A stretch of 46,562 nt of DNA from contig FCNA01000025.1 of the NCBI GenBank assembly GCA_900018345.1, forward strand, positions 1 through 46,562, given 5' to 3'. A program made the position numbers and the translations under genes. Numbering within the stretch: position 1 is the stretch's first letter; each line of letters begins with the position of its first letter. A model generated the notes under the pieces. It was not told the DNA's origin and made no database searches. It saw only the letters and a program-made list of their open reading frames with translations. This document shows, piece by piece, positions 1 to 46,562 of the stretch. The DNA is from Clostridiales bacterium CHKCI006. GTDB taxonomy: Bacteria > Bacillota_I > Bacilli_A > Erysipelotrichales > Coprobacillaceae.

Positions 1-1
1 T

Positions 2-88
2 TTGGATTTTAAGTATCTGATTACTAAAGCAACTTCATCTTTCACTGATTTTAGACTGTTTAAGCATTTTTTCATCATCCTTGGCTAG
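2..88 (+). CDS. Possible 3' end of a gene entering from the left edge
   Basis: An open frame runs from base 2 to a TAG at 86-88 and reads as 28 residues ending in FFIILG. The TAG lies inside the hairpin of a plus-strand terminator, the usual arrangement for the end of a real gene in this window (compare jag and the helicase gene). I do not recognise the family from so short a tail. It could be chance, because the frame is short. Confidence 0.25.
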   Translation: MDFKYLITKATSSFTDFRLFKHFFIILG

Positions 89-104
89 GATGAATGCTTT
101 TTTT
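62..104 (+). terminator. Rho-independent terminator, plus strand
   Basis: AAGCATT (62-68) pairs with AATGCTT (93-99) and CATCC with GGATG nearer the loop, with an internal bulge, followed by a run of T to base 104. The T run is only on the plus-strand side, so it ends transcription coming from the left edge, converging on the response-regulator gene. Confidence 0.6.
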
Positions 105-131
105 GTTCTGAGTTTCCGAGACTACTCTTAC

Positions 132-833
132 TTATTGTTTCTCTATTTTGTAGCCTACTCCCCATACTACTTTAAGATAGCGAGGATTCTTGGGATTGAT
201 TTCAATCTTTTCCCTCAAGTTTCGTATATGTACCATCACTGTTTCCGTATTAATGGCACTTTCTTTCCAAACATTCTCATAAATGCTATCAGCTGAAAAA
301 ACTTTACCAGGATAATGCATCAATAATTCCAGAATACGAAATTCAATAGGTGTCACTTTGACCGGTGTACCATCCACAAATAATTCTTTTGTATCCAGAT
401 TTAATTCCAGTCCTCCGACAACATACCGGGTCCCATCTTCTTTCTTGCTGTCGACAACATTTAAATATTTCTGATAGCGTCTTAACTGACTGGCAACACG
501 CGCTAAAAGTTCCATAGGTACAAAGGGCTTGGTAACATAATCATCTGCACCGATATTCAGACCCGTGATCTTGTCAATATCTTCTGATTTGGCAGATAAA
601 ATAATGACTGGAAAATCATAGTGTTCTCTTAGCTTCATGACCAGCTGAATGCCATCCATGACCGGCATCATGATATCAATGATCGCTAAATGAATGACTT
701 CTCGTTCAATAATTTCCATGCCTTCTTTTCCATTAGCTGCTTTATGCACAACATATCCCTGGTTTTTTAAATAAATCTCAATGGCATCAGCAATTTCTTT
801 TTCATCTTCACATACTAAAATATGGTATTCCAT
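132..833 (-). CDS. OmpR/PhoB-family response regulator
   Basis: A 233-residue two-component response regulator that would bind DNA when phosphorylated. The receiver domain spans about residues 1-118, with the acidic pair E9/D10, phospho-acceptor D53 in the IIDIMMP motif and conserved K102 in DDYVTKPF. A winged-helix DNA-binding domain of the OmpR/PhoB type fills about 135-230 and ends in the typical VWGVGYKIE. The start is supported by GGGAGG seven bases upstream. No histidine kinase is adjacent: upstream is a DedA-like gene and downstream is a converging terminator, so it is an orphan within this window. The receiver resembles the VanR/vancomycin-type subgroup, but I would not assign a ligand or target. 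Confidence 0.93.
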   Translation of the reverse strand: MEYHILVCEDEKEIADAIEIYLKNQGYVVHKAANGKEGMEIIEREVIHLAIIDIMMPVMDGIQLVMKLREHYDFPVIILSAKSEDIDKITGLNIGADDYVTKPFVPMELLARVASQLRRYQKYLNVVDSKKEDGTRYVVGGLELNLDTKELFVDGTPVKVTPIEFRILELLMHYPGKVFSADSIYENVWKESAINTETVMVHIRNLREKIEINPKNPRYLKVVWGVGYKIEKQ

Positions 834-863
834 CCTAAGACCTCCCCCAATTCATATGTCTCT

Positions 864-872
864 ATTATAACA
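864..872 (-). promoter_or_regulatory. Extended -10 promoter of the response regulator
   Basis: On the minus strand the sequence reads TGTTATAAT, a perfect TATAAT with the upstream TG of an extended -10 element, about 30 bases before the response-regulator start. The -35 region is poor, as is usual with extended -10 promoters. Confidence 0.55.
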
Positions 873-902
873 TTGAAACATAAAGATGAGGAGATGCGCT
901 TT

Positions 903-1589
903 CTAAAGATTTCCTAAAGTTTGCTTTTGAACATAACGCTGGTAGATCCATAGTCCAAATAACGAGATCAAAGCAGTGGTTCCAAAGACGATAGCCATAA
1001 AAAGATAGTCTCTTTCCACAAATGCATTCCCACTCACGGTGCTTGTTACTACTGACGGGAATCGCGCTAAAGTTGTGATTCCTAAATAAGGCAACAATGG
1101 CACTTGCAATACCGGCATCATATAAGTCAAGAGATCCTTCGGTGTTCCAGGAATAAAAAAGACCCAGAAAAGTAAACGATACAAATGTTTTGTTTGAGAT
1201 AGATGATCTAATTTTTGTATCTTTTCTTCACTAAATAACTGTCTGACGAGCTTTACACCAAAATAATTCACAAAACCATAGATAATGATTGATCCTAACA
1301 AAGCGCCAACCAGACAAACGAATGTCCCATAGATGGGACCATACAGAAATCCAGCAGCGACCTCTACGATTTCACCGGGTAAAAAAGGAAAGATAATTTG
1401 TAAAGTCATGATGCCAATCACAATCAGCACACCACCAAAGCCAAACTGAGCTAATTGTTCTTTTAAAATCTCTGGTTCACTCACTAATTTGACTAAGGGA
1501 TGATAAAAAATCAGACATCCGGCTAGGATAAAGAGAAACATTGCTGCCAGTTTCATCAGTTGTTTTCGATGTGTTTTTAAATAATTCAT
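903..1589 (-). CDS. TVP38/TMEM64 (VTT domain, DedA-like) membrane protein
   Basis: A 228-residue integral membrane protein of the SNARE-associated/VTT superfamily, relatives of which act as lipid scramblases or flippases. There is an N-terminal membrane segment at about residues 12-32, then the VTT core with paired helices, the FPFLPGEIVEVAAGFLYGP stretch and the conserved FFIPGTPKDLLTY loop. A last helix lies near the C terminus. Length is usual for the family. The start codon follows AAGGG at a normal distance. It lies upstream of the response regulator in the same direction with a 69-base gap, but that gene has its own promoter, so a functional link is not implied. Substrate unknown. Confidence 0.88.
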   Translation of the reverse strand: MNYLKTHRKQLMKLAAMFLFILAGCLIFYHPLVKLVSEPEILKEQLAQFGFGGVLIVIGIMTLQIIFPFLPGEIVEVAAGFLYGPIYGTFVCLVGALLGSIIIYGFVNYFGVKLVRQLFSEEKIQKLDHLSQTKHLYRLLFWVFFIPGTPKDLLTYMMPVLQVPLLPYLGITTLARFPSVVTSTVSGNAFVERDYLFMAIVFGTTALISLFGLWIYQRYVQKQTLGNL

Positions 1590-1692
1590 GTTATCCCTTC
1601 TTTCGTCATATAGTTTACCCCGAAAACATAAAGAGAGGCGCTACAAAAAGAAAAAGAAATTCTAAACATTTTATTAAGGGATGGGGACATGC

Positions 1693-1698
1693 TATAAT
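1693..1698 (+). promoter_or_regulatory. -10 element of the epimerase gene
   Basis: A perfect TATAAT lies 34 bases before the TTG start of the epimerase-like gene. The hexamer 17 bases upstream (TTTATT) is a weak -35. Confidence 0.45.
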
Positions 1699-1726
1699 AG
1701 TTTATGCTTATAAAGGAGGAATCATT

Positions 1727-2632
1727 TTGAAAATCTTGCTTATTGGCGGCAGTTATTTTCTGGGTCGTGTCTTTGTCTTGATGGCCCATTCGAAACATGA
1801 ACTGACGCTTTTAAATAGAGGACATTATTCTATGGCATCCTATGTCCACCAGGAATTCACGCTGGATCGTCATGATCTAGCAGCACTAGCATCCTTACCC
1901 GCTGAAAACTATGATGTCATCATTGATTGCTGCGCTTATGAAAAAGGAGACATTGAAACTTTCTGTACCCATTTTCCAGGCACTTTTCAACACTACCTTC
2001 TCATCAGCACGGTTGATGTCTATAAACATCGCACAGACAAGATACAAGATGAAGATCAACCCTACGAAGATCTTCATTATGCTGGTGAAGTGGGTCAATA
2101 TATCGATGGTAAGATCCAAGTCGAAAAGGAGCTTATTGCGCTTGCCCAATCTCAAGCCTTTTCCTACACGATTTTAAGACCAGGCATGATCTATGGTCCT
2201 TTTAATTATGCCCCTCGTGAAAGTGCCCTGATTGCCAGAGCCTGCCAGGATCAGCCGCTTTACCATTTTGCCAATGCGGATGGTACTTTCCAGTTGGTTT
2301 ATGTCAAAGATGTGGCACGCGCTATCTTACAGGTCATCGACAAACCAACCCAGGCTATCTTCAATGTTGTCAGTCCCGAAAAAATCACTTATCATCAGAT
2401 TGCCAGTCGCATTCTATCCACGCTAGACAAAGAAGCGCTGTTGACTGAACAAGATTTAGATACAGCCATCCAAGAAGGCTATCCTCTTCCGTTTCCTTTA
2501 TTTTCCCAGGAATGTGAATCTTATGATAGTTCACGTCTAATAGATACGTACGATTTTCAATACACACCTTTTGATACAGGAATGAATGAAACTGTTCAGG
2601 CATTTTTGCCTGTCTTCATGCCTCAGAAATAA
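1727..2632 (+). CDS. NAD-dependent epimerase/dehydratase family protein
   Basis: An extended short-chain dehydrogenase of 301 residues. The N terminus MKILLIGGSYFLGR is a Rossmann dinucleotide-binding motif, and the catalytic pair is seen as YxxxK in QYIDGKIQVE, after the LLISTVDVY strand. The reading frame is open further upstream to 1541, but the Rossmann strand begins at a TTG at 1727. This TTG is preceded by AAAGGAGGA six bases away and by a TATAAT promoter, so TTG is the start. The family acts on nucleotide sugars or related substrates; the sequence resembles RNA-binding/chloroplast-like atypical SDRs as much as sugar epimerases, so the substrate is not assigned. It stands alone. Confidence 0.85.
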   Translation: MKILLIGGSYFLGRVFVLMAHSKHELTLLNRGHYSMASYVHQEFTLDRHDLAALASLPAENYDVIIDCCAYEKGDIETFCTHFPGTFQHYLLISTVDVYKHRTDKIQDEDQPYEDLHYAGEVGQYIDGKIQVEKELIALAQSQAFSYTILRPGMIYGPFNYAPRESALIARACQDQPLYHFANADGTFQLVYVKDVARAILQVIDKPTQAIFNVVSPEKITYHQIASRILSTLDKEALLTEQDLDTAIQEGYPLPFPLFSQECESYDSSRLIDTYDFQYTPFDTGMNETVQAFLPVFMPQK

Positions 2633-2735
2633 TTTATTGGATTGAATATGCATTCCATTTTTAATATATCATTCATTCAATTATTATATTTATTTTGAAT
2701 TAAATCAACAAGCAAAGAAGTGAGGTGCATTAGGA

Positions 2736-3284
2736 ATGAAAATTTCTTATCGCTTACTTTCCAAAAAAGAACTTTCTTCAGATTGGCTGATGTCTTTTTG
2801 TCATGATCAGCACATCACTGCGCGCTACATTAAACAAGGTCAACAATGGCTCATCCAACCCTGCTCCATCAACCGACAATGGGACAAAGAAAAACGTCAA
2901 TGGATCCCAACTTACTTAGCGCGTCAGATTGACCGTCATGGTTATGTGATTGGTGCTTATCATCATGAGACATGCATTGGTTTTATCGCCCTGGATGGTT
3001 GTCTTAAAGGATCCAAAAACCAATACGCCAATTTAACGATGCTCTTTGTCGATGATGGCTGGCAAGGACATGGCATTGGAGAAAGCCTTTTTTCTCTCAT
3101 TCAACCTTATGCACGACAACTAGGAGCCCAAAAACTCTTTATCTCTGCTATTCCGTCAGTTGAAACCGTTGATTTCTATTTTCATAGGGGCTGTTGGGAT
3201 GCAAAAGAGATCATTCCCTCTTATATTGATTCTACAGAGGATCGCTATCTTGAATATGATTTAAAAAATGCTTACCCTGACTAG
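2736..3284 (+). CDS. GNAT-family N-acetyltransferase
   Basis: A 182-residue acetyltransferase. The acetyl-CoA pyrophosphate loop is visible as GWQGHGIGESLF (family motif Q/RxxGxG/A) at about residues 108-119, preceded by the LTMLFVDD strand. The C terminus carries the strand-plus-aromatic pattern VDFYFHRGCW. An N-terminal stretch of about 50 residues precedes the fold. A GTGAGGTG ribosome binding site lies ahead of the ATG. The stop codon lies in the loop of a convergent terminator. Substrate unknown; it has no functional neighbour. Confidence 0.85.
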   Translation: MKISYRLLSKKELSSDWLMSFCHDQHITARYIKQGQQWLIQPCSINRQWDKEKRQWIPTYLARQIDRHGYVIGAYHHETCIGFIALDGCLKGSKNQYANLTMLFVDDGWQGHGIGESLFSLIQPYARQLGAQKLFISAIPSVETVDFYFHRGCWDAKEIIPSYIDSTEDRYLEYDLKNAYPD

Positions 3285-3294
3285 GATAAGCATT
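3267..3294. terminator. Convergent bidirectional terminator between GNAT gene and rsmI
   Basis: AATGCTTA (3267-3274) pairs with TAAGCATT (3287-3294). It has an A run on the left and a T-rich right side, so it can work in both directions. The stop codons of both converging genes lie within it. Confidence 0.7.
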
Positions 3295-4162
3295 ATTCTT
3301 TCTCTTTGCGTTCATTTAAGTAGGTCTGGTAGACCTCGTTTTTCTTTAGGTGTCGTTCCTGGCTCACTTGCTTAATGGCATCGCGGGAACTCATCCCACT
3401 TTGAATATAGGCTTCGACTTGTTCAGCTACAGAGAGCGTATATTCTTCCTCTTCTGTTTTCGCTTCTTCCTGGCTGCCTGAAATCACAATCACCATCTCA
3501 CCTTTAAGTTCTCCGGCAATCGTAAGAATTTCTGAAACGCGACCGCGGATAATTTCCTCATGACGTTTCGTTAATTCACGGCAGAGCGCCATCTCGCGAT
3601 CCCCCCATATCTCCAACATCATTTTTAACGTTTTTTCGATACGATAAGGGGATTCATAGAAGACCATGGTCTCCTGGTGATAACGATATTTCTCCAATTG
3701 ACGCCGTTTCAGACGATCCTGGTGATCTAAAAAACCAAAGAAAGTAAATGGCTGCGGTGCAATGCCTGATACAACCAAGGCATCCAGACATGCATTCGCA
3801 CCGGAAATCGGTACAACATTCAGCTGATGGCGAATCGCTTCCTGAACCAGTTCATAACCCGGATCAGAGATTGCCGGATAACCGGCATCACTTACCAGTA
3901 CCAGATCATTCCCTTCTTCCATAAGATGAATGAGATGTGGGATGCTCTGTCTCAGATTATGTTCGTGATGACTGACGAGTTTCGCTTTGATCTCAAAATG
4001 ATTCAGCAGTTTGATGGTATTTCGTGTATCCTCGGCAGCAATATATTCTACCTGCTGCATGATTTCAATTGCTCGTGGCGTCATCTCTTTTAAATTGCCA
4101 ATCGGTGTTGCAACCAGATATAAGGTCGGTGATTCTGAATCAAAACTTTTCTGTCTATACAT
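3293..4162 (-). CDS. rsmI: 16S rRNA (cytidine1402-2'-O)-methyltransferase RsmI
   Basis: RsmI 2'-O-methylates C1402 in the decoding centre of 16S rRNA using S-adenosylmethionine. The tetrapyrrole-methylase fold shows the family signatures YLVATPIGNLKEMTPRA near the N terminus, AAEDTRNTIKLLNHF, and VLVSDAGYPAISDPG. The C-terminal extension ends in a Lys/Glu-rich helix. Two starts are possible: a TTG at 4177 or an ATG at 4162. I chose the ATG because it overlaps the upstream gene by 8 bases and has GGAG nine bases upstream. It is the last gene of the tmk-holB-ricT-yabB-rsmI run, the same order as in Bacillus, but without the yazA nuclease gene usually present before it. Confidence 0.95.
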   Translation of the reverse strand: MYRQKSFDSESPTLYLVATPIGNLKEMTPRAIEIMQQVEYIAAEDTRNTIKLLNHFEIKAKLVSHHEHNLRQSIPHLIHLMEEGNDLVLVSDAGYPAISDPGYELVQEAIRHQLNVVPISGANACLDALVVSGIAPQPFTFFGFLDHQDRLKRRQLEKYRYHQETMVFYESPYRIEKTLKMMLEIWGDREMALCRELTKRHEEIIRGRVSEILTIAGELKGEMVIVISGSQEEAKTEEEEYTLSVAEQVEAYIQSGMSSRDAIKQVSQERHLKKNEVYQTYLNERKEKE

Positions 4163-4901
4163 TTTCCTTTTCTCCAAACATCATACGTATTTCCTCGGTA
4201 TATGTCCCATCCTCATGATGCGCATATAATGGCGGTTCGATTTTTAACCCTGGCTGCCCCTTATAAACCCCTTCGACCAAAACCATATGACTGTCCTTTC
4301 CTATCTTTGGATAAACAAAGCGCAGCCGTTTGGGTTCAATGTCGTTGTGTTTCATCAGTTCAATAATATCAATCAGACGATCCGGCCGATGAATCATCGC
4401 AAAACGTCCGCGGTATTCCAAAAGCATTCGTGCTGTTTCAATGATCTCGCTTAAAGTAATCTTGACTTCATGACGCGCTATCCGCAAATATTCATTGTCA
4501 TTTAAATTGCTGTGTTCATCGATTTTAAAAAACGGCGGGTTACAGATCACGAGCTTTGCCGCTTTAGGGTGTGACTTGGCATAAGACTTCATATCATCAC
4601 AAACAATGGTTATCTGATCTTCCAAATGATTGAGTGCGATATTTCTTTGAGCCAGTTCTGCTGCCTCTTCCTGAATCTCAATGCCTAATACAGGCACCTT
4701 GGTTCTTTTGCTTAAAAGTAACGGAATAGCCGCATTATTCGTACCCAAATCGATGATGCGATGCGTGTCGCGAGTAATCGAAGCAAAATTAGCTAAAAGA
4801 ACAGTATCCAGCGAAAAGTTAAACATATCTCTTCGCTGGATAATTTTTAGATCTTTATGTGCCAACAGATAATTAAGCACTTCGTTCGTCTTTAGCTCCA
4901 T
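4155..4901 (-). CDS. yabB: YabB/TrmN6-type tRNA1(Val) adenine-N6 methyltransferase
   Basis: A 248-residue class I SAM-dependent methyltransferase. The SAM-binding loop is IIDLGTNNAAIPLLLS (about residues 47-62), and the N6-adenine methyltransferase catalytic motif NPPFF follows VICN. The opening QRRDMFNFSLDTVLLANF is typical of the YabB/TrmN6 family, which modifies A37 of tRNA-Val. AAGGAAAG lies ahead of the ATG. It overlaps ricT upstream by 29 bases and rsmI downstream by 8 bases, indicating translational coupling. The family assignment is firm; the exact tRNA target is inferred from homologues. Confidence 0.88.
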   Translation of the reverse strand: MELKTNEVLNYLLAHKDLKIIQRRDMFNFSLDTVLLANFASITRDTHRIIDLGTNNAAIPLLLSKRTKVPVLGIEIQEEAAELAQRNIALNHLEDQITIVCDDMKSYAKSHPKAAKLVICNPPFFKIDEHSNLNDNEYLRIARHEVKITLSEIIETARMLLEYRGRFAMIHRPDRLIDIIELMKHNDIEPKRLRFVYPKIGKDSHMVLVEGVYKGQPGLKIEPPLYAHHEDGTYTEEIRMMFGEKENV

Positions 4902-5718
4902 TGTTCTTTCCTTTTCCTTCTTTATTCCAATGCAGCTGATTCACATCCACCGAGATGACTTCACCATCTGCTTCTAACTTCACTTGGTCATTCAGGACAT
5001 TCAGGCTGGTCACTTTATAATTTTTACCATTAAAATGAATCCGATGTCCTACTTTAGGAAATCTTTTTTTCTCTTTGGTGTAAATATCATCTTCATACTT
5101 TAAGCAGCACATCAGACGTCCGCAGGCACCTGAAATCTTGTCGATATTGATGGCCAGCATCTGGTTTTTGGCCATATTGATCGATACGCCATCAAATTCA
5201 CCCAGGAAAGTCGAACAGCAAAGCGGCAGGCCACAAGTGCCTAAACCACCCACGATTTTTGATTTATCTCGTGGTCCGATTTGTCTAAGCTCAATGCGAC
5301 ACTTAAAAACAGAAGCCAGTTCCTTTAATAATTCACGGAAATCCACTCGATCATCGGATACATACATAAAGATGACTTTAGTACTATCCAACGTATATTC
5401 ACAGTGCACTAAGTGCATATCCAGACCATGTTTCTTGACGATTTCTTTACATGTTTCTAAAGCCGTTTTCGCTTTTTCCTGATTGTGAGCTGCATTCCTG
5501 ATATCGTCTTTTGTTGCCAGACGAATGATTGGTTTCAGTTCTGCATCCAGATTTAATTCTTCTAAAGGTTTAGGTTGTGAGACTGCCTCCCCTAATTCCA
5601 GGCCTCTGACGGTTTCTACAACCACGCGCTCTAAAGCATCCATTTTCAAATTCGTTGAAAAATAATAGATTTTCCCTACACTTTTGAAACGCACACCTAC
5701 ATAATGTGTATATTCCAT
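4873..5718 (-). CDS. ricT: RicT/YaaT (PSP1 C-terminal domain) protein
   Basis: This protein is a homologue of Bacillus YaaT/RicT, part of the RicA-RicF-RicT iron-sulfur complex that aids RNase Y-dependent mRNA processing and, in spore formers, the phosphorelay. The PSP1 domain includes the Cys-rich signatures LGTCGLPLCC and CGRLMCCLKYE. An ATG at 5724 abuts the AAAGGAG sequence directly, so I place the start at the next ATG (5718), six bases from it. It lies between holB and the methyltransferase, as in Bacillus, but the yabA gene that usually follows is absent. Confidence 0.93.
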   Translation of the reverse strand: MEYTHYVGVRFKSVGKIYYFSTNLKMDALERVVVETVRGLELGEAVSQPKPLEELNLDAELKPIIRLATKDDIRNAAHNQEKAKTALETCKEIVKKHGLDMHLVHCEYTLDSTKVIFMYVSDDRVDFRELLKELASVFKCRIELRQIGPRDKSKIVGGLGTCGLPLCCSTFLGEFDGVSINMAKNQMLAINIDKISGACGRLMCCLKYEDDIYTKEKKRFPKVGHRIHFNGKNYKVTSLNVLNDQVKLEADGEVISVDVNQLHWNKEGKGKNNGAKDERSA

Positions 5719-5731
5719 AGGCATCTCCTTT

Positions 5732-6691
5732 CTACAAATGATACATCATACTATCCATTAATAATAAAACATTCGCATTACGTCTGATCTGTTCCTTCGC
5801 ATACAGGATCTGTTCGATTGCCTGAATCAAGCGCTCTGGATCCTGATGGTATAATTCAAACTGTTTGGCATGATCACAATATAAAGTCGTTAACCCATAA
5901 CTCTGATAAAGAACATCCCTTAAGCCCATCATTACGAGATCCAGGAAGAGATTGATTTCATCTTTTTCCTTATGATTTTTAAAGATATGTGTTTGCGCAT
6001 TAATGATGAGATTATCATGCTTCAGAAAATAATCTTCAATAAAATTGAGTGCTTCGACTTTGAGTTCCTGATACAGTTCAGAGTTGGCCGTTTCGATGAT
6101 CTTACCGGCCCCATCATAAATACTGGCTAAAAGATTCGCATCCTCCTGTTTGACGCCTTTAGCGACCACCGCATCTATCAGCCCTTTCATAGACAGTGCT
6201 CTAAAATGAATGACCATACAACGCGAGATGATGGTTGGTAAAACACGATTCATGTTTTCACAAGTCAATATTGCATAAATACCCGGAACTGGTTCTTCCA
6301 AGGTCTTCAACAGCGTATTCATCGCTTCAGGTGTGGCATTATCAATATTTTCCAATATGTATATCTTTGCTTTACCTTCTACTGAGGATTTACTGAATTC
6401 CTCCTGTATTTGCTCAATATGTCTTTTCTTGATGGATTCATCTTTACCATTATAATATTTCAAATCGATATAATTCATTTCCTCAATCCGCCGGCAGTCA
6501 TTGCATGCTTCACAGGCTAAAACCTCCTGATCACAGATCAGGCATTTCGCTATAAATAAAGCAATCTCATGAATGTCTACGCCTTTTTGACTCGTCAGCA
6601 AAAACGCATGAGGAATCTTATCTTGGCTAAACGCACTTAAAAGCGTTTGATAGAAAACGGGCTGTGTTTCTTGTAGGACTTCTTTGATCAT
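5732..6691 (-). CDS. holB: DNA polymerase III subunit delta' (HolB)
   Basis: The delta' clamp-loader subunit, 319 residues. The AAA+ fold has a degenerate P-loop ([12 protein letters not shown]), as expected for delta', which does not hydrolyse ATP. A zinc-binding cluster [17 protein letters not shown] follows at about residues 51-67. Also present are [10 protein letters not shown] and the SRC motif in [11 protein letters not shown]. It overlaps tmk by four bases (ATGA), so it is coupled to it, and ricT follows closely. It shares the TLLKTLEEP and SRC elements with dnaX in this window. Confidence 0.93.
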
Positions 6692-7311
6692 AAGTATTTT
6701 CTAACTTCGGCTAAAACCGTCTGATACACATCATGTAACGCGGCCCCTGCATCAACACGTGTTATTCGTTCAGGATAACGACGTAAGACCTCCTGATATC
6801 CCTCATAAACATGATGATGAAAATCAAGGGTTTCCAAATCCAGACGATTGACCTCTCGATGGGCATTTTCAGCAATTCGCTGTAACCCGATTTCTGGTGC
6901 AACATCAAAGAATATGGTCGCATCGGGCATCACATCTTCGATTGCGAAAAGATTCATCTGATAAACCGCCTCTATGCCTAAGCCACGCGCAACCCCCTGA
7001 TAAACTAAAGAGCTATCCACAAAACGATCACAGATGACGACCGTCCCTTTTTCCAAAGCCGGCAGTACTTTCTCAATTAAATGCTGGCGTCGACTGGCAG
7101 CATATAACAAGGCTTCTGTTTTGGCATCCATCGCTGTGTTTTTGGGATCTAAAATGACTTTACGAATTTGCTCAGCAATATCGATTCCGCCGGGTTCACG
7201 CGTATAGAGGACTTCATAGCCTTCCTCATTTAAAGACTCTAATACCATCCGGGCAACGGTTGTTTTGCCGCTTCCTTCCGGACCTTCAAATGTAATAAAT
7301 GTACCTTTCAT
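6688..7311 (-). CDS. tmk: Thymidylate kinase
   Basis: Phosphorylates dTMP to dTDP. The P-loop GPEGSGKTT lies at residues 10-18, followed by the DRF motif in [16 protein letters not shown] and a C-terminal LID region around [14 protein letters not shown]. At 207 residues the length is normal. It is the first gene of the leftward run tmk-holB-ricT-yabB-rsmI. In Bacillus two small genes, yaaQ and yaaR, stand between tmk and holB; here the two are fused by an ATGA overlap. Confidence 0.96.
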
Positions 7312-7340
7312 ACTTCTAACCCCTTTTTACTATCTATTCT

Positions 7341-7369
7341 ATTATAATAAAAAAATGGGCTATTGGAAA
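7341..7369 (-). promoter_or_regulatory. Promoter of the tmk-holB-ricT-yabB-rsmI run
   Basis: On the minus strand TATAAT (7341-7346) is spaced 17 bases from TTTCCA (7364-7369). The -10 is perfect and the -35 is weak. Confidence 0.5.
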
Positions 7370-7397
7370 GCAAAATTGTCTCTTTCCAGACATTGGA

Positions 7398-7426
7398 TTG
7401 TACATTCTTTTCTTCTATGTTATGAT
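7398..7426 (+). promoter_or_regulatory. Sigma-A-type promoter of the DUF3796-like gene
   Basis: TTGTAC (7398-7403), a 17-base spacer and TATGAT (7421-7426), about 30 bases before the ATG at 7456. Confidence 0.65.
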
Positions 7427-7455
7427 TAGGATAGATTGGCAGGGAGGGATACATC

Positions 7456-7797
7456 ATGAAATCAATCAACTATGTCGGTTTTTTATCACTGCTGGCACTA
7501 CTAGCCATCTTAGGTTTAACAATGCATGAACCTGGTCTCATTGGCTTTCTGGGTTTTCTCTATTTCATTCGATACTTTTGGGTTGAACCGTCCTTAGCTT
7601 TCAAGCATATTTTGCAGAAAGCCGGCTGTTATGCTTTCCTTACTGAGTTATTTTGCTTTCTGCCACTGTTCTTCATTGCCTTTTTTACCCTTCCTTTTGA
7701 TTTAACCTTAACGGTTGCACTAGGAATCAGTTTCATTGCTGCCATCGCTACCTTTACTTTTTCGCTGGTTTACTTTGAATTGAAATATCTATCATAA
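7456..7797 (+). CDS. Small membrane protein, DUF3796-like
   Basis: A 113-residue membrane protein with hydrophobic segments at about residues 5-22, 26-42, 58-80 and 84-108. The opening pattern NYVGFLSLLALLAILGL and GFLGFLYFIRYFWVEP, then an Ala-rich segment after a Lys, resembles the DUF3796 family, whose role is unknown and which often pairs with a small HTH regulator (none here). GGGAGGG precedes the ATG and a clear promoter and terminator flank the gene, so it is expressed alone. The family call is by recall of the pattern, not by search. Confidence 0.7.
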   Translation: MKSINYVGFLSLLALLAILGLTMHEPGLIGFLGFLYFIRYFWVEPSLAFKHILQKAGCYAFLTELFCFLPLFFIAFFTLPFDLTLTVALGISFIAAIATFTFSLVYFELKYLS

Positions 7798-7825
7798 AAG
7801 GTCAGAACCTATTGTCTGACCTTTT
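7796..7825. terminator. Bidirectional terminator
   Basis: AAAAGGTCAGA (7796-7806) pairs with TCTGACCTTTT (7815-7825) around an 8-base loop. It separates the converging DUF3796-like gene and bofA, with the stop codons of both in the hairpin. Confidence 0.85.
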
Positions 7826-8009
7826 AAAATCCCTGAATAAGTAGGATGACCGCAATGACACCGGGAATCCCAAATGCAGCAATGACAATTATGCTGAAAA
7901 AGTTAATCGGAATCGCCCATCCATAACGAACCCCGACGGTATTGAATACAACTAAAAAGAGTGTCGCCATAATGATACGGATCGTTAGCTTAGAAAGGAT
8001 CTCTTTCAT
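7824..8009 (-). CDS. bofA: BofA-family small membrane protein (pro-sigma-K processing inhibitor homologue)
   Basis: A 61-residue protein with two hydrophobic stretches, about residues 12-25 and 33-59. The C-terminal half, INFFSIIVIAAFGIPGVIAVILL, matches the BofA pattern in which Asn, Gly, Pro and Gly are conserved. In Bacillus, BofA inhibits the SpoIVFB protease until sigma-K activation. Position strongly supports the call: it follows dnaX-ybaB-recR, as in Bacillus. The intervening yaaL gene is missing. In a non-spore-forming lineage it may have another role. Confidence 0.75.
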   Translation of the reverse strand: MKEILSKLTIRIIMATLFLVVFNTVGVRYGWAIPINFFSIIVIAAFGIPGVIAVILLIQGF

Positions 8010-8054
8010 CCCATCGCCCCTATCACTATGTATGCACTCTTTTTATATTTTAGA

Positions 8055-8648
8055 CTAGATTTTCGTGCGCCCTTCCAATGACTTCAATAAAGTCAGTTCA
8101 TCCGCATAATCAATATTACTTCCAATCGGCAGACCATGTGCAATTCTGGTGACATTGACTGGTCGATCTTCCAGTAAGCGTGCCAGATAAAGTGCCGTTG
8201 TTTCTCCATCCCGCGTTGGATTGGTCGCAATGATGATTTCTTTTAGCTTATCATCGATACGATCAAATAAGGATTCGATATTCAGATCCTCGATACCAAC
8301 CCCATCCATGATGGAAACAGCGCCATGTAATACATGATATAGTCCATGATATTCCTTGACTTTCTCCATCGCATAAACATCCTGCGGTTTTTCAACGACA
8401 CAGATCATTGAATGATCTCGGGTTGGATCCTTACAGATCTCACATTCTTCTCCCTCACAGATATTTCCGCATGTTCTGCAGTAATGGATTTTCTGATGTA
8501 GTTCAGATAAGGCATCTGCAAATTCCTTCACATACACATCATCCATATTTAAGATGTAGTACGCTAAACGCTCAGCGCTTTTACTGCCAATTCCTGGCAA
8601 ATGTTTAAAACACTCAATTAAATGATTAAAGGCTTCAGGATATTGCAT
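8055..8648 (-). CDS. recR: Recombination mediator RecR
   Basis: RecR works with RecF and RecO to load RecA on single-stranded gaps. The 197 residues show an N-terminal helix-hairpin-helix (FKHLPGIGSKSAERLAYYIL), the C4 zinc finger CRTCGNICEGEECEIC, and a Toprim domain starting MICVVEKPQDVYAMEK. The C terminus shows the usual ARIAHGLPIGSNIDYAD segment. The start overlaps the ybaB stop by one base. Length is normal. Confidence 0.97.
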   Translation of the reverse strand: MQYPEAFNHLIECFKHLPGIGSKSAERLAYYILNMDDVYVKEFADALSELHQKIHYCRTCGNICEGEECEICKDPTRDHSMICVVEKPQDVYAMEKVKEYHGLYHVLHGAVSIMDGVGIEDLNIESLFDRIDDKLKEIIIATNPTRDGETTALYLARLLEDRPVNVTRIAHGLPIGSNIDYADELTLLKSLEGRTKI

Positions 8649-8956
8649 TAGAATAAATTAGGCATGCTGACATTACCAGCGATGCTGCCAATCTCCTCTT
8701 CTTTTTGTTTGGCAATTTCTCCTCTTTTTTGATTGAGTGTCTCTACCAGTAAATCTTCCAGCTTCGTTTTATTTTCTGCTGTTAATAAAGCTTCATCGAT
8801 TGCTAATTTCACAATCTCCATATTTCCTTTCATCTGCCCCTGAATGTTTCCATCATCACTTACAAAATCAAATACTTTCTCATTGAAAGCATTCTGTACT
8901 TTATTTAATTTTTTCTGCATCTGATTAGCTTGTTTCATCAGTTGAGCTATATTCAT
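8648..8956 (-). CDS. ybaB: YbaB/EbfC-family nucleoid-associated protein
   Basis: A 102-residue dimeric DNA-binding protein of the YbaB/EbfC family. It opens with NIAQLMKQANQMQKKLNKVQ, typical of the family, followed by a short beta sheet (NIQGQMKGNMEIVKLAID) and a C-terminal helix. It lies between dnaX and recR, six bases after dnaX, the conserved location across bacteria. Confidence 0.93.
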   Translation of the reverse strand: MNIAQLMKQANQMQKKLNKVQNAFNEKVFDFVSDDGNIQGQMKGNMEIVKLAIDEALLTAENKTKLEDLLVETLNQKRGEIAKQKEEEIGSIAGNVSMPNLF

Positions 8957-8962
8957 CTTTAT

Positions 8963-10777
8963 TTACTCCTCTACAATTTGCACAATATCTCCAAAGAGCT
9001 CATAGGCATATTTTTGACCATCCGTCAGCGTTTCTTTTTCCTCTGGTTCCTCGACATTTTCAATATGGGTTAAATGAATCGGTCCCGGTTCTGGAAGCTG
9101 ACCCGCTTTTCTCAGTTCCATATAATGCTTACGGGTAGTCAGCCAGTCTGTCTTGGTCAATGCAATAAAATCAAATGTTTCACCCATCAATTCACTTATA
9201 AAACGTTTCAGACCAAAATAGTTTTCATAATAATTCACATTATTGGCGAGTGCCTGATGCTCAAAGGATAAAATCAATCCTCCCGGACAGGCCGCTACCG
9301 GACTGCTGTCTATCAAGAGACTCGCCCATTTGGCCGTATTGGTATTGGCCAAATAGCGCCTGATCATTGGCCACTTCTCTTGAGCCTGATTTAAGATCGT
9401 CCTTTTCGCATGTACCAAAATATTTAAAATATCTTTTGTGTCAATTTCTATTTGATTCTGCTCTCTATTGGTCTGTAATGGTGATGATGTTTCACGTGAA
9501 ACATTTTCTTCATTCATCACTTCTACCGGTTGTTTTCCTTCTACCGTTGATGGATCTGTCTCTTCTTCTATCTCATCATGACTTTCACTATTTGAGTAAT
9601 CATGATAATCATGAATGATCGGTATCACTTCTTCTTTTGGTTCAGACTTAACCACCGCCTTAGGTGTCTTGCTGGCAGGCTTTACTTTGACTTCATCATG
9701 AACCTGATTACATATTTTCATACAGGCCAGCTCAAAATATATTTTCGCATCCGTTGCTTCACGATAATGCGTACTGGCATCCATCAGAATATCAATATAT
9801 TTAAAGCACTCCTCAACCGTAATATAAGGTAAAAGATCTTTTAGATATCCTTCATTCAACACAGTCAGAATATCCATATTTTCAGTATTTTTATAAATCA
9901 CCACGTCTTTTAAAATTTGGATCAAATCCATGGTCAGACGTTTGATATCTGTCCCCGCTTCATTCATACTATTCAAATCTTTCAATACCTGTCCCATATT
10001 GCGAGTCAGTAAGTTTTGAATAAAACGAATCTGATCAGCGACAGAAATAATACCATATACAGTATTGACATCCGCTACTGTCAGTCGACTGCCTGAATAA
10101 GCCAGACATTGTTCCAGGATGCTCAATGAATCACGCATCCCACCATCCGCAAGCTGCGCAATTAATGCCAGAGCATCTATTTCATAGTCAATTTTTTCTT
10201 CATGCATGACATATTCAAGGTAATCTGTAATATCCTTTTCTGATATCTTTGTAAAATCATAACGTTGACAACGCGAAATGATTGTTGGTAATATTCGCTG
10301 AGGTTCCGTTGTCGCTAAAATAAAAACGACATGTGCTGGAGGCTCTTCTAAGGTCTTTAATAAGGCATTAAAGGCTCCAGGTGACATCATGTGCACCTCA
10401 TCGATGATGTACACTTTATATTTTGCCCGAATCGGCGCATACTTCACCTTTTCAATCAGATCACGAACCTCATCTACCCCGTTATTGCTGGCAGCATCGA
10501 TTTCAACGATATCTGGATGTTCACCATTCGTAATTGCTACACAGTTGTCACAGACATTACATGGCTTCCCATCATGCGCATTTTCACAGTTAATCGCCTT
10601 TGCCAGAATTTTAGCCGTGGATGTCTTTCCAGTACCACGTGGCCCGCAGAACAGATAAGCATGCGAGATTCGATTTTCTTTAATAGCATTTTCCAATGTT
10701 TTTGTAATATGCTTCTGCCCTGCAAAATGCTCAAAATCTTGGGGACGATAAGCACGATATAACGCACGGTATGCCAT
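8963..10777 (-). CDS. dnaX: DNA polymerase III subunits gamma/tau (DnaX)
   Basis: The clamp-loader ATPase. At 604 residues it has the N-terminal AAA+ module with Walker A GPRGTGKT (45-52), a four-Cys zinc site between residues 64 and 82, Walker B YIIDEVHMM, and SRC in TIISRCQRYDF. Domain III and a variable tau-type C-terminal region follow; the latter holds an acidic linker around residues 400-430. No gamma-producing slippery sequence was noted. A parS site is embedded in the linker, where it is read as VSRET. AGGAG precedes the ATG. It heads the leftward dnaX-ybaB-recR-bofA run. Confidence 0.97.
   Translation of the reverse strand: MAYRALYRAYRPQDFEHFAGQKHITKTLENAIKENRISHAYLFCGPRGTGKTSTAKILAKAINCENAHDGKPCNVCDNCVAITNGEHPDIVEIDAASNNGVDEVRDLIEKVKYAPIRAKYKVYIIDEVHMMSPGAFNALLKTLEEPPAHVVFILATTEPQRILPTIISRCQRYDFTKISEKDITDYLEYVMHEEKIDYEIDALALIAQLADGGMRDSLSILEQCLAYSGSRLTVADVNTVYGIISVADQIRFIQNLLTRNMGQVLKDLNSMNEAGTDIKRLTMDLIQILKDVVIYKNTENMDILTVLNEGYLKDLLPYITVEECFKYIDILMDASTHYREATDAKIYFELACMKICNQVHDEVKVKPASKTPKAVVKSEPKEEVIPIIHDYHDYSNSESHDEIEEETDPSTVEGKQPVEVMNEENVSRETSSPLQTNREQNQIEIDTKDILNILVHAKRTILNQAQEKWPMIRRYLANTNTAKWASLLIDSSPVAACPGGLILSFEHQALANNVNYYENYFGLKRFISELMGETFDFIALTKTDWLTTRKHYMELRKAGQLPEPGPIHLTHIENVEEPEEKETLTDGQKYAYELFGDIVQIVEE
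9488..9503. promoter_or_regulatory. parS site 1 (inside dnaX)
   Basis: A perfect 16-bp palindrome TGTTTCACGTGAAACA, the ParB/Spo0J binding consensus. It lies in the variable linker of DnaX, where it is translated as VSRET. Confidence 0.93.
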
Positions 10778-10832
10778 AGCATCAACTCCTACCTATATAT
10801 TATACTATAATTTGCCCTTGAAAGGTATGTTT

Positions 10833-11954
10833 TTATACATGGAAAAGATAGAAACGCATCAACTGTTCTACTGTCTTTTCAATGCGTGTTAAAGTATAGG
10901 ATAAGTCCATCGCATCACTTAAAGAGACGGGTCCGGACTGAATACTAAAGTAAGCCGTTATTCCTAAATCATGACATACATCGGCCTGATCAGCAATGCT
11001 GCCACCCAAAAGGATCATTGGTTTATGATATTGCTTTGCGAGTTTAGCTAAGCCTCCTGGTCCTTTTCCCATTGCCGTTTGGGCATCAATGCGTCCTTCA
11101 CCGCTAATCACAAGATCCACTTGAGAAATCAGTTTTTCAAATTCACCGGCCTCCATGATCAGATCGATACCCGGCTTCATTTCAACGGACATCACACTCA
11201 TTAAGGCAAAACCCAGTCCTCCGGCTGCACCGGCACCAGCCACTTCCATCATCCTGGCATTGACCTTATGCCCATAATGATTCATTGCCTGATCAACATT
11301 TTCTAACTGGTCAGCGGATACACCTTTCTGTGGTCCGAAAATGTAAGTTGCGCCTTGCTTGCCACATAGAGGATTTTTGACATCGCATGCTAGAGTGACA
11401 TTTGCCTTCTTTAGAAGTGGATGGAGATGAGCGAATGACACACGTTCCACCTTACTGAGATTCGCTGCCATTCCATCCAGTAGATGTCCGTTGATATCAT
11501 AGAATGCTACACCTAAAGCCTGCAACATCCCCATACCACCATCATTGGTTGAACTTCCCCCTAATCCAACAATCAAATGCCGATATCCATTTTTTAAACA
11601 ATGCAGGATCATTTCACCAACTCCATAAGTCCCCGCTCTTAACGGTTCATGGTACTGATCCATCGGCAGTCCGACAATCTGCGCAATCTCAATCACTGCT
11701 GTATTGGTTTGCTCTATTACTCCATACGAACATTGAATCTTCTTTCCATATGCATCGTGAACTGCCACCTCTACTTTTCTGCCATGTAAACTATCGATCA
11801 ATACATCTAAGGTACCTTCTCCGCCATCCGCTAATCCTTTGACCCATATGTCACTTGTAGGATCTGCGTTTCGTATACCTGCTGCACAGGCTTGACCAAC
11901 CGCCAATGAACTGGCTGATCCTTTAAATGAATCCATCGCTACCAGTATCCTCAT
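10833..11954 (-). CDS. glxK: Glycerate kinase (GlxK/GarK family)
   Basis: A 373-residue glycerate kinase of the type that phosphorylates glycerate with ATP. The N terminus MRILVAMDSFKGSASS is the family opening, followed by KGLADGGEGTLDVL, the LIVGLGGSSTNDGGMGMLQALG motif (about residues 120-142), GAGAAGGLGFAL, and VISGEGRIDAQTAMGKGP. The open frame extends to 12008, but the family N terminus and GGCGGGAAT upstream place the start at the ATG at 11954. It interrupts the dnaX-tadA neighbourhood and is not cotranscribed with a recognisable pathway gene. Confidence 0.93.
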   Translation of the reverse strand: MRILVAMDSFKGSASSLAVGQACAAGIRNADPTSDIWVKGLADGGEGTLDVLIDSLHGRKVEVAVHDAYGKKIQCSYGVIEQTNTAVIEIAQIVGLPMDQYHEPLRAGTYGVGEMILHCLKNGYRHLIVGLGGSSTNDGGMGMLQALGVAFYDINGHLLDGMAANLSKVERVSFAHLHPLLKKANVTLACDVKNPLCGKQGATYIFGPQKGVSADQLENVDQAMNHYGHKVNARMMEVAGAGAAGGLGFALMSVMSVEMKPGIDLIMEAGEFEKLISQVDLVISGEGRIDAQTAMGKGPGGLAKLAKQYHKPMILLGGSIADQADVCHDLGITAYFSIQSGPVSLSDAMDLSYTLTRIEKTVEQLMRFYLFHV

Positions 11955-12019
11955 ATTCCCGCCTTCTTTCTTTATTCTTATTATAAATTGAATTAATGAG
12001 GCTGACAAGAAACAAAAAA

Positions 12020-12035
12020 TGTTTCACGTGAAACA
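12020..12035. promoter_or_regulatory. parS site 2 (intergenic)
   Basis: Perfect TGTTTCACGTGAAACA between the divergent glycerate-kinase and EIIA genes, 37 bases upstream of the EIIA -35 box. Confidence 0.94.
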
Positions 12036-12071
12036 ACATTGTAAAACATATATGTGATTTCCATACACATA

Positions 12072-12100
12072 TTGACATCAATTTAAGGAAAAGTTAAAAT
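12072..12100 (+). promoter_or_regulatory. Sigma-A promoter of the EIIA gene
   Basis: A perfect TTGACA (12072-12077), a 17-base spacer and TAAAAT (12095-12100). The ATG at 12142 follows AAGGAG. Confidence 0.8.
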
Positions 12101-12141
12101 AAAATTAATATGACTTTCATGTCTAAAGAAGGAGCGAAAGC

Positions 12142-12621
12142 ATGCGCAAAAAATATCAACCACACATATCATCAGATCATATACTTGCCCCTATTGATGG
12201 ACGCGTCGTATCTCTTATTGCTGTTCCGGATCGCGTATTCTCATCTCTAATGTTAGGAGATGGCTTAGCAATCAAACCAACGAGTGAGACTTACTACGCT
12301 CCCTGTGATGCCCGGGTAACTGTCATTGCTTCTAGCAGACATTCGATCGGACTTACCCTTTTTAACGGGGCTGAAATGCTAATGCATATTGGTTTAAATT
12401 CTGATCAGCTTCACGGTGAAGGAATCATTTCTCATGTCAAAATTGGTGATAAGGTAAAACAGGGAGACCCACTAATTACGATTGATTTTCAGGTTTTTAA
12501 TGCCCATCAAATCGATCCTTTAACGCCAATCGTTATTATTAACAGTGACAAATATCCATTAAAAAATAAGACACATTTAACCCATGTCAAAGCCAAAGAA
12601 TCTATATTATTTACATTTTAA
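12142..12621 (+). CDS. Stand-alone PTS glucose-type EIIA (Crr-like)
   Basis: A 159-residue EIIA-Glc domain protein. Family signatures are LAPIDGRVVSL, VFSSLMLGDGLAIKP, and the phosphorylated histidine in MLMHIGLNSDQLHGEG. The second active-site histidine is in SSRHSIGLTL, so both are present. It would pass phosphate from HPr to a EIIB partner, and in Gram-positives such stand-alone forms can serve several EIIBC permeases. No permease gene is adjacent. It has its own strong promoter and terminator, and so is a single-gene unit. Confidence 0.92.
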   Translation: MRKKYQPHISSDHILAPIDGRVVSLIAVPDRVFSSLMLGDGLAIKPTSETYYAPCDARVTVIASSRHSIGLTLFNGAEMLMHIGLNSDQLHGEGIISHVKIGDKVKQGDPLITIDFQVFNAHQIDPLTPIVIINSDKYPLKNKTHLTHVKAKESILFTF

Positions 12622-12650
12622 AAGATGGTCACTTTAGCGACCATCTTTTT
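12620..12650. terminator. Bidirectional terminator
   Basis: AAAAGATGGTC (12620-12630) pairs with GACCATCTTTT (12639-12649), with T or A runs on both sides. It separates the EIIA gene from the converging membrane-protein gene. Confidence 0.85.
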
Positions 12651-13534
12651 TAGTCCATTTTCTTTTCGTATACACCCTGACGTTTGACTTGATGATATGC
12701 CTGATAATACATTGAGAAAGATCCAATCAACATGAAGATATAGCCAAATGCCAGATCCTGAGCAACCGCTTCTTGTATTTCTGATTCTTCTAAAAATCTT
12801 GGCAACAAATCAAGCGCTCTTTCAAAGTCGACATCTAGCGCTTTTATGATTTCAAGATCAAGACATAACATTTCTGCCACAGCCAACATAATGACAGAAA
12901 CAATAATGGCTAAAATCAAACCACGAAGATCCAATCTTCCAGCAAACTTTTCATATCCTTTAATGGCCAGAAATGACATCAAAAAGCCACCTAAAACCGT
13001 AATATATCCGGTCTGATAAAAAGCGACCCATGCAGCCATCCCTACGATTGCACCTAAAATTAATCCAATCAATCCCCTTCCAAACTTGACTTTTGGCAAG
13101 CTTGGTACTGAGGCTTGATATTGCTGCAAACAATCATCACAAACAAGCGCTATATTTCCTTGCATATGACAGATATGAACATTTTTCTCCTGCTGACAGT
13201 ACTGACAGATTTCTTTGACTTGCCAGTGTGAAAGGAATGTTGAAACCATTTGCAGCATCTGTTCAATCTGTTGTGGGTTTACTTTATTTATATTCTGAAT
13301 GACCATTTGTAATATCGGTTTCTGGTAGGTCAACTGATCAATATAAGTCAGCGGAAGGTTCATTAACGCTAAATGATATTCTTCTGTCAATGAAACACTC
13401 GTGCTTAACACAAGGCGTTTATTTTGCTTATAATAAGATAAAAGATAATGATAGCCTGCGACTTTTCCATAGGCAGACTGATTAAATTGATCAATTTGAA
13501 AACCAATTGACGTGAGTTCATTGATTCGTTTCAT
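12650..13534 (-). CDS. Zinc-ribbon membrane protein of unknown function
   Basis: A 294-residue protein I do not recognise. Residues 1-105 look cytosolic. A CxxC-x18-CxxC zinc ribbon sits at C110/C113/C132/C135. A Gly-rich membrane segment follows at about 154-175, with further membrane segments near 178-192, 203-225 and 262-282, so probably four in all. A short soluble loop with acidic residues lies before the last one. GAGG precedes the ATG. It starts 10 bases after tadA in the same direction, which suggests cotranscription with tadA. Confidence 0.72.
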   Translation of the reverse strand: MKRINELTSIGFQIDQFNQSAYGKVAGYHYLLSYYKQNKRLVLSTSVSLTEEYHLALMNLPLTYIDQLTYQKPILQMVIQNINKVNPQQIEQMLQMVSTFLSHWQVKEICQYCQQEKNVHICHMQGNIALVCDDCLQQYQASVPSLPKVKFGRGLIGLILGAIVGMAAWVAFYQTGYITVLGGFLMSFLAIKGYEKFAGRLDLRGLILAIIVSVIMLAVAEMLCLDLEIIKALDVDFERALDLLPRFLEESEIQEAVAQDLAFGYIFMLIGSFSMYYQAYHQVKRQGVYEKKMD

Positions 13535-13544
13535 CGGAAAACCT

Positions 13545-14015
13545 CTATTTCTCTATCTTCGCTTTTTTTCTTTTTTCTCTAAAATAATGACTTAACATCT
13601 CACTGCATTCTTCCTTCATGACTCCACCGACATATTCAATCTGATGATTAAACTGTTCTGGCGATGCCTGCTGCATCAGCATCCGAAAAGCAAACCAGCG
13701 CTTCACGCTTGCACCATAAATAACGCGTCGGATCCTTGCATTCAACAAAGCACCGGAGCACATGATACAAGGTTCGAGCGTGACATAGAGATCACAATCA
13801 TCTAAGCGCCAGCTTCCCAATTGGCGACATGCTTTTTCAATCGCAATCAGCTCTGCATGTTTGGTCACTTGCTGTTTTTTTTCACGCTGATTGTATCCTC
13901 TGGCAATGATTTGACCGTCTTTGACAATAACTGCACCAACGGGAACCTCATCAATCGCCAGGGCCTTTTGGGCTTGACGATAAGCTTCTTTCATGTATTT
14001 TAAATCATTATCCAT
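13545..14015 (-). CDS. tadA: tRNA-specific adenosine deaminase TadA
   Basis: TadA converts A34 to inosine in the tRNA-Arg anticodon. The deaminase core shows the HAE motif in TKHAELIAIEKA and the zinc-binding PCxxC in LEPCIMCSGALLNAR. The frame is open back to 14051, but that would enter the SRP RNA gene. AGGAG lies seven bases before the ATG at 14015 (four before an adjacent ATG at 14018), so the protein is about 156 residues, the normal length. Its position next to ffs and serS is common in Bacillota. Confidence 0.95.
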   Translation of the reverse strand: MDNDLKYMKEAYRQAQKALAIDEVPVGAVIVKDGQIIARGYNQREKKQQVTKHAELIAIEKACRQLGSWRLDDCDLYVTLEPCIMCSGALLNARIRRVIYGASVKRWFAFRMLMQQASPEQFNHQIEYVGGVMKEECSEMLSHYFREKRKKAKIEK

Positions 14016-14038
14016 CATGATTCTCCTAAATATAAAAA

Positions 14039-14119
14039 TACCACTACACATAACAGGGGATTCTTAATGCTGCTACCTTCCGGTCCTGACATGGTTCGAA
14101 GCCTGCTATTGTAGTGGCG
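14039..14119 (-). ncRNA. ffs: Signal recognition particle RNA, small bacterial type
   Basis: On the minus strand the conserved SRP domain IV core GTCAGGACCGGAAGGTAGCA is present, containing the GGAA-type tetraloop region. The ends pair: CCACTACA and its complement TGTAGTGG flank it at 14041-14048 and 14110-14117, giving an RNA of about 80 nt, like the 4.5S form. A strong promoter lies directly upstream. Location between serS and tadA fits. The exact 3' end is not certain. Confidence 0.93.
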
Positions 14120-14125
14120 AGTCTT

Positions 14126-14154
14126 ATTATACCTTATCCCGCTTGCTTTTGCAA
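14126..14154 (-). promoter_or_regulatory. Promoter of ffs
   Basis: On the minus strand TTGCAA (14149-14154), a 17-base spacer and TATAAT (14126-14131), placing the transcript start near 14119. Confidence 0.82.
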
Positions 14155-14174
14155 GTAAAAAGTATAATCAAATA

Positions 14175-14190
14175 TGTTTCACGTGAAACA
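14175..14190. promoter_or_regulatory. parS site 3 (between serS and ffs)
   Basis: Perfect TGTTTCACGTGAAACA, two bases after the serS stop codon and about 20 bases upstream of the ffs -35 box. No T run follows, so it is not an ordinary terminator. Confidence 0.94.
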
Positions 14191-14192
14191 TA

Positions 14193-15479
14193 CTATTTTC
14201 TTTTTTCAATCTTTGTTTTCCCGCCCATGTAAGGTCTTAAGGCTTCAGGAATGTTGATTGTTCCATCAGCATTATAGTTATTTTCGATAAAGGCAATGAT
14301 TGCACGTGTGCTGGCCAGTACCGTATTATTTAAGGTACATACATAATAGTTACCTTCTTTCCCCTTTGCTCGAATACTTAAACGACGCGCCTGGGCATCC
14401 CCTAAGATCGAACATGAACCTACTTCAAAGTATTTTTGCTGTCTTGGTGACCATGCTTCCACATCACAGGATTTCACTTTTAAATCAGCTAAATCTCCTG
14501 AGCAGCATTCTAATGTACGTACGGGAATATTCAAATGACGGAATAGTTCAACCGTATAAGACCACATCTTGTTATACCATTCCATGCCATCTTCCATCTT
14601 ACATAAAACAACCATTTCCTGTTTTTCAAACTGATGCACACGATAGATACCACGTTCTTCAATCCCATGTGCACCGACTTCTTTTCTGAAACATGGAGAG
14701 TAAGAAGTTAAAGTGATTGGGAGTTCATCTTCTTTAATGATCTGATCTTTGAACTTACCAATCATGGAGTGTTCACTCGTTCCAATCAGATATAAATCCT
14801 CCCCTTCAATTTTATACATCATAGCTTCCATCTCATCAAAACTCATGACTCCTGTAACCACATCACTGCGGATCATGAATGGTGGAATACAATAAGTAAA
14901 TCCTTTGTCAATCATGAAGTCACGTGCATAGCTCAACATAGCAGATGATAAGCGAGCAATATCTCCCATTAAATAGTAGAAACCATTCCCACTCGTACGA
15001 CCTGCACTGGCTTTATCTAAGCCATTCAGATTCTCAATGATATCAGCATGGTAAGGAATCTCATATTCGGGCACATAAGGATCTCCGTACTTCTGAATCT
15101 CTACGTTTTCGCTGTCATCTTTGCCAATTGGAACGGAATCATCAATGAAGTTTGGAATTTTCATCATGATCTCTCTGATTTTAGGAGCTAATTCATTTTC
15201 TTTTTCTTCCAGGCTCTTCAATTCATCTGCCATGCTGGTTACCTGGCGTTTATTTTCTTCTGCTTCAGCTTTCTTGCCTTCACGCATAAACTGACCAATT
15301 TCTTTAGATAAACGATTACGCATCGCACGTAAGTCACTTGCTTTCGTTAAGACTTCGCGATACTCTTTGTCTAAAGCAACGACTTCATCTACTAAGTGTA
15401 ACTTATGGTCCTGAAATTTTTTACGCATGTTCTCTTTGACTGCTTCTGGATTTTCTCTTAAGATTGCAATATCAATCAT
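14193..15479 (-). CDS. serS: Seryl-tRNA synthetase, archaeal-like motif set
   Basis: A 428-residue class II synthetase that charges tRNA-Ser. An N-terminal coiled-coil arm (about residues 25-105, KEIGQFMREGKKAEAEENKR) is followed by the catalytic core with the TSEHSMIGK segment, motif 2 in FRKEVGAHG...GIYRVHQFEKQEM, and motif 3 in TLNNTVLASTRAIIAFIEN. These motifs are closer to those of archaeal SerRS (HTLNST..A..RAI) than to the Bacillus form (HTLNGSGLAVGRT). AAAGGAG precedes the ATG. Expression is probably controlled by the T-box upstream. Confidence 0.95.
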   Translation of the reverse strand: MIDIAILRENPEAVKENMRKKFQDHKLHLVDEVVALDKEYREVLTKASDLRAMRNRLSKEIGQFMREGKKAEAEENKRQVTSMADELKSLEEKENELAPKIREIMMKIPNFIDDSVPIGKDDSENVEIQKYGDPYVPEYEIPYHADIIENLNGLDKASAGRTSGNGFYYLMGDIARLSSAMLSYARDFMIDKGFTYCIPPFMIRSDVVTGVMSFDEMEAMMYKIEGEDLYLIGTSEHSMIGKFKDQIIKEDELPITLTSYSPCFRKEVGAHGIEERGIYRVHQFEKQEMVVLCKMEDGMEWYNKMWSYTVELFRHLNIPVRTLECCSGDLADLKVKSCDVEAWSPRQQKYFEVGSCSILGDAQARRLSIRAKGKEGNYYVCTLNNTVLASTRAIIAFIENNYNADGTINIPEALRPYMGGKTKIEKRK

Positions 15480-15497
15480 TTTATTCTTCTCCTTTCC

Positions 15498-15726
15498 AAA
15501 ATAAAAGGCACCCTTTTAGGGACGAGAATCTCGTGGTGCCACCCTATTTATAAATGTTTCACGTGAAACATCTATCGCTTCATTAGATAACGGCTAAAGC
15601 CGGAAATGGATACTTCATTCCCCATTTCACTCAGAGGGGGATTTCAATAAGTGTTCATACCTGTTTCCACCACCCACAGGCTCTCTATCACAAACGGCTT
15701 ACCTACTTGTCCTCGTCAACGATTTC
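15498..15726 (-). promoter_or_regulatory. T-box leader of serS
   Basis: The minus strand carries the T-box core AGGGTGGCACCACG (15545-15532), which pairs with uncharged tRNA 3' ends and drives antitermination. A terminator stem follows (GGCACC with GGTGCC, then a T-rich run near 15500). Upstream is a Stem I with an AGAGAGCCTG...CAGG apical region. Specifier choice lies in CCCCCTCTGAG, so UCC or UCU, both serine. A parS palindrome occupies the place just before the core where Stem III should be. A serine-tRNA-sensing role is inferred from the gene it controls. Confidence 0.9.
15555..15570. promoter_or_regulatory. parS site 4 (inside the serS T-box leader)
   Basis: Perfect TGTTTCACGTGAAACA nine bases 5' of the T-box core on the transcribed strand. 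In RNA it can fold into a hairpin in the Stem III position. Confidence 0.94.
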
Positions 15727-15732
15727 AATGTC

Positions 15733-15761
15733 ATTATACAATAAAGTCTTGAAGGAATCAA
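15733..15761 (-). promoter_or_regulatory. Promoter of the serS T-box transcript
   Basis: On the minus strand TTGATT (15756-15761), a 17-base spacer and a perfect TATAAT (15733-15738). The start would be near 15726. The -35 box overlaps the last codons of the phosphorylase-like gene. Confidence 0.75.
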
Positions 15762-16453
15762 TCTTTTTCATGCGTTAAAATGGCTAGCGCATGGGACATC
15801 CAGCTTTCATCATATTGCTGCGTTAAAAAACGACAAGCCTGAACCTGACGAAATTGAGCAACAGCATAATACGCACTGGTCTCCTGATCGACAGCCTTAC
15901 ATCCCTCCTTCTTGTAGGCTTCGATTTTACGTGAGGTCAACCGATAGATGGCATCCGTTGTCCAGACGCGCCCGGTTTCATAAGCCAAAGCATTCTGCAA
16001 AATGTATTGCTGGCAGCGTCTGAACAGATCATTATCTGCATCAACATAACGTGTTGGAGCCATATAATGAAATGAAGTTCCTTCATCTCGTAAAGCACTG
16101 GAAACAAGTAATCCTGATGACAAATCAAGATTGAAGCAATGGCCATAAATCAAAACTTCCTTTACTCCCAACGCAGCTAAACGATCGATCGTTCCTGCGG
16201 CAATTGAAGCACATGCGTAAGGAAAAACATAGATCAATTGATGGAGCGCATCGTAATAAAAAGGGATTGTCGCAGTTTCTGTTGGAAAATCAAAGAGAAG
16301 ACGGAGATTAGAATAGGATAGGATCCTGTCTAAATCTTCTTGCCAGTAACTAACGATGGCTTTGGAAGCTTGTATCTCCACATCTATTTCATCACTTGCA
16401 TTAATAAAAGCAGTCTGACTAGAATCAAATTCGAATAAAGCTGTTTGATCCAT
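15758..16453 (-). CDS. Diverged nucleoside-phosphorylase-like protein
   Basis: A 231-residue paralogue of the gene just upstream: both share ALRDEGTSFHY, an APTR/APSR segment, a Trp-Thr-x-Asp-Ala motif and AVAQF. In this copy the glycine motif CGGAGVLN of the upstream protein is replaced by YGHCFNLD, and the VEMEAA phosphate/ribose-binding motif is replaced by VDQETSA. Reduced or changed catalysis is therefore likely. GGAGG precedes the ATG; the gene starts directly after the stop of the upstream one. It could be a regulatory partner or an enzyme with altered substrate; nothing in the sequence decides. Confidence 0.8.
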   Translation of the reverse strand: MDQTALFEFDSSQTAFINASDEIDVEIQASKAIVSYWQEDLDRILSYSNLRLLFDFPTETATIPFYYDALHQLIYVFPYACASIAAGTIDRLAALGVKEVLIYGHCFNLDLSSGLLVSSALRDEGTSFHYMAPTRYVDADNDLFRRCQQYILQNALAYETGRVWTTDAIYRLTSRKIEAYKKEGCKAVDQETSAYYAVAQFRQVQACRFLTQQYDESWMSHALAILTHEKD

Positions 16454-17230
16454 CTACTGTTCCTCCTTCCTTGTTTCACGTGAAACATCAACACAACTCA
16501 ATAAAAACTGTAGTAGTTCATAGCGAATCTCCTTTTGGGTATTCCACTGACGATTATCCCATTCCTCTCCACTCAAGGAATCACCACCATAGAAAATACC
16601 CGCAATCCGCATATCATAAAACTGAGCCACCGCAAATAAACCAGCTGCCTCCATTTCAACACATAAGCATCCTTCCTGACGTCTGTTAGCAACCTTTGCC
16701 TTTGTTTCACGATAAGCAGCGTCTATGGTCCAGGTCATCCCTTTGACATAAGGCAGTTTTTGCTGCTGTAACGCTTTCTCAATGGTCGCTAACGCCATTG
16801 GATCAGCCTGGATAATTCTTGAAGGGGCTGCATAATGAAAAGAAGTGCCTTCATCACGCAAAGCGCGGTCAGGTAATATCAAATGACCAACCGCTAAGTC
16901 ATTCAGCACACCTGCACCTCCACAATAATAGACTGTGCAGATTCCTAACGCACGCATCCATTCCACTTGGCTAGATACATTCGCGCCACTCACGCCTCCT
17001 AACATTAAGACGCGACGCTTGGCATGATCCACATATAGTGGCAACGGCAATGTCTGCCATCTTTCCGCTCTCATGATCTCCAGTTCAGGATGTTCTGCTA
17101 CATAACGCTCGATCGCATCACGAAAAAAACAAATGAACCCAATATATCCATGTAGACAATCCTGATTCTTGATATCAAATAACGACAATCCGGTATCAGG
17201 ATCAAAATCAAGTAAAGCGATAGGTTCCAC
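16454..17230 (-). CDS. Nucleoside phosphorylase family protein (uridine phosphorylase-like)
   Basis: A 258-residue phosphorylase superfamily protein that probably splits a nucleoside with phosphate or water. It carries a Gly-rich motif CGGAGVLNDL, the RDEGTSFHYAAPSR segment, and CLCVEMEAAGLFAVAQF, where VEMEAA is the conserved purine/ribose-contacting motif. DSLSGEEWD near the C terminus holds the Asp that contacts the base. The start is a GTG at 17230, with AGGAG about 12 bases upstream, which is loose; a later start is possible. A parS site is read as VSRET near the C terminus. Confidence 0.87.
   Translation of the reverse strand: MEPIALLDFDPDTGLSLFDIKNQDCLHGYIGFICFFRDAIERYVAEHPELEIMRAERWQTLPLPLYVDHAKRRVLMLGGVSGANVSSQVEWMRALGICTVYYCGGAGVLNDLAVGHLILPDRALRDEGTSFHYAAPSRIIQADPMALATIEKALQQQKLPYVKGMTWTIDAAYRETKAKVANRRQEGCLCVEMEAAGLFAVAQFYDMRIAGIFYGGDSLSGEEWDNRQWNTQKEIRYELLQFLLSCVDVSRETRKEEQ
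16472..16487. promoter_or_regulatory. parS site 5 (3' end of the phosphorylase gene)
   Basis: Perfect TGTTTCACGTGAAACA within the last codons of the phosphorylase gene, translated as VSRET, immediately before the ribosome binding site of the next gene. Confidence 0.94.
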
Positions 17231-17308
17231 TTTCTCATCCCACTCCTTAAATATTGATATAATTATTGATTAATTCAAAGCCTCGATCATTATTGAAATT
17301 TTCATTGA

Positions 17309-18079
17309 TTAGATATAATGCATACGCAAACAGAAATTCAGGATACCATCATCGACATTCGCATCTGTAATATAGGTCGACTGGGCTTTTAAAGCATCAC
17401 AGGCATTTCCCATTGCGACACAAGTCCATAATGCAGGATCAAAGACATCCAGATCATTATCATCATCTCCAAATACCACCACATCCTCTAATGGGGCATT
17501 GAGGATGTTCATCATTTGCATCAGTCCTTGCTTTTTATGATCCGGCTGGATCATCGTATACGTCTTTTGAAATAAGAACCCCTTTAGATCAGGAAAAGCC
17601 CTTAAATCAAAAGTCGTGCTCGCATAATAGATCTTATAAAAAGAGGCAACCTGATGATAATCAAAAGAAGGCTCAAGATGATAGACCGTGGGTTCCTGAC
17701 GCTTGCCGACTTGTTGGAGAAAAAGGTCATTTGAAGCATAAACCGCTTCACTGTCATCCAAGGCAATCAGAAAACCAATCTTTAATTCAGTAAGTTGATC
17801 TAAGAGCTGAATACATTGTGCTTTAGGTAATGGAATATTCTGTACAAGTTTCCCATGAATGACTAGATCATTTCCACCATTACATATCATATGTTGCATA
17901 CCGAGCTCCTGACGTACTTTCTCAGCTTTATAATGTGCTCTTCCTGTATTCAATGCTACAAAATGACCGGCAGCCATTAAACGATGAAGACAGTCGATGG
18001 CAGATGGTACCATCACTCCTGTACGCATATTTGTTAGCGTACCATCTACATCAAAGAAAAAATATTTAGGTTTCATCAT
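17309..18079 (-). CDS. Cof-type HAD phosphatase
   Basis: A 256-residue haloacid-dehalogenase hydrolase of the IIB (Cof) subgroup, which dephosphorylates sugar phosphates or cofactors. Motif I is FFDVDGTLT (about residues 8-16), motif II lies in ALNTGRAHY, a Lys is in TMIQPDHKKQ, and motif IV is VVFGDDDNDLDVF. Either of two adjacent ATGs (18079 or 18076) follows GAGGAATA. It lies after gyrA, separated from it by a terminator, so it should have its own transcript. Substrate not predictable. Confidence 0.9.
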   Translation of the reverse strand: MMKPKYFFFDVDGTLTNMRTGVMVPSAIDCLHRLMAAGHFVALNTGRAHYKAEKVRQELGMQHMICNGGNDLVIHGKLVQNIPLPKAQCIQLLDQLTELKIGFLIALDDSEAVYASNDLFLQQVGKRQEPTVYHLEPSFDYHQVASFYKIYYASTTFDLRAFPDLKGFLFQKTYTMIQPDHKKQGLMQMMNILNAPLEDVVVFGDDDNDLDVFDPALWTCVAMGNACDALKAQSTYITDANVDDGILNFCLRMHYI

Positions 18080-18099
18080 TATTCCTCGCTTATTGATTC

Positions 18100-18126
18100 A
18101 AAAAAATAGCTGGATCTCCGGCTATT
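18100..18126 (-). terminator. Terminator after gyrA
   Basis: AATAGC pairs with GCTATT (18121-18126 and 18105-18110), with an inner GGA/TCC, followed on the minus strand by TTTTTTT. It overlaps the gyrA stop codon. Confidence 0.75.
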
Positions 18127-20599
18127 ATTCATCACTAACCGATGTTTCTGCTTCTGTTTCTTCTTCGCCTTTCTCAACGACTTCTACCGTAGCGACCTTC
18201 TGAGCATCCAGGACACGAATCAGTTTCACACCCTGGGTATTACGTCCGGACATCTTTACCTGTTCCATCGGCAAGCGGATCACGATACCGTCATCGGTAA
18301 TGATCATCAGATCTTCATCACCATTTACCGCACGTAAAGCCACGATCTTACCATTTTTATCCGTCGTATTCAGCGTCTTCACGCCCTTACCACCACGATT
18401 TGATTCACGGTAAGATTCAATACCTGACATCTTGCCATAACCTTTTTCTGTCACGACCAGAATCAGTTTTCCTTCACGATTGGTTGTCATACCAATGACT
18501 TCACTGCCATCCACATTGATGCCCTTGACACCGGCAGCCGTACGCCCCATTGGACGTACCTGATTCTCATTGAAACGAACCAGTTTTCCATTGGAGGCAG
18601 CAATCAGAATCTGATCATCCCCACTTGTCAGCTTAACCGATACGAGTTCATCATCCTCTTTTAAAGATAAGGCAATCTTACCGGATTGACGGATGTTTTC
18701 AAATTCGGAAATATCAACCCGTTTAACCAGTCCTTGTTTAGTGACAAAGAAGAGATAGAAATGCGCATCTCCGTCACGTATTTCATCTGGATGAATAGAG
18801 ATCATGGATTTGACTGTCTCGCCATCATCCAAGTTCAACAAGTTGACCACCGGCAGTCCTTTCGAAGTTCGACTATATTCCGGAATCGTATAGCCACGCA
18901 AACGGTAAACCTTCCCATAGTTAGTAAAGAAGAGAATATCATCATGGGTCGACATATGCAGCATCTGATCCACAATGTCATCCTCATTGGTGCTCATGCC
19001 TTTGATTCCACGTCCACCGCGATTTTGCAGCTTATAAGTATCGACGGGCATTCTTTTTACATAACCATTCGTTGTCAAAGAAATAATCACATCATCGACA
19101 GGAATCAGATCCTCATCTTCCAGATCAAAAGTTCCCTGAATGATCTCCGTTCGACGCGGATCGGCGTACTTGCTTTTTAATTCCAGCAATTCTTCCTTGA
19201 TGATAGCCAGAATTCTATTCTTATTGGCCAGAATATCACGTAAGTCCTTAATGACTTCCATGATACTGTTGTATTCATTAATGATCTTTTCACGTTCCAA
19301 ACCAGCTAAACGTTGCAGTTGCATCTCACGGATCGCTTTGGCCTGACGATCACTTAAGTGGAACTCATCCATCAAGCGCTGCTGAATGATCTCCGTTGTA
19401 CGGCTTGAACGAATTAAATTGATGATGGCATCAATGTTATCCAGCGCAATCTTTAACCCCTCTAAGATATGGGCACGATCTTCCGCTCTTTTTAGATCAA
19501 ACTGGGTACGACGATAAATCACTTCTTCCTGATGTTTCAGGTAAACGGAAATCAGATCCAGCAAGGTTAAGGTCTTTGGCTCATTATTGATCAGTGCGAT
19601 CATGTTGACACCAAAGGTCGTCTGCATGGCCGTCAGTTTATACAGCTGATTCAGGATGACTTCAGGCTGCACATCTTTACGCAGTTCGATGACAATGCGA
19701 ATCCCTTCACGACTGGATTCATCGCGAAGATCCGTAATTCCCTCGATATTCTTTTCACGCACATGCTCGGCAATCTTTTCGATCAACCGTGCCTTATTGA
19801 CCTGATATGGAATCTCGGTCACGATGATCGCCTTTTTACCGCCATGAATATCAACGATTTCTGATTTCGCGCGCATGATTACAAGACCATTTCCTGTCTC
19901 ATACGCTTTGCGGATCGCCGAACGTCCTAAGATATAAGCCCCGGTTGGAAAGTCGGGTCCAGGTAAGTAATTGTCCATCAGTTCCTGAACCGTAATATCC
20001 GGGTTATCGGCATAGGCCAGCACCGCATCAATGACCTCACCTAAATTATGCGGCGGGATGTTGGTCGCCATTCCGACAGCGATCCCCGTCGTTCCATTGA
20101 CTAACAGGTTTGGAAAACGCGAAGGCAAAACAACGGGTTCTTTTTCTTCACCATCATAGTTATCCTGAAAATCAATGGTATCTTTATTAATATCTCTGAC
20201 CATTTCCATGGCCAGTTTGGACATACGGGCCTCGGTATAACGTTGGGCCGCTGCTCCGTCACCGTCAATCGATCCGAAGTTACCATGTCCATCCACTAAC
20301 ATATATCGGTAGGAGAAATCCTGAGCCATACGTACTAAAGCATCATAGATGGATGAATCCCCGTGAGGGTGATATTTACCCATGACTTCTCCGACAATAC
20401 GTGCTGATTTCTTATACGCCTTATCGCTATGCGCCCCCAGCTCATTCATCCCGTAAACAATACGGCGCTGAACCGGTTTTAAGCCGTCTCTGGCATCAGG
20501 CAAGGCACGCTGAACGATAACGGACATCGCATAGTCAATAAAGGCTTTTTGCATCGTATCCGATATATTAACTTGTTTTATTCCTCTTTCTTCTTCCAT
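18125..20599 (-). CDS. gyrA: DNA gyrase subunit A
   Basis: Supercoiling topoisomerase subunit, 824 residues. The catalytic Tyr is in [11 protein letters not shown] (about residue 124), after the quinolone-region helix [17 protein letters not shown]. The C-terminal beta-pinwheel starts with a GyrA box written QNRGGRG instead of the common QRRGGRG. An acidic tail ([14 protein letters not shown]) ends the protein. AAGGAG precedes the ATG. It follows gyrB in the same leftward run, 24 bases away. Confidence 0.98.
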
Positions 20600-20623
20600 T
20601 ACTGAACTCCTTCCCTGCCCTGA

Positions 20624-23645
<3,022 letters not shown>

Positions 23646-23649
<4 letters not shown>

Positions 23650-23855
23650 TGCGTTACCTGAAACTGCTCGCCAAGCCCTTCCACCAAGTCACCTGGATAA
23701 AGCTTACGACCACGCCGTAATTCAGCTTGTCCATTGACGCTAAATTCGCCAGCCTGAATTTTGATTTTCGCCTCACTTCCACTATCTGCTAAACCAGTCA
23801 GCTTGACCAGTTGTCCCAGCGTGATATAAGGCGTATTGATTGCAACCTGTTTCAT
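23646..23855 (-). CDS. yaaA: S4-domain RNA-binding protein YaaA
   Basis: A small S4-like protein of 69 residues, MKQVAINTPYITLGQLVK onward, with the S4 pattern IKIQAGEFSVNGQAELRRGRKLYPGD. In Bacillus this gene stands between dnaN and recF, as here. The frame is open further upstream to 24002, but GGAGGAGGTG lies just before the ATG at 23855 and a promoter lies behind it, so the short form is right. S4 domains bind structured RNA; the partner in this case is not known. Confidence 0.93.
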
Positions 23856-23882
23856 GCGCACACCTCCTCCAAGTTTAACTCT

Positions 23883-23891
23883 ATTATAGCA
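23883..23891 (-). promoter_or_regulatory. Extended -10 promoter of the yaaA-recF-gyrB-gyrA run
   Basis: The minus strand reads TGCTATAAT, a perfect TATAAT with extended -10 TG, 28 bases before the yaaA start. The -35 is weak. The rest of the yaaA-dnaN spacer holds a possible stem of GGCTTAT with ATAAGCGCC before a T run (minus strand, near 23929-23983), which may end dnaN transcription. Confidence 0.6.
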
Positions 23892-24015
23892 TATTTTTAA
23901 CATAAAACATAGCCAAAATGATAAAAAAAGGCGCTTATGGCATGTTTTCGACCTAATAAGAGGTAGACTATACCTATAAGCCAAAAACGTCACAAACGCC
24001 AAATTTTAAAGATTT

Positions 24016-25128
24016 TTAATAAGTTCTTACCGGCAGTACCAATTGCAGCAGGCTTTCATCATCGATACTTTGAATAATAAAAGGCTGCATGGATCCTGTA
24101 AAGAGGATCTTGATCTTGCTGTCGGCAATCGCCCGGATCGCATCGCTTACATATTTTGAACTGAAGGAAATCTCTAATGGTTCGCCTTTAAAGAAGGCCG
24201 ATTCGATTTCTTCTTCAACCGATCCAATGGCCTGAGACTTACTGGAAATGATGACATGGTCAGAATCTAATGAAAGCTTGACGATATTGTTGCCATCGCT
24301 AGCTAACAGACTGGCACGATCGATGGCGCCTAAAAGATCATGCGAATCCACACGAAGATCATAGGCAAATTCAGTTGGCACTAAACGCGTGGTATCCGGG
24401 AAAGAACCATCGATCAGACGGGTCTGGATCATGACCTGATTGAGTGCGAAGAGAATCTTACGATCGGAAACATAAATATCAATATCTTCGACCTTTTCAA
24501 TAATACGTCCGATCTCAGTCAGACTCTTGGCAGGAATCGTAATATTAAATTTTAATTTCGGATCGATTTCGATCGTCTTACGCGCTAAACGATAGGAATC
24601 TGTTGCAATACAATTCAGGATCCCCTGATCTGCTTTAAAATTGACACCAGTTAAAATTGGCCGGTTTTCTTTATCGCTGGTCGCAAAAACGGTTTGGTTG
24701 ATAATGGTCTTAAGAATCAAAGAATCCATTTTGAAATGTTCACCCTGGCGATTAAGATCAATGCGCGGGTAATCAATGGCTTTGATCCCGTTCAGGTTGA
24801 ATTCACTGTGCTCTCCTTTGATCTGTGTCAAGGTACCATCCAGCATTTGGATATCAATGAATTCCGATTCGATCTTACGAATGATCTCTGAAATATAATG
24901 CGCTGTCAAGACAACAGAACCTGGTTTGACGATTTCAAGGATATCATCGTTTTTAGAGATGATCGTTTCGATCGAGATATCTGAATCACTTCCGGTCAAG
25001 ATCAGTGCCTCTTCCGTTAATTCAAATTTGATACCTGTTAAAACGGGTAAGGGACTTTTATTGGAAACCGCACGTGAAACCTTATTCAGCGCGTTCAAAA
25101 GTTCCGTTCTTAAAATTCTAAATTGCAT
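24016..25128 (-). CDS. dnaN: DNA polymerase III beta sliding clamp
   Basis: The processivity clamp, 370 residues, with three repeated clamp domains. Signatures are the opening MQFRILRTELLNALNKVSRAVS, the central ATDSYRLARK and the C-terminal VLPVRTY in the expected places. AAAGGAG precedes the ATG. It follows dnaA, separated by a spacer full of DnaA boxes. Length is normal. Confidence 0.98.
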   Translation of the reverse strand: MQFRILRTELLNALNKVSRAVSNKSPLPVLTGIKFELTEEALILTGSDSDISIETIISKNDDILEIVKPGSVVLTAHYISEIIRKIESEFIDIQMLDGTLTQIKGEHSEFNLNGIKAIDYPRIDLNRQGEHFKMDSLILKTIINQTVFATSDKENRPILTGVNFKADQGILNCIATDSYRLARKTIEIDPKLKFNITIPAKSLTEIGRIIEKVEDIDIYVSDRKILFALNQVMIQTRLIDGSFPDTTRLVPTEFAYDLRVDSHDLLGAIDRASLLASDGNNIVKLSLDSDHVIISSKSQAIGSVEEEIESAFFKGEPLEISFSSKYVSDAIRAIADSKIKILFTGSMQPFIIQSIDDESLLQLVLPVRTY

Positions 25129-25295
25129 GTTTTAGGACTCCTTTTCTTATTTTTTATATATCTTTCTTTTTAATTATCATTATTATTAGGGATTGTGGAT
25201 ATGTGGAAAACGTGAAAAAGAATGACAAACAGATGAAAAATCTCAAAAATAGCCTGTGGAAAACAGGTGGAAAGATGTGGATAACCTGTGGAAAA
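25129..25295. other. oriC part 1: DnaA boxes between dnaA and dnaN
   Basis: Five DnaA-box-like 9-mers in the same orientation: TGTGGATAT (25194-25202), TGTGGAAAA (25202-25210, 25255-25263, 25287-25295) and the perfect TGTGGATAA (25276-25284). An AT-rich tract (25141-25188) borders them on the dnaN side. This matches the arrangement of the unwinding half of a Bacillus-type origin. The boxes vary from one another; only one is perfect. Confidence 0.88.
25174..25188 (-). other. DnaA-trio element of oriC
   Basis: On the minus strand, after the box ATATCCACA and the short GC element ATCCC, the sequence reads TAA-TAA-TAA-TGA-TAA and then becomes AT-rich. This is the order DnaA box, GC stretch, trios and AT-rich region described for Bacillus origins, where DnaA loads on single-stranded trios. 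Confidence 0.7.
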
Positions 25296-26636
25296 CTACT
25301 TCAGCATATCCTTGATCTCCACAATGGCTTCCCGATACTTCGGGTCTTTCTTAAGCATTCTGCTGACCTTATCGCAAGCGGTCATGACGGTCGAATGATC
25401 TCTGCCGCCAAATTCCTCCCCTATTTTAATATAGGACATATTTAAGAGGTCGCGGATCAGATACATAGAGATATGACGTGCCATCGCGATATTGGACATG
25501 CGGCTTTTACTGACAAGCTGGGCCAAAGACAGGTTGTAATATTCTGCAACGGTCTTTTTGATCTTATCAGCTGTCAGTTTTCCGGTTGTTGTAATGGTCA
25601 CTTTACTATCATCTTTGAATGCTTCGAGGGCCAGGTTCATCGTGATGCGGGAGGCATTTTCAAAGATGGAAAAATAAATCAGACGGTTGAGCTGACCTTC
25701 CAGGACACGGACATCACTGGAATACTTATTGGCCATAAATACCAGTACCTCTTCATCAAAATTCTCAATATCGACATTTTGAATCTCCATTTTCTTTTTA
25801 AGGATGGCCAGTGCAGTTTCAAATTCAGGCGGATCGACGCTGACGCTAAGCCCTGATGAAAAGCGACTGACAAGACGGTTCTCTAGTCCGGCAAGGTCCT
25901 GAGGCATCCGGTCAGCCGTTAAAACGATCTGTTTTTTATTGGAAATCATGTGGTTAAAGATATGGAAGAAGACCTCATGGGACTTTTCTTTACCACTTAA
26001 GAACTGAATATCATCTACAAGCAGGATATCCAAACTGCGATATTTTTCGTTGAAATCATCAATTTTTCCGTTTTTAATAGAGTTGACGTATTCATTGACG
26101 AAATCCATACACTGGATGTACATGACGGCGAGATCTTTATGATGTTCCTTAATATAATGACCGATAGCATTGATCAGATGCGTCTTGCCTAGTCCGGAAT
26201 TCCCGTAAATAAAAAGCGGGTTAAAAGACTGTCCCGGGTTGATGGCCGTCGCGAGACTGGCTGCCTGGGCAATTTTGTTTGAGTCACCGACCACAAACTG
26301 ATCGAAGACAAAATTATCGATGAGGTTGTCTTTGATTTCAATGAGGGGTTTTTGGGCCTGTTTTTTTTCTTCTTCGCGCTTCGCCAGGGCATCCTGTGTC
26401 AGAATCTCGACTTCATATTGCTGCGTAGTGACCTGTTTCAGGGCTTCAATGATGAGATCCAGGCGGTTGCGAAGCACAACGTCTCCAAATTGGGTTTCTA
26501 CAACGATGCGCGCTTTTCCCTGGCCGATATAAGCGAGCTTGGAATTGGCGTAGAACGTCTCAAAGGCGACATTGTCATTAATTTGTGATTGGATATAAGC
26601 CAGACATTGGCTCCAGATTTTATCATATTCGTTCAT
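25296..26636 (-). CDS. dnaA: Replication initiator DnaA
   Basis: DnaA, 446 residues. Domain I (residues 1-80) is followed by a linker, then the AAA+ domain with Walker A GNSGLGKT, Walker B LLVDDIQFLSGKE, sensor ILTADRMP and the arginine motif GLENRLVSRF. C-terminal domain IV carries the box-binding signature FGGRDHSTVMTACDKV. GGGGTG precedes the ATG. DnaA boxes flank the gene on both sides, consistent with autoregulation. Confidence 0.98.
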   Translation of the reverse strand: MNEYDKIWSQCLAYIQSQINDNVAFETFYANSKLAYIGQGKARIVVETQFGDVVLRNRLDLIIEALKQVTTQQYEVEILTQDALAKREEEKKQAQKPLIEIKDNLIDNFVFDQFVVGDSNKIAQAASLATAINPGQSFNPLFIYGNSGLGKTHLINAIGHYIKEHHKDLAVMYIQCMDFVNEYVNSIKNGKIDDFNEKYRSLDILLVDDIQFLSGKEKSHEVFFHIFNHMISNKKQIVLTADRMPQDLAGLENRLVSRFSSGLSVSVDPPEFETALAILKKKMEIQNVDIENFDEEVLVFMANKYSSDVRVLEGQLNRLIYFSIFENASRITMNLALEAFKDDSKVTITTTGKLTADKIKKTVAEYYNLSLAQLVSKSRMSNIAMARHISMYLIRDLLNMSYIKIGEEFGGRDHSTVMTACDKVSRMLKKDPKYREAIVEIKDMLK

Positions 26637-27064
26637 AGAGACACCCCTTCAACCTATATTATAATAAAAAACGGTGGAAAAAACTATACCCAAGCGAAAA
26701 TTTATCCACCATGCGCAAAGTGCAGAAGCCTAAAATTGTGGATAAGTAGTGAGAATTTAACGTCATAGTGGAAAATTTAACGGAAATAGTATGCTTTTTA
26801 ACGCAATTTTTAAGACTTTTCCACAAAAGTTATCCACATCCTTTCAACATGGTGGAAAATAAAGAAGTAATCCACTGTGGAGAAATGTGGATAACTAGGC
26901 TTTTCAACCCTCTTTCCGCAGTCTTTTTCCACATCAAAAGAAATGATAAATTCAGTAAAAATCAGGTTTTCCCACAGTTGTGGAAAACTTTTATCAGCAT
27001 CTGTGTAAAACCATGTGGATAAATGAAAAATGACGTTATTCTCAATGTTTTTTCATTTTATTTA
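26637..27064. other. oriC part 2: DnaA-box cluster between dnaA and rpmH
   Basis: Four perfect DnaA boxes: TGTGGATAA at 26737-26745, 26886-26894 and 27014-27022, and TTATCCACA at 26830-26838. There are near matches at 26702-26710 (TTATCCACC), 26817-26825 (TTTTCCACA) and 26877-26885 (TGTGGAGAA). Boxes lie in both orientations. No gene is contained here. This is the upstream half of the bipartite origin and also the dnaA regulatory region. Confidence 0.9.
26658..26663 (-). promoter_or_regulatory. -10 element of dnaA
   Basis: A perfect TATAAT on the minus strand, about 22 bases before the dnaA start codon. No good -35 box is seen. A degenerate TGGATAAA-type DnaA box lies 40 bases upstream, where DnaA could repress. 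Confidence 0.5.
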
Positions 27065-27093
27065 TTGACTTTACAGGGCAATTAAGCTAAAAT
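27065..27093 (+). promoter_or_regulatory. Promoter of rpmH-rnpA-yidC-jag
   Basis: TTGACT (27065-27070), a 17-base spacer and TAAAAT (27088-27093). It is the first rightward promoter after the DnaA-box cluster. Confidence 0.8.
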
Positions 27094-27148
27094 AGTAAAG
27101 CATATGTTTTACTGTGTATAAAAAATCAAAAATGGAGGTAAAAGAAAT

Positions 27149-27283
27149 ATGAAAAGAACATATCAGCCAAATAAAAGAAGACGTCAAAGAAAATTAGGCT
27201 TCAGAGCTAGAATGGCTACTGTTGGTGGTAGAAGGGTTTTAGCACGTCGCCGTCAAAAAGGAAGAAAAGTTTTATCTGCTTAA
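27149..27283 (+). CDS. rpmH: 50S ribosomal protein L34
   Basis: A 44-residue protein reading [19 protein letters not shown]... and ending GRKVLSA, the full L34 sequence pattern. GGAGG lies 12 bases before the ATG and AAAGAAAT is nearer. It is at the standard location between dnaA and rnpA. Too short for a minimum ORF length filter but certain. Confidence 0.98.
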
Positions 27284-27284
27284 T

Positions 27285-27312
27285 AAAAAACCCACTTTAT
27301 GTGGTTTTTTTT
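27285..27312 (+). terminator. Attenuator-like hairpin between rpmH and rnpA
   Basis: AAACCCAC pairs with GTGGTTT with one bulged C, followed by a run of eight T. It could reduce read-through from rpmH to rnpA, giving more L34 than RNase P protein. Confidence 0.65.
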
Positions 27313-27325
27313 CTAGGAAAAGGAA

Positions 27326-27694
27326 ATGAAAAAAGCTTTCAGAGTTAAACGAAACGAAGATTTTCAAAAAATTATTCAGGCAAAACATAGCGTAGCGTGT
27401 AAGGAATTCGTTTTATACACCTTGCAAAATGAGTACCAGCATATGAGAATCGGATTTTCGGTTAGTAAGAAACTCGGTAAGGCGGTCCAACGCAACAGGA
27501 TCAAACGTCAGACAAGAGAAATGGCTCGGGCTGTCTTTGAACTGGATCAGCCTTACGATTATGTGCTGATTGTGCGCAAAGGTTTTTTAGAGCAGGATTA
27601 TCAACAAAATCTGGCTAGCCTTAAAAAATTGTATTTACGCATACAACGCTTAATTCAGAAAAAGGAGAATACGAATGGGATTAAAAAGCCGTAG
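27326..27694 (+). CDS. rnpA: Ribonuclease P protein component
   Basis: The protein subunit of RNase P, 122 residues. The RNR motif is seen in LGKAVQRNRIKRQTRE (about residues 52-68), with FSVSKKLG before it. AAAAGGAA precedes the ATG. It overlaps the start of yidC by 20 bases, so the two are translationally coupled. Length and order match Bacillus. Confidence 0.97.
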   Translation: MKKAFRVKRNEDFQKIIQAKHSVACKEFVLYTLQNEYQHMRIGFSVSKKLGKAVQRNRIKRQTREMARAVFELDQPYDYVLIVRKGFLEQDYQQNLASLKKLYLRIQRLIQKKENTNGIKKP

Positions 27695-28568
27695 AACCAA
27701 GCATTTGTTGGCACTGGTGCTCATCGCATTCATGTTAGTGGGGTGTACTGCTAACCTGAATCCAGATGGGACTTTGATTGCCGGCAGAGAAATCAATATG
27801 TCTACACCATGGAGTTTTAGTGCCGGTTGGTTTGACTTTATCTTCGTTATTCCAATCGCAAAATTGATTTTATTCATTGAGCCATATACTGGGATCGTTA
27901 TTTCACTGATCATTGTCACGATTGCATTGAACTTATTGACTTTACCACTGATGGTCAAATCCACTGTCATGTCACAAAAGATGCAGTTGTTACAGCCGCA
28001 GATGGAACGTATCCAAAACAAGTATCGCGGTCGTAACGATCAGGCCAGCAAGGCACGTTTGTCAGTTGAAATCAATAACCTTTATAAAAAACACAACGTT
28101 AAGATGGGGCAAACGATGTTGTTACCGTTCCTGTCCATGCCGATTATGCTGGCGATGTGGCAAGCTGTACAACGTATCGAGATCATGTATCAGGCAACTT
28201 TCCTGGGATTCAATCTGGGTGCTATGCCGATGCAGGAAATCTCAGCTGGAAACTATAACTACATTATCCTGATCGTTCTGTTAGGTGTTTTACAGTATTT
28301 ATCGACCGAGATTCAGAATATCTTACAGAAGATCAGCGGCAGTCGTCCAATCAAGCAAAACAAACAGACGAAGTTCATGGGAATTTATATGACGGTCATC
28401 ATCGTTTTATTCTCTTTGAACATGCCTTCAGCCATGTCTTTATACTGGATCGTAACCTCTCTGATCGGTATTGCCCGCTCAGTTTACATCCATTATAACT
28501 ACACGGATAAAATGCTTTTAAAAGAGGAAAAGCCTAACTACTTAACCAAGAAAAACAAAAAAAGGTAG
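27675..28568 (+). CDS. yidC: Membrane protein insertase YidC
   Basis: YidC/Oxa1 insertase, 297 residues. An N-terminal lipoprotein signal has the lipobox LVGC, with Cys near residue 24. The Oxa1 fold has hydrophobic segments near residues 50-70, 75-100, 155-175, 195-215 and 235-255. The conserved hydrophilic groove Arg occurs in the region after LLTLPLMVKSTVMSQKMQ. A basic C-terminal tail follows. AAAGGAG precedes the ATG. It is followed by jag within 10 bases. Confidence 0.96.
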   Translation: MGLKSRRTKHLLALVLIAFMLVGCTANLNPDGTLIAGREINMSTPWSFSAGWFDFIFVIPIAKLILFIEPYTGIVISLIIVTIALNLLTLPLMVKSTVMSQKMQLLQPQMERIQNKYRGRNDQASKARLSVEINNLYKKHNVKMGQTMLLPFLSMPIMLAMWQAVQRIEIMYQATFLGFNLGAMPMQEISAGNYNYIILIVLLGVLQYLSTEIQNILQKISGSRPIKQNKQTKFMGIYMTVIIVLFSLNMPSAMSLYWIVTSLIGIARSVYIHYNYTDKMLLKEEKPNYLTKKNKKR

Positions 28569-28577
28569 GGATATCAG

Positions 28578-29213
28578 ATGAATAAGTATACTGCCAAGAC
28601 CTTGGATGATGCTTTGGAGCAGGCTGCGAATGATATGCAGGTCGCTAAAGAAGAGGTCATCTATACAGTCGTTTATGAGAAAAAAACATTATTTACCAAA
28701 CGCGTTGAAATTGAAGCCTATTGCATGAAAACGATTCAGGATTTCATCGTGAATTACGTGCAGACCATTCTAAGTGATATGGGCTTTGAAAATGAAGTGA
28801 TGACGCGTTATGAAGAAGGACGGATCTATGTTGACATTAATTCTGACAACAACTCCATTCTCATTGGTAAAGGCGGTGTCATCCTACGTGCCATCAACAC
28901 GTTAGTTAAAACGGCGGTATCCAATACCTATAAACGCCGTGTCGATCTGACGGTAGATATCAATGGTTATAAGCAGGATCGGTATAAGAAAGTCGCTTCC
29001 ATGGCGATGCGTTTAGGACGTAACGTACAGCGCAATCGCGTGGATGTCAAATTAGATCCGATGCCAGGTGATGAACGCAAGGTGATTCATCAGACATTAG
29101 CCAATATGAACTACGTGCGTACAGAAAGCACGGGGGAAGGCAAGAATCGTTATTTGACGATCATCTATGATCCAAATAAAAAGAAGAATACCGTACACGA
29201 ACAGGAGAATTAA
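28578..29213 (+). CDS. jag: RNA-binding protein Jag/KhpB
   Basis: 211 residues with the Jag_N domain (residues 1-50), a KH domain (NNSILIGKGGVILRAINTL at about 93-111) and a C-terminal R3H domain with RNVQRNRVDVKL and HQTLANMNYVRTES. The homologue KhpB binds small RNAs with KhpA and affects cell elongation. Its stop codon lies in the loop of a terminator that ends the rpmH run. Confidence 0.95.
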   Translation: MNKYTAKTLDDALEQAANDMQVAKEEVIYTVVYEKKTLFTKRVEIEAYCMKTIQDFIVNYVQTILSDMGFENEVMTRYEEGRIYVDINSDNNSILIGKGGVILRAINTLVKTAVSNTYKRRVDLTVDINGYKQDRYKKVASMAMRLGRNVQRNRVDVKLDPMPGDERKVIHQTLANMNYVRTESTGEGKNRYLTIIYDPNKKKNTVHEQEN

Positions 29214-29230
29214 ATCGTCTCCTGTTTTTT
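29200..29230 (+). terminator. Terminator of rpmH-rnpA-yidC-jag
   Basis: AACAGGAGA (29200-29208) pairs with TCTCCTGTT (29218-29226), followed by TTTT. It overlaps the jag stop codon and separates the housekeeping run from the TerB-ATPase-helicase module. Confidence 0.85.
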
Positions 29231-29233
29231 CAG

Positions 29234-29263
29234 TTGTACAGGCAGCTGGTGATATAGTATAAT
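29234..29263 (+). promoter_or_regulatory. Promoter of the Shango-like module
   Basis: TTGTAC (29234-29239), an 18-base spacer and a perfect TATAAT (29258-29263). A transcript would start near 29270, giving about 38 bases of leader before the TTG at 29308. Confidence 0.75.
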
Positions 29264-29307
29264 TTTCTTAATTGATGCGATCTTCAAAGGGAAAAGAGGT
29301 GTGTGGC

Positions 29308-31134
29308 TTGGATATTAGTGAGCTCATTGAATATGCCAGAGAAAAGTATCATCTACAAGTTCAGCATCCCTGGTCATCTTTCCCTGGTTTTTCGATTTTG
29401 GTCCATCCGAAAACAGAAAAATGGTTCGCCTGCTTCATGCGTCAATGGGATTACGAAAGTGGGGTCGAGATCCAGCGAGCTGATTTCAAAGTAGGGCGCT
29501 TAGATGGTAAAGAGAGACGCTTTCCTTTTATAACCTCTCCTTTTCGCATGAAGGGACCGCTTTGGATCGGTGTGATCTTCGATGATCAGACACAGCCTGA
29601 GGTGATTTTTCGCCTTTTTGATCAGGCCATGGCATTCGAACAGCAGCGAGGCTACACGATTGTCTTAGAACAGCGCCCTCAGACCACCCAATATGTGAGT
29701 CCGGATCCCCCTTTAACAATGCAGACTCGAAAACAGGAAGAAGAGGATATCCCGGCACCTATCTTACAGATGATGAAGCTCTATGAATATGGCAACGGAT
29801 CGTTTGAACAGAAGTGTAAGAATTTCTATCGACAGGGCAAGCTGATGGAAAACTACGAGGATCAGGCGCCTTATCGTGCCTATCTCAATCGTTATTTTCC
29901 GACATATCACGATCTAAATGTGCGTCAGTTGAGGGGCTATTTTACCTGGCGAACAGAAGTGCGCAAAGGCCAGATCCAACCTTACTCCGAACTCTACGCT
30001 TATTTGTATGCCTATGAACTCATTAATGATATTGGTGTTTACTCAGCCCAGGACAGTCTGCAGAAACTATTTGCTTTAAAGGAAGCTTTCATGATGTCGA
30101 CATCAAGCTCAAGACAGCTTGTTCAGAATCTGACGCATTGGATGTATGATTATGTGGTGATCCATCAGATTCCTAAAGAAACCGCGCTGTCCTATCTTCC
30201 CGAAGCGTTGTTTGAAGAGGATAAACGACTGACCATTTTGCGTGATCCACAAGATCAAAATGATGATACACTTTTTCAGGCGTTGCTCAGCTTTGCTAAG
30301 CCAAACACGCAAAAATCACTTCTTTTCAAGGAAAAGGAAGCGCAGGCGAAACATTTGTTTGCCCAGGTATGGCGCTATGCCAGCGAACATTATCATGAGG
30401 ATGGCAATGATCTTTTCACAGCCTGTTTTGGGAAGAGGGAACGCTTTGTCTGGCATCCTTTAAGCAATGCTATCTATTGGGCTGTTTTTTTGAAGAAAGA
30501 GATGTTTTATGAAGTGAATGGCTCCAAAGCCTATGTATATGAGGATGGTGTCTGGTATGAAGAACGCTATGATCAACTGCATTTCAGTCTGGAAAAGTTT
30601 CAGGATATGCTGCGTGAGATCGACCGCAAACTAAGAATAGCCTTAAAGGTGGGACATTATCTGAAAGTCAAACCGGAAGCGCAATGGATCGATCCGTATA
30701 TTGACGGGGCCTTGCAAAAGGATAAAAAGCGGCAGGAAGAAGCCAGTCGTCCGCAGGTTCAGGTCAATCTTTTGGAATTAGAGCAGATTCGTCAGGATGC
30801 GCTTGTCACCAGAGACAGCCTGTTGACTGAAGAGGAATTGCAGGAAGACGAGGATATCGCGCTTGACGAATCCATTCAAGTATTCACCCCTGTCGAGAGC
30901 TTCGGGCTGGATGCGCTGCATACCCGCATTTTATGGATGCTGGTACAGGGGCAATCCATTGATGAACAGATTCAAAAGGAACATTTATTGCCGACTGTGG
31001 TTACGGATACGATCAACGAGGCGCTGTTTGATGAGATTGGGGATAATATATTAGAATGTGATGGGACTGTCATCCAGCTAGTAGAAGATTATCGGGATGA
31101 AATTTTGGAATTATTAGGAGGGGAGAAGTCATGA
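29308..31134 (+). CDS. sngA: YjbR-like/TerB_N/TerB_C fusion protein (SngA-like)
   Basis: A 608-residue protein, first of a coupled trio. Residues 1-115 resemble the MmcQ/YjbR fold (VHPKTEKWFACFM, then GPLWIGVIFDDQTQPEVI). A TerB_N domain starts near 150, with LNVRQLRGYFTWRTEVRKGQ at about 204-222 and a Tyr-rich AYLYAYELIND. TerB_C occupies the last part (QVNLLELEQIRQDALVTRDSLL). I chose the TTG at 29308 because it has AGAGGTG six bases upstream, and an ATG at 29275 would lie almost at the predicted transcript start. In Shango systems the TerB-containing protein is the first subunit. The YjbR part is an addition I do not recall from the described systems. Confidence 0.82.
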   Translation: MDISELIEYAREKYHLQVQHPWSSFPGFSILVHPKTEKWFACFMRQWDYESGVEIQRADFKVGRLDGKERRFPFITSPFRMKGPLWIGVIFDDQTQPEVIFRLFDQAMAFEQQRGYTIVLEQRPQTTQYVSPDPPLTMQTRKQEEEDIPAPILQMMKLYEYGNGSFEQKCKNFYRQGKLMENYEDQAPYRAYLNRYFPTYHDLNVRQLRGYFTWRTEVRKGQIQPYSELYAYLYAYELINDIGVYSAQDSLQKLFALKEAFMMSTSSSRQLVQNLTHWMYDYVVIHQIPKETALSYLPEALFEEDKRLTILRDPQDQNDDTLFQALLSFAKPNTQKSLLFKEKEAQAKHLFAQVWRYASEHYHEDGNDLFTACFGKRERFVWHPLSNAIYWAVFLKKEMFYEVNGSKAYVYEDGVWYEERYDQLHFSLEKFQDMLREIDRKLRIALKVGHYLKVKPEAQWIDPYIDGALQKDKKRQEEASRPQVQVNLLELEQIRQDALVTRDSLLTEEELQEDEDIALDESIQVFTPVESFGLDALHTRILWMLVQGQSIDEQIQKEHLLPTVVTDTINEALFDEIGDNILECDGTVIQLVEDYRDEILELLGGEKS

Positions 31135-32465
31135 ATCAAGCTACTAAAAGAAAAGTACCTAAACGGATCGCGCAAACGATTATCAATTCTCTCAAAGGCG
31201 GGGTCGTACCTCGTATCGGGCTGCCTTATATTACAGTGGGGCGAAAAAACGAGATAGAGGCGCTCTTGCATGATGTGGATATCATTGCGGATGGCGGCGC
31301 TTCTTTCCGTTTCATTGTCGGCCGTTATGGTTCAGGAAAGAGTTTTCTGATTCAAACGATACGTAACTATGTCATGGATCGCGGTTTTATTGTTGCGGAC
31401 GCGGATCTGTCTCCGGAGCGCCGGCTGCAGGGAACCAGGGGACAGGGACTGGCGACTTATCGTGAACTCATCAGCAATCTCTCTACGAAAACGAAACCAG
31501 AAGGTGGTGCCTTGGCGTTGATCCTAGATCGCTGGATCAGTGGGGTCCAAAGTACGACGATGCAGGAAACCGGCTTTGCCATCCAGGATCCTCGGCTAAG
31601 TCAGGCTGTCGATAAGAAAATTGTCGAAGTCACCTCAGCCATCAGTGAATTAGTCCATGGCTTCGAGTTTGCGCATTTGCTTTCTATGTATTATCATGCC
31701 TATGTCGAAGGACAGGATGAGACAAAGATGAAAGTATTACGCTGGTTTCGTGGTGAATATGCCCTGAAGCGTGAAGCGAAAGAGGAACTGGGTGTCAATA
31801 TTCTGATTACCGATGATAACTGGTATGACTATTTAAAGCTCTTCGCCATCTTTTTCCGTTTGGCCGGTTATACCGGAATGATGATCATGATCGATGAGCT
31901 CGTTAATATTTACAAGATTCCCAATGCCATTACCCGTCAGTACAATTATGAAAAAATCTTGACGATGTATAATGATACCTTACAGGGGAAGGCACGTTAT
32001 TTAGGGATTATTATGGGATCTACCCCTCAGGCGATCGAGGATAAACGCCGGGGTGTTTATAGCTATGAAGCCCTGCGTTCACGCTTAGCCGAAGGTAAAT
32101 TTTCAAAACCAGGCGTTCGTGATCTATTAGCACCGGTCATTCACCTTGAGCCTTTAACACCGGAAGAAATGCTGGTGCTATGTGAGAAATTGGCTGATAT
32201 GCATGCGGATCTTTATGGTTATGAGAGAAAGGTCGAGACCAATGACCTGGTTAGCTTTATTCAATTGGAATACGGCCGGATCGGTGCTGATCAGCACATT
32301 ACCCCGCGTGAAGTCATTCGTGATTTTATTGAGCTTTTGGATTTGATGTATCAGCATCCGCAAACGTCCATGCAGGATTTTCTGGCGTCAGATGCTTTCC
32401 AATATGCCAAATCAGAAGCTGTATCGGATGAGGCTGAGGCCGCCTTTGCGGAGTTTACACTATGA
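31131..32465 (+). CDS. sngB: BrxD-like ATP-binding protein (SngB-like)
   Basis: A 444-residue P-loop ATPase of the DUF2791/BrxD group. Walker A is GRYGSGKS (64-71) and Walker B is MMIMIDEL (about 249-256), followed by the sensor-like GIIMGSTPQA and an arginine in YSYEALRSRLAE. It overlaps the TerB gene by four bases (ATGA) and the helicase gene by four, so the three are made together. In BREX type 2/4 and Shango-like systems such ATPases pair with a Lhr-like helicase. Biochemical role unknown. Confidence 0.85.
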   Translation: MNQATKRKVPKRIAQTIINSLKGGVVPRIGLPYITVGRKNEIEALLHDVDIIADGGASFRFIVGRYGSGKSFLIQTIRNYVMDRGFIVADADLSPERRLQGTRGQGLATYRELISNLSTKTKPEGGALALILDRWISGVQSTTMQETGFAIQDPRLSQAVDKKIVEVTSAISELVHGFEFAHLLSMYYHAYVEGQDETKMKVLRWFRGEYALKREAKEELGVNILITDDNWYDYLKLFAIFFRLAGYTGMMIMIDELVNIYKIPNAITRQYNYEKILTMYNDTLQGKARYLGIIMGSTPQAIEDKRRGVYSYEALRSRLAEGKFSKPGVRDLLAPVIHLEPLTPEEMLVLCEKLADMHADLYGYERKVETNDLVSFIQLEYGRIGADQHITPREVIRDFIELLDLMYQHPQTSMQDFLASDAFQYAKSEAVSDEAEAAFAEFTL

Positions 32466-34711
32466 ATGTCTTTGATCGTTATGCTCCGTTTATCCAGGAT
32501 TATATTTATCGCTCCGGTTGGCAGCAATTACGCGGGGTACAGAACGCCGCCGGAGAGGCCATCTTTCATAGCGAGGATCATGTCCTGCTTACGGCCTCAA
32601 CAGCTTCCGGTAAGACAGAAGCGGCCTTTTTTCCTATCCTGACTTTATTAGATGAGGAACCTTCACGAAGTGTCGGTGTTCTATATATTGCTCCTTTAAA
32701 GGCACTCATCAACGATCAGTTTGGTCGTTTGACAGAACTCTGTGAAGAAGCAGGAATCAAGGTCACACGTTGGCATGGCGATGCCTCTCAGTCACAAAAA
32801 CGCAAGCTGCTGAAGAAACCATCAGGTATCCTGCAGATCACACCAGAATCCTTGGAATCGCTATTACTCAATAAATACATGGAGATTCCCTCTTTATTTC
32901 ATGATCTGCGCTTTATTGTCATCGATGAGATTCATTCGCTCTTGCGCGGGGATCGCGGTCTGCAGACCTTTTGTCTGATTGAACGGCTGTGTCGTTTAGC
33001 CGGCTGTGATCCTCGCCGCATTGGGTTGTCGGCGACGATTGGAAAGCCAGAAGCAGCCGCACGTTTTCTGGCAGCCGGCAGTCATCGGCGTACGATCATC
33101 CCCAGCTTTGAAGGAGCCAGGGAAGTCTGGCGTCTATCGATGGAGCACTTTTATAATAGTGGTCCACAGGCCGATGAAGGAAAAGGCGAGATGGTTGAGG
33201 CGCTGGAGATTGAAGCACCGACAGACCAGGCACCGAAGGCTGCTGATCCGGGCATCGGGTATATCTTTGAACATACGCACGGTAAGAAATGTCTGATCTT
33301 TACGAATTCCCGTGAGGAGTGCGAGGCTGTTTGTCAGAGTTTGCGTCAGTATTGTGAAGTAAAGCATGAACCGGATCGATTTTTAATTCACCATGGCAAT
33401 CTCTCCACTTCTTATCGTGAGAGTGCGGAAGAAGAGATGAAAGATGATGATTCGTTGATGTCAGTCTGTGCGACAGCGACCCTGGAACTGGGAATCGATA
33501 TTGGGCGTCTGGAACGCGCTTTTCAGATTGATTCCCCATTCACTGTGTCAGGTTTTCTACAGCGGATGGGTCGTACCGGTCGTCGCGGCAACCCGGCTGA
33601 AATGTGGTTTGTCATGCGCGAAGAACATCCAGAGGCAAGGGCCATGCTTCCGGATATGATTCCCTGGTATCTGGTTCAGGGGATTGCCTTAGTCCAGCTT
33701 TATCTTGAGGAACGTTTTGTCGAACCGCCATCAACCCATCGTTTACCTTATAGTCTGCTTTATCATCAGACGATGAGTACCCTGGCTTCCTGCGGGGAAA
33801 TGACACCTGCAGAATTAGCGAGCCGTGTTTTGACGTTGTCAAGCTTTCGCGGCATCAGTCAGGAGGATTATCGTTTACTGTTATTACATCTTATTCAAAA
33901 TGATCATATTAATCGTACGGAAAATGGTGGTCTGATTGTTGGTTTAACCGGTGAGCGCATCGTTAATAATTATAAATTCTATGCCGTCTTTCAGGAAAAT
34001 ATCGAATATTCCGTACGTTCTGGTTCCGAAGAACTGGGAACGATCGTGAAACCACCACCAGTTCAGGATAAGATTGCGATTGCCGGTCGGGTCTGGGTCG
34101 TTGATGATGTCGATCATCAAAAACGCATCGTTTACTGTACCTTAGTGAAAGGCAATATCCCAGCCTATTTTGGTGATGTTCCCGGCGATATACATACGCG
34201 GATCTTAGAGCGGATGTATCAGGTGCTCAATGAAAACAAGGCTTATCCTTATCTGATGCGTCATGCAGTCTGTCGCTTGGAAGACGCACGCATGAGTTTT
34301 CAGAAGGCTGATATGGCCAACCATCCTCTCATTCATTTAGGTGGCAACATGTGGGTCCTGTTTCCCTGGCTGGGCAGTTATGCCTTTCTGGCCATGGAAC
34401 GTTTCTTGAAGATCCGCTGTCCAAAACGGCTGGGATTGAAAGGGTTGACCTCTTCCAGACCGTATTATATTCAATTTACAATGCATGTGAGTGAACAGGA
34501 ATTTTATCAGATTGTTTTAGAAGAAGCCAAAAAGGAATGGGATCCATTGGAACTCGTCTATCCCAAAGAAGTACCTGTCTTTGAAAAATATGATGAATAT
34601 GTCCCTGATGAGCTGATCAAAAAAGGCTTTGCTTATGGGGTACTGGATATAGAAGGAATGAAGGCGCGCATCATGAGTTGGGCTTCGCTGATTCGATCTA
34701 AAGACCGGTAG
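32462..34711 (+). CDS. sngC: Lhr/BrxHI-like superfamily 2 helicase (SngC-like)
   Basis: A 749-residue DEAD/DEAH-type helicase. Walker A is ASTASGKT (45-52), motif Ia lies in APLKALINDQ, DEIH at 155-158, SAT at 190-192, then the second RecA-like domain with LELGIDIG and the arginine-finger motif VI QRMGRTGRRG. A long C-terminal region (about 400-749) holds Lhr/BrxHI-like winged-helix and beta domains. It ends at a strong terminator, closing the module. The BREX-associated BrxHI family is the nearest match I can recall. Nucleic acid substrate unknown. Confidence 0.86.
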   Translation: MNVFDRYAPFIQDYIYRSGWQQLRGVQNAAGEAIFHSEDHVLLTASTASGKTEAAFFPILTLLDEEPSRSVGVLYIAPLKALINDQFGRLTELCEEAGIKVTRWHGDASQSQKRKLLKKPSGILQITPESLESLLLNKYMEIPSLFHDLRFIVIDEIHSLLRGDRGLQTFCLIERLCRLAGCDPRRIGLSATIGKPEAAARFLAAGSHRRTIIPSFEGAREVWRLSMEHFYNSGPQADEGKGEMVEALEIEAPTDQAPKAADPGIGYIFEHTHGKKCLIFTNSREECEAVCQSLRQYCEVKHEPDRFLIHHGNLSTSYRESAEEEMKDDDSLMSVCATATLELGIDIGRLERAFQIDSPFTVSGFLQRMGRTGRRGNPAEMWFVMREEHPEARAMLPDMIPWYLVQGIALVQLYLEERFVEPPSTHRLPYSLLYHQTMSTLASCGEMTPAELASRVLTLSSFRGISQEDYRLLLLHLIQNDHINRTENGGLIVGLTGERIVNNYKFYAVFQENIEYSVRSGSEELGTIVKPPPVQDKIAIAGRVWVVDDVDHQKRIVYCTLVKGNIPAYFGDVPGDIHTRILERMYQVLNENKAYPYLMRHAVCRLEDARMSFQKADMANHPLIHLGGNMWVLFPWLGSYAFLAMERFLKIRCPKRLGLKGLTSSRPYYIQFTMHVSEQEFYQIVLEEAKKEWDPLELVYPKEVPVFEKYDEYVPDELIKKGFAYGVLDIEGMKARIMSWASLIRSKDR

Positions 34712-34727
34712 TAGATACCGGTCTTTT
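34700..34727 (+). terminator. Terminator of the Shango-like module
   Basis: AAAGACCGGTA (34700-34710) pairs with TACCGGTCTTT (34716-34726) around a five-base loop, followed by T. The helicase stop codon lies in it. Confidence 0.88.
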
Positions 34728-34738
34728 AACTAGAAAAA

Positions 34739-34756
34739 AACTCACCGAAGTGAGTT
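34739..34756 (-). terminator. Terminator of the small membrane protein gene
   Basis: On the minus strand AACTCAC, a TTCG loop and GTGAGTT, followed by TTTTT. The gene's stop codon overlaps the stem. Confidence 0.85.
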
Positions 34757-34979
34757 ATTCATGGCGGTATTTGTATAGAAAGCATCCTGCAAAGATGAAG
34801 GAAGCACCGCAAAACAGAATGATGGTCCGAAAAAGGTAAGAACTGAAAAAGACAATTGGGAGAGAGTTGAAAAAAAGCGTATTCAATAGTTCCGCCATAT
34901 AACTAAGAAAATCGCTGGTGGATAGAAAAAATAAAAAGAGACCACTTATCAATAAACTGATTTCAACTTTATATTTCAT
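34755..34979 (-). CDS. Small membrane protein, unknown
   Basis: A 74-residue protein of mostly membrane sequence, MKYKVEISLLISGLFLFFLS onward, with hydrophobic segments at about residues 7-27, 35-52 and 52-70 and a basic tail KYRHE. The ATG at 34979 follows AAAGGAGGG, and a terminator lies after the stop. The frame is open upstream to 35174, but that part lies antisense to a HAD remnant and has no ribosome binding site. No homologue recognised. Confidence 0.62.
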   Translation of the reverse strand: MKYKVEISLLISGLFLFFLSTSDFLSYMAELLNTLFFNSLPIVFFSSYLFRTIILFCGASFIFAGCFLYKYRHE

Positions 34980-35049
34980 GATGCATCCCTCCTTTAGGAT
35001 AGCTTCATTATAGCAACACTCTTTTAAGAAAAACTGGCAGAAAGAATAA

Positions 35050-35229
35050 AGAATTTCTAAAGGTGCCACTTTTGGAGATAGCTTGAATGATCTGACGATG
35101 ATCCAGCAGGCAGGTATCGGGATCGCGATGGACAATGCAGTCAGTGAATTGAAGCAGGCCGCCGATCTAGTCACCTGCTTCTGTGATGAAGAAGGGATTG
35201 CTTATGCCTTAGTCCATGATCTCATGTGA
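35050..35229 (+). pseudogene. Remnant of a Cof-type HAD phosphatase (C-terminal fragment)
   Basis: An open frame after a TAA at 35047 reads SKGATFGDSLNDLTMIQQAG and continues GIGIAMDNAVSELKQAADLVT, ending at TGA 35227-35229. This is the Cof/HAD motif III-IV region: the Lys in SKG and the GDSLND motif are both there. But the roughly 25 residues normally between them are deleted, and the whole catalytic N terminus is absent. It has no start codon with a ribosome binding site. A terminator follows, as if the old gene end is intact. Confidence 0.75.
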
Positions 35230-35248
35230 TCATGAGGTGAGGAAAGTT

Positions 35249-35276
35249 AAAATAGCCTTGAGGGGCTATTTTTTTT
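35249..35276 (+). terminator. Terminator after the HAD remnant
   Basis: AAAATAGCC (35249-35257) pairs with GGCTATTTT (35264-35272), then more T. It is orphaned by loss of the gene in front. Confidence 0.7.
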
Positions 35277-35368
35277 GTTATGCCTAAAATGAATGGCAAA
35301 ACATGACATGTAGGTATTAGACATTGGTGCGTCAAGATCTTAAAATAAAATCAAAGAAAGGAAGTGGC

Positions 35369-36346
35369 ATGATGCAATATACACGATTAGGATCTTCAGG
35401 ACTTCAAGTATCGAGATTGGCTTTAGGCTGTATGGAATTAGGTAATGTGCAAAAACAGCCCTGGCATTTGAATGAGGAAGAAGGTCTTGCTTATATTCAA
35501 GGTGCATTGGCTAGAGGCATTAACTTTTTTGATACCGCTGATGTCTATGGTCAGGGGGAAAGTGAACGCATTTTAGGAAAAGCGTTGGCGAAATACGCGA
35601 ACCGCAATGAAGTGGTCGTTGCGACGAAAGTCTATTATCCCCTGGATCAGAGCTTAAATGGTGGCGGCTTATCACGCAAACATATCATGGCTGCTCTGGA
35701 TGCCTCACTGGAAAGACTGCAGATGGATTATGTGGATTTATATATCATTCATCGTTGGGATTACCAGACACCGATTGAAGAAACAATGGCCTGTCTCAAT
35801 GATTTAGTCAAGAGTGGCAAAGTACGTTACATTGGGGCTTCTGCGATGTACGCCTGGCAGTTTCAAAAGGCCCAGTATATCGCTAAGCATAACGGCTGGA
35901 CCCCATTTATTTCCATGCAGAATCACTATAACTTGCTGTATCGTGAGGATGAAAGAGAAATGATCCCGCTCTGTCAGGATCTTGGCGTCGCGTTAACACC
36001 ATATTCTCCTTTAGCAGGCGGTCGGCTTGCTCGTGACTGGTATGGCGATACGAAGCGCAGCCAGTTAGATCAGAGTGCAAAGGATAAATATGATGCCAAT
36101 GAACCGGTTGACCACGAAATTGTCAACCGCGTGGGTGAATTAGCTAAGCAAAAAGGCGTAACCAGAGCACAGATTGCTTTAAGTTATCTGCTTGGTCATC
36201 CTCAGGTAGCTGCACCCATCATCGGAGGATCGCGTTTAACGCATCTGGATGATGCAATCGATGCTTTGGATATTGTTCTCACACCGGATGAAAGAGCCTA
36301 TTTAGAAGAAGCTTATCAGCCGCATCGAATCGTTGGAGCTTTATAA
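35369..36346 (+). CDS. Aldo/keto reductase
   Basis: A 325-residue NADPH-dependent aldo/keto reductase, TIM-barrel type. The catalytic tetrad can be seen as Asp and Tyr in FDTADVYGQGES, Lys in VVVATKVYY and His in YIIHRW. The NADP-binding C terminus is IIGGSRLTHLDDAI. The frame is open to 35324, but AAGGAAG stands just before the tandem ATGs at 35369/35372. The next gene, a LysR regulator, begins after one base, so the two form a unit. Substrate not assignable. Confidence 0.9.
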   Translation: MMQYTRLGSSGLQVSRLALGCMELGNVQKQPWHLNEEEGLAYIQGALARGINFFDTADVYGQGESERILGKALAKYANRNEVVVATKVYYPLDQSLNGGGLSRKHIMAALDASLERLQMDYVDLYIIHRWDYQTPIEETMACLNDLVKSGKVRYIGASAMYAWQFQKAQYIAKHNGWTPFISMQNHYNLLYREDEREMIPLCQDLGVALTPYSPLAGGRLARDWYGDTKRSQLDQSAKDKYDANEPVDHEIVNRVGELAKQKGVTRAQIALSYLLGHPQVAAPIIGGSRLTHLDDAIDALDIVLTPDERAYLEEAYQPHRIVGAL

Positions 36347-36347
36347 G

Positions 36348-37223
36348 ATGGAATTACGTGTATTGAAATATTTTTTAGTGGTGGCACAGGAAGAAAATAT
36401 TACACGTGCCAGTCAGCTTTTATACATCTCGCAGCCAACACTGTCGCGGCAGTTGATGCAGCTGGAAGAAGAATTAGGCGAAAAGTTGTTCATCAGGCAT
36501 AGCCGTCATGTACAGCTGACAGAAGCGGGGATGCTGTTGAAAAAACATGCCCAGGATATGATCCGAATTGAAGAAATGATCACCCGTGATTTTTCCAAGG
36601 AAGCCGATCAGGTGACCGGCAGCATTGCCATTGGCTGCTGCGAGGCCGAAGGCATGCATGAGTTGGCTGGTATCCTCCATGAATTTAAGTGTCAGTATCC
36701 ATTGATTCACTTTGAACTGATGACCATGAGCTCCGATTCCATCCAACATGGCATTGAAAATGGCACCCTTGATTTTGGTCTTCTCTTGGAGCCCATCGAT
36801 CTGACCAAATATGCCTTTAGTCGTCTTCATACAAAGGAGCATTGGGGGATCCTGGTTAAAGAAGACGATCCTTTGGCTCAATTAGATACGATCGTACCGA
36901 CTGAATTAGAAGGATATGCTTTGATCGTACCCGATCGCCAACGCATTCAAAACGAATTGGCTAAATGGATCGACTGGGAAGAACGTCAAGTCGATATCGT
37001 TGCCAGTTATAACATTGGTTACAATATGATTCATTTGGTTCAGGAAGGAATGGGAATAGCGGTTTGCCTGGAGGCAATGGGGCGCATGCAGGGAACACGC
37101 TTTATTCCATTTCAGGGCATTCCCGCAACCACTTCAGTGATTGCCTATAAACGTAATCAGCCCCATGGCAAAGCCGTCAGTCGCTTTCTGACATTTATCC
37201 AAAGGAGGCAAGATCATGAATAG
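36348..37223 (+). CDS. LysR-family transcriptional regulator
   Basis: A 291-residue LysR protein with an N-terminal winged HTH (MELRVLKYFLVVAQEENITRASQLLYISQPTLSRQLMQLEEELG) and an effector-binding domain from about residue 90. The frame extends to a TTG at 36333, but the standard N terminus of LysR begins at the ATG at 36348, with GGAG nine bases upstream. It probably controls the aldo/keto reductase or the following small genes; it is in the same direction as its neighbours rather than divergent, which is less common. Confidence 0.93.
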   Translation: MELRVLKYFLVVAQEENITRASQLLYISQPTLSRQLMQLEEELGEKLFIRHSRHVQLTEAGMLLKKHAQDMIRIEEMITRDFSKEADQVTGSIAIGCCEAEGMHELAGILHEFKCQYPLIHFELMTMSSDSIQHGIENGTLDFGLLLEPIDLTKYAFSRLHTKEHWGILVKEDDPLAQLDTIVPTELEGYALIVPDRQRIQNELAKWIDWEERQVDIVASYNIGYNMIHLVQEGMGIAVCLEAMGRMQGTRFIPFQGIPATTSVIAYKRNQPHGKAVSRFLTFIQRRQDHE

Positions 37224-37533
37224 AGAAGAAATCATTTTACGCTATCAACTTTCCGAAGATTTATTGGATGCCTATCTGGCACTTGGCTTTCAAGAAAATA
37301 ACCGTGAGGATCTGGAATTGTGGATGACCTTGAAACAGATCGGATTTGATCAAAATGAAATGAAGACATATATGTTATTATCCAAACAGGCTGAGCGCAC
37401 TCAGGGATGTCGTTTGAAGATGTTACAGAAACAAAGAGTCAAACTGCTGGATGAGATTCATCGTGGACAGGCATGTTTGGATAAGGTCGATTATTTAAAG
37501 CATATGCTGCAAAAAGAAAGGCAGTTGGGGTGA
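37216..37533 (+). CDS. MerR-like small protein without a clear DNA-binding core
   Basis: A 105-residue protein. Its C-terminal half follows the MerR coiled-coil pattern (LKQIGFDQNEMKTYMLLSKQAERT...RLKMLQKQRVKLLDEIH...LDKVDYLKHM), but the N terminus (RYQLSEDLLDAYLALGFQ) is too short and diverged for a complete MerR HTH. It overlaps the LysR gene by eight bases. It may bind a partner regulator or a small ligand; the DNA-binding ability is open. Confidence 0.75.
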   Translation: MNREEIILRYQLSEDLLDAYLALGFQENNREDLELWMTLKQIGFDQNEMKTYMLLSKQAERTQGCRLKMLQKQRVKLLDEIHRGQACLDKVDYLKHMLQKERQLG

Positions 37534-37537
37534 GTCT

Positions 37538-37963
37538 ATGGGAAAAATTATGATCATCGTCAGTTCTTTGATCTTGCAGCTATTAGGAAATGAGGTGGGA
37601 AATATGCAGGATATTCGTCAGATTCGTATTCTTTGTCAGGAAACGGAAATCATTTATACCCTGAATGATAGTCAGGCTGCCACGGAGCTCTACAATCAGC
37701 TGCCGCTTGAAGTGCCAGTGGAGAATTTCAGTCACAATGAGAAGATCTTCTATCCTTTAGAGAGCTTAGATACCAGCGACGCCCCTTTAGCCAGCGGTGG
37801 CTCGGGCATCCTTGCCTATTATGCTCCCTGGCAGGATGTTGTTCTGTTTTACGATGATTTTCAGGCTAACAGCGCGCTTTTTGCGCTGGGAACATGTACA
37901 GCAGGCGAAACCGAAATTGCAGCCTTGCATGGTACGATCAGAATCGAAAAGGTGGTGGAATAA
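37538..37963 (+). CDS. Cyclophilin-like fold protein
   Basis: A 141-residue protein of the cyclophilin-like family (PF18050 type), with the pattern TLNDSQAATELYNQLPLEV, NEKIFYPL, SGILAYYAPWQDVVLFYDDF and LG near the end. The first 20 residues are hydrophobic and could act as a signal or anchor, though a second Met (37604) could also be the start. GGGGTGAG precedes the first ATG. The family is usually found beside flavin and aldo/keto reductase genes, as it is here. Confidence 0.78.
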   Translation: MGKIMIIVSSLILQLLGNEVGNMQDIRQIRILCQETEIIYTLNDSQAATELYNQLPLEVPVENFSHNEKIFYPLESLDTSDAPLASGGSGILAYYAPWQDVVLFYDDFQANSALFALGTCTAGETEIAALHGTIRIEKVVE

Positions 37964-38500
37964 ATGAAGGTCGTTGTTTTAGAAGGCAGTCCTAATCGGC
38001 ATGGATCCTCAAATCTTCCAGCTGAAGAGTGGATGCGGGGCGCTCGAGAGGCCGGTCATCAAGTTGAAGTGATCGATGCAGCCAAAGCCAATATCCACCC
38101 GTGTCTAGGCTGCATTCATTGCGGTTATGAAGGTCCCTGTGTCCAAAAGGACGAGATGGAGACCATCCGCCAGCAAATCTTATCTGCGGATATGATGGTT
38201 TGGGTGACACCATTATATTATTATGGAATGTGCAGTCAATTGAAGATCTTGATCGATCGTTTCTGTGCTTTCAATGCCTCTTTGCAACGAAAACAGATGA
38301 AGGTGAGCCTTATCACGGCCGACTGGAATCAAGACGATTGGACCTTTGAAGCATTGATGGCTCACTACAGGACACTGGTCCGCTATTTAAATTTGGAGGA
38401 TCAGGGAGTCATTCTAGGTTATGGATGCGGCACGGTCTCCATGACCCGTCGTTCCATTTATCTTAAGCAAGCCTACCAGTTAGGTAAAGGGCTGGCGTAA
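37964..38500 (+). CDS. NADPH-dependent FMN reductase, flavodoxin-like
   Basis: A 178-residue flavoprotein. The FMN phosphate loop is LEGSPNRHGSSN (residues 5-16), then the CLGCIHCGYEGPC Cys cluster followed by QKDEMETI, typical of the NAD(P)H-dependent flavin oxidoreductase group, and TPLYYYGMCSQLKILIDRF. It begins directly after the preceding gene. The Cys cluster may be structural or redox-active; an iron-sulfur cluster is possible but not shown. Confidence 0.88.
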   Translation: MKVVVLEGSPNRHGSSNLPAEEWMRGAREAGHQVEVIDAAKANIHPCLGCIHCGYEGPCVQKDEMETIRQQILSADMMVWVTPLYYYGMCSQLKILIDRFCAFNASLQRKQMKVSLITADWNQDDWTFEALMAHYRTLVRYLNLEDQGVILGYGCGTVSMTRRSIYLKQAYQLGKGLA

Positions 38501-38501
38501 A

Positions 38502-39227
38502 ATGGGAATCAAGATCCTGGTGTGTATCTTGAGCTTACCTGGACTTATTTTGGGTCATACACATCCCTTAGGTAAAAGGGTGGTGTGTTTCAGTACCGTG
38601 CTGGCAAATTGGTATCCGGATGAAGCCCAAATCTTCGATTTTCCTATTATTGCGCAAATGCCTGAGCTGCCCACCGGATGTGAGATCACAGCTTTGACGA
38701 TGCTGCTTCATGCAAAAGGCTATAATGTAGACAAATACGAGATGGCCATGACCTATTTGCCCCGTGTTCCTTATCGTTTATATACAGGAGACGATGGTCG
38801 TTTATATGGACCAGATCTCAATGCGTATTTTGTCGGTAATCCTAGTTCAGAAGCAGGATACGTCTGTGGTGTGACAGCCATCATCCGTGCAGGAGAGCAG
38901 TATTTAGCCGCACAAAACAGCGCCTTAACCGTGGTTGATCTAACCGGCGCCAGCCCGGAAGATCTCTATCGACGGGTGAGCCACCAGCAGCCTGTCATGG
39001 TCTGGGTCACCATTGGTATGAATCCACGATATCCAACCGAAGGCTGGTACACCGAGAGTGGTCAATATGTAGAGTGGAGCCGCAATGATCATGGGGCAGT
39101 CTTAGTTGGATATAATGAAGATAGCGTCTGGATAGCCGATCCCTTAGCCGGTCTGGTGACTTATGATCGTGCTGATTTTGAAGCCGTCTATGCCTCACGG
39201 GGAAGTCAGGCTGTGGTCTTAGAGTAA
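38502..39227 (+). CDS. C39-like cysteine peptidase family protein
   Basis: A 241-residue protein with an N-terminal signal-like segment, IKILVCILSLPGLILG (about residues 3-18). The C39-like catalytic Cys is in PELPTGCEITALTMLL, His in NDHGAVLVGY and Asp in SVWIADPL. Substrate unknown; homologues are secreted or membrane-associated. It begins one base after the FMN reductase gene, so belongs to its unit, though the function is not clearly related. Confidence 0.85.
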   Translation: MGIKILVCILSLPGLILGHTHPLGKRVVCFSTVLANWYPDEAQIFDFPIIAQMPELPTGCEITALTMLLHAKGYNVDKYEMAMTYLPRVPYRLYTGDDGRLYGPDLNAYFVGNPSSEAGYVCGVTAIIRAGEQYLAAQNSALTVVDLTGASPEDLYRRVSHQQPVMVWVTIGMNPRYPTEGWYTESGQYVEWSRNDHGAVLVGYNEDSVWIADPLAGLVTYDRADFEAVYASRGSQAVVLE

Positions 39228-39245
39228 GAAAGGAATGGATGACAA

Positions 39246-39806
39246 ATGAAGAAAAATATTGGAAAAGCTTTAGCTTTATATCCGACTCCGGTCGTTGTGA
39301 TCGGGGCAATGGTCAATGAAAGACCGAACTGGGTGCTGGTTGCGCATGTAGGCATCGTGAGTCATGACAGCGTGTTAGTCAGTCTCGCTAAACCGCATTA
39401 TACCAATGAAGGCATTCGAGAGAACGGCCGTTTATCTATTAATCTAGTGAATGCAAACATGCTTGACAAGGCTGATTATGTGGGCAGTGTCAGTGGACAT
39501 AAAGTAGATAAATCTGATGTTTTTGCCTATACCATGAGCAAAACAGGAGTCCCAATGATCGATGAAGCGCGTTTGACGATTACTGGAAAAGTTGTTGACA
39601 TTTACAGTTATCAGAATTTTGATAATTTTATTATCCAGATCGAAGAGACATTTGTCGATGAAGCTGCGTTGAATGAAGAAGGCAAGATCGATTATACGAA
39701 AGTAGCACCCGTTCTCTTTGATTTTCCTAATTATGAATATCTATCCTTAGGAGGAGTCCTCGGTCAATGTCTCTCTTTCAAGGATAAACGAAAAAGCGAC
39801 TCTTAA
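39246..39806 (+). CDS. Flavin reductase-like FMN-binding split-barrel protein
   Basis: A 186-residue protein of the flavin-reductase/FMN-binding split-barrel family, starting KKNIGKALALYPTPVVVIGAM, with VLVAHVGIVSHDSVLVSLAK and NGRLSINLVN as in the family. It probably uses FMN for NAD(P)H-dependent reductions or as a sensor. It is last in the unit from the LysR gene and ends at a terminator. Confidence 0.88.
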   Translation: MKKNIGKALALYPTPVVVIGAMVNERPNWVLVAHVGIVSHDSVLVSLAKPHYTNEGIRENGRLSINLVNANMLDKADYVGSVSGHKVDKSDVFAYTMSKTGVPMIDEARLTITGKVVDIYSYQNFDNFIIQIEETFVDEAALNEEGKIDYTKVAPVLFDFPNYEYLSLGGVLGQCLSFKDKRKSDS

Positions 39807-39819
39807 AGAATCGCTTTTT
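39791..39819. terminator. Bidirectional terminator
   Basis: AAAAAGCGA (39791-39799) pairs with TCGCTTTTT (39811-39819). It lies between the flavin reductase-like gene and the converging EIIB-like gene, with both stops inside. Confidence 0.85.
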
Positions 39820-40396
39820 AGCTTGGTAACTGACTCAAAGCATGCTTGACATCACCAGTCGCAAAATCCATCGCAGTGATACGCAGGATCTTTTTTCCAC
39901 ACTTTTGAGTCAGCTGAGGATAGAGATAAGCAATCTGCGGTGCCAGCAGCACATAGTCATAGTGATCGATCTGGCTTTCTAATTCCGTAATCGGCAAGGC
40001 ATCCACCGTGATGGCTTGTTTTTTCGTATCGAACATTGCCTGCATCAGGTTGGCAAAATAGGCACTCGTGAAGCCCGAAGTACAGCTGATCAGAATGCGA
40101 CGAATCTGTTTATCTTTCACAGTGATTGACTCTGCATGCGGATGCTGACCATCCAGGTAAGAAAAGAAGGCCTGCAAATTTTCTTTGGTGGTCTTAAAAT
40201 CCTTTGCTTCGAAGTGCAGGTAGAATTCCGTTTCTTCCGTTTGCTTATTTTGAATCACGAGTTCAATCGTACTTAACTGAACATGAAAGATGACATGGGC
40301 ATGATAGGTTTCATTACAAAAACAAATGGTCTTTTCATTCTCACATAAGCAGGCATGTTTCATCTGACTTGTCCATTTGTAGAAGATTTGGGTCAT
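39818..40396 (-). CDS. CxC-containing protein with a C-terminal PTS EIIB-like domain
   Basis: A 192-residue protein. The C-terminal part (about 98-190) reads RRILISCTSGFTSAYFA, then YDYVLLAPQIAYLYPQL, matching a lactose/cellobiose-type EIIB fold with phosphorylatable Cys105. The N-terminal 95 residues are not a known PTS domain; they hold two CxC pairs (C16/C18 and C25/C27) with nearby His14, His32 and His34, suggesting metal binding or redox sensing. GGAAG precedes the ATG. It is divergent from the DJ-1 pair and RpiR regulator. No permease is adjacent, so a regulatory role seems more likely than sugar transport. Confidence 0.75.
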   Translation of the reverse strand: MTQIFYKWTSQMKHACLCENEKTICFCNETYHAHVIFHVQLSTIELVIQNKQTEETEFYLHFEAKDFKTTKENLQAFFSYLDGQHPHAESITVKDKQIRRILISCTSGFTSAYFANLMQAMFDTKKQAITVDALPITELESQIDHYDYVLLAPQIAYLYPQLTQKCGKKILRITAMDFATGDVKHALSQLPS

Positions 40397-40438
40397 TCAT
40401 TTCTCTTCCATCATCATCACACTCCTTCAACAAGCTTT

Positions 40439-40467
40439 AGTATAGTCCAGCCCTTTGATTTCGCCAA
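40439..40467 (-). promoter_or_regulatory. Promoter of the EIIB-like gene
   Basis: On the minus strand TTGGCG (40462-40467), a 17-base spacer and TATACT (40439-40444). Confidence 0.65.
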
Positions 40468-40484
40468 GTCACTTTGACATCTTT

Positions 40485-40540
40485 CAAATCTCATTTGCAT
40501 ATTTGTCCTCAATCCCCCGTTTGGATGCAAATAGGATTTG
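40485..40540. repeat. Long inverted repeat between divergent promoters, candidate operator
   Basis: Left arm CAAATCTCATTTGCAT (40485-40500) and right arm ATGCAAATAGGATTTG (40525-40540) are complementary at 14 of 16 positions, separated by 24 bases. It lies between the two divergent promoters. A DNA-binding protein, perhaps RpiR of this locus, could bind both arms; this is inference. Confidence 0.7.
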
Positions 40541-40562
40541 ATTTCTTAAATCTGGAAATCCA

Positions 40563-40591
40563 TTGAGAGTAAGGGGATAAAGCTCTAAACT
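40563..40591 (+). promoter_or_regulatory. Promoter of the DJ-1 pair and RpiR gene
   Basis: TTGAGA (40563-40568), a 17-base spacer and TAAACT (40586-40591). It is 27 bases before the DJ-1 start codon. Confidence 0.55.
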
Positions 40592-40617
40592 AAAGACAGA
40601 AAGAGGAGGTCAGGTAT

Positions 40618-41217
40618 ATGAAAAAAGCAGCTATTTTGATTGCTCCCGGTTTTGAAGAAGGGGAGACCTTAACCATCGTGGATATTTTACGTCGCGCCAA
40701 TCTTCAATGCGATATGATCGGTTTTAGCCAGGAAGTCGAAGGGGCTCATGGTGTTGTGGTCGACTGTGATGGCATCTTAAGTGAAGCAGTGAAGGATTAC
40801 GATATGGTGATCCTGCCAGGCGGATATGGTGGGGCCGATGCCTTACGCAACAGTGAAGTGGTCATGGATATCTTGAAGTGCATGAATGAGGCAGGAAAAT
40901 ATGTGTCAGCAATGTGTGCAGCACCGATTGCTTTAGAGAGAGCAGGTGTACTGGAAGGTAAAAATTATACGGCTTATGTCGGTTATGACAAGAAAATCAA
41001 ACAAGGACATTACTTGGCAGATAAGGTCGTGGTCGATGGCAACTTAATTACGAGTCGAGGACCGGCAACCGCTTATGCCTTTGCCTATAAACTGGTAGAT
41101 GTTTTAGGCGGCGATTCCTTAGCCGTGAAGAAGAGAATGGTCTATTTCAATGCATTTGATGTGAAGGAGGATGAATCATATGGCAAAAGTGGCAGTATTG
41201 ATGGCAGAAGGTTTTGA
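40618..41217 (+). CDS. DJ-1/PfpI-family protein 1
   Basis: A 199-residue DJ-1/PfpI superfamily protein. The nucleophile elbow Cys is in VSAMCAAPIAL, with the Glu in APGFEEGE near the N terminus and the ILPGGYGGADAL glycine motif. Such proteins act as glyoxalases, deglycases, chaperones or redox sensors; the exact role is not assigned. GAGGAGG precedes the ATG. It overlaps the next DJ-1 gene by 38 bases. The last 20 residues (SYGKSGSIDGRRF) lie in the overlap. Confidence 0.9.
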   Translation: MKKAAILIAPGFEEGETLTIVDILRRANLQCDMIGFSQEVEGAHGVVVDCDGILSEAVKDYDMVILPGGYGGADALRNSEVVMDILKCMNEAGKYVSAMCAAPIALERAGVLEGKNYTAYVGYDKKIKQGHYLADKVVVDGNLITSRGPATAYAFAYKLVDVLGGDSLAVKKRMVYFNAFDVKEDESYGKSGSIDGRRF

Positions 41218-41731
41218 AGAGAGCGAGACAATCACCATTGTCGATATTTTAAGAAGAGCAGGGCTTGTCTGTCATACGTTTGCCTTCAGTGAAGGTTTTG
41301 TCTTAGGCATGCAGAAGATGAGGATCAAAGCTGACCGAATCTTTGGTGAAGAAATCAAAGATTATGATATGTTAGTGATTCCAGGAGGACGTCCTGGGGG
41401 AGACAATCTGCGCACCAATCCTGAAGTTATTCGTTTAGTGCGTTATTTCAATGCACAACACAAATATCTCGCCGCAATGTGTTCAGGTACCTTAGTGCTC
41501 AAGGAGGCCGATGTGATCCAAGGAAAACAGATGACCGGTTATACGGGGTACGCTGAAAAGCTGGAAGGAGCGATTTTCAAGGATGATGTCGTGGTTGTGG
41601 ATGACCATCTGATTACCAGTCAAGGGCCTGCGACACCTTATCCTTTTGCCTTTAAGCTAGCTGAAGTTTTAGGTAAGGATGTGCGTGAATTAAAGGAGCG
41701 AATGTTGTATAATTTTGCTGGAGGAAAGTAA
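41180..41731 (+). CDS. DJ-1/PfpI-family protein 2
   Basis: A 183-residue paralogue of the preceding gene, with MAEGFEESE, VIPGGRPGGDNL and the Cys in LAAMCSGTLVL. The ATG at 41171 abuts the GGAGG, so I use the ATG at 41180, eight bases further on. The two proteins differ enough to have different substrates, or to pair. They are followed by an RpiR regulator 18 bases downstream. Confidence 0.9.
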   Translation: MAKVAVLMAEGFEESETITIVDILRRAGLVCHTFAFSEGFVLGMQKMRIKADRIFGEEIKDYDMLVIPGGRPGGDNLRTNPEVIRLVRYFNAQHKYLAAMCSGTLVLKEADVIQGKQMTGYTGYAEKLEGAIFKDDVVVVDDHLITSQGPATPYPFAFKLAEVLGKDVRELKERMLYNFAGGK

Positions 41732-41749
41732 GCGAAAGGGGGCGGATGG

Positions 41750-42514
41750 ATGATCTATCCCAAATTACCCATTGTCTTTTTGAGTACGATTGCCAGTGAA
41801 AAAGCCGATGCGACCAACAGTCAGATTGCTTCTTATATCTTAGCGCATTTAGATGAGGTTAGAGATATGGGCATAAAAGACATGGCACACCAATGCCACG
41901 TGGCAGTTAGTTCGATCTCGCGCTTTTGCAAAGAGATCGGCTTACGTGATTATGCAGAATTAAGAGAACTGCTGACAGGAACAGAACTCTATTTTGAGGA
42001 AAGTTCTTTGGATGTTTACACCAGACATGTTCAGGACTGTATCAGACAAGTGGCGACGTCCATTGATCTATCCAGTATTAAGCAACTATGTCTTTCCATC
42101 AAAGAGCACGAACGCGTGGCTATCTTTGGACTTTTAAAGGCAGGAACGGTAGCCCTTAATTTACAGGTTGATCTGTTGATGCTTGGAAAACAGGTCTATA
42201 CACAAGTCGCTTATGCAAGTCAAATGGATTATTTAGATCAAACAACGCAAGCCGATCTCATCGTCATCTTTTCTTATACAGGGACCTACTTTAACGATGA
42301 AGAATTGCGTGCCAAAAAGAAAAAATTAAATGATCCGGAAATCTGGATGATTACCGGTGAAGCCAGGGATTATCCTGCCTATATTGATCATGTGATCCTG
42401 TTTGACTCCAATCACGATCAGCTTTCCCATCCCTATCAGCTGCAGTTTATTGCGGGACTCATTGCCCAGGAATATGCCAGGCTGAGTAATTGTGTTGAAG
42501 ATGAAATCAAATAA
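41750..42514 (+). CDS. RpiR-family transcriptional regulator with SIS domain
   Basis: A 254-residue regulator with an N-terminal HTH (MGIKDMAHQCHVAVSSISRFCKEIG, about residues 39-63) and a C-terminal SIS sugar-phosphate-binding domain (ERVAIFGLLKAGTVALNLQ at about 121, then IFSYTGTY). RpiR proteins sense phosphorylated sugars. With the divergent EIIB-like gene, it suggests a sugar-phosphate or carbonyl-stress response; this is inference. A terminator follows. Confidence 0.9.
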   Translation: MIYPKLPIVFLSTIASEKADATNSQIASYILAHLDEVRDMGIKDMAHQCHVAVSSISRFCKEIGLRDYAELRELLTGTELYFEESSLDVYTRHVQDCIRQVATSIDLSSIKQLCLSIKEHERVAIFGLLKAGTVALNLQVDLLMLGKQVYTQVAYASQMDYLDQTTQADLIVIFSYTGTYFNDEELRAKKKKLNDPEIWMITGEARDYPAYIDHVILFDSNHDQLSHPYQLQFIAGLIAQEYARLSNCVEDEIK

Positions 42515-42518
42515 AAAT

Positions 42519-42568
42519 AGACGTTTTTACTTTGATCATACGGTTAAGCAAAGTAAAGACGTCTTTTT
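42519..42568 (+). terminator. Terminator of the DJ-1/RpiR unit
   Basis: AGACGT pairs with ACGTCT, and TTTACTTTG with CAAAGTAAA, around a loop of about 14 bases, followed by TTTT. Confidence 0.82.
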
Positions 42569-42687
42569 ATTTAGAAAGAGGCATGATTTTGAGAATGGTA
42601 AATTTTTTTTAGGGATAATTGAATCATTTGAATCTAAGATCCATTGTGCGTACAGTAAGAGAAGCAATGGCATTCAGATGCGATCGT

Positions 42688-43575
42688 TTAAATCTTCAGT
42701 TCCGGATGCGCTTTATACATTTCACATAGTAATTGAACAAATGCTTCAATATAGGGATTCGTATTGTTTTCATGAATACATAAAACATATTCTATATATT
42801 CATCACTATCATATTTGGTCCAGGCAAATTCGTGGTTATGATCATTCAATAATCCTGGTGAGATGCATACTCCATTATTAGCAGCGACATTTAATAGCGT
42901 CGTATCATGACTGGTACTATTAAAATAATCCACTTCATAATTTTTGATGATTGATTGTTGAATGTTGAGAAGCTGTTTTGGAGATGGACCGCCGATTATT
43001 AATGTTCTACCTTCTAAATCTTTTGCAGTAATTAATGATTTAGATGCTAAAGGATCATCTTTTCTTGATACAAGATAGAAATGAGATTTGAATAAAGAAT
43101 AGATCTTAATATTTGAAATTCTTTTAATACTGTCTTTAGAAGTAAAACAAATATCACCCTCATTCATTAAAAATTTTTCAAGGCAATTGCCAGGATTAAA
43201 GAGTGCTGTAATAGAAATATTGGGATGTTTTTGTTTAAAAATAGCGATGGCATCGCTGAGATAATAGATACTACTTCGGAATGGTATGGAAATACTGATA
43301 TCCATATCATACTTGCGTGATAAATTCTGGCATTGGTTAATGGTGGTTTGATACTGCTTATGAAAATTTTCAAGAGCAATACAAAATTGAATTCCCGCTG
43401 GTGTCATAGAAACACTTTTACCGTTTCGAAAGAAAATATTAAAACCGATTTCTTCTTCAGCACTCTTGATTGCATATGAGATCGTCGATTGAGAGAGATA
43501 CAGATTGTCAGCAGTGTTGCTGAAGTTTAAGGTCTTTCTCAAATCGAGTATGCATTCTACTTGTCTTTTGTTCAT
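42688..43575 (-). CDS. LysR-family transcriptional regulator
   Basis: A 295-residue LysR protein with an N-terminal HTH (MNKRQVECILDLRKTLNFSNTADNLYLSQSTISYAIKSAEEEIG) and an effector-binding domain. It is divergent from the aldo/keto reductase gene with a 98-base gap, the classic LysR arrangement. AGGAG precedes the ATG. The DNA is clearly AT-richer than the region to the left, as in the genes that follow. 119 bases between it and the RpiR terminator hold no gene. Confidence 0.93.
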   Translation of the reverse strand: MNKRQVECILDLRKTLNFSNTADNLYLSQSTISYAIKSAEEEIGFNIFFRNGKSVSMTPAGIQFCIALENFHKQYQTTINQCQNLSRKYDMDISISIPFRSSIYYLSDAIAIFKQKHPNISITALFNPGNCLEKFLMNEGDICFTSKDSIKRISNIKIYSLFKSHFYLVSRKDDPLASKSLITAKDLEGRTLIIGGPSPKQLLNIQQSIIKNYEVDYFNSTSHDTTLLNVAANNGVCISPGLLNDHNHEFAWTKYDSDEYIEYVLCIHENNTNPYIEAFVQLLCEMYKAHPELKI

Positions 43576-43619
43576 AAACTCTCCTATTTAAATATTCGAT
43601 TGATCATCTGATTTATCTA

Positions 43620-43649
43620 TTGGATATTTAGATTATAACATAGTACAAT
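43620..43649 (+). promoter_or_regulatory. Promoter of the aldo/keto reductase operon
   Basis: TTGGAT (43620-43625), an 18-base spacer and TACAAT (43644-43649), 25 bases before the start. Upstream, AAATATTCGATT and a partner near ATTGGATATTT form an imperfect dyad suited to a LysR protein. Confidence 0.5.
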
Positions 43650-43673
43650 AACATTGGAAAGAGGAGGGATAAA

Positions 43674-44621
43674 ATGAGTGAAACAATTTTAGGAAATCAT
43701 TTAAAAGTATCAAAGATTGGTTTTGGGTGTATGGGGCTTTCACATGCAAATGGTAAGCCTGTAGATACAGAGAATGCTATCACCATCATCAAAAAAGCTT
43801 ATGAACTTGGCTATACCTTTTTTGATACCGCTGAAACATATGGTTTTAAAGAAGATATTCATCATAATGAAAAAATAGTTGGGATGGCTTTAAAAGATGT
43901 CAGAGAAAATGTTGTGATAGCAACAAAGTTTGGTGTCTCGTTTGATTATTCGAAGAACCCGGAACATCCTGATCTCATTGTTGATTCGTCAAAAGAAGTT
44001 ATTTTGAAATCATTAGAAGGATCATTAAAACGCCTGCAGACAAATTATATTGATCTATATTATCAGCATCGTTTGGATCCTAATGTTGGTCCAGAAGAAG
44101 TGGCAGAGGTAATGAAGGAATTGATACAACAAGGTAAAATAAAGCATTGGGGCATATCGATGGCTGATATCGATTATGTCAAAAGAGCACATGCAGTATG
44201 TCCAGTAACTGCTGTAGAAAATGTATATAATTTACTCGTACACGATGATACATATCTTGATGAATTAGAGAAACTTGGTATTGGTCTAGTTTCCTGTTGT
44301 CCGTTAGCAAAGGGATTTTTAAGTAATCAGTATCAGAAAGGACAGACTTTCGAAAGTGGTGACTATCGCAATGATGTGGACTGGTTTAAAGATAGTAGTT
44401 TTGATAAAAACAAGCAGTTGCTAGAGTATATCACTGAATTAGCAGCTTTAAAAAATGCGACAGCGGCACAGATATCCTTAGCTTGGATGATCAACAAAAA
44501 ATCATGGATCGTGCCTATCCCTGGAAGTAGGAAGACGACGCGTATTGAAGAAAATATCAAGGCCGAAAATGTATCTTTAACAAAAGATGAGATGAATCAT
44601 ATTGAAAGTTTGTTGGGATAG
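43674..44621 (+). CDS. Aldo/keto reductase
   Basis: A 315-residue aldo/keto reductase with the tetrad Asp and Tyr in FDTAETYGFKED, Lys in VVIATKFGV and His in YYQHRLDP, and C-terminal IVPIPGSRKTTRIEENI. It belongs to the YajO/IolS-like group (the PLAKGFLS segment). AGAGGAGGG precedes the ATG. It starts a unit with NTF2-like, flavodoxin and SDR genes and is controlled by the divergent LysR gene by position. Confidence 0.93.
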   Translation: MSETILGNHLKVSKIGFGCMGLSHANGKPVDTENAITIIKKAYELGYTFFDTAETYGFKEDIHHNEKIVGMALKDVRENVVIATKFGVSFDYSKNPEHPDLIVDSSKEVILKSLEGSLKRLQTNYIDLYYQHRLDPNVGPEEVAEVMKELIQQGKIKHWGISMADIDYVKRAHAVCPVTAVENVYNLLVHDDTYLDELEKLGIGLVSCCPLAKGFLSNQYQKGQTFESGDYRNDVDWFKDSSFDKNKQLLEYITELAALKNATAAQISLAWMINKKSWIVPIPGSRKTTRIEENIKAENVSLTKDEMNHIESLLG

Positions 44622-44622
44622 T

Positions 44623-44985
44623 ATGAGTCAAGAAGAAAAAATGGTACTAGAGACTTATCAATCTTTTCAGCAGGCAATGATTGATAAAGATATGGATCAG
44701 TTAAGAAAACTGACACGTGAATCAGTCATTTTTACGCACATGTCAGGCAAGAAACAAACAAGGGATGAATTCTTTGATGATATCAAAAATGGCATTCTCA
44801 ACTATTATCAGTCTAATTTGTTAGAAGTAAGGATCACCTATGAAAAACCATATTTTCATTTGACAGGTATGAGTGAATTAAAAGCGAAGGTCTATGGGAT
44901 AACAGGAACATGGAGATTACCCATTAATCAATATTATATGAAAATCAATGGTCGTTATCTTTTGACCGGTAAGGAGGATTTATGA
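44623..44985 (+). CDS. NTF2-like (DUF4440/SnoaL-type) protein
   Basis: A 120-residue small alpha+beta barrel protein; the pattern ETYQSFQQAMIDKDMDQLRKLTRESVIFTHMSGKKQTRDEFFDDI is typical of the SnoaL/DUF4440 group. Catalytic role unknown. The ATG at 44623 lies directly after the previous stop; the upstream TTG at 44602 is less likely. It overlaps the flavodoxin gene by four bases (ATGA). Confidence 0.8.
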   Translation: MSQEEKMVLETYQSFQQAMIDKDMDQLRKLTRESVIFTHMSGKKQTRDEFFDDIKNGILNYYQSNLLEVRITYEKPYFHLTGMSELKAKVYGITGTWRLPINQYYMKINGRYLLTGKEDL

Positions 44986-45497
44986 AAACATTAATTGCTT
45001 ATTTTTCTCATGCAGGAGAAAATTACACGCATGGCACAATAGGGTATTTAGAAGTTGGAAATACAGAAGTGGTGGCTAGAAAAATACATCAGATGATTCC
45101 AAGTGATTTGTTTTATATAGATACTGTAAAAAAGTATCCTGATAATCATATGGAGAAAATTCAAGTTGCTAGAAAAGAATTTGAGGAAAATGCTAGGCCA
45201 GCATTAACCAAAAAAGTAGAGCATATGGAAGCATATAGTCATATTATTTTAGCTTTTCCTAACTGGTGGACAACGATGCCTATGGCATTATTTACTTTTT
45301 TAGAAAGTGATGATTTTGATCAGAAAATCATTTGTTCGCTTGTTACGCATGGTGGTAGTGGATTTTCGAATGCAATACGCGATATTAAGAGATTGTGTCC
45401 GACTGCCACTGTGAAAGAAGGATTGGCCATCAATGGTGATGATGTGAATCACTGTGATGATGAAATTCGAAATTGGTTAGATCAATTAGGACTTTAG
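44982..45497 (+). CDS. Flavodoxin
   Basis: A 171-residue flavodoxin-like protein, MKTLIAYFSHAGENYTHGTIG, with the FMN-binding loop YFSHAGENY, then LAFPNWWTTMPMALFTFLES and SLVTHGGSGFSNAI. It would carry electrons or act as an NAD(P)H-quinone-like reductase. GGTAAGGAGG precedes the ATG. It is coupled to the NTF2-like gene. Confidence 0.92.
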   Translation: MKTLIAYFSHAGENYTHGTIGYLEVGNTEVVARKIHQMIPSDLFYIDTVKKYPDNHMEKIQVARKEFEENARPALTKKVEHMEAYSHIILAFPNWWTTMPMALFTFLESDDFDQKIICSLVTHGGSGFSNAIRDIKRLCPTATVKEGLAINGDDVNHCDDEIRNWLDQLGL

Positions 45498-45509
45498 GAG
45501 GAGAAAAGA

Positions 45510-46361
45510 ATGATATTTGATAGAAATGAAAATAAAAAAGTTGTCGTTTTATTAGGTGCCGGTAGCATGGGAACGGCGATTGTTAAAAGAGTTGGCGCAG
45601 GAAAAACAATCTTCATTGGCGATATTAATGAAGAAAATTTGAAGAATAGAGCGAATGAATTAAAATATAGTGGATATAGTGTAGAAACAATGAAAGTTGA
45701 TGCTTTAAATGAAGATTCAATGAGAGCATTTGCACAAAGAGCAAGCCAATTAGGTAAAATTAAATACTTCATAGATACTGCCGGAGCGTCACCCAATCAG
45801 GCTGCACCTGAACATATTATCAATCTTGATTTGGTTGCAACTGCAAATGCTATTGATATATTTGCTGAGTACATTGACGAAGGAGGAGCAGGTTTGATTA
45901 TTTCCAGTCAGACAGGATATATGATGGAATTTTCAGAAGAAGTAGAAAATCAATTAGCGACTACTCCTACAGCAGAATTAAAGAATCTTGAATTTATTCA
46001 AAATAAAGCTATGCAAAACTCGGGTGTGGCATATATCACAGCTAAACGAGCGAATCATTTAAGAGTTAGAAATGCTGCAGCGACGACTTGGGGGAATAAA
46101 AAAGCTAGAATTAATACGATCAGTCCTGGAATTATTGTTACACCGCTAGCTTATGATGAATTTAATGCAGCGGGTGATTCTTATCAGAAAATGATTGATA
46201 GTTCTCCTGTTAAAAGGGTTGGAACATCAGAAGAAATAGCAAGGGCAGCAGAATTTTTATTAAGCGATGATGCTTCATTTATAACTGGAATAGATCTGTT
46301 GATCGATGGGGGTGTGATTGCTTCAATCAAAGCGGGTATGTACCAACTCAATGTTCATTAA
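45510..46361 (+). CDS. SDR-family oxidoreductase
   Basis: A 283-residue short-chain dehydrogenase. The dinucleotide loop is VVVLLGAGSMGTAIVK (GxGxxG-like, GAGSMG), the catalytic Ser is in IISSQTG and the YxxxK pair in YITAKRANH, with the C-terminal FITGIDLLIDGG. GGAGGAG precedes the ATG. It closes the LysR-associated unit. The first glycine motif differs from the usual TGxxxGIG, as in 3-ketoacyl-like members that lack it; substrate unknown. Confidence 0.92.
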   Translation: MIFDRNENKKVVVLLGAGSMGTAIVKRVGAGKTIFIGDINEENLKNRANELKYSGYSVETMKVDALNEDSMRAFAQRASQLGKIKYFIDTAGASPNQAAPEHIINLDLVATANAIDIFAEYIDEGGAGLIISSQTGYMMEFSEEVENQLATTPTAELKNLEFIQNKAMQNSGVAYITAKRANHLRVRNAAATTWGNKKARINTISPGIIVTPLAYDEFNAAGDSYQKMIDSSPVKRVGTSEEIARAAEFLLSDDASFITGIDLLIDGGVIASIKAGMYQLNVH

Positions 46362-46378
46362 GATTGTCTATAGAATAA

Positions 46379-46408
46379 GCTATAGATTTACGAGAGCAAA
46401 TCTATAGC
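46379..46408. terminator. Perfect hairpin after the SDR gene
   Basis: GCTATAGATTT (46379-46389) pairs perfectly with AAATCTATAGC (46398-46408) around an 8-base loop. No T run follows on either side, so it may be a weak terminator or part of a mobile element end. Confidence 0.5.
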
Positions 46409-46425
46409 ATCAATGGGCCTTTCCC

Positions 46426-46508
46426 CGCAGCTTGCTGCGTAGTGCTCCATGAACTATGTTATAATGGTTTTAGTAGAAAACCATTATTCGGAACCGAGTA
46501 GGTTCCGA
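46426..46508. repeat. Tandem perfect hairpins upstream of the last gene
   Basis: Three palindromes follow one another: CGCAGC-TT-GCTGCG (46426-46439), TAATGGTTTT with AAAACCATTA (46462-46471 and 46477-46486), and TCGGAACC with GGTTCCGA (46488-46495 and 46501-46508). The last two have five-base loops AGTAG and GAGTA. A TATAAT at 46460-46465 overlaps the second stem, so a promoter may be controlled there. Function not known. Confidence 0.6.
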
Positions 46509-46533
46509 CTACATAAGTGAATGGGGGCGATTG

Positions 46534-46562
46534 AATGAGTGAAAGTAGCTATTTTCATTTAT
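46534..46562 (+). CDS. Start of a gene cut by the window edge (possible transposase)
   Basis: ATG at 46534 follows GGGGGCGATTGA and reads MSESSYFHL before the end. The opening resembles IS30-type transposase starts (an S-x-YFHL opening before an HTH), but nine residues cannot establish this. Tandem hairpins upstream fit a mobile element end. Confidence 0.35.

Follow-up and report, generated by a model that had tools for sequence, protein, structure and literature searches.

The serS locus examined here raises the question whether a single sequence can be used both as a centromere site in DNA and as a structural stem in the RNA of a tRNA-sensing leader. A sequence-only reading of the 46,562-nucleotide stretch of DNA that was analysed (the window; Clostridiales bacterium CHKCI006, contig FCNA01000025.1) had placed a perfect parS at 15555-15570, nine bases before the T-box core AGGGTGG, in the position of Stem III. 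Site and spacing are exact in the sequence, and a cmscan search of the window aligned the palindrome to the Stem III columns of the T-box model.

The serS leader and the origin-proximal parS cluster

The features of the window on which the analysis draws are as follows.

15515-15728, minus strand: tRNA-sensing T-box riboswitch in the leader of serS (RF00230 in Rfam; 137.8 bits, model positions 1-219 of 219)
15555-15570, no strand assigned: perfect parS TGTTTCACGTGAAACA, the upper part of Stem III (exact match and cmscan Stem III columns)
15550-15575, minus strand: Stem III, AUAGAUGUUUC-ACGU-GAAACAUUUAU, 11 bp (predicted fold; covariation in 94 distinct relatives)
15576-15580, minus strand: AAGCG, purine motif RRRxG on the 5' side of Stem III (sequence; motif definition PMC7583486)
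15548-15549, minus strand: AA, conserved on the 3' side of Stem III (sequence; motif definition PMC7583486)
15518-15545, minus strand: T-box core and antiterminator, AGGGUGGCACCACGAG...CUCGUCCCU (cmscan alignment)
15499-15540, minus strand: putative intrinsic terminator competing with the antiterminator (by inspection of the sequence), with a GGCACC arm at 15535-15540, a GGGUGCC arm at 15507-15513 and a U-rich run at 15499-15506
14193-15479, minus strand: serS, seryl-tRNA synthetase, 428 aa (TIGR00414, 402.6 bits against a cut-off of 301.65)
14175-14190, no strand assigned: second parS, 2 bases past the serS stop codon (exact match; recurrence in relatives)
16472-16487, no strand assigned: parS in the 3'-terminal part of reading frame 16454-17230, upstream of serS (exact match)
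12020-12035, no strand assigned: parS just upstream of the glycerate kinase gene (exact match)
9488-9503, no strand assigned: parS inside dnaX, read as VSRET (exact match)
25202-27121, no strand assigned: oriC region, with dnaA (25296-26636) flanked on both sides by DnaA boxes

The leader is a full-length T-box well above the gathering threshold of 93 bits (E 1e-30), with serS immediately downstream. Its core AGGGUGGCACC was found together with CUCGUCCCU in the cmscan alignment, and the competing terminator was read from the sequence. A UCC serine codon lies near the specifier position, and the leader probably responds to tRNA-Ser. Stem III in the window consists of parS and five flanking bases per side. 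That an RNA copy of the palindrome would fold into a stem, as had been proposed, is borne out by prediction: the 11-bp hairpin is present in the minimum free energy (MFE) and centroid structures of both the local segment (z -2.7) and the full leader, though the full leader as a whole does not fold clearly better than its shuffles (z -0.86). In T-boxes, Stem III is framed by the RRRxG and AA motifs, and the Stem III region has been reviewed as indispensable to the T-box discriminator, with a variable stem and loop (PMC7583486). This frame is present in the window and was seen by inspection in most folded leaders; an automatic check at the ends of the MFE helix confirmed the 5' motif in 54 of 109 leaders.

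On the DNA side, 15555-15570 has no mismatch to the chromosomal parS consensus TGTTNCACGTGAAACA, taken from a review (PMC7022226). The window holds five perfect parS sites and one with three mismatches. By chance, 0.32 matches with up to three mismatches are expected, and six were reached in no shuffle. The five perfect copies are the only ones in the genome; they span less than 7 kb and lie 10-17 kb from dnaA/oriC. The genome also encodes ParB (TIGR00180 matches of 204 and 194 bits); of 16 genomes tested, ParB was found in 15. Given the exact site and the ParB gene, binding of ParB (Spo0J) at 15555-15570 is predicted.

Some further observations concern the surroundings. Both in-frame parS sites, in dnaX and in frame 16454-17230, translate as VSRET. 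Two adjacent reading frames lie upstream of serS at 15758-17230, the first matching the phosphorylase superfamily (PF01048) and the second apparently similar, with no NCBIfam match. A 294-aa reading frame beside tadA (12650-13534) gave no Pfam match at 0.001.

The reading that we hold to be very probably correct is one of dual use, in which ParB nucleates on the parS in DNA and the T-box uses the same bases as Stem III in RNA. In DNA, 15555-15570 would be one of five origin-proximal sites where the chromosomal ParB nucleates. In RNA, these bases would form the apical part of Stem III, a helix belonging to the T-box discriminator, in which pairing is needed and sequence is largely free. Because the palindrome is perfect, every RNA copy of it is a hairpin, and parS would therefore fit into Stem III without harming the switch, while the flanking bases would adjust so as to keep the helix framed by RRRxG and AA. 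The two uses would need no regulatory coupling.

Constraints along the Stem III helix

Alternatively, Stem III could merely happen to read as parS and be conserved for its RNA, with ParB making no use of the site, considering that the T-box needs nothing beyond a hairpin at this place. The bases themselves speak to this. A set of leaders was picked via serS and not via parS, starting from 90 SerRS sequences of two families; 27 of the leaders carry parS in Stem III, 38 are T-boxes without parS, and the remaining 25 have no T-box by the search pattern. The best parS match before the core has 0-2 mismatches in the 27 leaders and 5-9 in the 38, the latter being the range of shuffled segments, and no leader among these 65 has 3-4 mismatches. 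Stem III is thus either parS or unrelated, with no intermediates, which argues against conservation for RNA alone. Every leader with two mismatches has the compensated TGTTCCACGTGGAACA; the two-mismatch variant GTTCCACGTGGAAC is a double change that preserves pairing. In several species, ParB accepts GTTCCAC in addition to GTTTCAC (PMC7022226). The ACGT of the loop is kept, as is the exact core, while the remainder of the stem varies, which the RNA explanation leaves unaccounted for, as it does the absence of parS from the other Stem IIIs in these genomes; on that explanation, some closed genomes would also be left with no other perfect-core site. It is therefore judged very unlikely. The core of 14-16 bp is held as parS, and this constraint is separable from the pairing constraint on its flanks.

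The converse explanation is that parS was placed in a spacer and that its RNA copy has no role in the T-box. T-boxes without parS do exist, and a few nearly lack Stem III: the leaders L203, L216 and L187 (genomes G045, G060 and G097), upstream of serS, have just a short purine-rich link before the core. The flanking arms bear on this explanation. Outside the core they differ among leaders and match within each leader. The mean helix extension is 4.8 bp. It falls to 2.30 +/- 0.14 if arms are exchanged among leaders, and the highest value reached in 2000 shuffles was 2.84; the other parS sites at the same loci are less extended (3.4 vs 4.8). In 94 distinct sequences, 92.9% of the cells were paired and 113 were double-changed, compared with 46 +/- 5 in shuffles, of which 0 of 500 reached 113. 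G-U pairs occurred at 0.82 of expectation, whereas A-C and the other mismatches were depleted, to 0.24 and 0.41 respectively, although, since the leaders are related, cell counts are not independent and the swapped-arm and G-U tests are indications and not exact probabilities. Retention of G-U together with depletion of A-C exceeds what DNA palindromy demands and points to selection on the sense RNA of the flanking stem. Along with the RRRxG and AA framing and the weaker extension of neighbouring sites, these covarying arms leave a purely DNA-based placement very unlikely. Extrusion of the extended palindrome as a DNA cruciform was also considered and is disfavoured, as the tolerance of wobble pairs is confined to a single strand.

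Recurrence and replacement of parS among relatives

A search pattern of parS followed by GGGTGG within 32 bases was applied to genomes of the order, with the reversed pattern as control. The pattern was found in 104 of 295 sampled genomes, in 20 of 79 genera, and the control gave zero matches in the 295. One match (L226 in G031) has no T-box and was dropped as a chance match. The arrangement is wider than the sequence-only reading had supposed, occurring in 103 of the 295 genomes and, in the class and phylum samples, in another six families (f7, f10, f13, f18, f28 and f29). The SerRS of f7, f10, f13 and f18, where compared, is only 33-36% identical to that of the window. By tblastn, serS lies directly downstream in 109 of 112 parS-bearing loci; in the other three, a contig end cuts the locus or the other SerRS type is present. 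The parS-bearing leaders are T-boxes above the Rfam gathering score in 18 of 20 scanned loci, and no T-box was listed at that score for L009 and L021; the serS leader of G049, close to L009, scores 94.4 bits. In four surveyed genomes with 23, 11, 12 and 19 T-boxes, parS was found in none of the non-serS T-boxes. A coincidence confined to a single genome could have been imagined, as parS clusters near oriC, where serS also lies. With these 103 members of the order, the further families and the empty control, it is refuted by the relatives and retains practically no probability. Together with the covariation and the conserved core, the recurrence backs the earlier proposal that the same bases act as a palindrome in DNA and as a stem in RNA.

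Two leaders of family f10 (L254 in G323, L255 in G313) contain GTTTCATGTTTCACGTG(A/G)AAC, a duplicated half parS that permits two alternative hairpins. In the sister family, the other SerRS type follows a parS-bearing T-box leader (L315 in G193), suggesting that the gene was replaced while the leader was retained.

The state of Stem III, with or without parS, was followed on the SerRS tree, where it requires at least nine changes, four of them forced by well-supported branches. The nearest relative of the window in the tree, G001, also has parS in Stem III; the clade around the two has hairpins such as GATATC...GATATG instead. In relatives without parS, an unrelated hairpin fills the place of Stem III, as seen in about half of the T-box leaders of the sister family and in most of those in the window's family. 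From the 27 and 38 leaders and the tree, it follows that parS and ordinary hairpins substitute for each other in Stem III, and the relatives with an ordinary stem show that parS is replaceable and dispensable for the T-box. Finding the same T-box fold in relatives whose parS lies outside the leader had been named beforehand as grounds for giving up the dual role. Such relatives do occur, having parS elsewhere and an ordinary T-box on serS, but it does not follow that Stem III is something else.

The riboswitch holds a variable share of the sites. The closed genomes G049, G084 and G071 have two perfect-core sites each, one in the T-box and the other just after serS or elsewhere downstream of it. 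GTTYCACGTGRAAC has a single match, the T-box site, in G316, G334 and the draft G688; in the first two, a one-mismatch near-match lies some 450 bases from it. The window and many relatives, including those that lack parS in the T-box, have a parS immediately past the serS stop codon, so that serS is often bracketed by parS. The stop-adjacent site was considered as an intrinsic terminator and rejected, as no U-run directly follows it in the window. In another relative (L192 in G054), a hairpin resembling a terminator lies upstream of the T-box, 265 bases before serS, and contains a parS with 11 further paired bases per side, so parS may also reside in terminators.

The distribution of sites also bears on whether placement was selected for coupling, beyond mere tolerance: ParB clamps at parS, or RNA polymerase pausing at Stem III, could link serS expression to ParB loading. 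The association is specific to serS and spans several families and both SerRS types. Moreover, the T-box site is the sole perfect-core parS in some genomes, Stem III is a reported pause site (PMC6197855), and ParB can silence parS-adjacent genes in some systems (PMC7333895, PMC7022226). On the other hand, loss of Spo0J in B. subtilis left the expression of parS-adjacent genes unchanged (PMC7022226), many relatives have a T-box-controlled serS with an ordinary Stem III and parS elsewhere, and the nearness of serS to oriC by itself favours parS there. Selection for coupling is accordingly considered unlikely, as is the earlier suggestion that ParB spreading at this site could affect serS transcription. 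The same doubt applies to the serS T-box as a dedicated centromere-riboswitch module, in which the loading of ParB on the parS of Stem III and the pausing or termination of RNA polymerase within the leader would act on each other and thereby link serine and tRNA charging status to origin segregation.

Relation to known systems

No prior report of parS in a T-box, riboswitch or serS leader was found in the open-licence literature, and a centromere site within a riboswitch helix is, as far as searched, undescribed. Under dual use, the locus would be a clear natural example of selection acting on a single sequence both for its recognition by a protein in DNA and for base pairing in RNA, with the two constraints separable along one helix. 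This would account for the persistence of parS in an essential, densely packed origin region. Because the riboswitch stem is the only perfect-core parS in some genomes, it also offers a system for testing a possible interplay of ParB clamp, RNA polymerase pausing and T-box decision.

The leader resembles known T-boxes of RF00230, such as that of B. subtilis glyQS, in its full architecture, with RRRxG-Stem III-AA, antiterminator and terminator, and in the aminoacyl-tRNA synthetase gene downstream. It differs in that Stem III normally has no fixed sequence, whereas here the tip is an exact, conserved parS and a predicted ParB site. As in chromosomal ParABS/Spo0J systems, the sites match the consensus exactly, cluster near the origin and occur in a genome with ParB; unlike other chromosomal parS, one of them lies in a structured regulatory RNA, within a covarying helix. 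The parS sites inside coding genes (dnaX and frame 16454-17230) likewise overlap another genetic function. In the leader, however, the overlap is with RNA structure and not with codons, a demand that palindromy meets automatically.
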